Part shown: piece by piece, positions 1-43,759 of the stretch
How positions within the stretch are numbered: position 1 is the stretch's first letter
Layout of the letters: every line of letters begins with the position of its first letter
Assembly (NCBI GenBank): GCA_031082285.1
Contig: JAVHLK010000017.1
Location: 1-43,759, forward strand
Length of the DNA: 43,759 nt
From: Desulfomonilaceae bacterium
GTDB lineage: Bacteria; Desulfobacterota; Desulfomonilia; Desulfomonilales; Desulfomonilaceae
Direction of reading: 5' to 3'
The notes under the pieces: generated by a model
What the model was told of the DNA's origin: nothing
The model's input: only the letters and a program-made list of their open reading frames with translations
The model's database searches: none
Made by a program: the position numbers and the translations under genes

Positions 1-347
1 AGAGAAACCAGATCGCCTGCAAAGACGACGCCCAATGAGCTGCCCACATAAAAGAGGGCCGCCACGTGCTGGGTGTCGTCCTTGAGATGATAGGCGTAGA
101 GGAAGGCGGCAAATGCGTTCAAGGTAAAGATGTATCCGAACACACAGCTAATTTTGTCGACGCGAAGAAGCGTCAAATTGAAGCCCAAGAACTGAAAATT
201 CCAGAACGTGCCCGCTTCCAATTGGGAAATCAGATAAAAGGCCGCGAGGGGCAAGAGGATCACGAAAACATTCTTGAACCTGCCTCGAAAACCGGGGACC
301 AGCAATGCGCCCAGGATGAGCACCGCCGCGGGCGGAATGTTATTCAT
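1..347 (-). CDS. MrpD-like antiporter subunit, N-terminal part (cut by window edge)
   Basis: The reading frame starts MNNIPPAAVLILGALLVPGF and runs off the left edge after about 115 residues. It has the hydrophobic N-terminus of the proton-antiporter-M family (MrpD/NuoL/NuoM-like), ending near the stretch VAALFYVGSSLGVVFAGDLV, which precedes the conserved core in this family. The ATG at 345-347 has GGAGG upstream and overlaps the end of the 83-residue gene by 8 bases, so translation is probably coupled. It would be the third D-type subunit of this operon. Only the N-terminus is visible, so assignment to a subfamily is an inference. Confidence 0.75.
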   Translation of the reverse strand, partial: MNNIPPAAVLILGALLVPGFRGRFKNVFVILLPLAAFYLISQLEAGTFWNFQFLGFNLTLLRVDKISCVFGYIFTLNAFAAFLYAYHLKDDTQHVAALFYVGSSLGVVFAGDLVS

Positions 348-591
348 AGTAATCCTCCGGAACCTTCAACACGAAGCCGGCAACTTTGGACAGCAGGATG
401 AGCACCGCGCAGGAAACAAAACCAAGCAAGGAATAGAATCCGAAAAAACCGTCAAAACCGAAATGTCCCTTCACCGGGAGGAAAAAATCCACCACGACCA
501 ATAGGCCGCAGACCCCGTACAGGGAGATCCAAAGCTTTCGTATGTTTTCCGCCCTATCGAGGAAGTCTGTCTTCTTATCTGAGTCCTTCAA
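340..591 (-). CDS. Small two-helix membrane protein of the antiporter operon
   Basis: This 83-residue protein has a charged N-terminus (MKDSDKKTDFLDRAENIRKL) and two hydrophobic segments at about residues 22-42 and 48-74. It sits between two D-type antiporter subunits on the same strand: 12 bases after the preceding gene, and overlapping the next start by 8 bases. I do not recognise a named family. Its position suggests an accessory subunit or assembly factor of the Mrp/Mbh-type complex, which is an inference from context only. Confidence 0.7.
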   Translation of the reverse strand: MKDSDKKTDFLDRAENIRKLWISLYGVCGLLVVVDFFLPVKGHFGFDGFFGFYSLLGFVSCAVLILLSKVAGFVLKVPEDYYE

Positions 592-603
592 GTGTCGGCT
601 CCC

Positions 604-2076
604 TTATGAACCGGCCAGTTCCGCCAGTCGCAAGAATATGAAAGGATAGAAGAACAACAAGATGCATCCGACAGCCGTTATCATCAGTGGGACCAGGCAC
701 CAGAGAGGAGCCTCCCCGACGGCGACGTCGTTCCGAGACTGGTCCTCTTGACGGAAAAAGGCCCGATACAGGATGGGGAAGAAATAGGCCGCATTGAGCA
801 AGGAACTTGTCAGAATGACGATCAGCATGGACCACTGGTCTGCCGGCAATGTCCCCAAGACCAAATACCACTTACTGACAAAGCCTCCGGTCGGAGGCAG
901 GCCGATGACGCTCAGGACCCCGATGAAAAACGCGGCCATAGTGAGCGGCATCTGTTTGCCGATACCGGCCATTTGACTGATGTACTTCTTCCCGGTTGCC
1001 ACAAAGATGGCGCCCGCGCAAAAAAACAGGGTGATCTTGCCGAACGCGTGCATGGCGATGTGAACCATGCCGCCCGTGATCCCTTTGGGTGTGAGCAGGG
1101 CTACGCCCAAGACGATGTAGGACAACTGGCCGATGGTGGAGAAGGCCAGGAGGCGTTTCAGTTCGTCCTGGGTCAGGGCGATCAGAGAGGCCACGATGAT
1201 CGTAAAGGCCGCCACATAGGCCACCGCGGTCCCCAGATTGAGGGAGGCCAGCAGTTCGACGCCGAACACCTCCGTGAGCACCCGGAGGATGCAGAAGACT
1301 CCCACCTTGACCACGGCCACGGCATGGAGCAGGGCACTGACCGGAGTGGGCGCCACCATGGCTGCCGGCAACCAGGCGTGCAGGGGCATGATCGCTGCCT
1401 TGGCAAAGCCGAACAGGAACATGAACAACAGGACACCAAGGAGGATCGGCGAACTCGATGCCGGCAAGAACCCGTGCCCGGAGAATTCAAGGGTTCCGGA
1501 CAGGTAATATGCGACGACCATGGCCGGCAGAACCAGCCCAATGGAGGTGCCCACGATATACAGGAGATACTTGCGCCCCGAGCGCCGCGCCTCCGCGTCC
1601 TGGTGGTGGGTGACCAGGGGATAGGTGGCGAAGGACAACATTTCGTAGAAAAGATACAGGGTGAACAGGTTGGCGGAAAAGGCGGCGCCTATGGTGGCGG
1701 AAAGGGCCAGAGCAAAAAAGCAGAAATATCGCGTCTGGCCGTGCTCCTTCAATCCCCGCATGTAGCCGATGGAATAGGCCGAGGTGATGATCCACAACGA
1801 TGAGGCCACCAGGGCGAAGAGCATCCCCAAAGCGTCCACCCGCAGGCGGATCGCGACCCCGGGCAGCACTTCCGCAATCGTGCAGACCAGCACGCGGCCC
1901 TCGAGGACCGTCGGCAACATGGACAGGACGATCAGGAACTTCAGAGCCGCGGCCCCAAAGGTCCAGGCCTCCCGCACGTTGGCGCTGCGGCTGGACATCA
2001 GGATCGGGACCACCCCGAGGGAGACCAGCACCGCGATCAGAGGCATGATGGAATAGAGTGGTTCCACGTCAGTCAA
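604..2076 (-). CDS. mrpD: Monovalent cation/H+ antiporter subunit D homologue
   Basis: This 490-residue, strongly hydrophobic protein belongs to the proton-antiporter-M family shared by MrpD and complex I subunits NuoL/M/N. Typical core stretches are visible: LYLFYEMLSFATYPLV, a GFAKAAIMPLHAWLPAAMVAPTPVSALLHAVAVVKVG block with the channel lysine, and LKRLLAFSTIGQLSYI. It would carry ions across the cytoplasmic membrane as part of the multisubunit antiporter. The frame opens with TTG at 2074-2076, eight bases after the previous stop. An internal ATG at 2044-2046 is possible, and neither start has a strong ribosome site. It is a paralogue of the next gene upstream. Confidence 0.9.
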   Translation of the reverse strand: MTDVEPLYSIMPLIAVLVSLGVVPILMSSRSANVREAWTFGAAALKFLIVLSMLPTVLEGRVLVCTIAEVLPGVAIRLRVDALGMLFALVASSLWIITSAYSIGYMRGLKEHGQTRYFCFFALALSATIGAAFSANLFTLYLFYEMLSFATYPLVTHHQDAEARRSGRKYLLYIVGTSIGLVLPAMVVAYYLSGTLEFSGHGFLPASSSPILLGVLLFMFLFGFAKAAIMPLHAWLPAAMVAPTPVSALLHAVAVVKVGVFCILRVLTEVFGVELLASLNLGTAVAYVAAFTIIVASLIALTQDELKRLLAFSTIGQLSYIVLGVALLTPKGITGGMVHIAMHAFGKITLFFCAGAIFVATGKKYISQMAGIGKQMPLTMAAFFIGVLSVIGLPPTGGFVSKWYLVLGTLPADQWSMLIVILTSSLLNAAYFFPILYRAFFRQEDQSRNDVAVGEAPLWCLVPLMITAVGCILLFFYPFIFLRLAELAGS

Positions 2077-2083
2077 CCTGCTT

Positions 2084-3580
2084 TCAGAGCATCATTGCGG
2101 GAACGGCGTGGCGGATCACCCGGCCGACGATTTCCCCTGTGTACAGGCCCACCAGGATCAGGCCCAGAGCCGTTATCCAAAGCGGCACCAGCATTCCCAG
2201 AGGAGCTTCCCGAACCACGTGCTCGTCGTCGCCGTGGGCCGAGCCGTGTGAGCCCCCGAGGGGTTCGAAATAGCCGACTTCGAAGATCCGGAAGAACAGG
2301 ACCACGCTCACCAGGCTGCTGAAGAGCAGGGCCGCCAGAAACCCGTAATGGCCGGCCTCGAGTGCGCCCAGCAAGAGATACCACTTGCTGAAGAACCCGC
2401 AGGTCGGCGGGACTCCGATGATGGATAGTGCCCCCACCACCAGGGCCGCCATGGTCCACGGCATGGTCCGAAAAAGTCCCGGCAGGCTTTCCATCCGGCT
2501 GTTTCCCTTGACATGGACGATGTTCCCCACGGCGAGAAAGAGGCAGAGCGTCATCAGGGCGTCATTGAGGATATGCAGGACCGCTCCGGTGAACCCCGCG
2601 CTGTTTCCCAGCCAGAAACCGCCCACCATATAGCCCACCTCGGCCACTACGATGTAGGTCAGCATCCGCTTCACGTCCTTCTCGGACAGGGCCAGCAGGG
2701 ACCCCATGACGATCGCGACGACGGCCAGCCAGACCACCGCATCGTTCAAGCCCAGGAAGGTAAAGGCAAAATCCAGGGTGAAGACGGTCACGACCATCCG
2801 GATCATCACGTAGACCATCACCTTGGTCATGAGCGGCGCCACCAGGCTGCTCACCGGAGACGGTGCATGGGTGTACGCGTTGGGCAGCCAGGCATGCAGC
2901 GGGAAAAACCCCATCTTGAGCCAGACCCCGACCATGAGGATCACAAAGGCCGCGGTGACCACTTTCGACTCATACAGTGGCGGCAGCAGACGGGCGATAT
3001 CCTCCATGTTCAGCGAACCGGTCACAATGTACAGGTACCCGACCCCCAGGAGATAGAACGAGGCGCCAATGGTCCCCATGAAAATGTAGTGGAGACTGGA
3101 CAGGGGTGCACGGCCTTTCCCCAGTGCGATCAGGGCGTACCCGGTAATGGCCGCGATTTCCAGCAACACGTACAGGTTGAACGCGTCGCCGGTGACCACC
3201 ATACCCAGCAAGCCGGTCATGAACAGCACGTAGAGCGTATAAAAGGGGCCGGCCTTTTCCGGGAATTCCTTTTCCACGGAGGAACGGGCCGCGAGCAGGT
3301 TGATGAATCCCACGACGGAAACCACCGCCAGGACCAGCGCGTTCAGATGGTCGACCCGGTAGTAAATGCCCCACGGGGGGTCCCAGCCCGCGAATCGATA
3401 GGAAACCGGACCGCCGCTCATCACGTCGCCGAGCAACCCCAGAGAAACCAGGAGGCTGCCTGCCAGGCCGGCCACTGTAAAGGGGAAGCAGAGGACCGGT
3501 CGGAACCAGCCTGCGGCGCTGATGAAAAAGGAGGCCAGCAGGGGGAGAATGACCAGCAGGGCGGGATAGTGTTCGCTCAT
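2084..3580 (-). CDS. mrpD: Monovalent cation/H+ antiporter subunit D homologue
   Basis: This second full-length D-type subunit (498 residues) carries the family core: LYVLLEIAAITGYALIALGK, a GFFPLHAWLPNAYTHAPSPV block followed by SLVAPLMTKV with its lysine, and VKRMLTYIVVAEVGYMVGG. The His-rich loop GSHGSAHGDDEH lies near residue 450. Its ATG overlaps the TGA of subunit C by four bases (ATGA), which indicates coupling. The family forms proton or sodium channels in Mrp antiporters and membrane-bound hydrogenases. Which ion is moved cannot be read from the sequence. Confidence 0.92.
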   Translation of the reverse strand: MSEHYPALLVILPLLASFFISAAGWFRPVLCFPFTVAGLAGSLLVSLGLLGDVMSGGPVSYRFAGWDPPWGIYYRVDHLNALVLAVVSVVGFINLLAARSSVEKEFPEKAGPFYTLYVLFMTGLLGMVVTGDAFNLYVLLEIAAITGYALIALGKGRAPLSSLHYIFMGTIGASFYLLGVGYLYIVTGSLNMEDIARLLPPLYESKVVTAAFVILMVGVWLKMGFFPLHAWLPNAYTHAPSPVSSLVAPLMTKVMVYVMIRMVVTVFTLDFAFTFLGLNDAVVWLAVVAIVMGSLLALSEKDVKRMLTYIVVAEVGYMVGGFWLGNSAGFTGAVLHILNDALMTLCLFLAVGNIVHVKGNSRMESLPGLFRTMPWTMAALVVGALSIIGVPPTCGFFSKWYLLLGALEAGHYGFLAALLFSSLVSVVLFFRIFEVGYFEPLGGSHGSAHGDDEHVVREAPLGMLVPLWITALGLILVGLYTGEIVGRVIRHAVPAMML

Positions 3581-3972
3581 GGTTCTCGAATCTGCTTGAG
3601 GATTTCGTCTTCTTCCAAGGTCAGGAAACGCTGGTACGTCTTGATGGCAATGACCAGGGCAACTCCCAACGTGGCCACCGATACGACAATGGCGGTGAGC
3701 ATCAGGACATGGGGAAGCGGGTTGATGTACTCGGCCGCGCGTATGGCATGATGCGCACCGTCGTGCGCATGCTCGATGATCGGTACGGTGGCCCCCCTCT
3801 TGACCCCGATGGAAACGAAGAACAGGATGACCGCGGTCTGCAGGATGTTCATGCCCACGATCTTCTTCACCAGGTTGTTCTTGGCGATGATGGCATAGAG
3901 GCCGATCATCATCAGGGTGATGTAGATCCAGTAGTTGTACTTCTCAATGATCAGGCGAAGGATGTCTTCCAC
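3577..3972 (-). CDS. mrpC: Antiporter subunit C (NuoK-like)
   Basis: This 131-residue protein has three hydrophobic helices and the NuoK/MrpC pattern: NYWIYITLMMIGLYAI, NLVKKIVGMNILQTAVILFF, and LTAIVVSVATLGVALVIAI. The last two stretches contain the conserved acidic/Asn and TAIVV elements typical of MrpC. The start is GTG at 3970-3972 with GAGGGG nine bases upstream, four bases after the previous stop. A loop between helices 2 and 3 is longer and His-rich (HAHDGAHH). It is part of the coupled antiporter operon. Confidence 0.92.
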   Translation of the reverse strand: MEDILRLIIEKYNYWIYITLMMIGLYAIIAKNNLVKKIVGMNILQTAVILFFVSIGVKRGATVPIIEHAHDGAHHAIRAAEYINPLPHVLMLTAIVVSVATLGVALVIAIKTYQRFLTLEEDEILKQIREP

Positions 3973-3975
3973 GGC

Positions 3976-4815
3976 TTACAACCCCTCGTCGTACCGGCCC
4001 AGGGAGGCCAGATTCTTGAAGATCCAGACCATGGTTCCCATGACCGCCACGCCTACCCCGATCTCCACCAACAGCATGCCGTGGGACCGGGCCATGATGG
4101 GACCTCCCGGCAACAGGGCGGCCAGTGCCCGGTAGTCGAGATAGTTATATCCAAGCGCGAGACACAAGGCTCCCGTGCCGGCGAAGATGAACACCCCGAG
4201 GGCGCTGCACAGAGCGCCGGTCTTTTCCCGCATGCGCTTCAGGGCGGTCCTCAGGTTGTGGGACACGGAAAGCAGAATAATGGCAGCGCCCAGAATCACC
4301 CCGCCCTGGAATCCGCCTCCGGGACTGTGATGCCCGTGCGCGATGACATACAGGCCGAACAGCTGGATAAAGGGGATCATATAGCGGCAGACCTTTTCGA
4401 TGATAAAGTCGTGGGGCGTCCAGACGCTGTCCACCGGTTCGAACTCGCGCAACGGCAGAAATATCTCCTTCCCGTTTTCTCCGTCCTTGACCCGGAAGGT
4501 CAAGCCGGTCAACCGGTGGCGGAAATGCCGAGGGCCCGGCGGCCTGCGGCGGGGGATCCGCAACAGAAGGAAACAGGCCACCCCCGCGGCAAAAATGACC
4601 GTGGTCTCAAACATGGTGTCGAAGCTCCGGTAATCGGCCAGCACCGCGGTCACCACGTTGGGCACCGCGGTTTCGTCCAAACTCTTTTCAATGTAACGAG
4701 GGGAGACGTGAAGGCTCGCGGGGGATTCGGGATCCGCGAACGGAGGGAAATCCACCGTGGCATAGATCAGGACCGATCCCACCAGCGCGACGATGACAAG
4801 TCCCAGAATCTTCAA
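3976..4815 (-). CDS. mrpB: MbhE-like plus MrpB domain fusion subunit
   Basis: This 279-residue protein combines two parts. Residues 1 to about 95 contain YIEKSLDETAVPNVVTAVLADYRSFDTMFETTVIF, which is characteristic of the MrpA C-terminal region and of MbhE in membrane-bound hydrogenases. Residues about 145-270 form an MrpB-like domain (PFIQLFGLYVIAHGHHSPGGGFQGG, then helices). In classical Mrp systems the first part belongs to the large MrpA and the second is separate. The fusion is common in Mbh-like and deltaproteobacterial clusters, from general knowledge. The start is TTG at 4813-4815, overlapping the previous TGA. Confidence 0.88.
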   Translation of the reverse strand: MKILGLVIVALVGSVLIYATVDFPPFADPESPASLHVSPRYIEKSLDETAVPNVVTAVLADYRSFDTMFETTVIFAAGVACFLLLRIPRRRPPGPRHFRHRLTGLTFRVKDGENGKEIFLPLREFEPVDSVWTPHDFIIEKVCRYMIPFIQLFGLYVIAHGHHSPGGGFQGGVILGAAIILLSVSHNLRTALKRMREKTGALCSALGVFIFAGTGALCLALGYNYLDYRALAALLPGGPIMARSHGMLLVEIGVGVAVMGTMVWIFKNLASLGRYDEGL

Positions 4816-5057
4816 TCCTTGGTCCTCCGGGTGGTGTGATACACGGCCGAAACGAAAAATACGGTGCTGACCCCGGCGCCCACCGATGCTTCGGTGAACG
4901 CAACGTCAACGGCTCCCATGATCGCCCAGAGCAGACACATCATGAAACTGTAGGCGCCGAACAGGATGGCCGCGCCCAGCAGATCCCGGACCATGATCGC
5001 CCCGATCCCGCAGATCACCACCAGGGTCAGTATGAGCAGGTCCAGTTGCCAGATCAT
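4812..5057 (-). CDS. DUF4040 / MbhD-like antiporter subunit
   Basis: This 81-residue membrane protein starts MIWQLDLLILTLVVICGIGA and contains the family pattern RDLLGAAILFGAYSFMMCLLWAIMGAVDVAFTEASVGAGVST, which I give here as a description of the whole second half. In MrpA this domain lies near the C-terminus, while in Mbh-type complexes it is the separate subunit MbhD. The GAVDVAFTEA motif is strongly conserved. GGAGG lies seven bases before the ATG, four bases after the subunit G stop. It completes the MrpA-like C-terminal module together with the next gene. Confidence 0.88.
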   Translation of the reverse strand: MIWQLDLLILTLVVICGIGAIMVRDLLGAAILFGAYSFMMCLLWAIMGAVDVAFTEASVGAGVSTVFFVSAVYHTTRRTKD

Positions 5058-5061
5058 AGAC

Positions 5062-5391
5062 TTACCTCCACGGATCTCCCTTTTTCCACGGCTCCATGCC
5101 CGCCCGAAGCCCGGCGTCCGTGATGGCGTGGGTGGCCGTCGGGCTTGCCAGGAAGACGAAGACCACGATCAGCATGAGTTTCAGACCGGTCACTGCGGAA
5201 GCTACGGTCAGGGGGAACAGTTGATACAGCGACAATCCGAGAATAACCAGGAGTACCCCGATGCCGTCGAGCTTTCCGGCCGGATGCAACCGGGAATAGA
5301 AGTCGGGGAAGCGCAGCAGCCCCACGGTTCCGCCGGTAAAGAACAACAACCCGACCAGCAGCAGGACCACGACGATCAGAGTGATTACCAT
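5062..5391 (-). CDS. mrpG: Antiporter subunit G
   Basis: This 109-residue protein has three membrane segments and the MrpG signature GLLRFPDFYSRLHPAGKLD followed by GVLLVILGLSLY. The C-terminus FVFLASPTATHAITDAGLRAG matches the conserved ending of the family (TAPVTAHAIARAA-type). The start ATG at 5389-5391 is preceded by GGGGAGA. It is co-directional with subunits E and F, but is separated from F by an 81-base GC-rich gap. Confidence 0.95.
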   Translation of the reverse strand: MVITLIVVVLLLVGLLFFTGGTVGLLRFPDFYSRLHPAGKLDGIGVLLVILGLSLYQLFPLTVASAVTGLKLMLIVVFVFLASPTATHAITDAGLRAGMEPWKKGDPWR

Positions 5392-5472
5392 ATCTCTCCC
5401 CTAAAGGGCGCCCCGGGGGCTCCCGCCCAGCGCCTCCAGGCCTGCGCCCAAGGCCTCGCGCCGCTCAGGCGA
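5392..5472 (-). other. GC-rich intercistronic spacer between subunits F and G
   Basis: This is the only long gap inside an otherwise tightly packed operon. It is very rich in G and C and contains several short self-complementary stretches such as GGGCGCC and CCCGGGGG. It could be an intercistronic RNA hairpin affecting stability, or a repeat remnant. No terminator-like T tract follows. Confidence 0.4.
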
Positions 5473-5757
5473 CTAATACGGTTTTTCATAGTACAGCCCC
5501 TTACGTTTCTGAAAGTACCGCGCGGACGCGAGGACGGCGAGGAAATTCAACAGCGCATAGGCCAGCGCTATGTCGATGAACATGTCCACCCTGTGATACA
5601 GCAGGCCGATTAATATCAACAACACCGTGGTCTTGGTCCCGATGGCGTTCACCCCGACAATCCGGTCCAGCACCGTGGGGCCGTAGATGCACCGGTAGAG
5701 CGAAAGCGCCATCAGTCCACCGATGAACAGGGCATAACCCAGAAAAAAATCGTCCAC
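5473..5757 (-). CDS. mrpF: Antiporter subunit F
   Basis: This 94-residue protein has three helices and the MrpF pattern LYRCIYGPTVLDRIVGVNAIGTK, with the conserved Gly-Pro-x-x-x-Asp-Arg core (residues about 26-34), followed by DIALAYALLNFLAVLA. The start is GTG at 5755-5757, two bases after the subunit E stop, with GGAG five bases before it. Confidence 0.95.
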   Translation of the reverse strand: MDDFFLGYALFIGGLMALSLYRCIYGPTVLDRIVGVNAIGTKTTVLLILIGLLYHRVDMFIDIALAYALLNFLAVLASARYFQKRKGLYYEKPY

Positions 5758-5759
5758 CT

Positions 5760-6311
5760 TTACTCCTCTCCAAAAGCACGAGCGATGCGCCGCTCCATCT
5801 CCCCGGGCAGATCCTCGCCGCTGAAAGGGTCAATGGCGTGCACGTTGAAGTCTCGGTGAAAATTGACGTAGATCGTGATCGTTCCCGGCGTCAGCGTAAT
5901 GGAATTGGCAAAGGTCACCTGGGCCAGGTCGCTCTTCAACCGGGTCCGGAAGCGGTATATCTGAGGATCGATCAGTTCGGGCATACGCGGATGAAAACAG
6001 AGATACAACACATGCAGAGCGGATAGGAGAATCTGATACAGCAGCCAGGGTACATAGGCCAGGAACCCGAAGGTAGTCCTGAAGGTCTTTCCGGTCATCG
6101 GTCCGTCAAAGAGAAGGTCCGCGGAATAGTACGACACCAGAGCACTGGCCAGAACCCCCAGTCCCAGGTGAAAGAGGTCGAATTGTCCCGAGAGGACGCA
6201 CCAGACCCCCATCATGATGATAAACGTAGCTATATAAGCGGATCCACTCTTTTTCCACTCCCGTTGGGGCGGAAGATCGCGCTTCAGCTGTTGGGCAGCG
6301 TCTTTTTCCAT
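5760..6311 (-). CDS. mrpE: Antiporter subunit E
   Basis: From the ATG at 6309-6311 the protein has 183 residues. Two N-terminal helices are followed by the MrpE domain: PWLLYQILLSALHVLYLCFHP, then LAQVTFANSITLTPGTITIYV, the hallmark LTPGT segment. This start is preferred because AGGA lies just upstream and the longer frame to 6455 adds only non-membrane sequence of unlikely composition. It is the first gene of the antiporter operon. The 206 bases upstream hold no promoter I can name with confidence. Confidence 0.92.
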   Translation of the reverse strand: MEKDAAQQLKRDLPPQREWKKSGSAYIATFIIMMGVWCVLSGQFDLFHLGLGVLASALVSYYSADLLFDGPMTGKTFRTTFGFLAYVPWLLYQILLSALHVLYLCFHPRMPELIDPQIYRFRTRLKSDLAQVTFANSITLTPGTITIYVNFHRDFNVHAIDPFSGEDLPGEMERRIARAFGEE

Positions 6312-6517
6312 GTCTTCCTGTGAGGGGTTGTGGGAGATTGTTTCTGCAGAGCCCTGTGTAACACCCGTCGAGCCCGTTGTCAAGCACATTCGGTTGGGAT
6401 TTGGCATGCATTCAGGGACGGACGTCCGCTCCAACAAAGCATGTCGTTGCGACAAACTGAGTCCCGGACTGAACGCAGGAAAGCATTCCCAACATGCTGA
6501 ACCTGCGAACCCACTTG

Positions 6518-7399
6518 CTAGGTGTCTTGATTTCTCACTTTGAGCTTGAGTTCTTCAAGCTTGAACGGGCCACGTTGCTTTTCCCGGTCCTCGTCCGGTT
6601 CGCGGACTTGAACCACGGGCTTCCCCCAATGGAACTTGGGTCGGACAATAGGCCTCCTGGCGTCCTTGTAGCGTCCGGGCCCTTTCTGAGTGTCATTCCT
6701 CACCGCGGAACTCTCGCTCAGGTCAAATCTTTTCAACGTGCCCGTTTCGTCGCTGAGCGAAGCCTGCCGGACCGCGAGTTTCCCGAAGTTGCAGTCCACC
6801 ACGAGACGGTATGTCTTTCCACCGTTGTTCTTGTCCACCAGCTCTACGTAGACCTGGTCGTCTTCAATACCGGCCCGCTTCACCATAGGCGAAGAGGTTC
6901 GACTCCGGGCCGCCTCACGCACCCGCTTGCTCGCTTGGACCGACGGAGCCTCACGCGTCCTCCCAGCCGATTCCCTCAGACCCGGTGAATTGCCGGAACC
7001 GGCACCGCCGCCCAGCATGACGAGAACGGCCCCATCCATGCGCTGAATCCTGAATGCGGGAACGGTATTCTCCCCAAAATCAAGGACAAGTCGTGCCCGT
7101 TCGGGCGTCTCCCCCAGTCGGATCTCTCGGATCTCGCTCCCGTTTACCCCTATCTTCCTGGGGACCCTGCCGAGCGCGGTCGACGAAAAGTCAACGACCA
7201 GACGATACGGCTGTTCCATGACGAACGCGGCATGTTTCCCGATCTCCCCCTCGTACCTTATGACGATCCGCTTCTGATCCCGCGCGGTCTCGACTCCCGT
7301 AAGAAAGCCTTCAGCCGCTCCATATGCGTTATAGGAAAGAACAAGCAATACAAGACAAACAGAAACGGAAACAATCGCTGTCGACCTGACGCTTTTCAT
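6518..7399 (-). CDS. Secreted AMIN-domain protein
   Basis: This is a protein of about 293 residues from the ATG at 7397-7399 (GAGGG upstream). It has a clear signal peptide, with cleavage probably after NAYGA. Residues about 35-120 form an AMIN-like domain: a short beta-rich unit with RIVIRYEGEI, YRLVVDFSSTALG, REIRLGETPERARLVLDF and FRIQRMDGAVLVML. AMIN domains place envelope proteins such as AmiC and PilQ at peptidoglycan or secretion sites. A second weaker AMIN-like stretch (VYVELVDKNNG to YRLVVDCNFGKL) occurs near residue 190. The C-terminus is basic and ends in a KLEELKLKVR segment. A consensus promoter lies about 100 bases upstream. A specific role is not evident. Confidence 0.8.
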   Translation of the reverse strand: MKSVRSTAIVSVSVCLVLLVLSYNAYGAAEGFLTGVETARDQKRIVIRYEGEIGKHAAFVMEQPYRLVVDFSSTALGRVPRKIGVNGSEIREIRLGETPERARLVLDFGENTVPAFRIQRMDGAVLVMLGGGAGSGNSPGLRESAGRTREAPSVQASKRVREAARSRTSSPMVKRAGIEDDQVYVELVDKNNGGKTYRLVVDCNFGKLAVRQASLSDETGTLKRFDLSESSAVRNDTQKGPGRYKDARRPIVRPKFHWGKPVVQVREPDEDREKQRGPFKLEELKLKVRNQDT

Positions 7400-7500
7400 G
7401 ATGAAACCCTCGTTGCATTCCCGATTAGCCAAGCAATTGCACAGCGCGCAAGACCGGGAGTCCTGAAAGGACTTTGGGCCGCACATTGCGTCTCGGGTTG

Positions 7501-7529
7501 ACAGTATCAGGATTTCTTGTAATTGTCAA
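7501..7529 (-). promoter_or_regulatory. Sigma-70-type promoter of the AMIN-domain gene
   Basis: Reading the minus strand, a perfect TTGACA (7524-7529) is followed after exactly 17 bases by TACTGT (7501-7506). Initiation would fall near 7494, giving a leader of about 95 bases. The elements lie at the edge of an AT-rich stretch (about 7505-7612), which may act as an UP element. Confidence 0.7.
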
Positions 7530-7610
7530 AATTAAACGTAAATATACGGCCTCTTATGATTTTTAATTAATAAACCAATTTGAATAATTCATGCAATCCA
7601 TTAATTCTAT

Positions 7611-8162
7611 TTAATCATCAAGCTTCATTCCCGTGACCCACTCCGTGTTGGCATCCGCAATGTGTGCTCCCACCAGCGATGCCTCGTCAAACCGCGCTCC
7701 CACAAGGTTCGCCCCTTCCATAATGGATTCGAAAAGGTTTGCTCCCGTGAGATGCGCGCCGTAGAGATTGGCCTGTGTGAGATTCGCCTCGGAGAGGTTG
7801 GCCATTTGCAGTCGCGCCCATGCAAGGTCGGCCTTACACAGGTTGGCGTCCGACAGATCGGCTCCTGACAGATTTGCTTGCCGGGCCGAGACGCCGTAGA
7901 GGTCCGCGGACGTCATTTTGGCTCCCGGCAGCCATGCTTGCGTGAGATCGGCTCCGGACAGGTTGGTTCCGGAAAGATCCGCCAGTGCGAGCCGCGCGTG
8001 AGGGATCTTGATCCTCGACAGGCTTAGGCCGGCCAGGTCCGCTTCGGATAGATCGATGCTCAGCTGCACCGCACGTTCCAAGAGACCTGCCGCGGAGTCT
8101 GCGGTTCCTTGGTAAATCACCTCTCCGGTGAACCGGTTCTTTATTTCATAGTGTGGAGACAT
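7611..8162 (-). CDS. Pentapeptide-repeat protein
   Basis: This 183-residue protein has an N-terminal segment of about 40 residues (YEIKNRFTGEVIYQG) followed by continuous A-(D/N)-L-x-x repeats from about residue 40 to 172, for example LSEADLAG, LSGADLTQ, LSGADLSD, LSEANLTQ and LTGANLFE. Such repeats form a right-handed quadrilateral beta helix. Family members range from gyrase-protecting proteins to proteins of unknown role. Nothing here identifies the target. No signal peptide is present, so it is probably cytoplasmic. No close operon partner is seen. Confidence 0.85.
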   Translation of the reverse strand: MSPHYEIKNRFTGEVIYQGTADSAAGLLERAVQLSIDLSEADLAGLSLSRIKIPHARLALADLSGTNLSGADLTQAWLPGAKMTSADLYGVSARQANLSGADLSDANLCKADLAWARLQMANLSEANLTQANLYGAHLTGANLFESIMEGANLVGARFDEASLVGAHIADANTEWVTGMKLDD

Positions 8163-8585
8163 TGCCGTGTGCCGGAATTTAGTCAGCCGTCACCTTGTGA
8201 CGCGGCCGCGCCGGACGACCGCCTCATGCGTGATGCTCATGCGGCCGGTTGCGCTGAATCTCCCGCGGAATGACAACGCCTACCATGTCATTGCGAGAAG
8301 TGAAATTCCGCGCAGAACGCGGGAAAGCAATCTCAGCGCGCAGAATACGTAACCGAACTTATGAAATCCTGTCCTTGGGGCTCCCCATTCCACTCATAAT
8401 CCGCCTCAAACGCCGTGCATCACCACGGCCTTACAAAGAGGCCTCAGCCTCCCCGGAACATACCATATTGAGCCGAAAAAACCACTATTCAAGCGGCACC
8501 TTTTGCGGTTCGACGCATTGAATAAAGGTCTTCGACCGTGTCCGCCATGGTTGGGAAATCGGTGTGTTCCCCGAGCAGACCCGTG
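8163..8585. other. Gene-free interval with repeats
   Basis: This interval of 423 bases holds no convincing gene on either strand. It contains one copy of the dispersed palindromic element (8286-8334) and, just after it, 22 bases (8347-8368) that match 15677-15698 at 20 positions. The rest shows nothing I can name. Confidence 0.6.
8286..8334. repeat. Dispersed palindromic repeat, copy 1
   Basis: The element begins TGTCATTGCGAG and ends GCAATCTC. Between them is CCGCGCAGAACGCGGG (8308-8323), the exact reverse complement of the hairpin core seen at 28157-28173 and 38216-38232. It lies between genes. Confidence 0.8.
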
Positions 8586-9056
8586 TCACGCACCGGGCGA
8601 GACTTCGCGTTGCCGGAGTGACGGCACGGCTTGCTCTATGCTGAAGTGCCCTCGATCGAACAGCACGATGACAAGGGAAACGAGGAAGAAACCGGAGTCA
8701 CGAAGTATGTGGAGTATCCCCACCCTGCCCTCGGCATCCGCCGCGGATCCAAAACAGCCGCAGTCGATATCGAGCCCCGTGGCATACGCGTACACGATGG
8801 CGTACAGAAAGACCGCGAGCATCCCGGTCGTCAGCAGGGCCGCGGGCCGTGTCTGCACGCCGAGAATGAGGAAGACTCCGGCGACGAACTCGATCCACGG
8901 GAGGGTAAGCGCAGCAATGTTGCTCCATTCCAGGGGCAATATCAAATAGTTCCGAATCGCATTGGAGAAGTCGGCCGGGTCGATGATCTTGTATATGCTT
9001 GCATACACAAAAAGAGATCCAATAATCAGTCGGGCAATCAGTACGAAGTACCTCAA
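8586..9056 (-). CDS. MauE/DoxX-family redox-associated membrane protein
   Basis: This 156-residue protein has four membrane helices in the DoxX/MauE pattern: LIARLIIGSLFVYASIYKI, ALTLPWIEFVAGVFLILG, TTGMLAVFLYAIVYAYA and a C-terminal helix. A conserved DIDCGCFG motif (near residue 97) supplies a Cys pair typical of MauE-like members, which handle thiol chemistry in the envelope. The start is TTG at 9054-9056 with GGAG eight bases upstream; no ATG fits the conserved N-terminus. It is the second gene after a rhodanese on the same strand, and the pairing suggests a shared sulfur/thiol redox function. Confidence 0.88.
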   Translation of the reverse strand: MRYFVLIARLIIGSLFVYASIYKIIDPADFSNAIRNYLILPLEWSNIAALTLPWIEFVAGVFLILGVQTRPAALLTTGMLAVFLYAIVYAYATGLDIDCGCFGSAADAEGRVGILHILRDSGFFLVSLVIVLFDRGHFSIEQAVPSLRQREVSPGA

Positions 9057-9085
9057 TTCTTAGTATCTCCTTCGCGTCCTTTATC

Positions 9086-9110
9086 GTTCCCGGGCCGGAG
9101 GCCGGGAACG
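9086..9110. repeat. Intercistronic palindrome
   Basis: A hairpin with arms CGTTCCCGG and CCGGGAACG lies between the rhodanese and MauE genes. The same GGGAACGAG ending occurs in the repeat at 13251-13275, so it is probably one of a dispersed family rather than a terminator. No T tract follows on either strand. Confidence 0.6.
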
Positions 9111-9126
9111 AGCTCTATGCACTTTC

Positions 9127-9609
9127 CTACCCTCGGGGCTCTTCGACCGGATAGCCCGCTCTTCTCCAAGCCTCATACCCCGCACTCATTATCGCAAGTT
9201 TCTTGTAGCCCAATTGGACGAGGAAGCCGGCCACCTGTTCGGCCATCTCGCATTCAGGCCCGTGGCAATAGAGTATCAGAAGGGAATCCTCTGTAAGGAG
9301 CGGTTCGACGGTGAGGAACTGTTCTTCCTTCTCATATGCGGGCAAGAAAAGGGCTCTCTTGACGTGGCCCTCGGAGTATTCCTCCCTGGTGCGCGTGTCC
9401 ACGAACAGCGTATCGGGATCGTCGAATCGCTTTCGGGCTTCCTTTTCATCAATAAGCGCAACCGTGGTCCCCTCCAAAGTCAACTCCTTTGGAGGCTGGT
9501 AAACCCACGGGAGCGGCTTGCTCGACGCAAGGTTCAGGCCCATCCCGATGCCCGAGGATACCGCGAGGATGATGAAGGCCCGTATGCTCATACTGACGAA
9601 TGCTCTCAT
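9127..9609 (-). CDS. Membrane-anchored rhodanese-domain protein
   Basis: From the ATG at 9607-9609 (GGAG seven bases upstream) the protein has 160 residues. An N-terminal hydrophobic segment (about residues 8-27) anchors or exports it. Residues about 50-158 form a rhodanese domain with LFVDTRTREEYSEGHVKRAL and the active-site loop YCHGPECEMAEQVAGFL, where the first Cys is the expected sulfur acceptor, and then LGYKKLAIMSAGYEAWRRAGYPV. Rhodaneses carry sulfane sulfur or act as thiol sensors. It is followed by the MauE/DoxX gene, which supports a periplasmic sulfur-redox role. Confidence 0.9.
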   Translation of the reverse strand: MRAFVSMSIRAFIILAVSSGIGMGLNLASSKPLPWVYQPPKELTLEGTTVALIDEKEARKRFDDPDTLFVDTRTREEYSEGHVKRALFLPAYEKEEQFLTVEPLLTEDSLLILYCHGPECEMAEQVAGFLVQLGYKKLAIMSAGYEAWRRAGYPVEEPRG

Positions 9610-9847
9610 GGTTCCACTCCAGCGTGTCGGAGTCCGGTCCGGGGATCTCGCGGATGCGCCTCGGACCCGCGCCGACATCCTTGTCTCCACGAACCGAACG
9701 GGACATGAGAGCTCCCTACCGTCGTTGGAACCCTGTCGGCACGGCCTGGGCACAACGAAACGAGCCGCAGACCTTCCCTTGATAGTACTTGGGAACGCGT
9801 GCCCGAGTCAAGCCGGTCGATCCGTCCGGTCGCCCGTTGCAGCCGAC

Positions 9848-10789
9848 TCACGTACGCCTTGACGACAGGATCTCGAACCCGAAACGCTCCTGTAAGGATC
9901 CCACGATGCCCTTTGGTGCGACCGTCATCACCGCGATCGCGACCGCGCCCATGAGCAGAAGGCTCACGTCGAGGTATTCCGAAAAGACTTGCCGGAGAAC
10001 GATATAAATCACGGCCCCCACAATGGGTCCCTCGATGGTGCCGATTCCTCCGATGATGACGATGAATAGGAGCCTAACGGTCCAGTCTATGCCGAATGCC
10101 TTGTACGGCTGGATGAAGACCTGATGAAGGTAGATCAGTCCCGCGGTCAATCCCGTGACAAAAGCTGCGATCAGAAAACCGTAAAGTTTCGATCGGAAAA
10201 CGTCTACGCCCACGGTTTGGGCCGCGGCTTCATCGTCCCTCACGGCCATGAGGGTCAACCCCAGGTCGGTCCTCAGGATCAAAAAGACCAGTGCGGTGGA
10301 CCCTATACCCATGACCAGTCCGGCGTAATACATCTCCGTCAGGCTGAGTTGGTACGCGGGTGTGATGACGATCCCCATGCCGTAACGCACGAAGGACCAG
10401 TTGCTGAACGCGACGGCCAGGACTTCCGCCGTGAGCCACGTGCCGACCGCGAAGTATACCCCTCGCATGCGGAACAAGGGGACCGCCGTGAGCAGTGCGA
10501 ACACCAGTGCCGTAACTCCGCCGCAGAGAACTCCCATCCATAGCGGCAAGCCGTAGTAAACGCTCAGCACGGCAGGCGTGTAGCCGCCGAGCCCGATGAA
10601 TGATTGTTGACCGAGAGATATCATGCCGCAGTACCCCGCGAGCAGGTTCCACATTTGGGCGAGAGAAAGGTAGAGACAGAACGTGAGGCACAACAGCATC
10701 CAATAGCGTGAGGCCCACAGCGGCATCGTCGCTGCCGCTCCAAGGAGGACAATCAAACCGATCGTGAACGGCTGTCGCGACAGTCTCAT
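9848..10789 (-). CDS. livM: Branched-chain amino acid-type ABC permease
   Basis: This is a LivM-type integral membrane permease of 313 residues with about nine helices. Typical stretches are YCGMISLGQQSFIGLGGY near the N-terminus, VRDDEAAAQTVGVDVFRSKL (the cytoplasmic EAA-like loop contacting the ATPase), and FIVIIGGIGTIEGPIVGAVIY. Its ATG overlaps the TGA of livH by four bases. It forms the inner-membrane channel with LivH. The substrate class is taken from the family: amino acids, amides or small acids are all possible. Confidence 0.93.
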   Translation of the reverse strand: MRLSRQPFTIGLIVLLGAAATMPLWASRYWMLLCLTFCLYLSLAQMWNLLAGYCGMISLGQQSFIGLGGYTPAVLSVYYGLPLWMGVLCGGVTALVFALLTAVPLFRMRGVYFAVGTWLTAEVLAVAFSNWSFVRYGMGIVITPAYQLSLTEMYYAGLVMGIGSTALVFLILRTDLGLTLMAVRDDEAAAQTVGVDVFRSKLYGFLIAAFVTGLTAGLIYLHQVFIQPYKAFGIDWTVRLLFIVIIGGIGTIEGPIVGAVIYIVLRQVFSEYLDVSLLLMGAVAIAVMTVAPKGIVGSLQERFGFEILSSRRT

Positions 10790-11655
10790 GAGTTCGCTCT
10801 TCCAAGAATACCGTGAGGTCGCACGGCGAGCACCGCGAGCAAGACAAGATACCCGCAGAGCAGCTGATGACCGGGACCGAAGACATGGGCCCCGACAAGC
10901 TGGGCAAGCCCCAGGACAATCCCGCCCGCCAATGCGCCGGTCATGCTCCCCACTCCTCCGATGACGATCACTCCGAACGCGATGAGAAGGTACTGGGGAC
11001 CGGAATGAGGATAAAAGGTGAACGTCATGCCGACAAGGACGCCGGCCACGGCCGCGGTGGTCACGGCAATTCCCATCGCGCAGCAGTGCACGTATTCCGT
11101 GTCGATTCCCATGAGCCGAGCGGTCTCATCGTCTTCCGATGCGGCTCGTATGGCCCTGCCCAGACGCGTCCGTCGGACAAGCACGTGCACGGCTGCGATG
11201 GCCGTGCATCCGACCCCAAAACCCATGAGGTAAATTACGGGAAGACTCAGATTCTCGGTGACAGGCACGGCGAGGACGGCCACATTGGCGGGGATCGACC
11301 TGGCGTCTGGAGAAAAGATCAGCAGCAGCACATTCTGCAGAACAATGGAAATGCCTAGGGCAACGATGATGGGAGGTTCGGGTCCTCTTCTCAGAGCGCG
11401 ATTGAGGACGTATTTCTGAAGACCGAACCCTGCCGGGAACAACATCGGAACCACCATGACCGCCGCGGTCAAAGGGCTCAGACCTACCTGCTCGACCATC
11501 ACGAGGCTTAGATAGCTCGCCGTGATCATAAGGTCTCCATGGGCGAGGTTGATCAACCTCACGATGCCGAACATCAGCGAAAGCCCTATTGCAACCGCTG
11601 CATAGAGGCCGCCCAGAAGAATCCCGTTCACGATGGGCTGTATCAGGTCCGTCAT
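10786..11655 (-). CDS. livH: Branched-chain amino acid-type ABC permease
   Basis: This LivH-type permease has 289 residues from the ATG at 11653-11655, which overlaps the livF stop as ATGA. Recognisable motifs are NGILLGGLYAAVAIGLSLMFG, VRLINLAHGDLMI, RAASEDDETARLMGID (the coupling loop) and VIVIGGVGSMTGALAGGI. The upstream in-frame codons to 11706 lie inside livF and are not needed. It partners LivM in the membrane. Confidence 0.93.
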   Translation of the reverse strand: MTDLIQPIVNGILLGGLYAAVAIGLSLMFGIVRLINLAHGDLMITASYLSLVMVEQVGLSPLTAAVMVVPMLFPAGFGLQKYVLNRALRRGPEPPIIVALGISIVLQNVLLLIFSPDARSIPANVAVLAVPVTENLSLPVIYLMGFGVGCTAIAAVHVLVRRTRLGRAIRAASEDDETARLMGIDTEYVHCCAMGIAVTTAAVAGVLVGMTFTFYPHSGPQYLLIAFGVIVIGGVGSMTGALAGGIVLGLAQLVGAHVFGPGHQLLCGYLVLLAVLAVRPHGILGRANS

Positions 11656-12407
11656 GAGCGTTCCCCTTCGGAGCTCCGTGCCCCCTGAAGTTCGAACCCG
11701 AAGCATGCCTTCTTCAGGTCGTCTTCGGTGAGGCTGCCGGGCACGCCCAGGCAGACCGCTCGCCCTCTCACCATCGCGTAGACCCGATCGGCAACGCTGA
11801 CGCTCCTCCTTACGTCCTGCTCCACCAGAAGTACGGCCGTGCCGGTACGACTGATTGCCGACAGGGTGCGGTACACGGCCTTGATCACGAGAGGAGACAA
11901 GCCTTGCGAAATTTCGTCCAGCATCATCAGTGCCGGGCCGGACATCAGGGATCTTCCGATGGCCAACATCTGCTGTTCTCCGCCGCTGAGTTCGTTCCCC
12001 ATGATGTTCGCACGTTGCCGAAGAATGGGGAAAAGCTCGTACACTTCTTCCATGGATTGCCGGATCGCGTTTCTTGCTCGTCGCGAGTGCGCTCCGACCA
12101 GGAGATTCTCACGAACCGTGAGCGACCCGAAGACGTGCCGCCCTTCGGGAACGAGCGACACTCCCAGGGCCACGACCTGATGCGGTTTCAAATCGCCGAG
12201 GTCAGTTCCCGAAAAGACTATGGTTCCCGCCGAAGGGGCCAACAGGGCTGCGATTGCCCTCAAGAGAGTGGACTTGCCGGCTGAATTACCTCCTATGAGT
12301 GCGACAACCTCCCCTTGTGCAACGTGAACGGCAACATGGAAAAGGGCCTGAAAGCGTCCATAATGAACATCCAGACCTCGTACGTTCAGGAGCGGGCTTG
12401 GAGTCAC
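11652..12407 (-). CDS. livF: ABC transporter ATPase, LivF type
   Basis: This 251-residue ATPase shows Walker A GGNSAGKST, Q-loop region LVPEGRHVFGSLTVREN, signature LSGGEQQML, Walker B LMMLDE and the switch segment LLVEQDV. The VPEGR motif and length are typical of LivF. The start is GTG at 12405-12407, overlapping the livG stop as GTGA, with GGAGGGAG just upstream. Upstream in-frame codons fall inside livG and are rejected. Confidence 0.93.
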   Translation of the reverse strand: MTPSPLLNVRGLDVHYGRFQALFHVAVHVAQGEVVALIGGNSAGKSTLLRAIAALLAPSAGTIVFSGTDLGDLKPHQVVALGVSLVPEGRHVFGSLTVRENLLVGAHSRRARNAIRQSMEEVYELFPILRQRANIMGNELSGGEQQMLAIGRSLMSGPALMMLDEISQGLSPLVIKAVYRTLSAISRTGTAVLLVEQDVRRSVSVADRVYAMVRGRAVCLGVPGSLTEDDLKKACFGFELQGARSSEGERS

Positions 12408-13132
12408 TGCTCTCCCTCCGGCCCCAAATAGGCTTCCAGAACTTCTCTCGTATTCATGACACGTTCCGGCGGTCCGCCGATCAGTTCTCGGCCTTGAGCC
12501 ATGACGAGTAGTCGATCGACCGCCTCGGTCATTACGGTGATGATGTGTTCGATCCATACGATCGTGACGCCCTTGTCACGAACATCCGCTACGATGCGGA
12601 CTATGCGATCCTGGTCTTCCCCTCCCACACCTGCGACGGGTTCGTCCAAGAGCATCAACGTCGGCCCGGTTGCGAGACACCGGGCAATCTCGAGAAGCTT
12701 TCGCTCGACGAGGCTCAATTCCCTTGCGAACACGTCCTTCTTGGAAAGCAATCCGAAGCGGTCCAAGAGGTCGTGAATGTCGTTCCGGGCATTTCTTCCG
12801 GACCTTTCCCCTCCGTTCACCGCGGCCACGAGGGCATTTTCGTACACGGTCATGTTCTCGAACGGTCTGGGGACCTGATGCGTGCGCCCGATTCCCAAAC
12901 GACAACGCCGCTGCGGCGATTCATGCGTGATATCCATTCCGTCGAAAAGGACTCGGCCTTTATCGGGCTTACGTGATCCGGACAGCAGGTCGAATGCCGT
13001 GGATTTTCCGGCTCCATTGGGCCCGATGATTCCAAGGATCTCACCTCTTTTCACGGAAAAGGAGAAATCGTCCACAGCCCGTATTCTTCCGAAACGGAGG
13101 GTAAGGCCGTGAGCTGATAAACGTTCAGTCAT
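12404..13132 (-). CDS. livG: ABC transporter ATPase, LivG type
   Basis: This ATPase has about 242 residues from the ATG at 13130-13132. It has Walker A GPNGAGKST, the LivG-type IGRTHQVPRPFENMTVYEN segment, a degenerate signature ELSLVERKLLEIAR as is common in LivG, Walker B LMLLDEPVAG and the switch histidine in IEHIITVM. A longer start (13169-13171) is possible; neither start has a clear ribosome site. It leads the coupled G-F-H-M series, 278 bases after the binding-protein gene. Confidence 0.92.
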   Translation of the reverse strand: MTERLSAHGLTLRFGRIRAVDDFSFSVKRGEILGIIGPNGAGKSTAFDLLSGSRKPDKGRVLFDGMDITHESPQRRCRLGIGRTHQVPRPFENMTVYENALVAAVNGGERSGRNARNDIHDLLDRFGLLSKKDVFARELSLVERKLLEIARCLATGPTLMLLDEPVAGVGGEDQDRIVRIVADVRDKGVTIVWIEHIITVMTEAVDRLLVMAQGRELIGGPPERVMNTREVLEAYLGPEGEQ

Positions 13133-13225
13133 GTGCGTTTGATCGGTTTGGGTCCGTTTCCTAACCCCCATGATCGGGGCGATCACAACTGACCATGAAA
13201 GTCCGCGTGAACTCCGGGCCAAACA

Positions 13226-13344
13226 CCGGGCAGAGCCCGGACGATAGGCATTCTCAGGCGGAGCCTGGGAACGAGAACGAAGTGGACGTTCATACAAAGG
13301 CCGGGGTCCGGATAAGCAAGACTGGGCCCCGGCCTTCGCCGGGG
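13226..13344. repeat. Cluster of small palindromes between the binding-protein gene and livG
   Basis: Three hairpins are packed here: CCGGGC-aga-GCCCGG (13226-13240), a CAGGC-gga-GCCTG unit inside 13251-13270 ending GGGAACGAG, and CCCCGGC-cttc-GCCGGGG (13327-13344). They resemble REP-type elements and could stabilise the binding-protein transcript relative to the downstream transporter genes. Confidence 0.6.
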
Positions 13345-13410
13345 AGACGGTGCTCGTGATCGCGACCGTATTGGGAAATCGATTACTCGGAGCATCACTT
13401 GGCTATCAGT

Positions 13411-14718
13411 TTACGCTCCAGGAATGGGAAAGACCATTTCCGCGGTTTTCCGGATCTCGGGATGCCCGGCATTGTAGACGATTTCCAGTTCCCACGGCCA
13501 CTTCTGGCCCTTCACCCATTGTCCTCCCACGAGGGGAGTCTCCGCGTAGTGGTCTTGGTTGTACTTGATGCGGCCGACGATGGTGTCCAGGTCGGTACGG
13601 GCCACCGCGTCCCTCAGCCTGTTCTTGTCCAGGCTTCGAGCCCTCTTCAAGGCGTCTATGGCTATCTCGATCCCCGCGTACTTGAAGCCGATGGGCTGAG
13701 TCCATTGTTTGCCGGTCTCTTTGGTCCATGCGTCGCAGAGATCTTGCGCACTCTCGCCGGTGAGCGACGATGTGAAGGGATGACGGGGACTCCACCATAC
13801 TTCGCAGGTGAGCCCGTCCGCGAGGTTGCCTCCCAGTGCGTTTACCGCTGACGGGAAGAGGATCGCCTTGCTGACGGTGGCAATCTTGGGAACGAAATCG
13901 TGGCGGCGGCACTGTCTCCATGCCGCGGCCCAGTCGGGCGGGATGATGACTCCGGTGACGATATCGACCTTGTTTTTCTTGAATGCGCCGACGAATGCAC
14001 CATAGTCGCGGGTGAAGAAAGGGAAACGTCCCGGATCTACGACGGCGTAACCTCTCTCGGGGAGTTTCTTCGCGAAGATCTCGGAGAATGCCTTTCCGTC
14101 CGCGTCATTGGGCCAGAACCCTCCGACAACGCGTCCGGAGCGGTCCTTGTATTGGTCCCACATACCGATGAAGAGATCGGCCAAAGAATCGGCCGTCCAG
14201 AACGCGTGGTACGTCCACTTGAAAGGTCCTCCGGAGAGCCAGGCCTCCACCGGTGCGTCAAGGGATATGCACGGCGTCTCGAATCGTTCGCAAATGGCCG
14301 CGACGGGATTCACCGTGTCGGGCGTGTGCATGACCACCATGAGGTCGATCTCGTCGTGCAGAATGAGCTTGGAAGCCGCGTCCGCGGCCCTGGTCGGGTC
14401 ACTTTCGGTATCCACCGTTTTCATTCTCACCAGGACCTTCCTGCCCAGTTCCTCCACGTACACCCCGCCTTCCCGGTTGACGGCCTCGAGCGCGCGGAGG
14501 CCGGCCCAGGGAGAAGCCTCGCCGAAATCCGATATGGGGCCTGTCGACGGGTTCGGATGACCGATCAGGACGAAATCTCTCTTCCCCGCGTGGGTTTTCC
14601 TCACGGACCCGGGGAGCAGAGAAGCCAACCCCAGAGCCGCTCCGGATACCCCTACCCGTTTCAGGAAGTCCCTCCGAGTGGAATTCCGTTCCCTGTTCCC
14701 TCGTCCGGCATCAGACAT
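13411..14718 (-). CDS. Tat-exported ABC transporter substrate-binding protein
   Basis: This is a periplasmic binding protein of the LivK/Peripla_BP_6 family, 435 residues from the ATG at 14716-14718 with GGAGG ten bases upstream. The N-terminus has a twin-arginine signal, STRRDFLKRVGVSGAALGLA, with a predicted cleavage after THA. The mature part opens with FVLIGHPNPSTGPISDFGEA, typical of the family, and includes VMHTPDTVNPVAAICERFETPCIS. It sits first in the liv cluster and presumably delivers the ligand to LivH/M. Tat export of such a protein suggests folding before export. The ligand is unknown. Confidence 0.9.
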   Translation of the reverse strand: MSDAGRGNRERNSTRRDFLKRVGVSGAALGLASLLPGSVRKTHAGKRDFVLIGHPNPSTGPISDFGEASPWAGLRALEAVNREGGVYVEELGRKVLVRMKTVDTESDPTRAADAASKLILHDEIDLMVVMHTPDTVNPVAAICERFETPCISLDAPVEAWLSGGPFKWTYHAFWTADSLADLFIGMWDQYKDRSGRVVGGFWPNDADGKAFSEIFAKKLPERGYAVVDPGRFPFFTRDYGAFVGAFKKNKVDIVTGVIIPPDWAAAWRQCRRHDFVPKIATVSKAILFPSAVNALGGNLADGLTCEVWWSPRHPFTSSLTGESAQDLCDAWTKETGKQWTQPIGFKYAGIEIAIDALKRARSLDKNRLRDAVARTDLDTIVGRIKYNQDHYAETPLVGGQWVKGQKWPWELEIVYNAGHPEIRKTAEMVFPIPGA

Positions 14719-14901
14719 TTCAGAGTGTCCTCCGTACGGCAACCTCGGTCAGATTCATGGAAGGGTGCCGTGATTTGAGGATCTTGTCAATGTCTTGCCG
14801 GCACATTCGTTCCCCGCGCGTTGCGGCGTACTTCGCCCCTTTGTCGCGGTCTCATGCATACCCGCCGGGCGCAAATCCCATTGACTCGTACCGCAAAAAA
14901 A

Positions 14902-14927
14902 CTCACAATGGCATTTCACATTGTGAG
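14902..14927 (+). promoter_or_regulatory. Perfect palindrome directly upstream of a start codon
   Basis: Arms CTCACAATG (14902-14910) and CATTGTGAG (14919-14927) are perfect complements around an 8-base loop. The second arm merges into the ribosome-binding site (GAGAGAG) of the next gene, whose ATG begins at 14936. It could be a repressor operator or an RNA hairpin that hides the ribosome site. Confidence 0.6.
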
Positions 14928-14935
14928 AGAGCGAA

Positions 14936-15493
14936 ATGGATTTCCACAAACTCCGATGCATCCTTGTTCCCGCGGTCGTGCTTGCCTTATGCTTTTCCGG
15001 AGCATTGGTTTATGCGGCCGACTCGAGATGCGCCCGGCTCCGGAGTGCCTTGGAACAGAAGAAGCATCTCGTATCGGAGTACATGACGGCGCTGCAGACG
15101 TCCTACGATCGTAAGGAACTGCAGGTGGCCGAGTTGCTCAATTTCAAGATCAATGAGATCAAGGCACAGATAGCGGAATTGGAGCGCAGTCTGACCGGCT
15201 GTCCGGAAGGCGATGCCCAAGCCGCGATTGAAGGTATGGAACCCACCAAGTCCGATGAAGGGAAATACTCCGACAAGAGCTGTCAGGATTTGCGCAAGAT
15301 TCTCTTCTCGTTGGTTCGCAACATTCACACGCTCGACAAACGTAAGCAGAGCCTTCTGTCGAACCTCTCCGAAGAAGACGAAAGGCAGCTTCGCCAGGCC
15401 GTTGAAGAGCGGGAAACCGTGGAGCACATTCTCGGGACCAGGTGCTCCGAAACAAAGAACCGTCGGGGACTTCTGCAGCGGTTACGGCGGTGA
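14936..15493 (+). CDS. Secreted coiled-coil protein of unknown function
   Basis: This 185-residue protein has a signal peptide (residues 1-27, cleavage near VYA-ADS). The mature part is mostly helical and charged, with long stretches suited to coiled coil (LRSALEQKKHLVSEYMTAL, NEIKAQIAELERSL, RQLRQAVEERETVEHIL). Four cysteines in the mature part (CARL, TGCPE, SCQDL, RCSE) could form disulfides in the periplasm. I do not recognise a family. It is divergent from the liv binding-protein gene, and a palindrome covers its ribosome site. Confidence 0.75.
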   Translation: MDFHKLRCILVPAVVLALCFSGALVYAADSRCARLRSALEQKKHLVSEYMTALQTSYDRKELQVAELLNFKINEIKAQIAELERSLTGCPEGDAQAAIEGMEPTKSDEGKYSDKSCQDLRKILFSLVRNIHTLDKRKQSLLSNLSEEDERQLRQAVEERETVEHILGTRCSETKNRRGLLQRLRR

Positions 15494-15640
15494 AGAAGAG
15501 TCGTCGCGACGGGTACCTTGCAGTTTCTCACAAGCCCGTTTCATGAATATGGTCAGGGATTCCGATCCGTATTCCCGACACACACCGATCGAGATCCGTC
15601 GCAGGTACTGCGGCCGGTAAACCCCGATAATCCCGCGGGG

Positions 15641-15705
15641 TCCCGCGGTACGCGGGATCCCACCAATGCTGGGAACACGTAACCGGACTTAGGAAATCGA
15701 TTACT
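15641..15705. repeat. Palindrome plus shared 22-base tag
   Basis: TCCCGCG-gta-CGCGGGA (15641-15657) is followed by the tag at 15677-15698, which matches 8347-8368 at 20 of 22 positions. The end of the tag, GGAAATCGATTACT (15692-15705), is identical to 13374-13387. Here and at 13374 it lies just past the stop of a minus-strand gene. Confidence 0.65.
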
Positions 15706-17302
15706 AAGGACACATCGAACTCAGCATTTCCCGGTGTTCCTCCGCTGCTCCTCCCAGGTCCGGCATCATGCCCGGCATGGCCGACTTGAGCTGTTTCTGG
15801 GCCACACCGGCCATACCGTACACCGTGGCGAGTTGCCTGACTTCATCTATGTCAGGATGACTGGAGTGAGCCTTCAAGGTTTCGTTAAGGGATTCCATCG
15901 CCTGCTGCAGATGCTCTTGCGCCGTTTTGGCGTCCTCCATATCATTGGCGAAATCCACCTCGGCAAGGTACTCTTGAATGGCGGCGCACACCTCTGTGGG
16001 CAATGCCTGACCGCTCAATTCGGTCGTGATCGCGGGCCCTCTGAACGCGGTCTTGGCCGCGAAGAATCCCATGATCAACAAGATCACGGCCAAACCTACC
16101 GCCGCGACAAGGGGAATCGCCACCGCGGCGACCGCTTTGCCAGTGGACGTTCGATGTGTTTCCCGCAGCCCGATAACGGTCAGGACCATTCCCCACAGGC
16201 TGATGAGGTTGCCCACAAAGGGTATTGCATGGAACAGGTTGGTTACGGATGCATAGGAAACGACTCGAAACGTGGCTTCAAACCCGCGATGAGCGCCTCC
16301 CACCATCAGCAGGCACACATGGAGTATTCCACTCCAGATGAACAGCCCGATGGGGACGGCAATCGCGGCCACAACCATTCCGAACACGAGTGCAAAGATC
16401 AACCCCAGGAATCCCGCGCCCCTCATGAACAATTGCGTCCACGCATAGGCCAGGGCGAGACTCACCACCAAGGAGAATCCGGCGAACAGGATTGGATTGA
16501 GGAACCCGCCCGTGACGGGAAGCTTGGAGAAGAACCGCGTCGGGGTCAAGAGGCATTTCGTGGCGGTCTGTATGAATGCGCTTAATGTTCCGTAGTTTTC
16601 TCTTTCCTCCCAGGGGCACTCTTCCTCGTCGTCCAAGTCGTCGTCGGTACTGTGTATCGCCTCCGGCGGAGGAGGACGAGGGGTCGATTGCTCCGCAGGA
16701 CCTCCGCGGTCCACGGGCGCGGCGCCGGCCTGGTCGTCGAGCCACTCCCCGCAACGGGCACACTTTGCTGCGGTCGACGAGATCTCGTGTCCGCAGGAAG
16801 GGCAGGTCTTCGACGATCTGCTCGGTGCCGACCCCGGTTCAGCCCGTCCGAGCAGTCCTGCCTGCACCAACCTTTCCTTGATTTGTCTGAATTGTCCCGG
16901 ACTGATCTCGTGGCGTCGGAGTATTTCGTTATCGTGCATGCCGGCGTTGATGTCGTCGGCAATGGCCTTTGCCTGTTCCGACACTTTGAGTTGCGCGGAC
17001 CCGGCGCTCGGCTTGACCGACGATGCATCCGGGACACGCTCCGACCGTGCAGGCCTTTGGGACGAGCGTGGCCCTACTCCAGGTTTGGGCGTTGGACGGG
17101 GAGAGGGCGCTTCGGTCCCTTGTCTTTGAACGGTGCGCTTCGTCAGTTCACCGGCCTGCATGAGCCCAGCGGAAACAAGTTTCTCGTACAGACTCTCCAG
17201 TCCCTTGGGCGAGAGTTTGTATTTTTCCATCAAGTCGGCTTTGGTCATGCCGCTCTTGATGTCCTTCAGCACACTCTTGGCATTAATGGTCGGCTTGCCC
17301 AT
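15704..17302 (-). CDS. Modular Yip1-type membrane protein with zinc ribbon and duplicated N-terminal module
   Basis: This is a 532-residue protein. Residues 6-48 and 109-152 are two copies of a helical module, (I)xxGMxxxEIxxxxxLSPxxxxxxxxxLVxAGLL, similar to winged or Mor-like helical domains. A zinc ribbon follows (CPSCGHE at 167-173, CARCGEW at 181-187). After a Pro-rich and acidic linker, residues about 240-410 form a polytopic Yip1-like domain with five hydrophobic segments (GGFLNPILFAGFSLVVSLAL and others). The C-terminal 110 residues are soluble and helical. The architecture suggests a membrane protein with a cytoplasmic ligand- or protein-binding head. Specific function is unknown. Confidence 0.75.
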   Translation of the reverse strand: MGKPTINAKSVLKDIKSGMTKADLMEKYKLSPKGLESLYEKLVSAGLMQAGELTKRTVQRQGTEAPSPRPTPKPGVGPRSSQRPARSERVPDASSVKPSAGSAQLKVSEQAKAIADDINAGMHDNEILRRHEISPGQFRQIKERLVQAGLLGRAEPGSAPSRSSKTCPSCGHEISSTAAKCARCGEWLDDQAGAAPVDRGGPAEQSTPRPPPPEAIHSTDDDLDDEEECPWEERENYGTLSAFIQTATKCLLTPTRFFSKLPVTGGFLNPILFAGFSLVVSLALAYAWTQLFMRGAGFLGLIFALVFGMVVAAIAVPIGLFIWSGILHVCLLMVGGAHRGFEATFRVVSYASVTNLFHAIPFVGNLISLWGMVLTVIGLRETHRTSTGKAVAAVAIPLVAAVGLAVILLIMGFFAAKTAFRGPAITTELSGQALPTEVCAAIQEYLAEVDFANDMEDAKTAQEHLQQAMESLNETLKAHSSHPDIDEVRQLATVYGMAGVAQKQLKSAMPGMMPDLGGAAEEHREMLSSMCP

Positions 17303-17528
17303 GGCGTCTCGGTAAACTCTCCCGTCGGGGATACGGCATGGTCAATTCTGCTTTTTTGAAGCATGTGCAACTTACTGCACGTTGATACGCGAGTCAATGA
17401 TAACTTGCCCGGACAGGCGTGCAGTCGGTTACGCGTGCGGTTCCCGTTCATGATTCACCGATCGTGTACCACGCGGACTGAGCCGAACGGGCAAGGGGCC
17501 TCGGAAGAACGAAGCGGCAGAGAAGCGC

Positions 17529-19880
17529 TTAACTCACCGCTTCCGTTGGTTTCGTATCGGCCGCGGCTCCTGCGGCGAGCTCTCGTTCCAGCAGTCGCCG
17601 TATCGGGGAGAAGGTAAGAATAACGGACGGCAAGAAGACCAGATCCCCCCACAGAGCGACGATGATGGCCGACGCTCCAAGAAAACCGAAATAGATTGCA
17701 GGCAGGGTGGGTGTCGCGGAGAGCATGAGGAATCCGAAGAAGAGTGTGGAGGAGGTGGCAATGAGGGTCTTCCCGGTCTGTTCGTAGGAACTCTCGAGTA
17801 TCTCGGTGATGGTCTTGTTGGTGGACCCGGCTCGGGCGATGTCTCTCTTGAGCTGAGTGAGGTAGTGTATGGTATCGTCCACGGCCAGCCCGATGGCTAT
17901 GGCGACGGCGAAGACCGTCACGTTGTCCAGCGGAATTCGCAGCCAGCCCATGAGCCCGATGATCACGGCGACGGGAGGGAGGTTCGGGAAGATGCTCAGC
18001 ACCCCAAGAACCCATGAACGAAGTTGGATCATGATCAGGAGGGTGATTCCGCTGAGAGCAAGGATCAAAGACAAGACCTGAGAACGTACCACATCCGAGG
18101 CCTGGGCGGCAAAAACCGCCTGTTCGCCGGTCACGGAGACCTTCGCGGAATCTCCCATCACTCGTGACGCGGTTGTCCCGATCTTTTCGATGATCTTGCC
18201 CACCGGCATGGGATCGGTACTCCAGGTGCGGATCGAGATATGAATCCTGCCGTACCGTCCATCCAGGTATCTTCGGAGTAATTGCTTGCCGTCCGCGCTG
18301 AACGTGATGACCGCAAGCAGCTGCGCCACGAGTCCTTTCTTCTCATAGATCGCTTCCCGATCGGCTCCCGGCTCCGCCAGCAGCGTATTGAGGTACTCGA
18401 TGAGCGGCAGAACGGAATCCACACTATAGACTTCAGGTATCTCCACGAGACGTTGCTCGAGTTGGGCGATCTTTTTCCACGTTTCATGCCGCTTGAATGC
18501 ACCCTCCTCCATCTGGACGGTGAGCTCGAGCGTTCGGACCGGCGTAAGGTTCTTCTCAACCAGGCGAATGTCGCCGAGTTCCCGGCTGGAATCGACGAAG
18601 AGGCGGAGAATCTGGGTGTCGATGCGAATAAATGGAGCCCCGGCGATCATGACGATGCAGAATATGATGCCGGACACCGCGCACAGTACGTAATGGCGAA
18701 AGACGACAACAGAGATCCTTTTGAAGACTCGTGCAACGAGATCCCCGGCCATCCTCTCGTGAGTGCGACCGGGAATGGGTCTCATGACGATCAAGAATGC
18801 GGGAGTGAGGGTCATGGCCAACACAAAGGAGATCAGCACCCCCAGGGACATGACGAGTCCGAGTTGTTGCACCATGGGAATCGTGCTCACCATGATCGTG
18901 GCAAATGCGACGGACGTGGTGAGGGAACACATCAGGCACGGCCGACCGACGATCGCGAGGGATGCCCGTACGGCCTCCACCTTGTCCTCGACCGATTCCG
19001 CCTCTTCATAGTAATGGCTCACGATATGAATGACGGTCGCCACGCTGACCACGAGCACGAGCCCGAAAGAAAGACTTGTCGTGGCATTCAAGGGGATCCC
19101 GAGCAGCGACATGACTCCCATGACCCAGTACACGGCCAAGCCTACGATCACCATCGTGATGAGGGCCGTTCGCAAGCTCTTGAAAATATACATGGATACG
19201 ACTGCGATAACCAGGGCGCACAGAATTCCGAACGTCAGAGCGGTCCTCACTGTGAGTTGCTGCACCGCCTCTCGCAGCACAGGGGCCCCGACCAGTCTCA
19301 CATCGGAGCCTCGCGGGGCGGACTGAGTAGCCGTGTGGGATATCCTTTCGAGCAACTTTCCCATTTCAGGATGAAAACGCCAGTCGTCCCTAAGGAGCAC
19401 CACGATACCCGCGGATTTCAGGTCCTTGGAAAGGAGGAAGTCCATCACGGGAAGGGCTTTCCTAATGGTGCCCAGGCTACCTCGGTCGGGAAGCCTCTCC
19501 TGTTCGGTCCGTTGATCCAAGAGCGGGTAGTTGCCGAAAATGCCCTTGCGTTCGCGAAACACCTTGAGATTGGACAGGCTGATAACCTGATCGATCTCCT
19601 CGAAAGCTTCCAGCTTTGTGGTTATGCCCCTCAGTGCCTCGAGAAACAGGGGATTTTCCACGCCGTCGTCATTCCGCAGCGCTACGAGAACGAATTCATC
19701 GTTTCCGAAAACGTCGAGGAACTCCTCGTATATGCCGTATGCTTCGGATGACGTGACGTACGCGGATTTCAGGGTGCGGTCCAGCTGGAGTCCCAACACA
19801 AGGGGAGTCAATGCGGCGCTGAGAAGAATGACGACCAGGACCAGGAGTCGTCGGCGTTGTATGATCAGGTCCACGAACAT
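17529..19880 (-). CDS. RND-superfamily (MMPL-type) exporter
   Basis: This 783-residue protein follows the MMPL/HpnN pattern: one N-terminal helix, a large periplasmic domain, five or six helices, then a repeat of that plan. The sterol-sensing-like stretches VYWVMGVMSLLGIPLNATTSL and MGWLRIPLDNVTVFAVAIAIGLAVDDTIHYL are characteristic, the latter with the two membrane aspartates used for proton relay. GGAGGG lies upstream of the ATG at 19878-19880. Such proteins export lipids, hopanoids or other hydrophobic compounds. No outer-membrane or adaptor partner is adjacent. Confidence 0.88.
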   Translation of the reverse strand: MFVDLIIQRRRLLVLVVILLSAALTPLVLGLQLDRTLKSAYVTSSEAYGIYEEFLDVFGNDEFVLVALRNDDGVENPLFLEALRGITTKLEAFEEIDQVISLSNLKVFRERKGIFGNYPLLDQRTEQERLPDRGSLGTIRKALPVMDFLLSKDLKSAGIVVLLRDDWRFHPEMGKLLERISHTATQSAPRGSDVRLVGAPVLREAVQQLTVRTALTFGILCALVIAVVSMYIFKSLRTALITMVIVGLAVYWVMGVMSLLGIPLNATTSLSFGLVLVVSVATVIHIVSHYYEEAESVEDKVEAVRASLAIVGRPCLMCSLTTSVAFATIMVSTIPMVQQLGLVMSLGVLISFVLAMTLTPAFLIVMRPIPGRTHERMAGDLVARVFKRISVVVFRHYVLCAVSGIIFCIVMIAGAPFIRIDTQILRLFVDSSRELGDIRLVEKNLTPVRTLELTVQMEEGAFKRHETWKKIAQLEQRLVEIPEVYSVDSVLPLIEYLNTLLAEPGADREAIYEKKGLVAQLLAVITFSADGKQLLRRYLDGRYGRIHISIRTWSTDPMPVGKIIEKIGTTASRVMGDSAKVSVTGEQAVFAAQASDVVRSQVLSLILALSGITLLIMIQLRSWVLGVLSIFPNLPPVAVIIGLMGWLRIPLDNVTVFAVAIAIGLAVDDTIHYLTQLKRDIARAGSTNKTITEILESSYEQTGKTLIATSSTLFFGFLMLSATPTLPAIYFGFLGASAIIVALWGDLVFLPSVILTFSPIRRLLERELAAGAAADTKPTEAVS

Positions 19881-20445
19881 GCAGCACCCTCCGTGTGTGG
19901 ACAGCCGACCGTTTCATGTCGCGGCCGGCCCCTCTATGGAATGTGAATACCGAGGCTCCCCCACGGTGTGGGGAATGGGCGGCCAACCCGGCCGGGAAGT
20001 CATTGACCGTCACCATGAAGCATCGCGGGCGCTTCGACGGGACTCGTGCCCACGATGTTAACAACGATTCCGTCATAGTCAATGAGATTCGTTGCGGACG
20101 ATGGCATGAAATTGACGCTCAACGACGACTCGTTCATCGGGACCTGAGGGTAGGTGCGGATCGTGCGCTCAGGTTCGACGCGAGTATGAATGCGTATCGC
20201 CCAGGCGGGAATTTGATTGACATCCCCGCGCGGCGGTCTTACGGTTGAAAACCTGTTCGGGGCCCCCGGGAAATTCCATGAAGCCGCCGAAAATAGTCTT
20301 CCGGTCTCACCCGACGTTCGGCCGGGCCCCAATGACACGCGGTCGTATCCGGAATCGTTTCACCCTCTCCCATGACTGCTCCCATGTCTCCCGACGAGGC
20401 GTCACGGCCGCGTCGTCGGGCGACGGACGAGGAGGGTAGCCTTCC
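19881..20445. other. Gene-free divergent interval
   Basis: These 565 bases separate the RND exporter from PrsW. Frames exist on both strands but lack recognisable domains, good starts or conserved features. A single hairpin CCCCAC-ggt-GTGGGG lies at 19959-19973. Promoters for both flanking genes are expected here, but none is convincing by eye. Confidence 0.5.
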
Positions 20446-21195
20446 ATGGAAGCACTGTTCATTCTCACATTGGCATTTGCACCGGGCTTGTTCTGGTTGT
20501 GGTATTTCTTCAAAAAAGACAAGCTCGAACCCGAACCCTTACACCGGATTCGCAACTGCTTCTTTCTCGGGATGGCGGTCGTAATCCCTTCCGCCTTTGT
20601 TGAGGTGCCGTTCGATCGCGTACATCCTCACGCCGCGCTCGTTATCGGCGCACCGATTATTGAGGAACTGGCCAAGTTTCTGGTCGTCCGGTACACGGTG
20701 TTCAGAAGCGCCGAATTCGACGAGCCCATGGACGGCGTAGTCTATGCCGCAGCCGTAGCACTTGGGTTTGCTTCATTGGAGAACGTCTTCTACCTTTTTG
20801 CCGAGTACCACCGCGGGGCTCACTCATTTGCCCTCGTCACCATATTTCGTGCAATACTCACCGTGCCGGGACATGCGCTCTGGTCGAGTATGTGGGGCTA
20901 TGCCTTAGGATTCGCGAAGTTTTCCGATGCGAAGTTCCGGAAGAAACTCATCGTCGAGGGACTGTTGCTCGCCATGGCCTTGCACGCGCTGTTCAACTTC
21001 CTCTGCCTGACGGGGACGATCCTGCCCCTCGGTATGCTCGTGCTGGTTCCGATCATGTGGAGAATGACCTCTCGACGAATTAAGAGCGCGCTGGAGCAAT
21101 CTCCCCACGTTCACTTTGCTGCGGAACGAACGGCCGAGACCGCCGAAGGACCTCCCAAGGGCACCGCCGGAGCGCGCAAGGACTACCGAACGTGA
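20446..21195 (+). CDS. PrsW-family intramembrane metalloprotease
   Basis: This 249-residue polytopic protein has all the PrsW-type motifs: PIIEELAKF with the Glu-Glu pair at 73-74, GFASLENVFY (Glu112-Asn113), VPGHALWS (His143) and ALHALFNF (His180). In the CPBP/PrsW superfamily these residues bind the metal. PrsW in Bacillus cleaves the anti-sigma factor RsiW; here the substrate is unknown. The C-terminal 40 residues are soluble. GAGGAGG lies ten bases before the ATG. It is followed by a surface-assembly-like gene run on the same strand. Confidence 0.88.
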   Translation: MEALFILTLAFAPGLFWLWYFFKKDKLEPEPLHRIRNCFFLGMAVVIPSAFVEVPFDRVHPHAALVIGAPIIEELAKFLVVRYTVFRSAEFDEPMDGVVYAAAVALGFASLENVFYLFAEYHRGAHSFALVTIFRAILTVPGHALWSSMWGYALGFAKFSDAKFRKKLIVEGLLLAMALHALFNFLCLTGTILPLGMLVLVPIMWRMTSRRIKSALEQSPHVHFAAERTAETAEGPPKGTAGARKDYRT

Positions 21196-21226
21196 GCGAA
21201 CGCACACGGGTCGATCGAGGATCCGC

Positions 21227-21258
21227 TTGACATTGGTCCATGATTGCCCAAATATGAA
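21227..21258 (+). promoter_or_regulatory. Candidate promoter before the small membrane protein
   Basis: TTGACA (21227-21232) is followed by an AT-rich AATATGAA stretch at 21251-21258. Spacing to the best -10 match is 18-20 bases, so the fit is moderate. It lies about 90 bases before the GTG start at 21349. Confidence 0.35.
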
Positions 21259-21348
21259 ATCCTTGTTGATCGTCACGACGGGGAAATGCTCCCCAAGAAC
21301 CGTGACGATCGGGACCGACTTCCGAGCTCGCATCAAGGAGAAACACTC

Positions 21349-21564
21349 GTGCCATCCGGAGCAATTCCCTTTGTGGCGGTTGCCGTGCTCTTGCCGGCGG
21401 CGATCCCCAATCAGGCCCTTGCATACATAGATCCGGGAGCGGGCAGTTACATGCTCCAATTGCTCGCAGCCGGCGCCATTAGTGCGCTGTTTGCGGTCAA
21501 GGTCTTTTGGGGAAGAATCAAAGCCTTCTTTAAAGGAGAAACGGACAAGGAACCGGAGAATTGA
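21349..21564 (+). CDS. Small exported or membrane-anchored protein (YIDPGAG type)
   Basis: This 71-residue protein starts at GTG 21349-21351 with AAGGAG eight bases upstream; an upstream ATG at 21244 would add an unlikely polar segment. Residues 1-24 look like a signal peptide ending at ALA. Then comes YIDPGAGSYMLQLLAAGAIS, leading into a membrane helix and a basic segment (FWGRIKAFFKGE). Its stop overlaps the TTG start of the following methyltransferase fusion (TTGA). I associate the YIDPG(A/T)GS pattern with small proteins next to polysaccharide-modification genes, but I know no function for it. Confidence 0.8.
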   Translation: MPSGAIPFVAVAVLLPAAIPNQALAYIDPGAGSYMLQLLAAGAISALFAVKVFWGRIKAFFKGETDKEPEN

Positions 21565-23021
21565 CCGAGGCGTCATCTTCCTCTCCATCGGGCGGCAGGA
21601 CGATCGACGCGCGGACCGCGAGCCTGTCCGCGTCCTTCAGAGACCCCAGCGGCTTTGTCTTCGTCAAAGACGGACGCTTGTATCGCTGGATACATGAATC
21701 CTACGCAGATACCTACAGGCATCTGAGGGTATCGGGGCTCTACGATGAACTCGTCAAGCGGCAACTCCTGATCCCCCATGAAGAGATGCCGCGGAATGCC
21801 GCTCAGTCGGCCGGCCACTATCTCACGATCCTGCCGGAACGGATTCCGTTTGTTTCCTACCCGTACGAATGGTGTTTCAGCCAACTGAAGGCCGCGGCCG
21901 CAGCGACCCTCGAGATTCAACACCTTTGCCTCCAACACGACATGACGCTGAAGGACTGCAGTGCGTACAACATGCAGTTCAGGGCGGGCAAACCGGTACT
22001 GATCGATACCTTGTCGTTCGACCGCTATGCCGAAGGTCGTCCTTGGGCTGCATATCGTCAGTTCTGCCAGCACTTCCTGGCCCCTCTGGCATTGATGAGT
22101 TATACCGACGTGCGGCTCAATCAGCTCTCCAGGATCTATATCGACGGGTGTCCGCTTGATCTGGCCGCGGCCCTTCTACCGCTCCGCACCTGGTTGCGCA
22201 TGTCTGTTCTCTTGCACATTCACGTACATGCGAAGAGCCAACGATACTTCTCGACGGGGGTCGAACGGCACCTTGGATCAGAGCCCAAACCAGGCTCATC
22301 GCGACGGAGAATGAGTCGGAAAGCACTCCTCGGTCTCATCGATCAGCTCATGACCGCGGTTCAAAAGTTCACATGGAGCCCTAAAGGAACTCAGTGGGCG
22401 GATTATTACGACGAGACGAACTACTCGGACGGCGCGTTCGAGCAAAAACGGGAGACGGTTCGCAGATTGCTGGAAAGATCGGCTCCGGGAATGGTGTGGG
22501 ACCTCGGCGCGAATACGGGCCTCTTCAGCAGAATAGCGGGGAAACTTGGACGCGATACGGTCGCGTTTGACATGGATCCCGCGGCAGTCGAACGTAACTA
22601 CCTGGAATGCCTGAAGAGAGGGGAAACCGGAATACTCCCGCTCGTGATGGATCTGACCAACCCAAGCGCCGGTACTGGATGGGAGAACCGGGAGAGGATG
22701 AGTCTCGCCGAAAGGGGACCGGCAGGCACGTGCCTGGCTCTGGCTCTTGTTCACCATCTCGCGATTTCCAACAATGTGCCCTTCGACAGGATCGCGGCAT
22801 TTTTCAGTACGATCTGTCGTGACCTGATCATCGAGTTCGTCCCCAAAAGCGACTCACAGGTCCAAAGGCTTCTGTCCGCACGAGAAGACATCTTCCCGGG
22901 ATACGCTCGCGACGTTTTCGAGACGGAATTCTCTCGTAATTTCCATATGCATGAGACGATCGAACTCCCCGAGAGCGGAAGGGTCATCTACTCGATGACA
23001 CGGAAACTCGGTGAGGCTTGA
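21561..23021 (+). CDS. Kinase-like / class I SAM-dependent methyltransferase fusion
   Basis: This is a 486-residue protein. The C-terminal half (about 300-485) is a class I methyltransferase with motif I VWDLGANTG (312-320), an acidic pair in AFDMDP (335-340) and LALVHHLAISNNVPF. The N-terminal half (about 30-230) resembles a protein-kinase/aminoglycoside-kinase fold: LKDCSAYNMQF places an Asp (132) and Asn (137) five apart, as in a catalytic loop, and PVLIDTLSF supplies a later Asp (149). WbdD, which caps O-antigen, also joins kinase and methyltransferase domains but in the opposite order, so glycan capping is a possible role by inference. The TTG start overlaps the previous stop and suggests coupling. 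Confidence 0.8.
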   Translation: MTEASSSSPSGGRTIDARTASLSASFRDPSGFVFVKDGRLYRWIHESYADTYRHLRVSGLYDELVKRQLLIPHEEMPRNAAQSAGHYLTILPERIPFVSYPYEWCFSQLKAAAAATLEIQHLCLQHDMTLKDCSAYNMQFRAGKPVLIDTLSFDRYAEGRPWAAYRQFCQHFLAPLALMSYTDVRLNQLSRIYIDGCPLDLAAALLPLRTWLRMSVLLHIHVHAKSQRYFSTGVERHLGSEPKPGSSRRRMSRKALLGLIDQLMTAVQKFTWSPKGTQWADYYDETNYSDGAFEQKRETVRRLLERSAPGMVWDLGANTGLFSRIAGKLGRDTVAFDMDPAAVERNYLECLKRGETGILPLVMDLTNPSAGTGWENRERMSLAERGPAGTCLALALVHHLAISNNVPFDRIAAFFSTICRDLIIEFVPKSDSQVQRLLSAREDIFPGYARDVFETEFSRNFHMHETIELPESGRVIYSMTRKLGEA

Positions 23022-23223
23022 CGCGGACATCATCGTCACTCCGGATCCGAACGACAGTACGATGACGACAATGAGTTTTCGTGATATACAGGGCTTCAGT
23101 CCGGCCCGTTCACGCAACAGTGTGTTGACGCTCGGTCCGAATCTCTTCGTTGTTCCGCTCGGAAGTGCCCGGCACCCGGAAGAGCGGCGGAAGAGAAGAA
23201 CTTCACGTGAGGAGATCTTTCTC

Positions 23224-23577
23224 GTGATCACCACAACAAACATTCTCGCCGAAACCATGTGTGCGGATTCCCTTGACGGAATCGTCACGACGCAAATCCA
23301 TCCGACGTGTCGGCGGTCCTTGGACCCGTCTGTTGATGAGTCCCCCCGCATTGACCCGTTCCGCCGGCTCGCCGCACCGCGCAAAGAAGATGTCGATCCG
23401 GACGATGATATGAATGATGAAGACTGGGATGAAGATGAGGACGAAGAGGACGATGAGTGGGACGAGGACGAAGAAGACTGGGATGACGACGAAGACGAGT
23501 GGGACGAGGACGAAGAGGATGACGATTTGGATGAGGACGAAGAAGACTGGGATGAAGATGAGGACGAAGACGAGTGA
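23224..23577 (+). CDS. Highly acidic Asp/Glu/Trp-repeat protein
   Basis: From GTG 23224-23226 (GAGGAG nine bases upstream) the protein has 117 residues. The N-terminal 60 residues are ordinary (MITTTNILAETMCADSLDG, then a basic CRRSLDP and a FRRLAAPRK patch). From about residue 63 the chain is almost only Asp and Glu, with Trp spaced mostly seven apart (WDEDEED, WDDDEDE, WDEDEED). I do not recognise a family. The frame is open upstream to 23011, but that region lacks a ribosome site and overlaps the methyltransferase end. A strong terminator follows at 23681. Net charge is extremely negative. Confidence 0.6.
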   Translation: MITTTNILAETMCADSLDGIVTTQIHPTCRRSLDPSVDESPRIDPFRRLAAPRKEDVDPDDDMNDEDWDEDEDEEDDEWDEDEEDWDDDEDEWDEDEEDDDLDEDEEDWDEDEDEDE

Positions 23578-23680
23578 CTCTCGATAGGCCCCTCGATTCG
23601 GGCAGTCGGTTGTGAGGCGGGTACCGGGCCTCGAATGACGGGCTTCTCAAGCGGGCATCATCCAGTAAGGTGGATTAGAG

Positions 23681-23705
23681 GGGCGTCTCCAAAGACGCCC
23701 TTTTT
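23681..23705 (+). terminator. Rho-independent terminator
   Basis: Perfect 8-base arms GGGCGTCT and AGACGCCC around loop CCAA are followed directly by TTTTT. It ends the PrsW-to-acidic-protein run, 104 bases after the acidic gene, and separates it from the flippase. Confidence 0.9.
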
Positions 23706-23756
23706 GAATTCCCATTGTTCGCCGTACCGAAAATCACATCCGTTAGGACCGTTTGA

Positions 23757-25205
23757 ATGAGCCTGACAAAGAATATACTGACTCGTTTCGCACACTTGCT
23801 TTCAGCCCAAGCCGTCGACGGCATACTGACCACCGGCTGGTTCCTGTACATGGCGTGGTCCGACCCTCACGTGTACGGAACCATCATGTACGCATTGGCC
23901 GGGGGAATGATCGTCACGCGGGTGGTCCAGTTCGGATTGTATTATGCGCTGGTGGGATACCTGTCCCGGGTTGACCGCGGCGAGATCCCCGGCGTGCTCC
24001 ATTCGGTAAACATTCTTAAACTCGTGCTGCTGGTACCCGCAATGGTCGTGGTCGGAGGGTTCGCGCTGTACCAGGCATTATCTCCGGATGTCGCCTGGGC
24101 GCTGTTTTTTGTGTGTCTCGGCTTCGGCCTTGAAGTGATAGCGGACACGTTCTTTGCGGACATGAGGGTGCGGGGTCGCCAGGACCAGGAGGCTCGTATA
24201 CGAATGATCAGTTCGGTCGCCTCCGTCGCGTACGCGTTCCTCACCACCGCCACAGGGCTCGGGGCGGTGATCGTCTCCCTGTTCAAGTTGGTCTCGGCAG
24301 TAATTCGCATCGCACTCGTGGCAACAAACCACATGAGAACCTACTCCGGGACTCCCTGGAGAATCACTCACTGGGCCTCGGTGTGGAGCTTGTTCACGGG
24401 GGCGAGCGTCTTTGCGCTCATTCAGATCTTGGGCCTGTTCTACAACAAAACCAACGTCTTCTTCCTCGAGCGGGTCACCGGAGTGAAGGGGGTCGCGCTC
24501 TACAGTGCCGCGTACAATCTGGTGGACCCCGTATCCGCCCTGGCTTCGGAACAGCTCCTGGGATGGGTGATCTTCCCTCTGTTGGCCTATTTGTGGCGCG
24601 ACAAGAAAGAAGATATCGGTCCGGTGGTGCACACCAGTGCGAGGTGGCTTCTGGTCATTGCATTTCCCATCATGTTGTTCCTGGCAGTGATGGGGAAGAC
24701 GATCGTGGACATCATCTATCCTCCCGAACTCAGGGCGTGCGCGTGGATGCTTCCCTACTTGGTCTGGACCATCGTCCTCTCATTTGAGGTCAATCTCTTC
24801 GCGTATGTCATGATGGTTACAGGGGCCCAGAGGATCCTCCTGGCCTTCGCATGCGTGGTCACCGCGTTCAACCTGTTGTTCAACGTGACGCTGGTGCAGT
24901 CCTACGGTCTGCTCGGCGGATGCCTGGTCATCATTTTCACCAAGCTCGTCATGACGGCTCTCACACTGATCTACTGCCAGTGGCGCTTCCGATTCTTCAC
25001 GCTTTTGGACGTCGTCTACCCTGCCCTGCTGTGGGTCGTACCCGCGGCCATGTACCTCCTCCTCGAACCTCACATCACGAGCATTCCCGCACTTGCGGTG
25101 ACTCTGGCCGTGTACGGCCTCGTCGTGTTCAAGACCGGTCCCACATACCTCGGGGACCTTCCCAAAGCTCCCCCTACCCGGGAGCGCGGAGATCCCGGTT
25201 TCTGA
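23757..25205 (+). CDS. Polysaccharide flippase-like membrane protein (Wzx/MATE fold)
   Basis: This 482-residue protein has about 12-14 hydrophobic helices and no long soluble domain, as in Wzx-type oligosaccharide flippases of the MOP superfamily. A characteristic stretch is VFFLERVTGVKGVALYSAAYNLVDP, equivalent to the family's N-x-x-D-x-x-hydrophobic-x-G-x-Y-x-x-A region, followed by a large central loop pattern (FPLLAYLWRDKKEDIGPVV). AGGA lies eight bases before the ATG. It probably moves lipid-linked glycans across the inner membrane. The substrate is unknown. Confidence 0.82.
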   Translation: MSLTKNILTRFAHLLSAQAVDGILTTGWFLYMAWSDPHVYGTIMYALAGGMIVTRVVQFGLYYALVGYLSRVDRGEIPGVLHSVNILKLVLLVPAMVVVGGFALYQALSPDVAWALFFVCLGFGLEVIADTFFADMRVRGRQDQEARIRMISSVASVAYAFLTTATGLGAVIVSLFKLVSAVIRIALVATNHMRTYSGTPWRITHWASVWSLFTGASVFALIQILGLFYNKTNVFFLERVTGVKGVALYSAAYNLVDPVSALASEQLLGWVIFPLLAYLWRDKKEDIGPVVHTSARWLLVIAFPIMLFLAVMGKTIVDIIYPPELRACAWMLPYLVWTIVLSFEVNLFAYVMMVTGAQRILLAFACVVTAFNLLFNVTLVQSYGLLGGCLVIIFTKLVMTALTLIYCQWRFRFFTLLDVVYPALLWVVPAAMYLLLEPHITSIPALAVTLAVYGLVVFKTGPTYLGDLPKAPPTRERGDPGF

Positions 25206-25351
25206 ACCACGTTACCGGTTTCATGAATTCGGCCGCCGATTCCGAAGCAGTGAGATCGCTTGCTGCGGTTCAAGCTCAGCGAGACGGACCGACTCTCTTG
25301 ACGTCGCGTGCCCGTCGTCCGTTTCTCTGTACACGGCTCACAGTCCGTAGC

Positions 25352-26527
25352 TCAGGTCGCTGCACGTTCGGATTTGACTTGTTTGAACGCGAACGCACTC
25401 TCCTCGGTGCGCATGTTGAAGGGAACCTGCAGGTCTTCGAGCCCGGAGATGACATAGACGTCCGAACCGGGATCCACCGCCATGGAGCCTTCCCGGTCAA
25501 ATCCCCGGCGACTGGAACAGTAGGAGCAGTACGGGAAATACGGTTCATCCGAGTCAATCGTTCGACGGATCTCACTCATGATCCGCCCGCGCCACACCGA
25601 CTCCCAGCCGTCATCCCAGAACCCCACTCGCTGTCTCCATGACCGTCCGCAAAACCGAATGGACCCGTCCGTGTCGATCCGCATTGCCTGCCATGGGTGG
25701 AGGCACCTCCGAGACTGCCTTTCCGTACTCATAAGAGGAGGCAGTTCAAGCTCGACGCCGTATTCCCGGGCCTTGGCTCGGGCTCGACCGAACAGGTCCT
25801 TACAGAGTTGCCTGTGGAAGTACATTGACTCCTGCAAGTCCACACTGTTCGCCACAATGAGGTACTGAACCTGAACTCGCTCAAAACCGTACTTGTCGCA
25901 CAACTCGAACAGTTCGAGAAGTTCCTCCGCGTTTGATCTCATGATCGAAAAACGGAGCGACAGGCGAGGGAATCTGAGACCGTTCCGGTCTCTTATCGTG
26001 GAGAGGTACTCGATATTGTTCAAGATCGTCTCGTGTCGCGCTCCGCGCCTGATACGTTCCAACGTCTCCTTTCGCGCTCCGTCAAAAGAGATTCTCAAAT
26101 CTTCGAGCGTCTGGTCTTCCGCCAGCCAATGGGCGACATCTCGGCTTATCAACATGCCGTTGCTTGTCACATCAGTTACGTTTCGGTACCGTCGAGCCAA
26201 GGAGAGCGCGTCCCTGATCCGTGCATAGAGAAAAGGCTCACCGCCGCTGCAGAACTCGACCTTGAGGGACGTGTGAAACAAAGCGGCTGCAATACGTTCA
26301 TACAACTCAAAGGGCAACCAGCGCGAATCCTTTGCGGAACCATAGGAAATGCACTGCACACATCTCAGGTTACAGGCTTTTGTAAGGGCAATGTCTACTG
26401 TTCTCGGCAGGCTGATCGGCAAAGGCCTTCGAAGCGCTTCTTCACAGCAATTCACCAGCGCGTTCATAAGCGCTCCGGCATTCACCTGTCGCAATGCGGT
26501 CAACACCCGGTCAAGCGTGTGATTCAT
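25352..26527 (-). CDS. Radical SAM protein with SPASM-like C-terminus
   Basis: From the ATG at 26525-26527 (GAGG nine bases upstream) the protein has 391 residues. The radical SAM motif CNLRCVQC (Cys52, Cys56, Cys59) binds the 4Fe-4S cluster. EFCSGGEPFLY gives the SAM-binding GGEP element. The C-terminal part has a SPASM-like Cys set (RCLHPW, IRFCGR, YCSYCSS), suggesting at least one extra cluster. Such proteins modify peptides, proteins or carbohydrates. No obvious substrate peptide is adjacent. It is divergent from the HEAT-like gene and convergent with the flippase. Confidence 0.87.
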   Translation of the reverse strand: MNHTLDRVLTALRQVNAGALMNALVNCCEEALRRPLPISLPRTVDIALTKACNLRCVQCISYGSAKDSRWLPFELYERIAAALFHTSLKVEFCSGGEPFLYARIRDALSLARRYRNVTDVTSNGMLISRDVAHWLAEDQTLEDLRISFDGARKETLERIRRGARHETILNNIEYLSTIRDRNGLRFPRLSLRFSIMRSNAEELLELFELCDKYGFERVQVQYLIVANSVDLQESMYFHRQLCKDLFGRARAKAREYGVELELPPLMSTERQSRRCLHPWQAMRIDTDGSIRFCGRSWRQRVGFWDDGWESVWRGRIMSEIRRTIDSDEPYFPYCSYCSSRRGFDREGSMAVDPGSDVYVISGLEDLQVPFNMRTEESAFAFKQVKSERAAT

Positions 26528-26996
26528 ATGGAAGAACCTCTTGGTATTTCGGGCAGGCAGGTATGTTACTCCCATCTCAAAGGATATGCAACGCGCGCGG
26601 TCTCCCGCGTTCGTTGTACCGTCACCGTCGGGAGAGCGCCTGTGAGACACCCCGGATGACGTGCCTCCGCCATAATCCTTGAACCCGCAAGATGGTGACT
26701 ATATAAGGATGGGGGAGGATGGAGATGAGATCCGGCCTCCCATCCTGGGGGAAGGATCTTCCGTCACCTTTCCCACATCGAGCGCAGTCACCCGGAGAGG
26801 CTTGCCCATGACTCTACTTGCCTGCCTGCAACCGCACGGCTTCCCCCGCGGGGAGGACAACGGAACGTCACGCCGTGGCCTACCTAATTGCAATGCGAAA
26901 ATTCAGAGGCAGACGGGCCGGGCCGGGCCGAAGAGCTCACCCCGGTTCCAAGTGGGGCGCGTGCCGGGACGCGAGCCCCGTGCCGACGACGTGGGC
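26528..26996. other. Divergent interval upstream of radical SAM and HEAT-like genes
   Basis: These 469 bases hold an imperfect hairpin, AGGATGGGGGAGG (26706-26718) against CCTCCCATCCT (26736-26746), with no T tract. The plus frame of the HEAT-like gene stays open through most of it, but with no domain or ribosome site, so I treat it as non-coding. Confidence 0.45.
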
Positions 26997-28049
26997 ATGG
27001 TGCAATCGCTTCGGCGGATTGCACTCTTGCTGTGTCTTGTTGTGCTCGTGATTCCCGCGCTTCACGAGCCGGCACGATCCGCGGAACAGAATAATTCAAC
27101 CGCGGCGGACGGTTCAATCCGGAGGCCGATCCTGAAGGACCTTTTCACCGGCATCTCGGAGGAAAACCAACGGGGCGGCGAGGAGAAGCTCGAGGATGTT
27201 GCAGGGCTCGTCGAACGGTTGAGCGAAGCGGATACCGGTTCGACGAACACGCCGGCGAAATCCCCCGATATGGTCGAAACACCCCGGCAGGCAATTGAAC
27301 GGATACTGAAGCGAACGATTTCTCGCCGGCCCGATGATGTTCACGTCCTCGACCCCGTGTTTGCCGCGGCAACCGAGGGAACGCCCGACCGCCGCAGGGC
27401 AGCGATCGAGATTCTTGGGTCGTTGAAGGAGCCTCTTGCAGAACCGCTCCTCGCCGGAATTGCCGCGGACAAGGGCAATCCGCTGCGAGAAACCGCGTTG
27501 ACGGGCTTAAACCGTATTCGATCGCAGGCCGAGGTCAGTCGGAAGAGCACGCACATGATGTACCTTCAAGTAGTTCTCCTGGCCGTGAGCATTGTGCTGG
27601 CCTGCGGTCTCGTCGCGATCGCCGTGCAAGAACGGCGCACCCGGCAAGACCCATGGCGGGTCGTCTTGTTGCTTCTCTGCGTGCTGATGGTCGTGTGGTT
27701 TCTCGGGATCGTCGGCGCGGATTACCTCATGTCGACCGTGACCGACACACGGATTGACCGTGCAGTCGAACGCAAGCAGGCCGTCGCCCTCGCGAAAAAG
27801 ATCAATTTCGAATGGTCGGAGTATCCCGGCGATTCATATGCCGCCCGATACCTCGTGCTCAAAGGCAACCCCGCGGTCATACCCTTGCTCGCGCACATCA
27901 AGAACGAAACTCTCCCGTCGATCCGGTACCAGGACTATTGGAACAAACATCTGGAGAGGCGCATAGACTGGACAATCGCGAGGCTGGAAGAGAGGCGGAA
28001 ACGATCCGAAGAGTCCGTCGGAGGGCCGGCCGACCGAACGCGACAATGA
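26997..28049 (+). CDS. HEAT-like repeat protein with signal peptide and two membrane helices
   Basis: This protein of about 350 residues starts at ATG 26997 (weak ribosome site). The N-terminus MVQSLRRIALLLCLVVLVIP looks like a signal peptide or anchor. Residues about 120-185 contain HEAT-like helices (RAAIEILGSLKEPLAEPLLAGIA, LRETALTGLNRI). Two membrane helices follow (YLQVVLLAVSIVLACGLVA and VVLLLLCVLMVVWFLGIVG). After them is another HEAT-like unit with GNPAVIPLLAHIKNE. No enzyme motif is seen. HEAT repeats in the envelope usually mediate protein contacts. Confidence 0.6.
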   Translation: MVQSLRRIALLLCLVVLVIPALHEPARSAEQNNSTAADGSIRRPILKDLFTGISEENQRGGEEKLEDVAGLVERLSEADTGSTNTPAKSPDMVETPRQAIERILKRTISRRPDDVHVLDPVFAAATEGTPDRRRAAIEILGSLKEPLAEPLLAGIAADKGNPLRETALTGLNRIRSQAEVSRKSTHMMYLQVVLLAVSIVLACGLVAIAVQERRTRQDPWRVVLLLLCVLMVVWFLGIVGADYLMSTVTDTRIDRAVERKQAVALAKKINFEWSEYPGDSYAARYLVLKGNPAVIPLLAHIKNETLPSIRYQDYWNKHLERRIDWTIARLEERRKRSEESVGGPADRTRQ

Positions 28050-28156
28050 CCGATGGGTCCTTCCTCTTGGTGCACCGTTGCATAGTACGGTGTCGAATTC
28101 ACGGTAAACTTCACTGCTTTGGTAGCGCCGGCCTCCGCGCCGGTTTGGATAGGGGT

Positions 28157-28173
28157 CCCGCGTTCTGCGCGGG
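28157..28173. repeat. Dispersed palindromic repeat core, copy 2
   Basis: CCCGCGTTCTGCGCGGG forms a 6-base-pair hairpin with loop TTCTG. It is identical to 38216-38232 and is the reverse complement of the core at 8308-8323. Confidence 0.8.
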
Positions 28174-28445
28174 ACGGCACGCCACCGAGCGTTTACAGGA
28201 ACGCACGGACCATGCGGTGCGGATATTGATGCCCGGGGGTGCGGGCCGGCGGGGAGGGGAAAATGCGTGAGCGGCCTACGTGTTTTCCCGCGCACCTTCG
28301 ATAGTGCATGAACGGAAACCGCAGCCGTTCTTGCCTCGGCGAGTTCGTGCTCCGAGAACGCGGGTTCCGGGTCCCCGATTCAGGAACGGGACAAGAATCA
28401 GGTACCGAATTCATGCGAGGTAGTACCCGATTCATTGCACGCGGA

Positions 28446-28483
28446 GAAAGAAAACCGGAGCCTGCATCATGTGCGGGCTCCGG
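28446..28483 (-). terminator. Rho-independent terminator of the pilin gene
   Basis: On the minus strand, CCGGAGCC and GGCTCCGG form a perfect 8-base-pair stem, followed by TTTTCTTT. It lies about 65 bases past the pilin stop and marks the end of a single-gene transcript. Confidence 0.8.
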
Positions 28484-28548
28484 ACATGGTAGTTCAGGGT
28501 TGGGCGAACCGGGCCGGCAGAGGCATAAAACATGCCGTCTCAGGAGGG

Positions 28549-29181
28549 CTATTCAGCGCCGGTCATCATATCGCACAGCACGCTGCCGGGAGTACGGAAC
28601 GGGAAGGCTTCGTCCGTTGTACCAGTGGCAACGATGGACTCCGTGTAGCACACGCCGTTAGCGGAGGGAGAAGGATACGGATAGACATTCCAATTGGCGG
28701 AAACTCCGTCACCCGCGTCTTCACCGCATTCCGCGGGAACGGCCGGCAGGTCGCCGCCGCCCACGAACGGTGCGCGGTATATGTAGCGCATGCCCTCTCT
28801 CGGGTGGCTTCCCTTCATGGCGCATCCCATAATGACCCACCGTTCGTCGACTTGGCCCATTCTCACCAGAACTTCGCACTTGGCGGTGCCCCCGCGCCAG
28901 CCATAGTACGGTCCCACCATGTACTTTAAGGCATCGTTGTCGTTGATGTGATCGGCAATCTCCTCGTCGAACTTATAGTTCAGGTCCACCAGCTCGTTTC
29001 CCAAGCGTTCGAGGGACGCTGCCACCTTTCCAACGTCCGCGGACGCGCTCCGGTCGCACGCGGTCCTCTTGTACGACACATAATACGGTATGGCAATGGC
29101 AAGTATGATGCCGATGATTGCGACGACCACCATGAGTTCAATAAGCGTGAAACCCTTTGTAGTCCTGATCTTTCCGAGCAT
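28549..29181 (-). CDS. Type IV pilin-like (pseudopilin) protein
   Basis: This 210-residue protein has a class III signal: leader MLGKIRTTKG, cut before Phe11, then FTLIELMVVVAIIGIILAIA with Glu at mature position 5. The rest is a globular head with cysteines (ACDR, KCEV, GCAM, ECGE, VCYT, LCDM) that could form disulfides. AAGGAGGAG directly precedes the ATG. It is longer than the roughly 60-residue Geobacter PilA and closer to PilA/PilE-size pilins or pseudopilins. No assembly genes are in this window, so it is transcribed alone, from a sigma-54-type promoter and into a terminator. Confidence 0.9.
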   Translation of the reverse strand: MLGKIRTTKGFTLIELMVVVAIIGIILAIAIPYYVSYKRTACDRSASADVGKVAASLERLGNELVDLNYKFDEEIADHINDNDALKYMVGPYYGWRGGTAKCEVLVRMGQVDERWVIMGCAMKGSHPREGMRYIYRAPFVGGGDLPAVPAECGEDAGDGVSANWNVYPYPSPSANGVCYTESIVATGTTDEAFPFRTPGSVLCDMMTGAE

Positions 29182-29299
29182 AATCTCCTCCTTGTGGTAG
29201 TACTCTTAGGAATGGCGATCAACAGCCGGAGGGGAACGATCATCGTGCAGCCTAGGCGGCTGACGCGTCGGCTTCCTCGAGCACACGTTTGGATCATCA

Positions 29300-29315
29300 T
29301 GCAACCTCCGTGCCA
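29300..29315 (-). promoter_or_regulatory. Sigma-54 (RpoN) promoter of the pilin gene
   Basis: The minus strand reads TGGCACG-GAGG-TTGCA, an exact match to the -24/-12 consensus TGGCACG-N4-TTGCA. Start of transcription would be near 29289, giving a leader of about 108 bases. Sigma-54 promoters need an NtrC-type activator; PilR does this for pilins in several proteobacteria. Confidence 0.88.
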
Positions 29316-29369
29316 TCGTAGCGTCGGGACAGGCGTGCTTGAAATGAAGGTCAAATGCGTTCTTACCGC

Positions 29370-29399
29370 CGCGTTTTGTCAAATTTGTGACAAAACGCG
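29370..29399. promoter_or_regulatory. Perfect palindrome, candidate enhancer site for the pilin promoter
   Basis: Arms CGCGTTTTGTCA (29370-29381) and TGACAAAACGCG (29388-29399) are perfect 12-base inverted repeats around 6 bases. The centre is about 95 bases upstream of the expected pilin transcription start, the usual place for an NtrC-family activator. The inner TGTCA-N6-TGACA would also fit a CRP/FNR-type dimer. No T tract follows, so a terminator is unlikely. Confidence 0.65.
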
Positions 29400-29586
29400 T
29401 CACCAGGCTCCCGAATTGATGTAACATATCGAAACAAAGAGACATTTGTATGTAAACAGACTTTACATCTCGTGGCAAGTTGTCATAGCCCCTTCTCCTC
29501 ATCGCTCAGTAGGGAATCCTTGACCGGTATGTGGTACTGTACGACCGTTATTGCACCGAATTCGGCACGATGCTAAACTTCAGCCC

Positions 29587-31836
29587 ATGAGGGATCGCGT
29601 GAATACCGTTGAGCAGGTCGGGACACGTCACGGTTTCCCGGAAACCGGACCGTACCGACAATGCGAATGCACTGAACACGAGGCGAAGACGCGAATCCGT
29701 TGGGGCATGGTGGGCCTCGGCTTCGTACTTGCGAGCTCGGCATTGGTCGTGACCAATTACCCGGCACTGAAATCGCCGATGATTTACGATTCCGGACAGT
29801 TCATCTTGTCAAAAACAGAGCTATTTCAGCGAAACGGCATCTGGGACGTGATCGGCATCATACCTGTTCGACCACTGTTCATGGTCACGCTCTACCTCAA
29901 TTACTTGACTACGGGTATGGACCCTCAATATTTTCGTTTGGTCAACATTGTGCTGACGGCATTGACGGGGACGGTTCTTTCTTTGCTGATATTTCTCGTT
30001 TTGGACATTGGGCTCCGGGAAACTGTACGCGGCCGCGGTCGACTGCTCCAAGTGAGTCTATTCCTCGGTTTCATTTTTGCGATCCACCCTCTGCAGACCT
30101 TTACCACGCTATATATTTGGCAGCGTGAAGCGACTCTCGCCGCTTTGTTCTATTTCGCCGCCATAGCCGTCTATCTGGCTGCGCGATCCGGGCGTTTGAG
30201 GAGTTCAAAGGTCGGCTACGGGCTCAGCAGTGTGCTTTTTTTCGCAGGTATGTTGTGCAAGGAAAACGTGATTACGGTTCCGGCCGTGTTGCTCTTGGCC
30301 GATGCCGCGCTGATTCGGTGCGCCGGCAAGGAATTACGAAGAAGCGTAATTCGGGTAAGCGCTATCGCCTTTGTGCCGATGCTTTTGTACTTTCCCATAA
30401 CCAACCTTCTCGCCACCGCGGAAAGTAGGGAATTGCAGAACGCGTTGAGCCGGCTGAGCGGCTATTATCACTTTTCGGGATTATCCCTTGCAGAGGTCTT
30501 GCTGACCGAGTGTCGGGTTTTCTTCGTCTATTTGACTTCCATACTTGCGCCGATTCCCGGAACTCTCGATCTCGTCAAGCCGATGACCGTATCGCGGTCG
30601 CTGCTGACTCCGCCGATTACCATTGCGGCATGCGCCGGTGTGGCGGTCCTCGTGGGCACGGCCATATATCTCTTCCGCCGACGTCCCGTCACCGCGTTCG
30701 GGATACTGTTCTTCGCGATCAGTCTGATTCCTGAGAGTGTTCTTATACCCTACTACCTTTTCTTCGGCTATCGCGCCATCCTTCCCATGGCGGGCGTTCT
30801 CATGATTATCGCCGAGGGCATGCTTCAGGTTGCGGAAGCCGCCGCACGGAGCGACAGCCGCGTGAAGGCTTCCCGGATTGCCCTGGGTGTGATCGTGTCG
30901 CTCGTCGTCGTCGGCTTGCTTGCCGCAACCCATCTCCAGTCCGTCCGCTGGAATCCGTTGTCCTTCTGGGAGGAGGCATATGGTAAGCTTCCTCAAGAAA
31001 GATCGCTGATTGAGAAGAAGCCTTATTTGGATATACTTAACAATTTGACTGTCGTGCTCTCACGCAGGGGAAACATGCATGAAGCGGAAGAAGTGGTTCG
31101 GGAGGCTGTGGAATTGTACCCCGACGAGTCCGTCGGCGCAGTGATCGAACTTGGGAACGCCTTGCTCGCCGCCAATGATCTGCTCAAAGCGGTTGAGGTC
31201 TACCGCGGGGCAATCAGGCTCAAGCCGACATTGGTGCAACCGTATGTCAATCTTGGGGCAGCGTATGTGGCCCTGGGGTCGCACGAGAAAGCGACACGCG
31301 TCCTCCGAAAGGCCGTCTCTCTGGACCCGAAGCATGCGAGGGCGCGAGCGAATCTCGGCATCTCGCTGGTCAAGCTCGGCCTTCATACGGAGGCGATCAA
31401 GCACTTGGACGCGGCCGTTAAGCTGAACCCGAAGCTGGCAAATGCTCATTTTTTTCTGGGTGCGGCATGGGAAAATTGCGGCGATACTACGCGTGCCGTC
31501 ATGTCGTACGAACGGGCCCTGGGGCTAGAGCCAACGCTCATCGACGTCCGAATCCACTTGGCAAAGGCACTGATCAAGCTTGAGCGCCACCAGGAGTCAA
31601 TAGACCAGTATCAACGCGTGTTGCAGCTTGACCCGAAGAACTACCGGATCCACACCGACTTGGCCCGTCTATTCATGAGGACGTCTCAGTTCGACCGGGC
31701 GATCGGTCATTCGAGAGAGGCACTGCGTCTCAAACCTGATTTCAAGCAAGCCGGAGATATTCTCAAGTCGGCACATGAGCGCACCGGAGCACGTCCGCCC
31801 GAGCCGGTTCGTTCCCCGGGAACCCCGGAGCCGTAG
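29587..31836 (+). CDS. TMTC-like membrane glycosyltransferase candidate with TPR repeats
   Basis: This is a protein of about 749 residues from ATG 29587. The first 450 residues are polytopic with GT-C features: an Asp after helix 1 (PMIYDSGQFI) and a HPLQTFTTLYIWQREATLAALFYFAAI segment resembling the HP-x-x-x-x-V-x-W-x-x-xRa-x-x-L pattern of TMTC/DUF1736 proteins, known in animals as O-mannosyltransferases. The C-terminal 250 residues contain about seven TPR units (for example YVNLGAAYVALGSHEKATRVLRKAV, with LDPKHARARANLG after it). The role is probably transfer of a sugar to protein or glycan at the outer face of the inner membrane. Acceptor and donor are unknown. Confidence 0.8.
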   Translation: MRDRVNTVEQVGTRHGFPETGPYRQCECTEHEAKTRIRWGMVGLGFVLASSALVVTNYPALKSPMIYDSGQFILSKTELFQRNGIWDVIGIIPVRPLFMVTLYLNYLTTGMDPQYFRLVNIVLTALTGTVLSLLIFLVLDIGLRETVRGRGRLLQVSLFLGFIFAIHPLQTFTTLYIWQREATLAALFYFAAIAVYLAARSGRLRSSKVGYGLSSVLFFAGMLCKENVITVPAVLLLADAALIRCAGKELRRSVIRVSAIAFVPMLLYFPITNLLATAESRELQNALSRLSGYYHFSGLSLAEVLLTECRVFFVYLTSILAPIPGTLDLVKPMTVSRSLLTPPITIAACAGVAVLVGTAIYLFRRRPVTAFGILFFAISLIPESVLIPYYLFFGYRAILPMAGVLMIIAEGMLQVAEAAARSDSRVKASRIALGVIVSLVVVGLLAATHLQSVRWNPLSFWEEAYGKLPQERSLIEKKPYLDILNNLTVVLSRRGNMHEAEEVVREAVELYPDESVGAVIELGNALLAANDLLKAVEVYRGAIRLKPTLVQPYVNLGAAYVALGSHEKATRVLRKAVSLDPKHARARANLGISLVKLGLHTEAIKHLDAAVKLNPKLANAHFFLGAAWENCGDTTRAVMSYERALGLEPTLIDVRIHLAKALIKLERHQESIDQYQRVLQLDPKNYRIHTDLARLFMRTSQFDRAIGHSREALRLKPDFKQAGDILKSAHERTGARPPEPVRSPGTPEP

Positions 31837-32065
31837 CTGCCGGACCGACGTATCGGCTGCGGGTCGACAACGCGGGGACGCCTCAGCGAGAGCCCCCGGA
31901 CCACGACCCCGAGCAACCGTCCATTTGGAGTGAAATGTCGAGGCAATCTTGAACGGAAAGACAACCGAATGCCGTGCAGACACAGGGCGGCTGGTACCGT
32001 TGACGCGCACCGGCGGCCGGGAGTACCGCCCGGCCAAAGCCTGATCCGTCGACGTGCAGGTACGG

Positions 32066-33769
32066 ATGCAATTGATCGAGAAAATCACTGACCGTCGAAC
32101 CGAACAGATCATCGCGGTGGCGGCCGGCATGGCTGCAATTCTCCTGACGCCGCCGTTTTGGACTGTATACAAGCTTGGCGTACAGGCCGTCTTCAACTAC
32201 TTCAAACAAGACACGTTCTACTACCTGGCCATCGCCGCCAGATCCCGGACAGGTTTCTACACGTTCGACGGCGAGTCGGCCACCAGCGGATTTCATCCGC
32301 TCTGGCAGCTATGTGTTACCGGCCTGTTCAATCTGTTCCCCGACATGGACCGGGAAACCCACATCTTTTCCATTTTCTTTCTGAGCGTTGTGACGGTCAC
32401 GCTGGGGTATCTGCTTGCCGGCTTGGCTCTGTACAAGATAACCCGTTCGAGAGTACTCGCGATACTGCTCGTGCCCGGCCTGCTCTATCTCGCTTTTTCG
32501 TTCGTGACGCCCTTCTCGAATTCCCCCTGGTCATACATGAACGGCATGGAGAGCGGTCTGACCATCCTCCTGGCAGGTGTTCTCTTCACGCTGACCGCGG
32601 TCTCTTATGGCGATCCGCAGCGCTGCATGCAGCGCAGGTGGTTCATTCCGGTTTTGGGAGTCGTCCTTGCCTTGATGGTCCTGGCCCGACTGGATGACGT
32701 GTTTCTCGTACCTGCATTTGCGCTTTGCTCGCTCTTTTGGGGCGAGCGGACTTTCCGCGGCAGGCTCGTGACGACGGTGGCATTGGTTGCTCCCGTTTCA
32801 GTCATACTCACATGCTACATGCTATTCAACTGGTATACCGTCGGGAGTTTCATGCCGATAAGCGGCGTTGCCAAGAGCGGCTTCGCTCTGACGACCAACC
32901 TCCGGCAACTCGGACTGCTGAGCGGTTTGCAGCCGTTCCCGCTGAGCATGAACGCGTATGTCCAGTTCTTTGAGATATTCTACCGGCACATCCAAATGCT
33001 CTTTCCCATGATCCTGGCCGTGCTTTTCTTGTCGATCATCCGAAAGGGAGGCGAGGATTTCGATGAAATACGGAACAGAGGCGTCTTCCTCACAGCGCTT
33101 CTCCTCTACGTAATTTTCAAAGGGTTGTACAACCTGGTCAACGTTCATGTGAACCACCAGGGGTTAAGCTGGTACTACCCTCTGTCGGAAATGTCGGTCA
33201 ATTTCACGGCCCTGGTATTGTTATCGCCGGTGTATCGCCGATGCGTGCCGTCCAATCCGGTGATCCGGGTCACGGCCGTGGGCGTCCTGACAGCATTCCT
33301 GGCAATTCATGTCATCATGGCGACGGCCGTCACCATGAACGTGCACACTCACGGCAACCGTATCTTCGCCTTCTGGCAGGACGCGCAGAACCTTGCCTCG
33401 GAACTCCGGACCAAGAACCCGGGAGTGAAATTGGTGGAGTTCGATGACGCGTTCATCACATATTCGACGGGCATCCCGGCGATACACGGCATCGGCTTTG
33501 CCTTGGATTACGAAGGGTTCAAAGCCAAGAGGGAGGGGAAATTCCTCAAGTATTGCCACGAAAAAGGGTTCGACACGATTGCATCCCTGCAGTACGTCCC
33601 GCTGGGAAACTCTGACTTGTCGTCATCGCAAATAGCTCAACGATTCAAGAAGTCTCGTTTTTTCGGAAGAGAAGACCTCGATCGGTATCAGTTCGAGGTG
33701 CTTCTGGTCGACAGGAGGACTGGAGCCACGTTTGTTCGATTCAAGCCCAAGATACAGGGGAACGAATGA
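32066..33769 (+). CDS. GT-C-like polytopic membrane protein
   Basis: This protein has about 567 residues from ATG 32066 (GTG 32054 is an alternative; neither has a strong ribosome site). It has about 11 helices and a soluble C-terminal part of about 130 residues. The first loop has KQDTFYYLAIAARS with an Asp, and SGFHPLWQL follows, as in GT-C sugar transferases that use polyprenyl-phosphate sugars. The C-terminal region (KLVEFDDAFITYSTGIPAIHG) is also seen in this class of predicted mannosyltransferase-like proteins. It lies between the TMTC-like gene and two AlkP-fold transferases on one strand. Confidence 0.7.
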   Translation: MQLIEKITDRRTEQIIAVAAGMAAILLTPPFWTVYKLGVQAVFNYFKQDTFYYLAIAARSRTGFYTFDGESATSGFHPLWQLCVTGLFNLFPDMDRETHIFSIFFLSVVTVTLGYLLAGLALYKITRSRVLAILLVPGLLYLAFSFVTPFSNSPWSYMNGMESGLTILLAGVLFTLTAVSYGDPQRCMQRRWFIPVLGVVLALMVLARLDDVFLVPAFALCSLFWGERTFRGRLVTTVALVAPVSVILTCYMLFNWYTVGSFMPISGVAKSGFALTTNLRQLGLLSGLQPFPLSMNAYVQFFEIFYRHIQMLFPMILAVLFLSIIRKGGEDFDEIRNRGVFLTALLLYVIFKGLYNLVNVHVNHQGLSWYYPLSEMSVNFTALVLLSPVYRRCVPSNPVIRVTAVGVLTAFLAIHVIMATAVTMNVHTHGNRIFAFWQDAQNLASELRTKNPGVKLVEFDDAFITYSTGIPAIHGIGFALDYEGFKAKREGKFLKYCHEKGFDTIASLQYVPLGNSDLSSSQIAQRFKKSRFFGREDLDRYQFEVLLVDRRTGATFVRFKPKIQGNE

Positions 33770-33898
33770 CCGCTTCTCAACGTGAAGCAGGTGTGTGGAC
33801 TCGGCCCCCTGATTCCTGCAGATTTCCAGTTCGGGTTCGGAAAGCGGTCCGGACTCGACCTTGTACCGGCCCGGCCCGGAGGTGTAGGGAATAGTTGT

Positions 33899-35743
33899 AT
33901 GCAGCGAACTCACCGTACAAAAGGATCTGAATCGGAGCACCGAGACACTCGATCGGCCTCTTCGTCGATCGGCGCCCGACAGAATGCGTCCTATCTGTTG
34001 ATCGCATGGTTTCCCATCTTTGTCGCGTTCGTGCTCATACCGTTCGCGGTGTTCATTCCAAACCAGACGGATTTCAGCGAGAATTTCTTTGGTCCCTCGG
34101 TCGGCATCATCACTGCCGTAATTGCGTTTCTCCTGCTCTTGCCCGTGCTGCTGCTGCAACCGCGGGTTCGCGCTCGGGTTTCTGTTCTTCTCTTTTTTTT
34201 CGGGATTTATCTCGTGCTGGCGGACGTCTTCGCACCGCTTCAGATTGGAGCGTTGACATCCGGACCGTCACAGATAACCCCGTGGTCGCCGCCGTTTTTC
34301 ACCATCGTGGAACTCGTTCTCCTGGGCGTGTGTCTGTGGACGGGAATCCGGATACCGACCCGATGGGCGACCACCATCGGGGTTCCCTTCGTTATTGTGC
34401 TGGTGGCTTCCCAAGCGTTGTACTTCGCGGCCAACATCGGCTCGAATATCGTCGTGAAGGGAGGGGGATACACGTTTTACGAGAAGAAGACCCATCCATT
34501 CATTACGGAGAATCCGGCACAAACGGGGAACGTATATCAGATTTGTTTTGATGCCTACAGTAGCCTGGTGTTCTTGGACGCGGTGAAGCACCTGGACGCT
34601 TTCGACGCGTTCGAGGGGTTCACCTTTTTCAAGAATAATCGGTCCAACTACGCCTTAACCTGTGGTTCGCTTCCCAGCTATCTCACGGGGACTTTTTTCC
34701 CCGGCGGCAGCGCAATAAAATGGGACGAGCTGCGCACCGGGTCGGGAATGATCAAGACGCTCCACGACCACGGGTATGTCGTATCCATGTACGTTCCCGA
34801 CGCGGGGTATTTTCATGACCTTGGTTCCTATAACCGGCAGGCAATGGACCTGATCAAAGACAATCGCAAACCCGAGTGGTTCTTCGATCCCCTGGATTTT
34901 GCCGATCTGTGTCTGCTCCGGATTGCTCCCACGTGGATGCAGCAAGTGGTGTATTCCGGAGGCCGCGGCTTACTCAGTCGTTTGTTTGGATCGCGGCGGC
35001 AAGAAGTCGGTGCGACAGGGCATGAGGAACCACCTGTTCCACAAGACAATGACGATTACGGCCTGTTGGCGGAAGCACTGCTCAACGATGAGGGCGCCCG
35101 TCCGCCCAGAGGGCAATATGTGTATGCGCACTTGCTGATGACACACGAGCCGATCGGAGGCAGGAACGCGGATTGCTCTCGCAACAGCAAGGGCGACGCG
35201 ACCTATTTCGATCACACGGTCTGTGCCGTCAAGATCATGGTGCGTTTCATCGAGGAACTCAAGAACCTGGGACGGTTCGAGGACTCCATGATCATCATCC
35301 AGTCGGACCACGGTTATGCGAGTGTCGGGAACCCCAATGAAGAAAAATTGCCGCCGGATGTGGCCGCGCGAATTGCAGCGCTATCCGCGTTCGACCCTGA
35401 TGCGATGATCAATAGAACGCATGCCTTGCTTCTGGTGAAGCTTCCGGGACAAACCCGCGCTCCTCTTCGTGTTTCCGAGAGCCCGACCATGCTGGCCGAC
35501 TTACCCGCAACCGTCTATGACGCGTTGGGGATCGATCAAGTGACTGAGCGAGGGACGTCCGTCTTTAAGATCAAGGAATCTGAGGCACGGGAGATTCACA
35601 TGTTCGCCGGCTTCTACAAGCATGGAATCATGGGTCAGTTGACCAAGATGAGCCGCGACAGAAAGGGCGAGCTGTGCCATTTCTCTTTGACCGAAGGCAA
35701 GGGATGGAAGCTGTATCCCAATATACCTTTCACCAGGGATTAG
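33899..35743 (+). CDS. Membrane-anchored alkaline-phosphatase-fold transferase, paralogue 1
   Basis: From ATG 33899 (AGGG nine bases upstream) the protein has 614 residues. Residues about 30-180 contain five membrane helices. The rest is a sulfatase/phosphoethanolamine-transferase-like domain: CFDAYSS with metal Asp218, ALTCGSLPSYLTGT with Thr254 at the position of the sulfatase Cys nucleophile, HLLMTHEP, and IIIQSDHGYAS with Asp470-His471. Thr at the nucleophile position is typical of EptA, OpgB and LtaS rather than sulfatases. It probably adds a phospho-substituent to a surface glycan or lipid. It shares a C-terminal GELCHFS...YPxIPF ending with paralogue 2. Confidence 0.85.
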   Translation: MQRTHRTKGSESEHRDTRSASSSIGARQNASYLLIAWFPIFVAFVLIPFAVFIPNQTDFSENFFGPSVGIITAVIAFLLLLPVLLLQPRVRARVSVLLFFFGIYLVLADVFAPLQIGALTSGPSQITPWSPPFFTIVELVLLGVCLWTGIRIPTRWATTIGVPFVIVLVASQALYFAANIGSNIVVKGGGYTFYEKKTHPFITENPAQTGNVYQICFDAYSSLVFLDAVKHLDAFDAFEGFTFFKNNRSNYALTCGSLPSYLTGTFFPGGSAIKWDELRTGSGMIKTLHDHGYVVSMYVPDAGYFHDLGSYNRQAMDLIKDNRKPEWFFDPLDFADLCLLRIAPTWMQQVVYSGGRGLLSRLFGSRRQEVGATGHEEPPVPQDNDDYGLLAEALLNDEGARPPRGQYVYAHLLMTHEPIGGRNADCSRNSKGDATYFDHTVCAVKIMVRFIEELKNLGRFEDSMIIIQSDHGYASVGNPNEEKLPPDVAARIAALSAFDPDAMINRTHALLLVKLPGQTRAPLRVSESPTMLADLPATVYDALGIDQVTERGTSVFKIKESEAREIHMFAGFYKHGIMGQLTKMSRDRKGELCHFSLTEGKGWKLYPNIPFTRD

Positions 35744-36014
35744 TTGCTCGACGAAGTTTCTCGGGAGTTCGATATCGGTGAAAACAACTTCCACCGGATT
35801 GGCACGCACACTTCCTGCCAACAGTCGCCTGGGTTAGTTGCTCTTTCAGAAGATCGGCGGGCGGCGGATCGTTTCCGTGCATCACTTCCGAGTGTGGCAA
35901 CGTTGGTTCGGGCCGAGTTCGGGGACATGCGCGTTCAAACAAGGAAATGTCGATGGGGATGGCTCAGAGTGACGGGATCGTCACCAGGGGATAGTCGGTA
36001 TTAGAGGAGGGTGA

Positions 36015-37874
36015 GTGGCGCAAGATACTTCTCGGAATGACCTGAATGAGGGACGGATCGGCAAGGTGCAAGCCATTCTCATCGGATGGTTTCCTGCGCT
36101 GGTGGCTCTCGTTCTCATTCCTCTCGATCTGTATCTACCCAATCAGGACGATTTCGGTTACAACCTGGCCCTACTCGCTCCGTGGATCTTGATGTCCGCG
36201 GTCTGGGGTCTTGCTTTGACCGGCCTGCTATGGACACGGGCCAAATACCGTCTCAGCGTTTCTGTGGGGTTGTTCTATTTTGGGATCTTCCTGGCGTTAA
36301 GTGATCTGTTGTTCCCGGTTCGTGCGCATTGGGGTTCGATCGAGACTCCAACCCAATGGACTTGGAACGTGGGAGTTCCACTCGGTGTTGAGGCACTTAT
36401 CGCAGTGGGCCTTGTGTTCTGTTTCAGGATGGTTCCGTTCAAGTTCGTTCAAACCGTGGGTTCGGCGTTCGTAGCCGTATTATTGGTGGTTCAGCTCCTC
36501 ACGCTGCCTGGGCGGATATCTCCCGATTCGATCGTCGTTCTGGGGGGCAAGGTCGTGTACGACTTCAGGGCAAAGGCGCCGAGTCTTGCTGCCAACCTTA
36601 AGAGTCCGAATATCTATCACTTCGTACTTGACGGATTCGGGAGTTCGGTATTTGAACAGGCGATTGCAACTGGGGACACTATTGACGGACTTGATGGCTT
36701 CACGTTCTTCCGAAACGCACGAGCCAACTACATTTGGACCAATTATTCAATGGCGAGCTACCTGACGGGAACTTTCTATTGCACGGGAAGCGTCGGGCAA
36801 TGGATGAGCTTGCGCAAGACCGATGGACTTTTTAGAACTCTGACGGAGGCCGGCTATAGCCTGACTCAGTATATTCCAATACGGTACTACATGCATGCAA
36901 ATGCCTCACGTTTGATCGATCCGATCGATGTCGCCTCGAAAGAAGGCCTCTCGGAGAGGATCCCGGGGACGTCGGAGTTTGCGGATCTTTGGTTCGAGCG
37001 CGTGATGCCGCAGGGCATCCTGGGTCTTGCCGAGTCATTCCGCAACTCGGGCAGGCTTAAGGAGTCATTGAACCACGATTCCGGTCCAGAACGGACGGCG
37101 GACTATGAGGAGGAGCTTGCTCGCTTCCTCGACGGCGAATCGTCTACGGATCCGGAACGAAAAAGGTGGATACGCAAGATTTACACGTCTCTTCCACTTA
37201 TGAAAAGACTTATTGTAGACGAAAGTACCCGGCCCAACCGCGGTCAGTACGTATTTCTGCATTCCTACATTTCACATGAGCCCCACGACGTGTTGGATAA
37301 GAATTGCCGTCTCGTCGCCGGCACACAACCACGGGACCAGGCAGCCTGCGCCCTGAAGTTCGTAAGGGAATTCACGGATACGCTCAAAGAGCTGGGCCGT
37401 TACCATGAATCTCTCATCATCATCCACGCTGATCATGGATCGAGCGCCACCGGTCCATCCGACCCTTATCTGCGTATTCCCGTGCACATGTTGGACGAAA
37501 TTGCGTCGGTGACCCGATTCCCTGCTGATCTATTGTGCAACAGGACATTTCCCTTGTTGGCGATTAAGCCTCCCAACACGTCCGGACATCGCATAAGAAC
37601 TTCCATGTCCCCTGTACAGCTTGCCGACATTCCCCCAACAATTTGTAGTCTTGTAGGTTTGCAGGAACCTGAGGGGGTGGGAGAGACGGTCTTCTCCCTT
37701 GGTGAGTCGGACGAGAGAGAGATCCACATGTTTTTCGGATTCGCTCGACAAGACGAACGGGGCGAAGTGCAATGGGGAGGAAAGCAACTTCTCGAAGGAG
37801 AACTTTGTCACATCTCGTTCTCCTTCGCTCAAGGATACCGGAAATACCCTCGCATCCCTTTCCAATGGCAGTGA
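36015..37874 (+). CDS. Membrane-anchored alkaline-phosphatase-fold transferase, paralogue 2
   Basis: This 619-residue protein starts at GTG 36015 with AGGAGG four bases before it. Five N-terminal helices begin IGWFPALVALVLIPLDLYLPNQ, nearly superimposable on paralogue 1. The catalytic domain has FVLDGFGSS (Asp206), NYIWTNYSMASYLTGTF (Thr242 as nucleophile), LHSYISHEPH and IIIHADHGSS (Asp473-His474). It differs strongly from paralogue 1 between residues 290 and 400, so the two may have different acceptors. The gap upstream (35744-36014) carries sequence related to the flank at 38461-38515. Confidence 0.85.
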   Translation: MAQDTSRNDLNEGRIGKVQAILIGWFPALVALVLIPLDLYLPNQDDFGYNLALLAPWILMSAVWGLALTGLLWTRAKYRLSVSVGLFYFGIFLALSDLLFPVRAHWGSIETPTQWTWNVGVPLGVEALIAVGLVFCFRMVPFKFVQTVGSAFVAVLLVVQLLTLPGRISPDSIVVLGGKVVYDFRAKAPSLAANLKSPNIYHFVLDGFGSSVFEQAIATGDTIDGLDGFTFFRNARANYIWTNYSMASYLTGTFYCTGSVGQWMSLRKTDGLFRTLTEAGYSLTQYIPIRYYMHANASRLIDPIDVASKEGLSERIPGTSEFADLWFERVMPQGILGLAESFRNSGRLKESLNHDSGPERTADYEEELARFLDGESSTDPERKRWIRKIYTSLPLMKRLIVDESTRPNRGQYVFLHSYISHEPHDVLDKNCRLVAGTQPRDQAACALKFVREFTDTLKELGRYHESLIIIHADHGSSATGPSDPYLRIPVHMLDEIASVTRFPADLLCNRTFPLLAIKPPNTSGHRIRTSMSPVQLADIPPTICSLVGLQEPEGVGETVFSLGESDEREIHMFFGFARQDERGEVQWGGKQLLEGELCHISFSFAQGYRKYPRIPFQWQ

Positions 37875-38328
37875 CCTGCAGCGCTCTTGAATCTACTTAC
37901 CGCGAGTCCCTCAGTTCGAGACTTTCCGGGACAGGTGGTCCGTCTTTGCCCGCCAGCTATTCGATGCGCTGTTCACCATACCTGATTGAGACTTTCCGAT
38001 TCACCGAGAGTTCAACAACTTCACGGTGCCTCGAGTTTGCTTCTCCGGAGCGATAAGACTTTCTCACCGTGACGTCCCACCAACCGTGCACGATTCTTGC
38101 CATATTATAGTGTAGCTCCTTGAATACCGGGGACACCATCACGTTTGTCATTGCGAGCCCGACCGAAGTGAGGGCACGGTAGTGCCGGCCTTTCATGAAG
38201 CATCGAGATTGCCTTCCCGCGTTCTGCGCGGGACTGCGCTCCGCGCAATGACGTGAGCGATCGGTGGAAGTGTTGAGGAACTGGGGCAGGGTCACCGCGA
38301 TATTCAACGCGCGTCGCTATACTAAGTA
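37875..38328. other. Gene-free interval with one repeat
   Basis: After paralogue 2 no gene is supported until the decayed fragment at 38329. The interval holds one large palindromic element (38146-38252). The remainder shows nothing I can name. Confidence 0.5.
38146..38252. repeat. Dispersed palindromic repeat, copy 3, with inverted ends
   Basis: The element starts TGTCATTGCGAG and ends CGCAATGAC. GTCATTGCG (38147-38155) and CGCAATGAC (38244-38252) are perfect inverted ends. Inside is CCCGCGTTCTGCGCGGG (38216-38232), identical to 28157-28173. It looks like a small non-coding mobile element or REP composite. Confidence 0.75.
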
Positions 38329-38460
38329 GTGCCGGATCACGAAGTCATCGGTCAGTTGACCAGGATGACGTACAAACGAAAGGGCGAGCTGTGCCACTTC
38401 TCTTTCACCCCGGGCAAGGGGTGGAAGCTGTATCCCGACATTCCGTTCGTCAAGGATTAG
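38329..38460 (+). pseudogene. 3' remnant of a third AlkP-fold transferase gene
   Basis: The frame from 38329 to the TAG at 38458-38460 encodes the end of an AlkP paralogue: IGQLTRM, RKGELCHFSFTPGKGWKLYP, then IPFVKD. Paralogue 1 ends IMGQLTKM, RKGELCHFSLTEGKGWKLYP, IPFTRD. An in-frame TAA lies just upstream (38323-38325) and no catalytic domain precedes it. The bases after its stop also resemble those after paralogue 1. It is a broken duplicate. Confidence 0.85.
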
Positions 38461-38593
38461 GTGTCCGATCGAGGTAACGGGTGATCTGAAATCGGTGAGA
38501 CCAATTCTCATTGGCCGGGAAAGTGCGCCCTGGATGGGTACGTGACGGCCCGCAGGTCGTGAGGATGCTCCCTGGAAGGTCGTTTCATAAATG

Positions 38594-38627
38594 CCCTCAC
38601 CCCAGCCCTCTCCCAAAGGGCGAGGGA
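38594..38627. repeat. CCCTCACCCC-type palindromic repeat
   Basis: CCCTC-ACCCCAG is followed by CCCTCTCCC-aaa-GGGCGAGGG (38606-38626), a near-perfect hairpin of a type widespread between genes in many proteobacteria. It lies between the AlkP remnant and the radical SAM gene stop. Confidence 0.65.
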
Positions 38628-38679
38628 GCAAGAGGACTTGGCGTATTGAGAATTGGGAAGGTAAGTACGAACCGCTGTA

Positions 38680-39828
38680 CTAGAAGGCCCGGCTGCCCCT
38701 AAGGTAGTGGCGCTGGCAGCAGCGTGCACACCCCGGGTAGAGCTTACCGGAAAAGAGCTTGCGCAGATTGCTCATTTCAGGACCGTTCCACAGGTCCATG
38801 AGCGGTCTTTGCGTGATGTTTCCAACCAGGAAATTCAAACACGGGGAGAAGGTGCCGTCGGCCAGGATACGGAACGTCTTCCAGAACGTGTCGCATGCCT
38901 GGTAGAAGGGGTGGTCCAGGTCGAGGTAATACGGCCGGATCGATTCGTGGGGCAGGTTCGGCATAAAGTGAACTCTGATTCGGCCCTTGGCCTGTCTCCT
39001 TGCCGAATGCAGACCGGAAATCAAGTCGCGTACGTCTTCAGGTTCCACCTCGCTTCGATAGTACTCGTCGTCGCTGATCGACGGCTCCGCGATCTCCACC
39101 CCGAGCCGCCGGGACATACCGTCCGCAAAGATCCTGTTGTGTCGCGCCACGTTCTCTTCGGTGTTGAACATGGTGTGCTGAATCTGGAGCATGTCCGCGC
39201 CGAGATCCGCGGCCAGAGGCACTATCCGTTCAAGACACTCGAGGTTTTGCTTGGAAATCGTGAAGTTGAACGACAAGATGGGCCCCGGACCGCCGGCTCG
39301 AAGCCGTGCTTCAACGAGCGTTCTCACGCCCTTCTCCACCAAGCCGAACGTTCCCTTTCTCCCCCTGATCCTGTCGTGGATTTCCGGTGTGCCGTCAAGC
39401 GAGATCGTAACCGCCTCCAATCCCATTCCGACCAGAAACTCCGCTTCCTTGGCAAGCAGCGTTCCATTAGTCTGGAGGTGAACCACGAAACGCCTCTTCT
39501 TGGCCGCCTCGATGAACTCCCGGAAATGCGGATAGAGGATGGGTTCGCCTCCGGTGACGAACAGCCATGGCCGGAAAGCGATGCTTTGGTCCAGAATCGA
39601 TACCCATGCTTCCAGGGGGAGTTCCCGATCCTTCGAGAACCAGGATCGGTTCTCGGGGACATTTTCGGTGTGGCGATTCTGACGGCACATGATGCAGTTG
39701 AGGTTGCACCGCATGGAAAGGCACAGCGACATGTTTGTCGGCGGAGCGCTTCGTCCCGGACGGAAACGACGGTCGAGTCCGATTCCCACTCTGTGGCGGT
39801 ATTCCATCCGGAGAACGGTCTTCAGCAT
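38680..39828 (-). CDS. Radical SAM protein with SPASM-like C-terminus
   Basis: This protein has 382 residues from the ATG at 39826-39828 (AGGAAGG about 12 bases upstream). Cluster motif CNLNCIMC (Cys41, Cys45, Cys48), SAM-binding VTGGEPILYPHF and TISLDGTPEIHDRIRG are clear. The C-terminus has SPASM-type cysteines (YQACDTF, FSPCLNF, PGCARCCQRHYL), and FRILADGTFSPCLNFLVGNI is a typical SPASM stretch. It lies 216 bases after cobI on the same strand. The substrate is unknown. Confidence 0.87.
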   Translation of the reverse strand: MLKTVLRMEYRHRVGIGLDRRFRPGRSAPPTNMSLCLSMRCNLNCIMCRQNRHTENVPENRSWFSKDRELPLEAWVSILDQSIAFRPWLFVTGGEPILYPHFREFIEAAKKRRFVVHLQTNGTLLAKEAEFLVGMGLEAVTISLDGTPEIHDRIRGRKGTFGLVEKGVRTLVEARLRAGGPGPILSFNFTISKQNLECLERIVPLAADLGADMLQIQHTMFNTEENVARHNRIFADGMSRRLGVEIAEPSISDDEYYRSEVEPEDVRDLISGLHSARRQAKGRIRVHFMPNLPHESIRPYYLDLDHPFYQACDTFWKTFRILADGTFSPCLNFLVGNITQRPLMDLWNGPEMSNLRKLFSGKLYPGCARCCQRHYLRGSRAF

Positions 39829-40044
39829 CACCGGATTTCGCCTTCCTAGTGCGGGAATCCTCCGGGAGAGATTTCTATCGTTTCCCACGCCGATACCCAC
39901 TCGACGAACCGAACATGAGACTTGTGTTGCTCTCGTCCGCGTCGTACGAATCATTGCGCCGCGCCGAAGTCTGCATTCACTATCTGCTTTACCCCGGCGC
40001 CGGCGTGGCTGTCAAGTGGGTGGACGGTTCCGTGAAGTCTTTGT

Positions 40045-40848
40045 TCAGCAGCGCGGATTCTCTGCGTATACCGACTGCGGCGCAACCCGTCTTGCCGGGA
40101 GGTTGGCGGCCCTTGCGCCGAGAGCGGCTCGCACCAGCCCGTTCCTCTTGACTATGAGCAGGGACAGGTAGGGCATTTTCTTACTCTTGAGCGACCTGAG
40201 GTCCTGCACGACGGACTCTCCGTCAAGTCCCAATCGGCTGAAAAGAACGCAGTGGTCGAGTAAACCCAGATCTTCAAGCGTCTGGTATATGTCATCGAAG
40301 TGCTTATACGTTTTTAGCATGACGATATTCTCCGAAGAATCTATCGCTTTGCGTAGGGTTGCTCCTCCCTTGGCTCCGGAGATCAGATGAACGGATTCCT
40401 CTCCTTCGGCTATGGGCATGTTGGACATGGCCGCGGCCGCCTGGTACGAGGTTATGCCGGGGACGGTAACGATCCTGATGTGGGGCGCCAAGCGTTTGAC
40501 CGTTCTGAGGAGATACGAGAATGTGGAGTAGGTCAGGGGATCTCCCAATGTGACAAACGCGGCATCCGTCCCTGCTTCAACTACTTCCAGCGCTCGCCTG
40601 GCGTTGCCTTCCCACGCCTCGGTAAGTGTCTTCTTGTCACGCGTCATCGGAAATGACATTTTTTCGATTTGGGTCTCGCCGACATATTCTTTCACTATGT
40701 CTCGAGCCAGGCTATAGCCGTTCTTTGTGGAACCCGCGGCAAAAACCGTCGAGACTTGTCGGAGAATCTTCACGGCTTTTACGGTGATCAAATCCGGATC
40801 ACCGGGTCCAACGCCTATTCCGTACAGTGTTCCGCTCTGAGAAGCCAT
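40045..40848 (-). CDS. cobI: Precorrin-2 C20-methyltransferase
   Basis: This is a 267-residue tetrapyrrole methylase. Family motifs are YGIGVGPGDPDLITVKAVKIL at the N-terminus (P-loop-like SAM site), AFVTLGDPLTYSTFSYLL and TVPGITSYQAAAA. The GDPLTYST element is characteristic of CobI/CbiL, which add the C20 methyl to precorrin-2 or cobalt-factor II. The chain is slightly longer than usual, with an Arg/Ala-rich C-terminal tail. GGAGG lies before the ATG. A cobalamin riboswitch about 360 bases upstream on the same strand explains its regulation. Confidence 0.92.
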   Translation of the reverse strand: MASQSGTLYGIGVGPGDPDLITVKAVKILRQVSTVFAAGSTKNGYSLARDIVKEYVGETQIEKMSFPMTRDKKTLTEAWEGNARRALEVVEAGTDAAFVTLGDPLTYSTFSYLLRTVKRLAPHIRIVTVPGITSYQAAAAMSNMPIAEGEESVHLISGAKGGATLRKAIDSSENIVMLKTYKHFDDIYQTLEDLGLLDHCVLFSRLGLDGESVVQDLRSLKSKKMPYLSLLIVKRNGLVRAALGARAANLPARRVAPQSVYAENPRC

Positions 40849-40859
40849 TGCCGTCCTCC

Positions 40860-41180
40860 CTATTCTTGGAACGCTCGCGTAACTTCAAGTCGGCACCTGT
40901 CATCATCACCTTGCCTCATAGCCTTCCCACGGAGGTTCATGACGTATCCATAGGGGATCGTCATAGAACGTCCGGAGTCTTCCAAGGACCGACACTTGGC
41001 GGAAAACCATATGCAAGGGATGAGTGAGTTGACGCATTCCAAAGAGGTGTTCCGGGACGAGGAACAGGGGAAAGGACTGGAATCACTGCGGGTCGCGTAT
41101 GTCACTCCATTCAGGAAAACCGGACCTTCATAGGCCCTGAAACTTCCCTTTCTTGTCCTCGGTGTGCCCGGCCTCGCCAT
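40860..41180 (-). CDS. Possible small protein between riboswitch and cobI
   Basis: A 106-residue frame runs from just after the riboswitch (ATG with GAGG close upstream) to 12 bases before cobI, where its stop is followed by the cobI ribosome site. Composition is rich in Ser, Arg and Cys, with no recognised domain or membrane helix; the ending YGYVMNLRGKAMRQGDDD looks the most protein-like. It may be a real riboswitch-controlled gene, a decayed gene or untranslated leader. I cannot decide from sequence alone. Confidence 0.35.
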   Translation of the reverse strand: MARPGTPRTRKGSFRAYEGPVFLNGVTYATRSDSSPFPCSSSRNTSLECVNSLIPCIWFSAKCRSLEDSGRSMTIPYGYVMNLRGKAMRQGDDDRCRLEVTRAFQE

Positions 41181-41204
41181 TTTCCTCGATGGTTTGAGAC
41201 CTAA

Positions 41205-41375
41205 CCCTGCAGGCCGGTATTCTGGCTTCCGGATCGTCCTACCAACCGCGCCTTCCCAGGAATTCAGTGTTTCCCAGTGGCAATGTGCGGTCTTCGTACT
41301 CGGTTACAGCGGCGGGCCCACTCCTGTGTCCAACAGGATTCCCTTTTAATCCCGAAATGGAACCTGCAAGGTCTC
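41205..41375 (-). promoter_or_regulatory. Cobalamin (B12) riboswitch
   Basis: Read on the minus strand, the region contains the conserved B12 elements in order: AAAAGGGAA, GCCGCTGTAACCG, GCCACTGGGAAA, CTGGGAAGGCGC, and the B12-box-like GGAAGCCAGAATACCGGCC near 41210-41230. Boundaries are approximate. It lies upstream of the small ORF and cobI and should repress them when cobalamin is plentiful. Confidence 0.92.
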
Positions 41376-41545
41376 TTGTTTACTCTGTTATTCCTCGGTA
41401 GTGCTGGGCAGTCGAGTACAACTTTGTCTCATGTCACCTCCATTTCTCGGCCGGCCTTGCCGTCTCTATATCTTTCTCGCGCTCTGTCGAACGATCCGGG
41501 TACTGTCCTTGAACTCCTCTTACAGACCCATGTTTCAGTTGAACC

Positions 41546-42256
41546 TCAAAAAAGAAGCATCAAGGAGAAAGTGTTGTAACTGTCTTTCACATTCGCGGCC
41601 AGTTCCACGGAACGACCGAGACGCTTGATTGTTTCGAGCACGTCAATGGAACAGGCTTCCACAGATGGTCGCTTCTCATTCGGGAATTTGCATCTGCCGG
41701 GGTAAGAACACTTCTTGCACAGCGCGCAGGACTCCGAGGGGAGCCCGAATGCCTTATAGTACCCCATGAGAAACAACTTTCGTTCAAGGGATACCGTGCG
41801 TTTCCACTGCCTGATCTGACGACGACGTTTGACGGTGGAATTACGGTAGAAGTGCTCGTTGGTTGCGCGACCCAGCAGAAGCAGCGCGATGGAATACTCG
41901 GACAAGAATTCCCGGGTCGCCTGGAGAGACGGTGCCGCAGGAGGACAGCACCAGTTGGTGCCGTAGTTGGCACACCCGTAACGACATTTGAGACCTACCC
42001 AGCGTGCGGTGACAATCTCGCAGGTTCGGAGCGCCAAAGCCTCTTGAAAGCCTTGCTCTTTCACCATCCGGTTGATTTCGGCCAAGGCTTCCGGTGACAA
42101 GCCGGCTGATGGGGAAGGTTCCGATGAACAGTCGCTCATGGGCAGATCGACCATATTGGGCTCCCCGGAATCCTGCCCACATCGGCAGACTTCGGTGCCG
42201 TTGCGTCCGGTCTTCCGGAAGGTTTCTTCGTGACCGAAATCCATTTCTTTTCCCAT
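41546..42256 (-). CDS. DUF2284-family metal-binding protein
   Basis: This protein has about 236 residues from the ATG at 42254-42256 (AAGG upstream; the longer start at 42316 lacks a ribosome site). It has a Cys-rich pattern KCRYGCANYGTNWCCPPAAPS and, later, CALCKKCSYPGRCKFPNEKRPSVEACSIDV, both typical of DUF2284. These probably bind iron-sulfur clusters or metal. DUF2284 proteins often sit beside corrinoid-dependent methyltransferase genes. Here the neighbour upstream on the same strand is a RACo-like corrinoid activator. The first 80 residues are poorly conserved and acidic/polar. Confidence 0.88.
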   Translation of the reverse strand: MGKEMDFGHEETFRKTGRNGTEVCRCGQDSGEPNMVDLPMSDCSSEPSPSAGLSPEALAEINRMVKEQGFQEALALRTCEIVTARWVGLKCRYGCANYGTNWCCPPAAPSLQATREFLSEYSIALLLLGRATNEHFYRNSTVKRRRQIRQWKRTVSLERKLFLMGYYKAFGLPSESCALCKKCSYPGRCKFPNEKRPSVEACSIDVLETIKRLGRSVELAANVKDSYNTFSLMLLF

Positions 42257-42354
42257 GGTGCCCTTACCTGATATGACGATAATTGTACCGTCCCGTTTCT
42301 CAATAGTCCGCTTCATAAATGGAGCAGCGAATCCCTACGCGCTGAGAGCGCTTT

Positions 42355-42435
42355 CCCGCGCTCTGCGCGGGATTTCACTCCTCACAAAGACATCTTCAAG
42401 GGTGTCATTGCGAGGGCGCAGCCCGTGGCAATCTC
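42355..42435. repeat. Dispersed palindromic repeat, copy 4
   Basis: CCCGCGCTCTGCGCGGG (42355-42371) differs from copies 2 and 3 by one loop base. TGTCATTGCGAG (42403-42414) and GCAATCTC (42428-42435) follow, so the same parts occur as in copies 1 and 3 but in a different order. It lies between the RACo-like gene stop and the DUF2284 start. Confidence 0.75.
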
Positions 42436-42474
42436 GTGCGCAACTCACGGGCCGATACGGCATGCCACGGACTC

Positions 42475-43759
42475 TCATTTCTGATGTAACACATCCGGAG
42501 GGACGATCCCTTCCAGATGCGGGAACTCGTCTTTCATGTGAGGCACCTGCATTGCTTCCATGAACTGTTGTTGAAAATCGTCCTCCACGGTAAGCTCAAT
42601 GTATTCCACGTTTCGAGACACCCAGTTGGCCTCGGCTCGTTTTTCTCTGTTCAGCAGTGCGGCCCTGGCACCGTCCCCGGCAGCGTTGCCCACCGCCAAG
42701 ACGCGGTCAAGATCGCAATCCGGGAACAGACCCATAATGAGGGCCTTGGTCTTGTCGACGTGAGTTCCGAACGCTCCGGCTATCTTGATCACGTCGACCT
42801 TTTCCAGACCCATGCGGCGCATCATGAGCTTGCAGCCCGTGTACAGGGCGCCCTTACCCAACTGGATCTGGCGAACATCCTTCTGGGTTATCACCACGTC
42901 CTTGCCGATGGACGTCTCGTTTGCCCATGCGATCACGAATTCGGGCTGGTTGGTCTCAGGGTTCTTTCTGTACCGGTCGGATTTCTGCTTCTTGTTGAAT
43001 CTGCCGCTTTTCACAATCACTCCCGACATGTACAACTCCGCCAAGACGTCCAGAATTCCTGAACCGCAAATGCCCTTGGTCTTCATTTCCTCGGGTTTGG
43101 AGAAACTCCTCCATGCGTCCCTCCCGATGACCTTGTAGTCAACCTCGTGGGTATCCGGGTCGATCTTGATGCGTTCGATGGCTCCCGGGGCCGCCCGCAT
43201 GCCGTAGCTCAACTGAGCGCCCTCCAAAGCGGGTCCGGTCGCGCACGAACAAGAGATCATCTTCTTGTTGTTCCCCAGCACCAATTCGCCGTTCGTTCCG
43301 ATGTCAATGAGAAGCTGCATCTCATCGTGTTTGTACGGTTCTTCAGCGATGAGCACTCCCACATTGTCCGCGCCGACGAAGCCGGCTTCATTGGGCAGAA
43401 TATGCACGTACGCCGAATCGTTGATAGTGATGCCCAGGTCTCTCGCCCGCAGGTCGAGAGATCGGTGGATGACCGGCGGAAAAGGCGCCAAACCCACAAA
43501 CTCGGGATCGAGACCCAACAGAATGTGGTGCATGGCCGTGTTGCCCACAAGGGTCATGTCGACGATGTCATTGGGATTGAGAAGCAGATACTTGCCCTTT
43601 TCCTTGAGCACCATTCCATTTTCCAGATCCTCCAGATCCTCCAGATCCTCCGATTCTTCTCCGTGCTCACCTTCCTCGACGCTATCGTCCTCCTTCTTCT
43701 TCTTTTTCTTTTTCTTCGGCGGATGCGTGCTCTGGCAAGCTTCCACCACAAGCTTGTTC
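42475..43759 (-). CDS. RACo-like ASKHA-domain (DUF4445) corrinoid activator, 5' end beyond the window
   Basis: The frame is open to the right edge, so the start and the expected N-terminal 2Fe-2S ferredoxin domain are not visible. The visible part of about 428 residues is the actin-like activator domain: VDMTLVGNTAMHHILLGLDP, LIDIGTNGELVLGN, SCSCATGPALEGAQLSYGMR, GICGSGILDVLAELY, IAGAFGTHVDK and VGNAAGDGARAALL. RACo proteins use ATP and low-potential electrons to reactivate corrinoid proteins from the inert Co(II) state. Just before the VDMTLVGNTAMHH motif is an unusual insertion of eight lysines, an acidic stretch and EDL-EDL-EDL. Confidence 0.87.
   Translation of the reverse strand, partial: NKLVVEACQSTHPPKKKKKKKKEDDSVEEGEHGEESEDLEDLEDLENGMVLKEKGKYLLLNPNDIVDMTLVGNTAMHHILLGLDPEFVGLAPFPPVIHRSLDLRARDLGITINDSAYVHILPNEAGFVGADNVGVLIAEEPYKHDEMQLLIDIGTNGELVLGNNKKMISCSCATGPALEGAQLSYGMRAAPGAIERIKIDPDTHEVDYKVIGRDAWRSFSKPEEMKTKGICGSGILDVLAELYMSGVIVKSGRFNKKQKSDRYRKNPETNQPEFVIAWANETSIGKDVVITQKDVRQIQLGKGALYTGCKLMMRRMGLEKVDVIKIAGAFGTHVDKTKALIMGLFPDCDLDRVLAVGNAAGDGARAALLNREKRAEANWVSRNVEYIELTVEDDFQQQFMEAMQVPHMKDEFPHLEGIVPPDVLHQK
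43623..43649. repeat. Three tandem 9-base repeats inside the RACo-like gene
   Basis: CCAGATCCT occurs three times in a row and encodes the EDL-EDL-EDL segment on the minus strand. A nearby TTC/TTT-rich run (about 43689-43718) encodes the eight lysines. Both are in frame. Confidence 0.85.

Follow-up and report, generated by a model that had tools for sequence, protein, structure and literature searches.

A YIDPG microprotein gene overlaps the start of a NoeA-family kinase-like/methyltransferase gene in a Desulfomonilaceae bacterium

The window analysed here is a whole stretch of 43,759 nucleotides from a Desulfomonilaceae bacterium (contig JAVHLK010000017.1, assembly GCA_031082285.1). It encodes a microprotein with a YIDPG motif and a larger protein with a kinase-like and a methyltransferase half (Table 1). 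Both open reading frames were confirmed in the sequence, including the overlap of the TTG start with the stop of the smaller gene that a first-pass annotation had described: the TTG codon and the TGA stop have common bases within the tetranucleotide TTGA. The microprotein gene has a GTG start with AAGGAG upstream, and the hydrophobic segments of its product span residues 1–21 and 34–54. Residues of the larger protein are numbered with the TTG codon as residue 1. A PrsW-type protease is encoded on one side of the pair and a Wzx-type flippase on the other, consistent with work on envelope glycans. Two genes for NoeB-like enzymes lie on the same strand ~11 kb away, not adjoining it.

Table 1. Coordinates of the genes, domains and residues discussed, in the window unless another locus is named.
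Feature	Position	Strand	Remarks
YIDPG microprotein, 71 aa	21349..21564	+	Signal-peptide-like segment ending ALA, YIDPGAGSY, one TM helix, basic tail
NoeA-family kinase-like/methyltransferase protein, 486 aa	21561..23021	+	TTG start overlapping the stop of the microprotein gene
Kinase-like domain, ~residues 19–250	21615..22310	+	SFRDPSG loop, Arg42, catalytic loop; AlphaFold model of this domain alone, pLDDT 90.6
Arg42, invariant	21684..21686	+	87/87; R38 is the same substitution in Lani_1194 (PMC9758233)
Catalytic triad Asp132 (21954–21956), Asn137 (21969–21971), Asp149 (22005–22007)	21954..22007	+	Conserved in 87/87
Class I SAM methyltransferase domain, ~residues 274–486	22380..23018	+	Motif I DLGANTG 314–320, invariant His398-His399
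PrsW-family intramembrane protease, upstream	20446..21195	+	PF13367 E 3e-42; context
Wzx-type polysaccharide flippase, downstream	23757..25205	+	PF13440 E 5e-12; context
NoeB-like enzyme, multi-TM plus sulfatase/alkaline-phosphatase-superfamily domain, candidate partner	33782..35743	+	Neighbour cluster 1; PF00884 E 8.5e-10
Second NoeB-like enzyme	36015..37874	+	Member of the neighbour cluster; PF00884 E 2.4e-4, below Pfam's cut-off
Unnamed YLDPGTGS gene, 71 aa, in the nodL-noeA-noeB operon	L082 4766–4981		Ensifer canadensis pT173b

The N-terminal half of the 486-residue protein gave no kinase match in Pfam, NCBIfam or PDB sequence searches. The sole kinase-type sequence match was a weak one to RIO1 in one of 80 family members (E 0.069), leaving the kinase fold visible by structure only. 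An AlphaFold model of the whole protein, built from an 80-sequence alignment, was confident (mean pLDDT 88.2, pTM 0.90). With the whole protein as query, methyltransferases filled the fold search, and a separate model of the N-terminal domain was therefore made and used as the query. Foldseek then returned PAK/TNIK as its best match (E 6.2e-05), and VIA-align returned RNase L, matched in its kinase-homologous region (Z 9.9, rmsd 4.2, 195 residues), and TYK2 (Z 9.9, rmsd 4.4, 201 residues); the matches listed by Foldseek and all 50 listed by VIA-align are protein kinases or kinase-homologous. The model confidently predicts a two-lobed protein-kinase fold for this half. Strand 128–130 is followed in the model by Asp132, Asn137, strands 138–141 and 144–147, and Asp149, which is the kinase order of β6, catalytic loop, β7, β8 and DFG. 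The invariant SFRDPSG sits ahead of strand 32–36, at the place expected for a nucleotide-binding loop, with Arg42 in the next strand.

Conservation was assessed in 87 sequences, made up of the 80 aligned homologues and divergent members including NoeA, with identity down to ~33%. D132, N137, D149, R42, D28, E103 and W104 are unchanged in every one. The catalytic Lys (VAIK) is absent, Arg42 occupying its position throughout; this arginine is likely the equivalent of Lys72 of PKA, a positional equivalence taken from PMC9758233. The first-pass annotation had called this half kinase-like from its Asp-x4-Asn motif and a later Asp, a reading it would have given up for an unrelated fold or for a lack of conservation at these three residues. 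The predicted fold is kinase-like, and the three do not vary, whether among the 80 aligned homologues or with the divergent members included.

The C-terminal half, annotated earlier as a SAM methyltransferase, is one by both domain and fold: Pfam finds Methyltransf_23 in 78 and Methyltransf_12 in 56 of the 80 members, and the predicted structure agrees. The SAM-binding residues D314, G320 and D339 and the HH pair at 398–399 are invariant in the 87 sequences. The protein has no TM segment, and its chain ends with the methyltransferase fold. VIA scores for this fold are effectively tied between MePCE (Z 18.0), NodS (Z 17.9) and WbdD (Z 16.6). MePCE is the methylphosphate capping enzyme, and NodS is a Nod-factor N-methyltransferase. 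The near-tied top structural neighbours thus include MePCE and WbdD, both known to methylate phosphate; as proof of phosphate methylation their high ranking was rejected, since unrelated methyltransferases tie within Z 1–2.

The window protein is a member of a described but biochemically uncharacterised family. It matches NoeA of Sinorhizobium and Rhizobium at 33.3% identity over 95% of its length (E 5e-62; tblastn, plasmids), and the family HMM recovers NoeA at 2.4e-117. In 2022 Lani_1194 and NoeA were described as a new family of kinase-methyltransferases, in which R replaces the catalytic Lys, the D/N/D residues are conserved and an AlphaFold model shows a kinase-methyltransferase (PMC9758233). 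The kinase-methyltransferase idea of the first-pass annotation was therefore right but not new, and its 'new type' of enzyme has to be withdrawn; the glycan capping that it suggested is not supported either. About two thousand Lani_1194 homologues were found, 94% with a methyltransferase, and two neighbours are conserved: Lani_1193 in 65% of neighbourhoods and Lani_1195 (NoeB, with an alkaline-phosphatase fold) in 38%. The same authors compared a second kinase-methyltransferase family with WbdD (PMC9758233). Lani_1194 and the window protein share the order of kinase then methyltransferase, R for K and the D/N/D residues, and the Lani_1194 family also has an alkaline-phosphatase-fold neighbour; Legionella members of that family, however, are predicted effectors (PMC9758233), whereas the window protein is an ordinary envelope-type gene product.

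As cited in PMC9048898 and PMC10945364, the 1995 work of Ardourel and co-workers found the nodL-noeA-noeB operon to be needed for nodulation of particular Medicago hosts, and a truncated noeA occurs in a strain that fails on many M. truncatula genotypes (PMC4053727). The literature covered reports no reaction, substrate or activity for members of the NoeA and NoeB families.

The genome that contains the window has one copy of the NoeA-like gene, and a clear full-length homologue is present in four of 148 related genomes, its own included. At least 581 relatives were confirmed among 84,980 species genomes scanned. The best 80 of these, at ~53–61% identity, represent Chloroflexota, Zixibacteria, Desulfobacterota, Planctomycetes, candidate-phyla-radiation lineages and archaea (Methanoculleus). 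That the gene is patchy among close relatives and yet highly identical between phyla suggests that it spread horizontally. No phage homologue of the protein was found.

The coupling to a tiny YIDPGAG protein, also pointed out in the first-pass annotation, is not due to chance. A YxDPGxGS microprotein gene lies directly upstream of the NoeA homologue, mostly with an overlapping start, at 70 of the 76 loci with enough sequence. In the usual layout, a hydrophobic signal-like stretch with AxA at its end leads into Y-I/L-D-P-G-T/S-G-S-Y and a single TM helix, and W-x-K-I-K-x-F-F and a charged tail complete the protein; many Anaerolineae microproteins are without the signal segment (M-x5-Y-L-D-P-G). 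Residues Y26, D28, S33 and Q37 are invariant, and the tail is poorly conserved. In Ensifer canadensis, a 71-residue 'hypothetical protein' (MPIIMSVLGFLILSIVPAHAYLDPGTGSMLVQ...) is encoded between nodL and noeA and overlaps the noeA start. The linkage survives rearrangement, as one locus (L084) has the order NoeB-NoeA-microprotein, with the microprotein on the other side of NoeA. Of 301 Chloroflexota genomes sampled, 46 carry the microprotein, 44 carry NoeA and 42 carry both, leaving two with NoeA only and four with YIDPG only (Fisher p 3e-44, shared ancestry uncorrected). The microprotein is a near-obligate, separately re-used partner of NoeA, and less known than the kinase-methyltransferase family. 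It may well be Lani_1193; the text of PMC9758233 does not describe the sequence of the small neighbour. Literature searches, covering the main text of mostly non-subscription papers, yielded no description of the YIDPG motif, and a prior mention is possible. Two other explanations of the microprotein were rejected: a mis-called gene overlap, since the arrangement is kept across many phyla and also in the Ensifer operon as annotated, and a relation to SelL, for which the match (E 0.037) is far below cut-off.

Besides NoeA, one family recurs as a neighbour, being present in 56 of 80 locus sets by neighbour clustering, and NoeB itself is assigned to it (2.3e-21). These NoeB-like proteins usually have four to five N-terminal hydrophobic segments followed by a sulfatase/alkaline-phosphatase-superfamily domain, with a conserved T in 'nY..T..Sl.s.Ln'. 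The layout is LtaS-like: LtaS-type enzymes, NoeB and the two window enzymes all have N-terminal TM helices and then a sulfatase-fold domain, although the NoeB-like family is a distinct subfamily. For the window enzymes, NCBIfam gave no equivalog match above cut-off. At 47 of 74 loci the gene immediately downstream of NoeA is NoeB-like, and the two often overlap by 4 bp; microprotein, NoeA and NoeB-type genes all adjoin at 45 of 79.

YIDPG proteins also occur with no adjoining NoeA. They then stand beside a NoeB-type enzyme (Leptolinea, G006 contig 84), beside type I phosphodiesterases of PF01663 (G054, G091, G157, G162, G163) or, in two copies, beside sulfatases (G161). Two genomes, G072 and G166, encode PF01663 proteins with YIDPG fused at the N-terminus, as checked with Pfam, and G108 has a long open frame of a similar kind. 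NoeA lay within 1.5 kb of the microprotein at 41 of 50 places examined. At eight of the nine others an alkaline-phosphatase-superfamily gene lay within 3.2 kb, and at six of these it was under 120 bases away, a count that is suggestive and not independent, because two of the eight may adjoin NoeA remnants and some models come from the same neighbourhood type. Simple ORF calling weakens two of the gene-call tallies in GC-rich genomes, and for this reason adjacency was tested a second time, on frames running from stop to stop.

Elsewhere, YIDPG or YIDPNTGG microproteins are paired with or fused to PF01663 enzymes where NoeA is absent (L105 7410–7739, L106 7273–7551, L136–L138, L139 5315–7369, L104 6437–8617), and we found no description of a microprotein family paired with PF01663. 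Beside one NoeA locus, in a genome labelled Nitrospirae, are tandem microprotein-sulfatase pairs of the YIDPNTGGFFF type (L140 9222–9458 and 11419–11655), which look like a local duplication.

We propose, at about even chances, a conserved envelope-decorating module that consists of the YIDPG microprotein and NoeA, in most cases together with a NoeB-like enzyme, with phosphorylation and then methylation as in WbdD. The proposal is built on family membership, the predicted kinase fold, the conserved residues, the gene coupling, and the pairing and fusion of the microprotein with phosphatase-superfamily enzymes; kinase activity, sugar phosphorylation, phosphate methylation, chain capping, the substrate, the order of reactions, the topology and the protein contacts are at the level of inference. 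NoeA would be a soluble cytoplasmic protein. Its kinase-like domain probably adds phosphate to a hydroxyl of an intermediate, either glycan or glycolipid, that is bound to the membrane. The methyltransferase would then act on the phosphorylated product, the order, by analogy, being most likely that of WbdD. The single-pass microprotein would have its conserved Y-I/L-D-P-G-x-G-S end outside and its basic tail inside, probably holding NoeA at the membrane and probably linking it to the extracytoplasmic, LtaS-like enzyme of the alkaline-phosphatase superfamily, which would act on the same product after flipping.

Several observations speak against such a module. Outer gene neighbours are diverse, and many Anaerolineae loci lie amid housekeeping genes; in the window the NoeB-like genes are 11 kb off, and the usual catalytic Lys is Arg. 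In a survey of these outer neighbours, which the first-pass annotation had suggested with glycan transport genes in mind, sugar-nucleotide and glycosyltransferase families lead, yet they are a minority of 118 genes. An envelope-glycan setting of the window gene is plausible. The noeA gene of Sinorhizobium/Ensifer shares with it full-length homology, domain order, catalytic residues and a microprotein immediately upstream, and it too has NoeB downstream; it lies, however, in a flavonoid-inducible nodulation operon, whereas the window gene is near a flippase and other envelope genes and has its NoeB-like genes 11 kb away.

NoeA could instead be a chain terminator like WbdD of E. coli O9a, phosphorylating and methylating the non-reducing end of a lipid-linked polysaccharide, which would stop elongation and license export, with the microprotein a mere tether. 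The two proteins combine the same catalytic modules, kinase-like and class I methyltransferase, and WbdD methylates the phosphate that it places on the terminal mannose of the O9a O-antigen (PMC3482155); WbdD is also among the methyltransferase fold matches (Z 16.6), and a flippase lies downstream in the window. We nevertheless regard this as unlikely. Fold prediction and conservation agree with the first-pass annotation that the domain order is opposite to that of WbdD, with the kinase-like half N-terminal; that half has no sequence match to WbdD; the C-terminal coiled coil/membrane-recruiting region is absent, a separate microprotein being present instead; and NoeA works in a nodulation operon, where the products are short oligosaccharides. 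Because the microprotein family also serves alkaline-phosphatase-superfamily enzymes without NoeA, the 'membrane tether' of the first-pass annotation is too narrow, and the microprotein looks more like an accessory at the membrane to a decorating module of NoeA and NoeB.

The kinase-like domain could also be inactive, given Arg42 in place of Lys and an alpha-C Glu that the 2022 authors could not identify (PMC9758233). It would then be a pseudokinase scaffold, leaving the methyltransferase as the one active domain, with a sugar or an amino group in a glycan as its target, and NodS is among the structural neighbours of that domain. This too seems improbable, as neither Asp132 nor Asn137 nor the metal-binding Asp149 varies down to ~33% identity, which would be unusual without catalysis. 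That NoeA phosphorylates or methylates the cytoplasmic tail of the microprotein to regulate the extracytoplasmic enzyme would fit the near-obligate genetic coupling but is very unlikely, the tail being poorly conserved, the invariant Y26, D28, S33 and Q37 being at the presumed outer face, and the microprotein being used without NoeA in other pairs.

The module we favour may be one branch of a widespread two-sided membrane machine, a wider reading that we hold tentatively and put at somewhat under an even chance. YIDPG proteins would serve alkaline-phosphatase-superfamily enzymes in general (NoeB/LtaS-like, type I phosphodiesterases, sulfatases) as partners, and those of the NoeA branch would couple a cytoplasmic kinase-methyltransferase to an extracytoplasmic phospho-transferase. 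If so, the nodL-noeA-noeB operon would have an essential component that has been overlooked, namely the 71-residue gene in front of noeA. The host-range nodulation phenotype of NoeA/NoeB has been known since 1995, and a microprotein partner would make this long-standing question testable. The module would also give context to many proteins annotated just as hypothetical or as SAM-dependent methyltransferase.

Other features of the window lie between these genes. Directly 3' of the NoeA-like gene, at 23411–23578 (+) within an ORF at 23011–23577, is a very acidic low-complexity frame of D/E/W repeats (MNDEDWDEDEDEEDDEW...); acidic runs also terminate several Anaerolineae YIDPG microproteins. At 23681–23705 (+) is a perfect hairpin, GGGCGTCT-CCAA-AGACGCCC, followed by TTTTT and unique in the window. 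It is likely a terminator between the NoeA unit and the flippase gene; a terminator scan did not list it. Between the NoeA-like and NoeB-like genes are a HEAT-repeat multi-TM protein (26679–28049) and a TPR protein weakly similar to Wzy_C_2 (29551–31836), possibly with further envelope-glycan functions.
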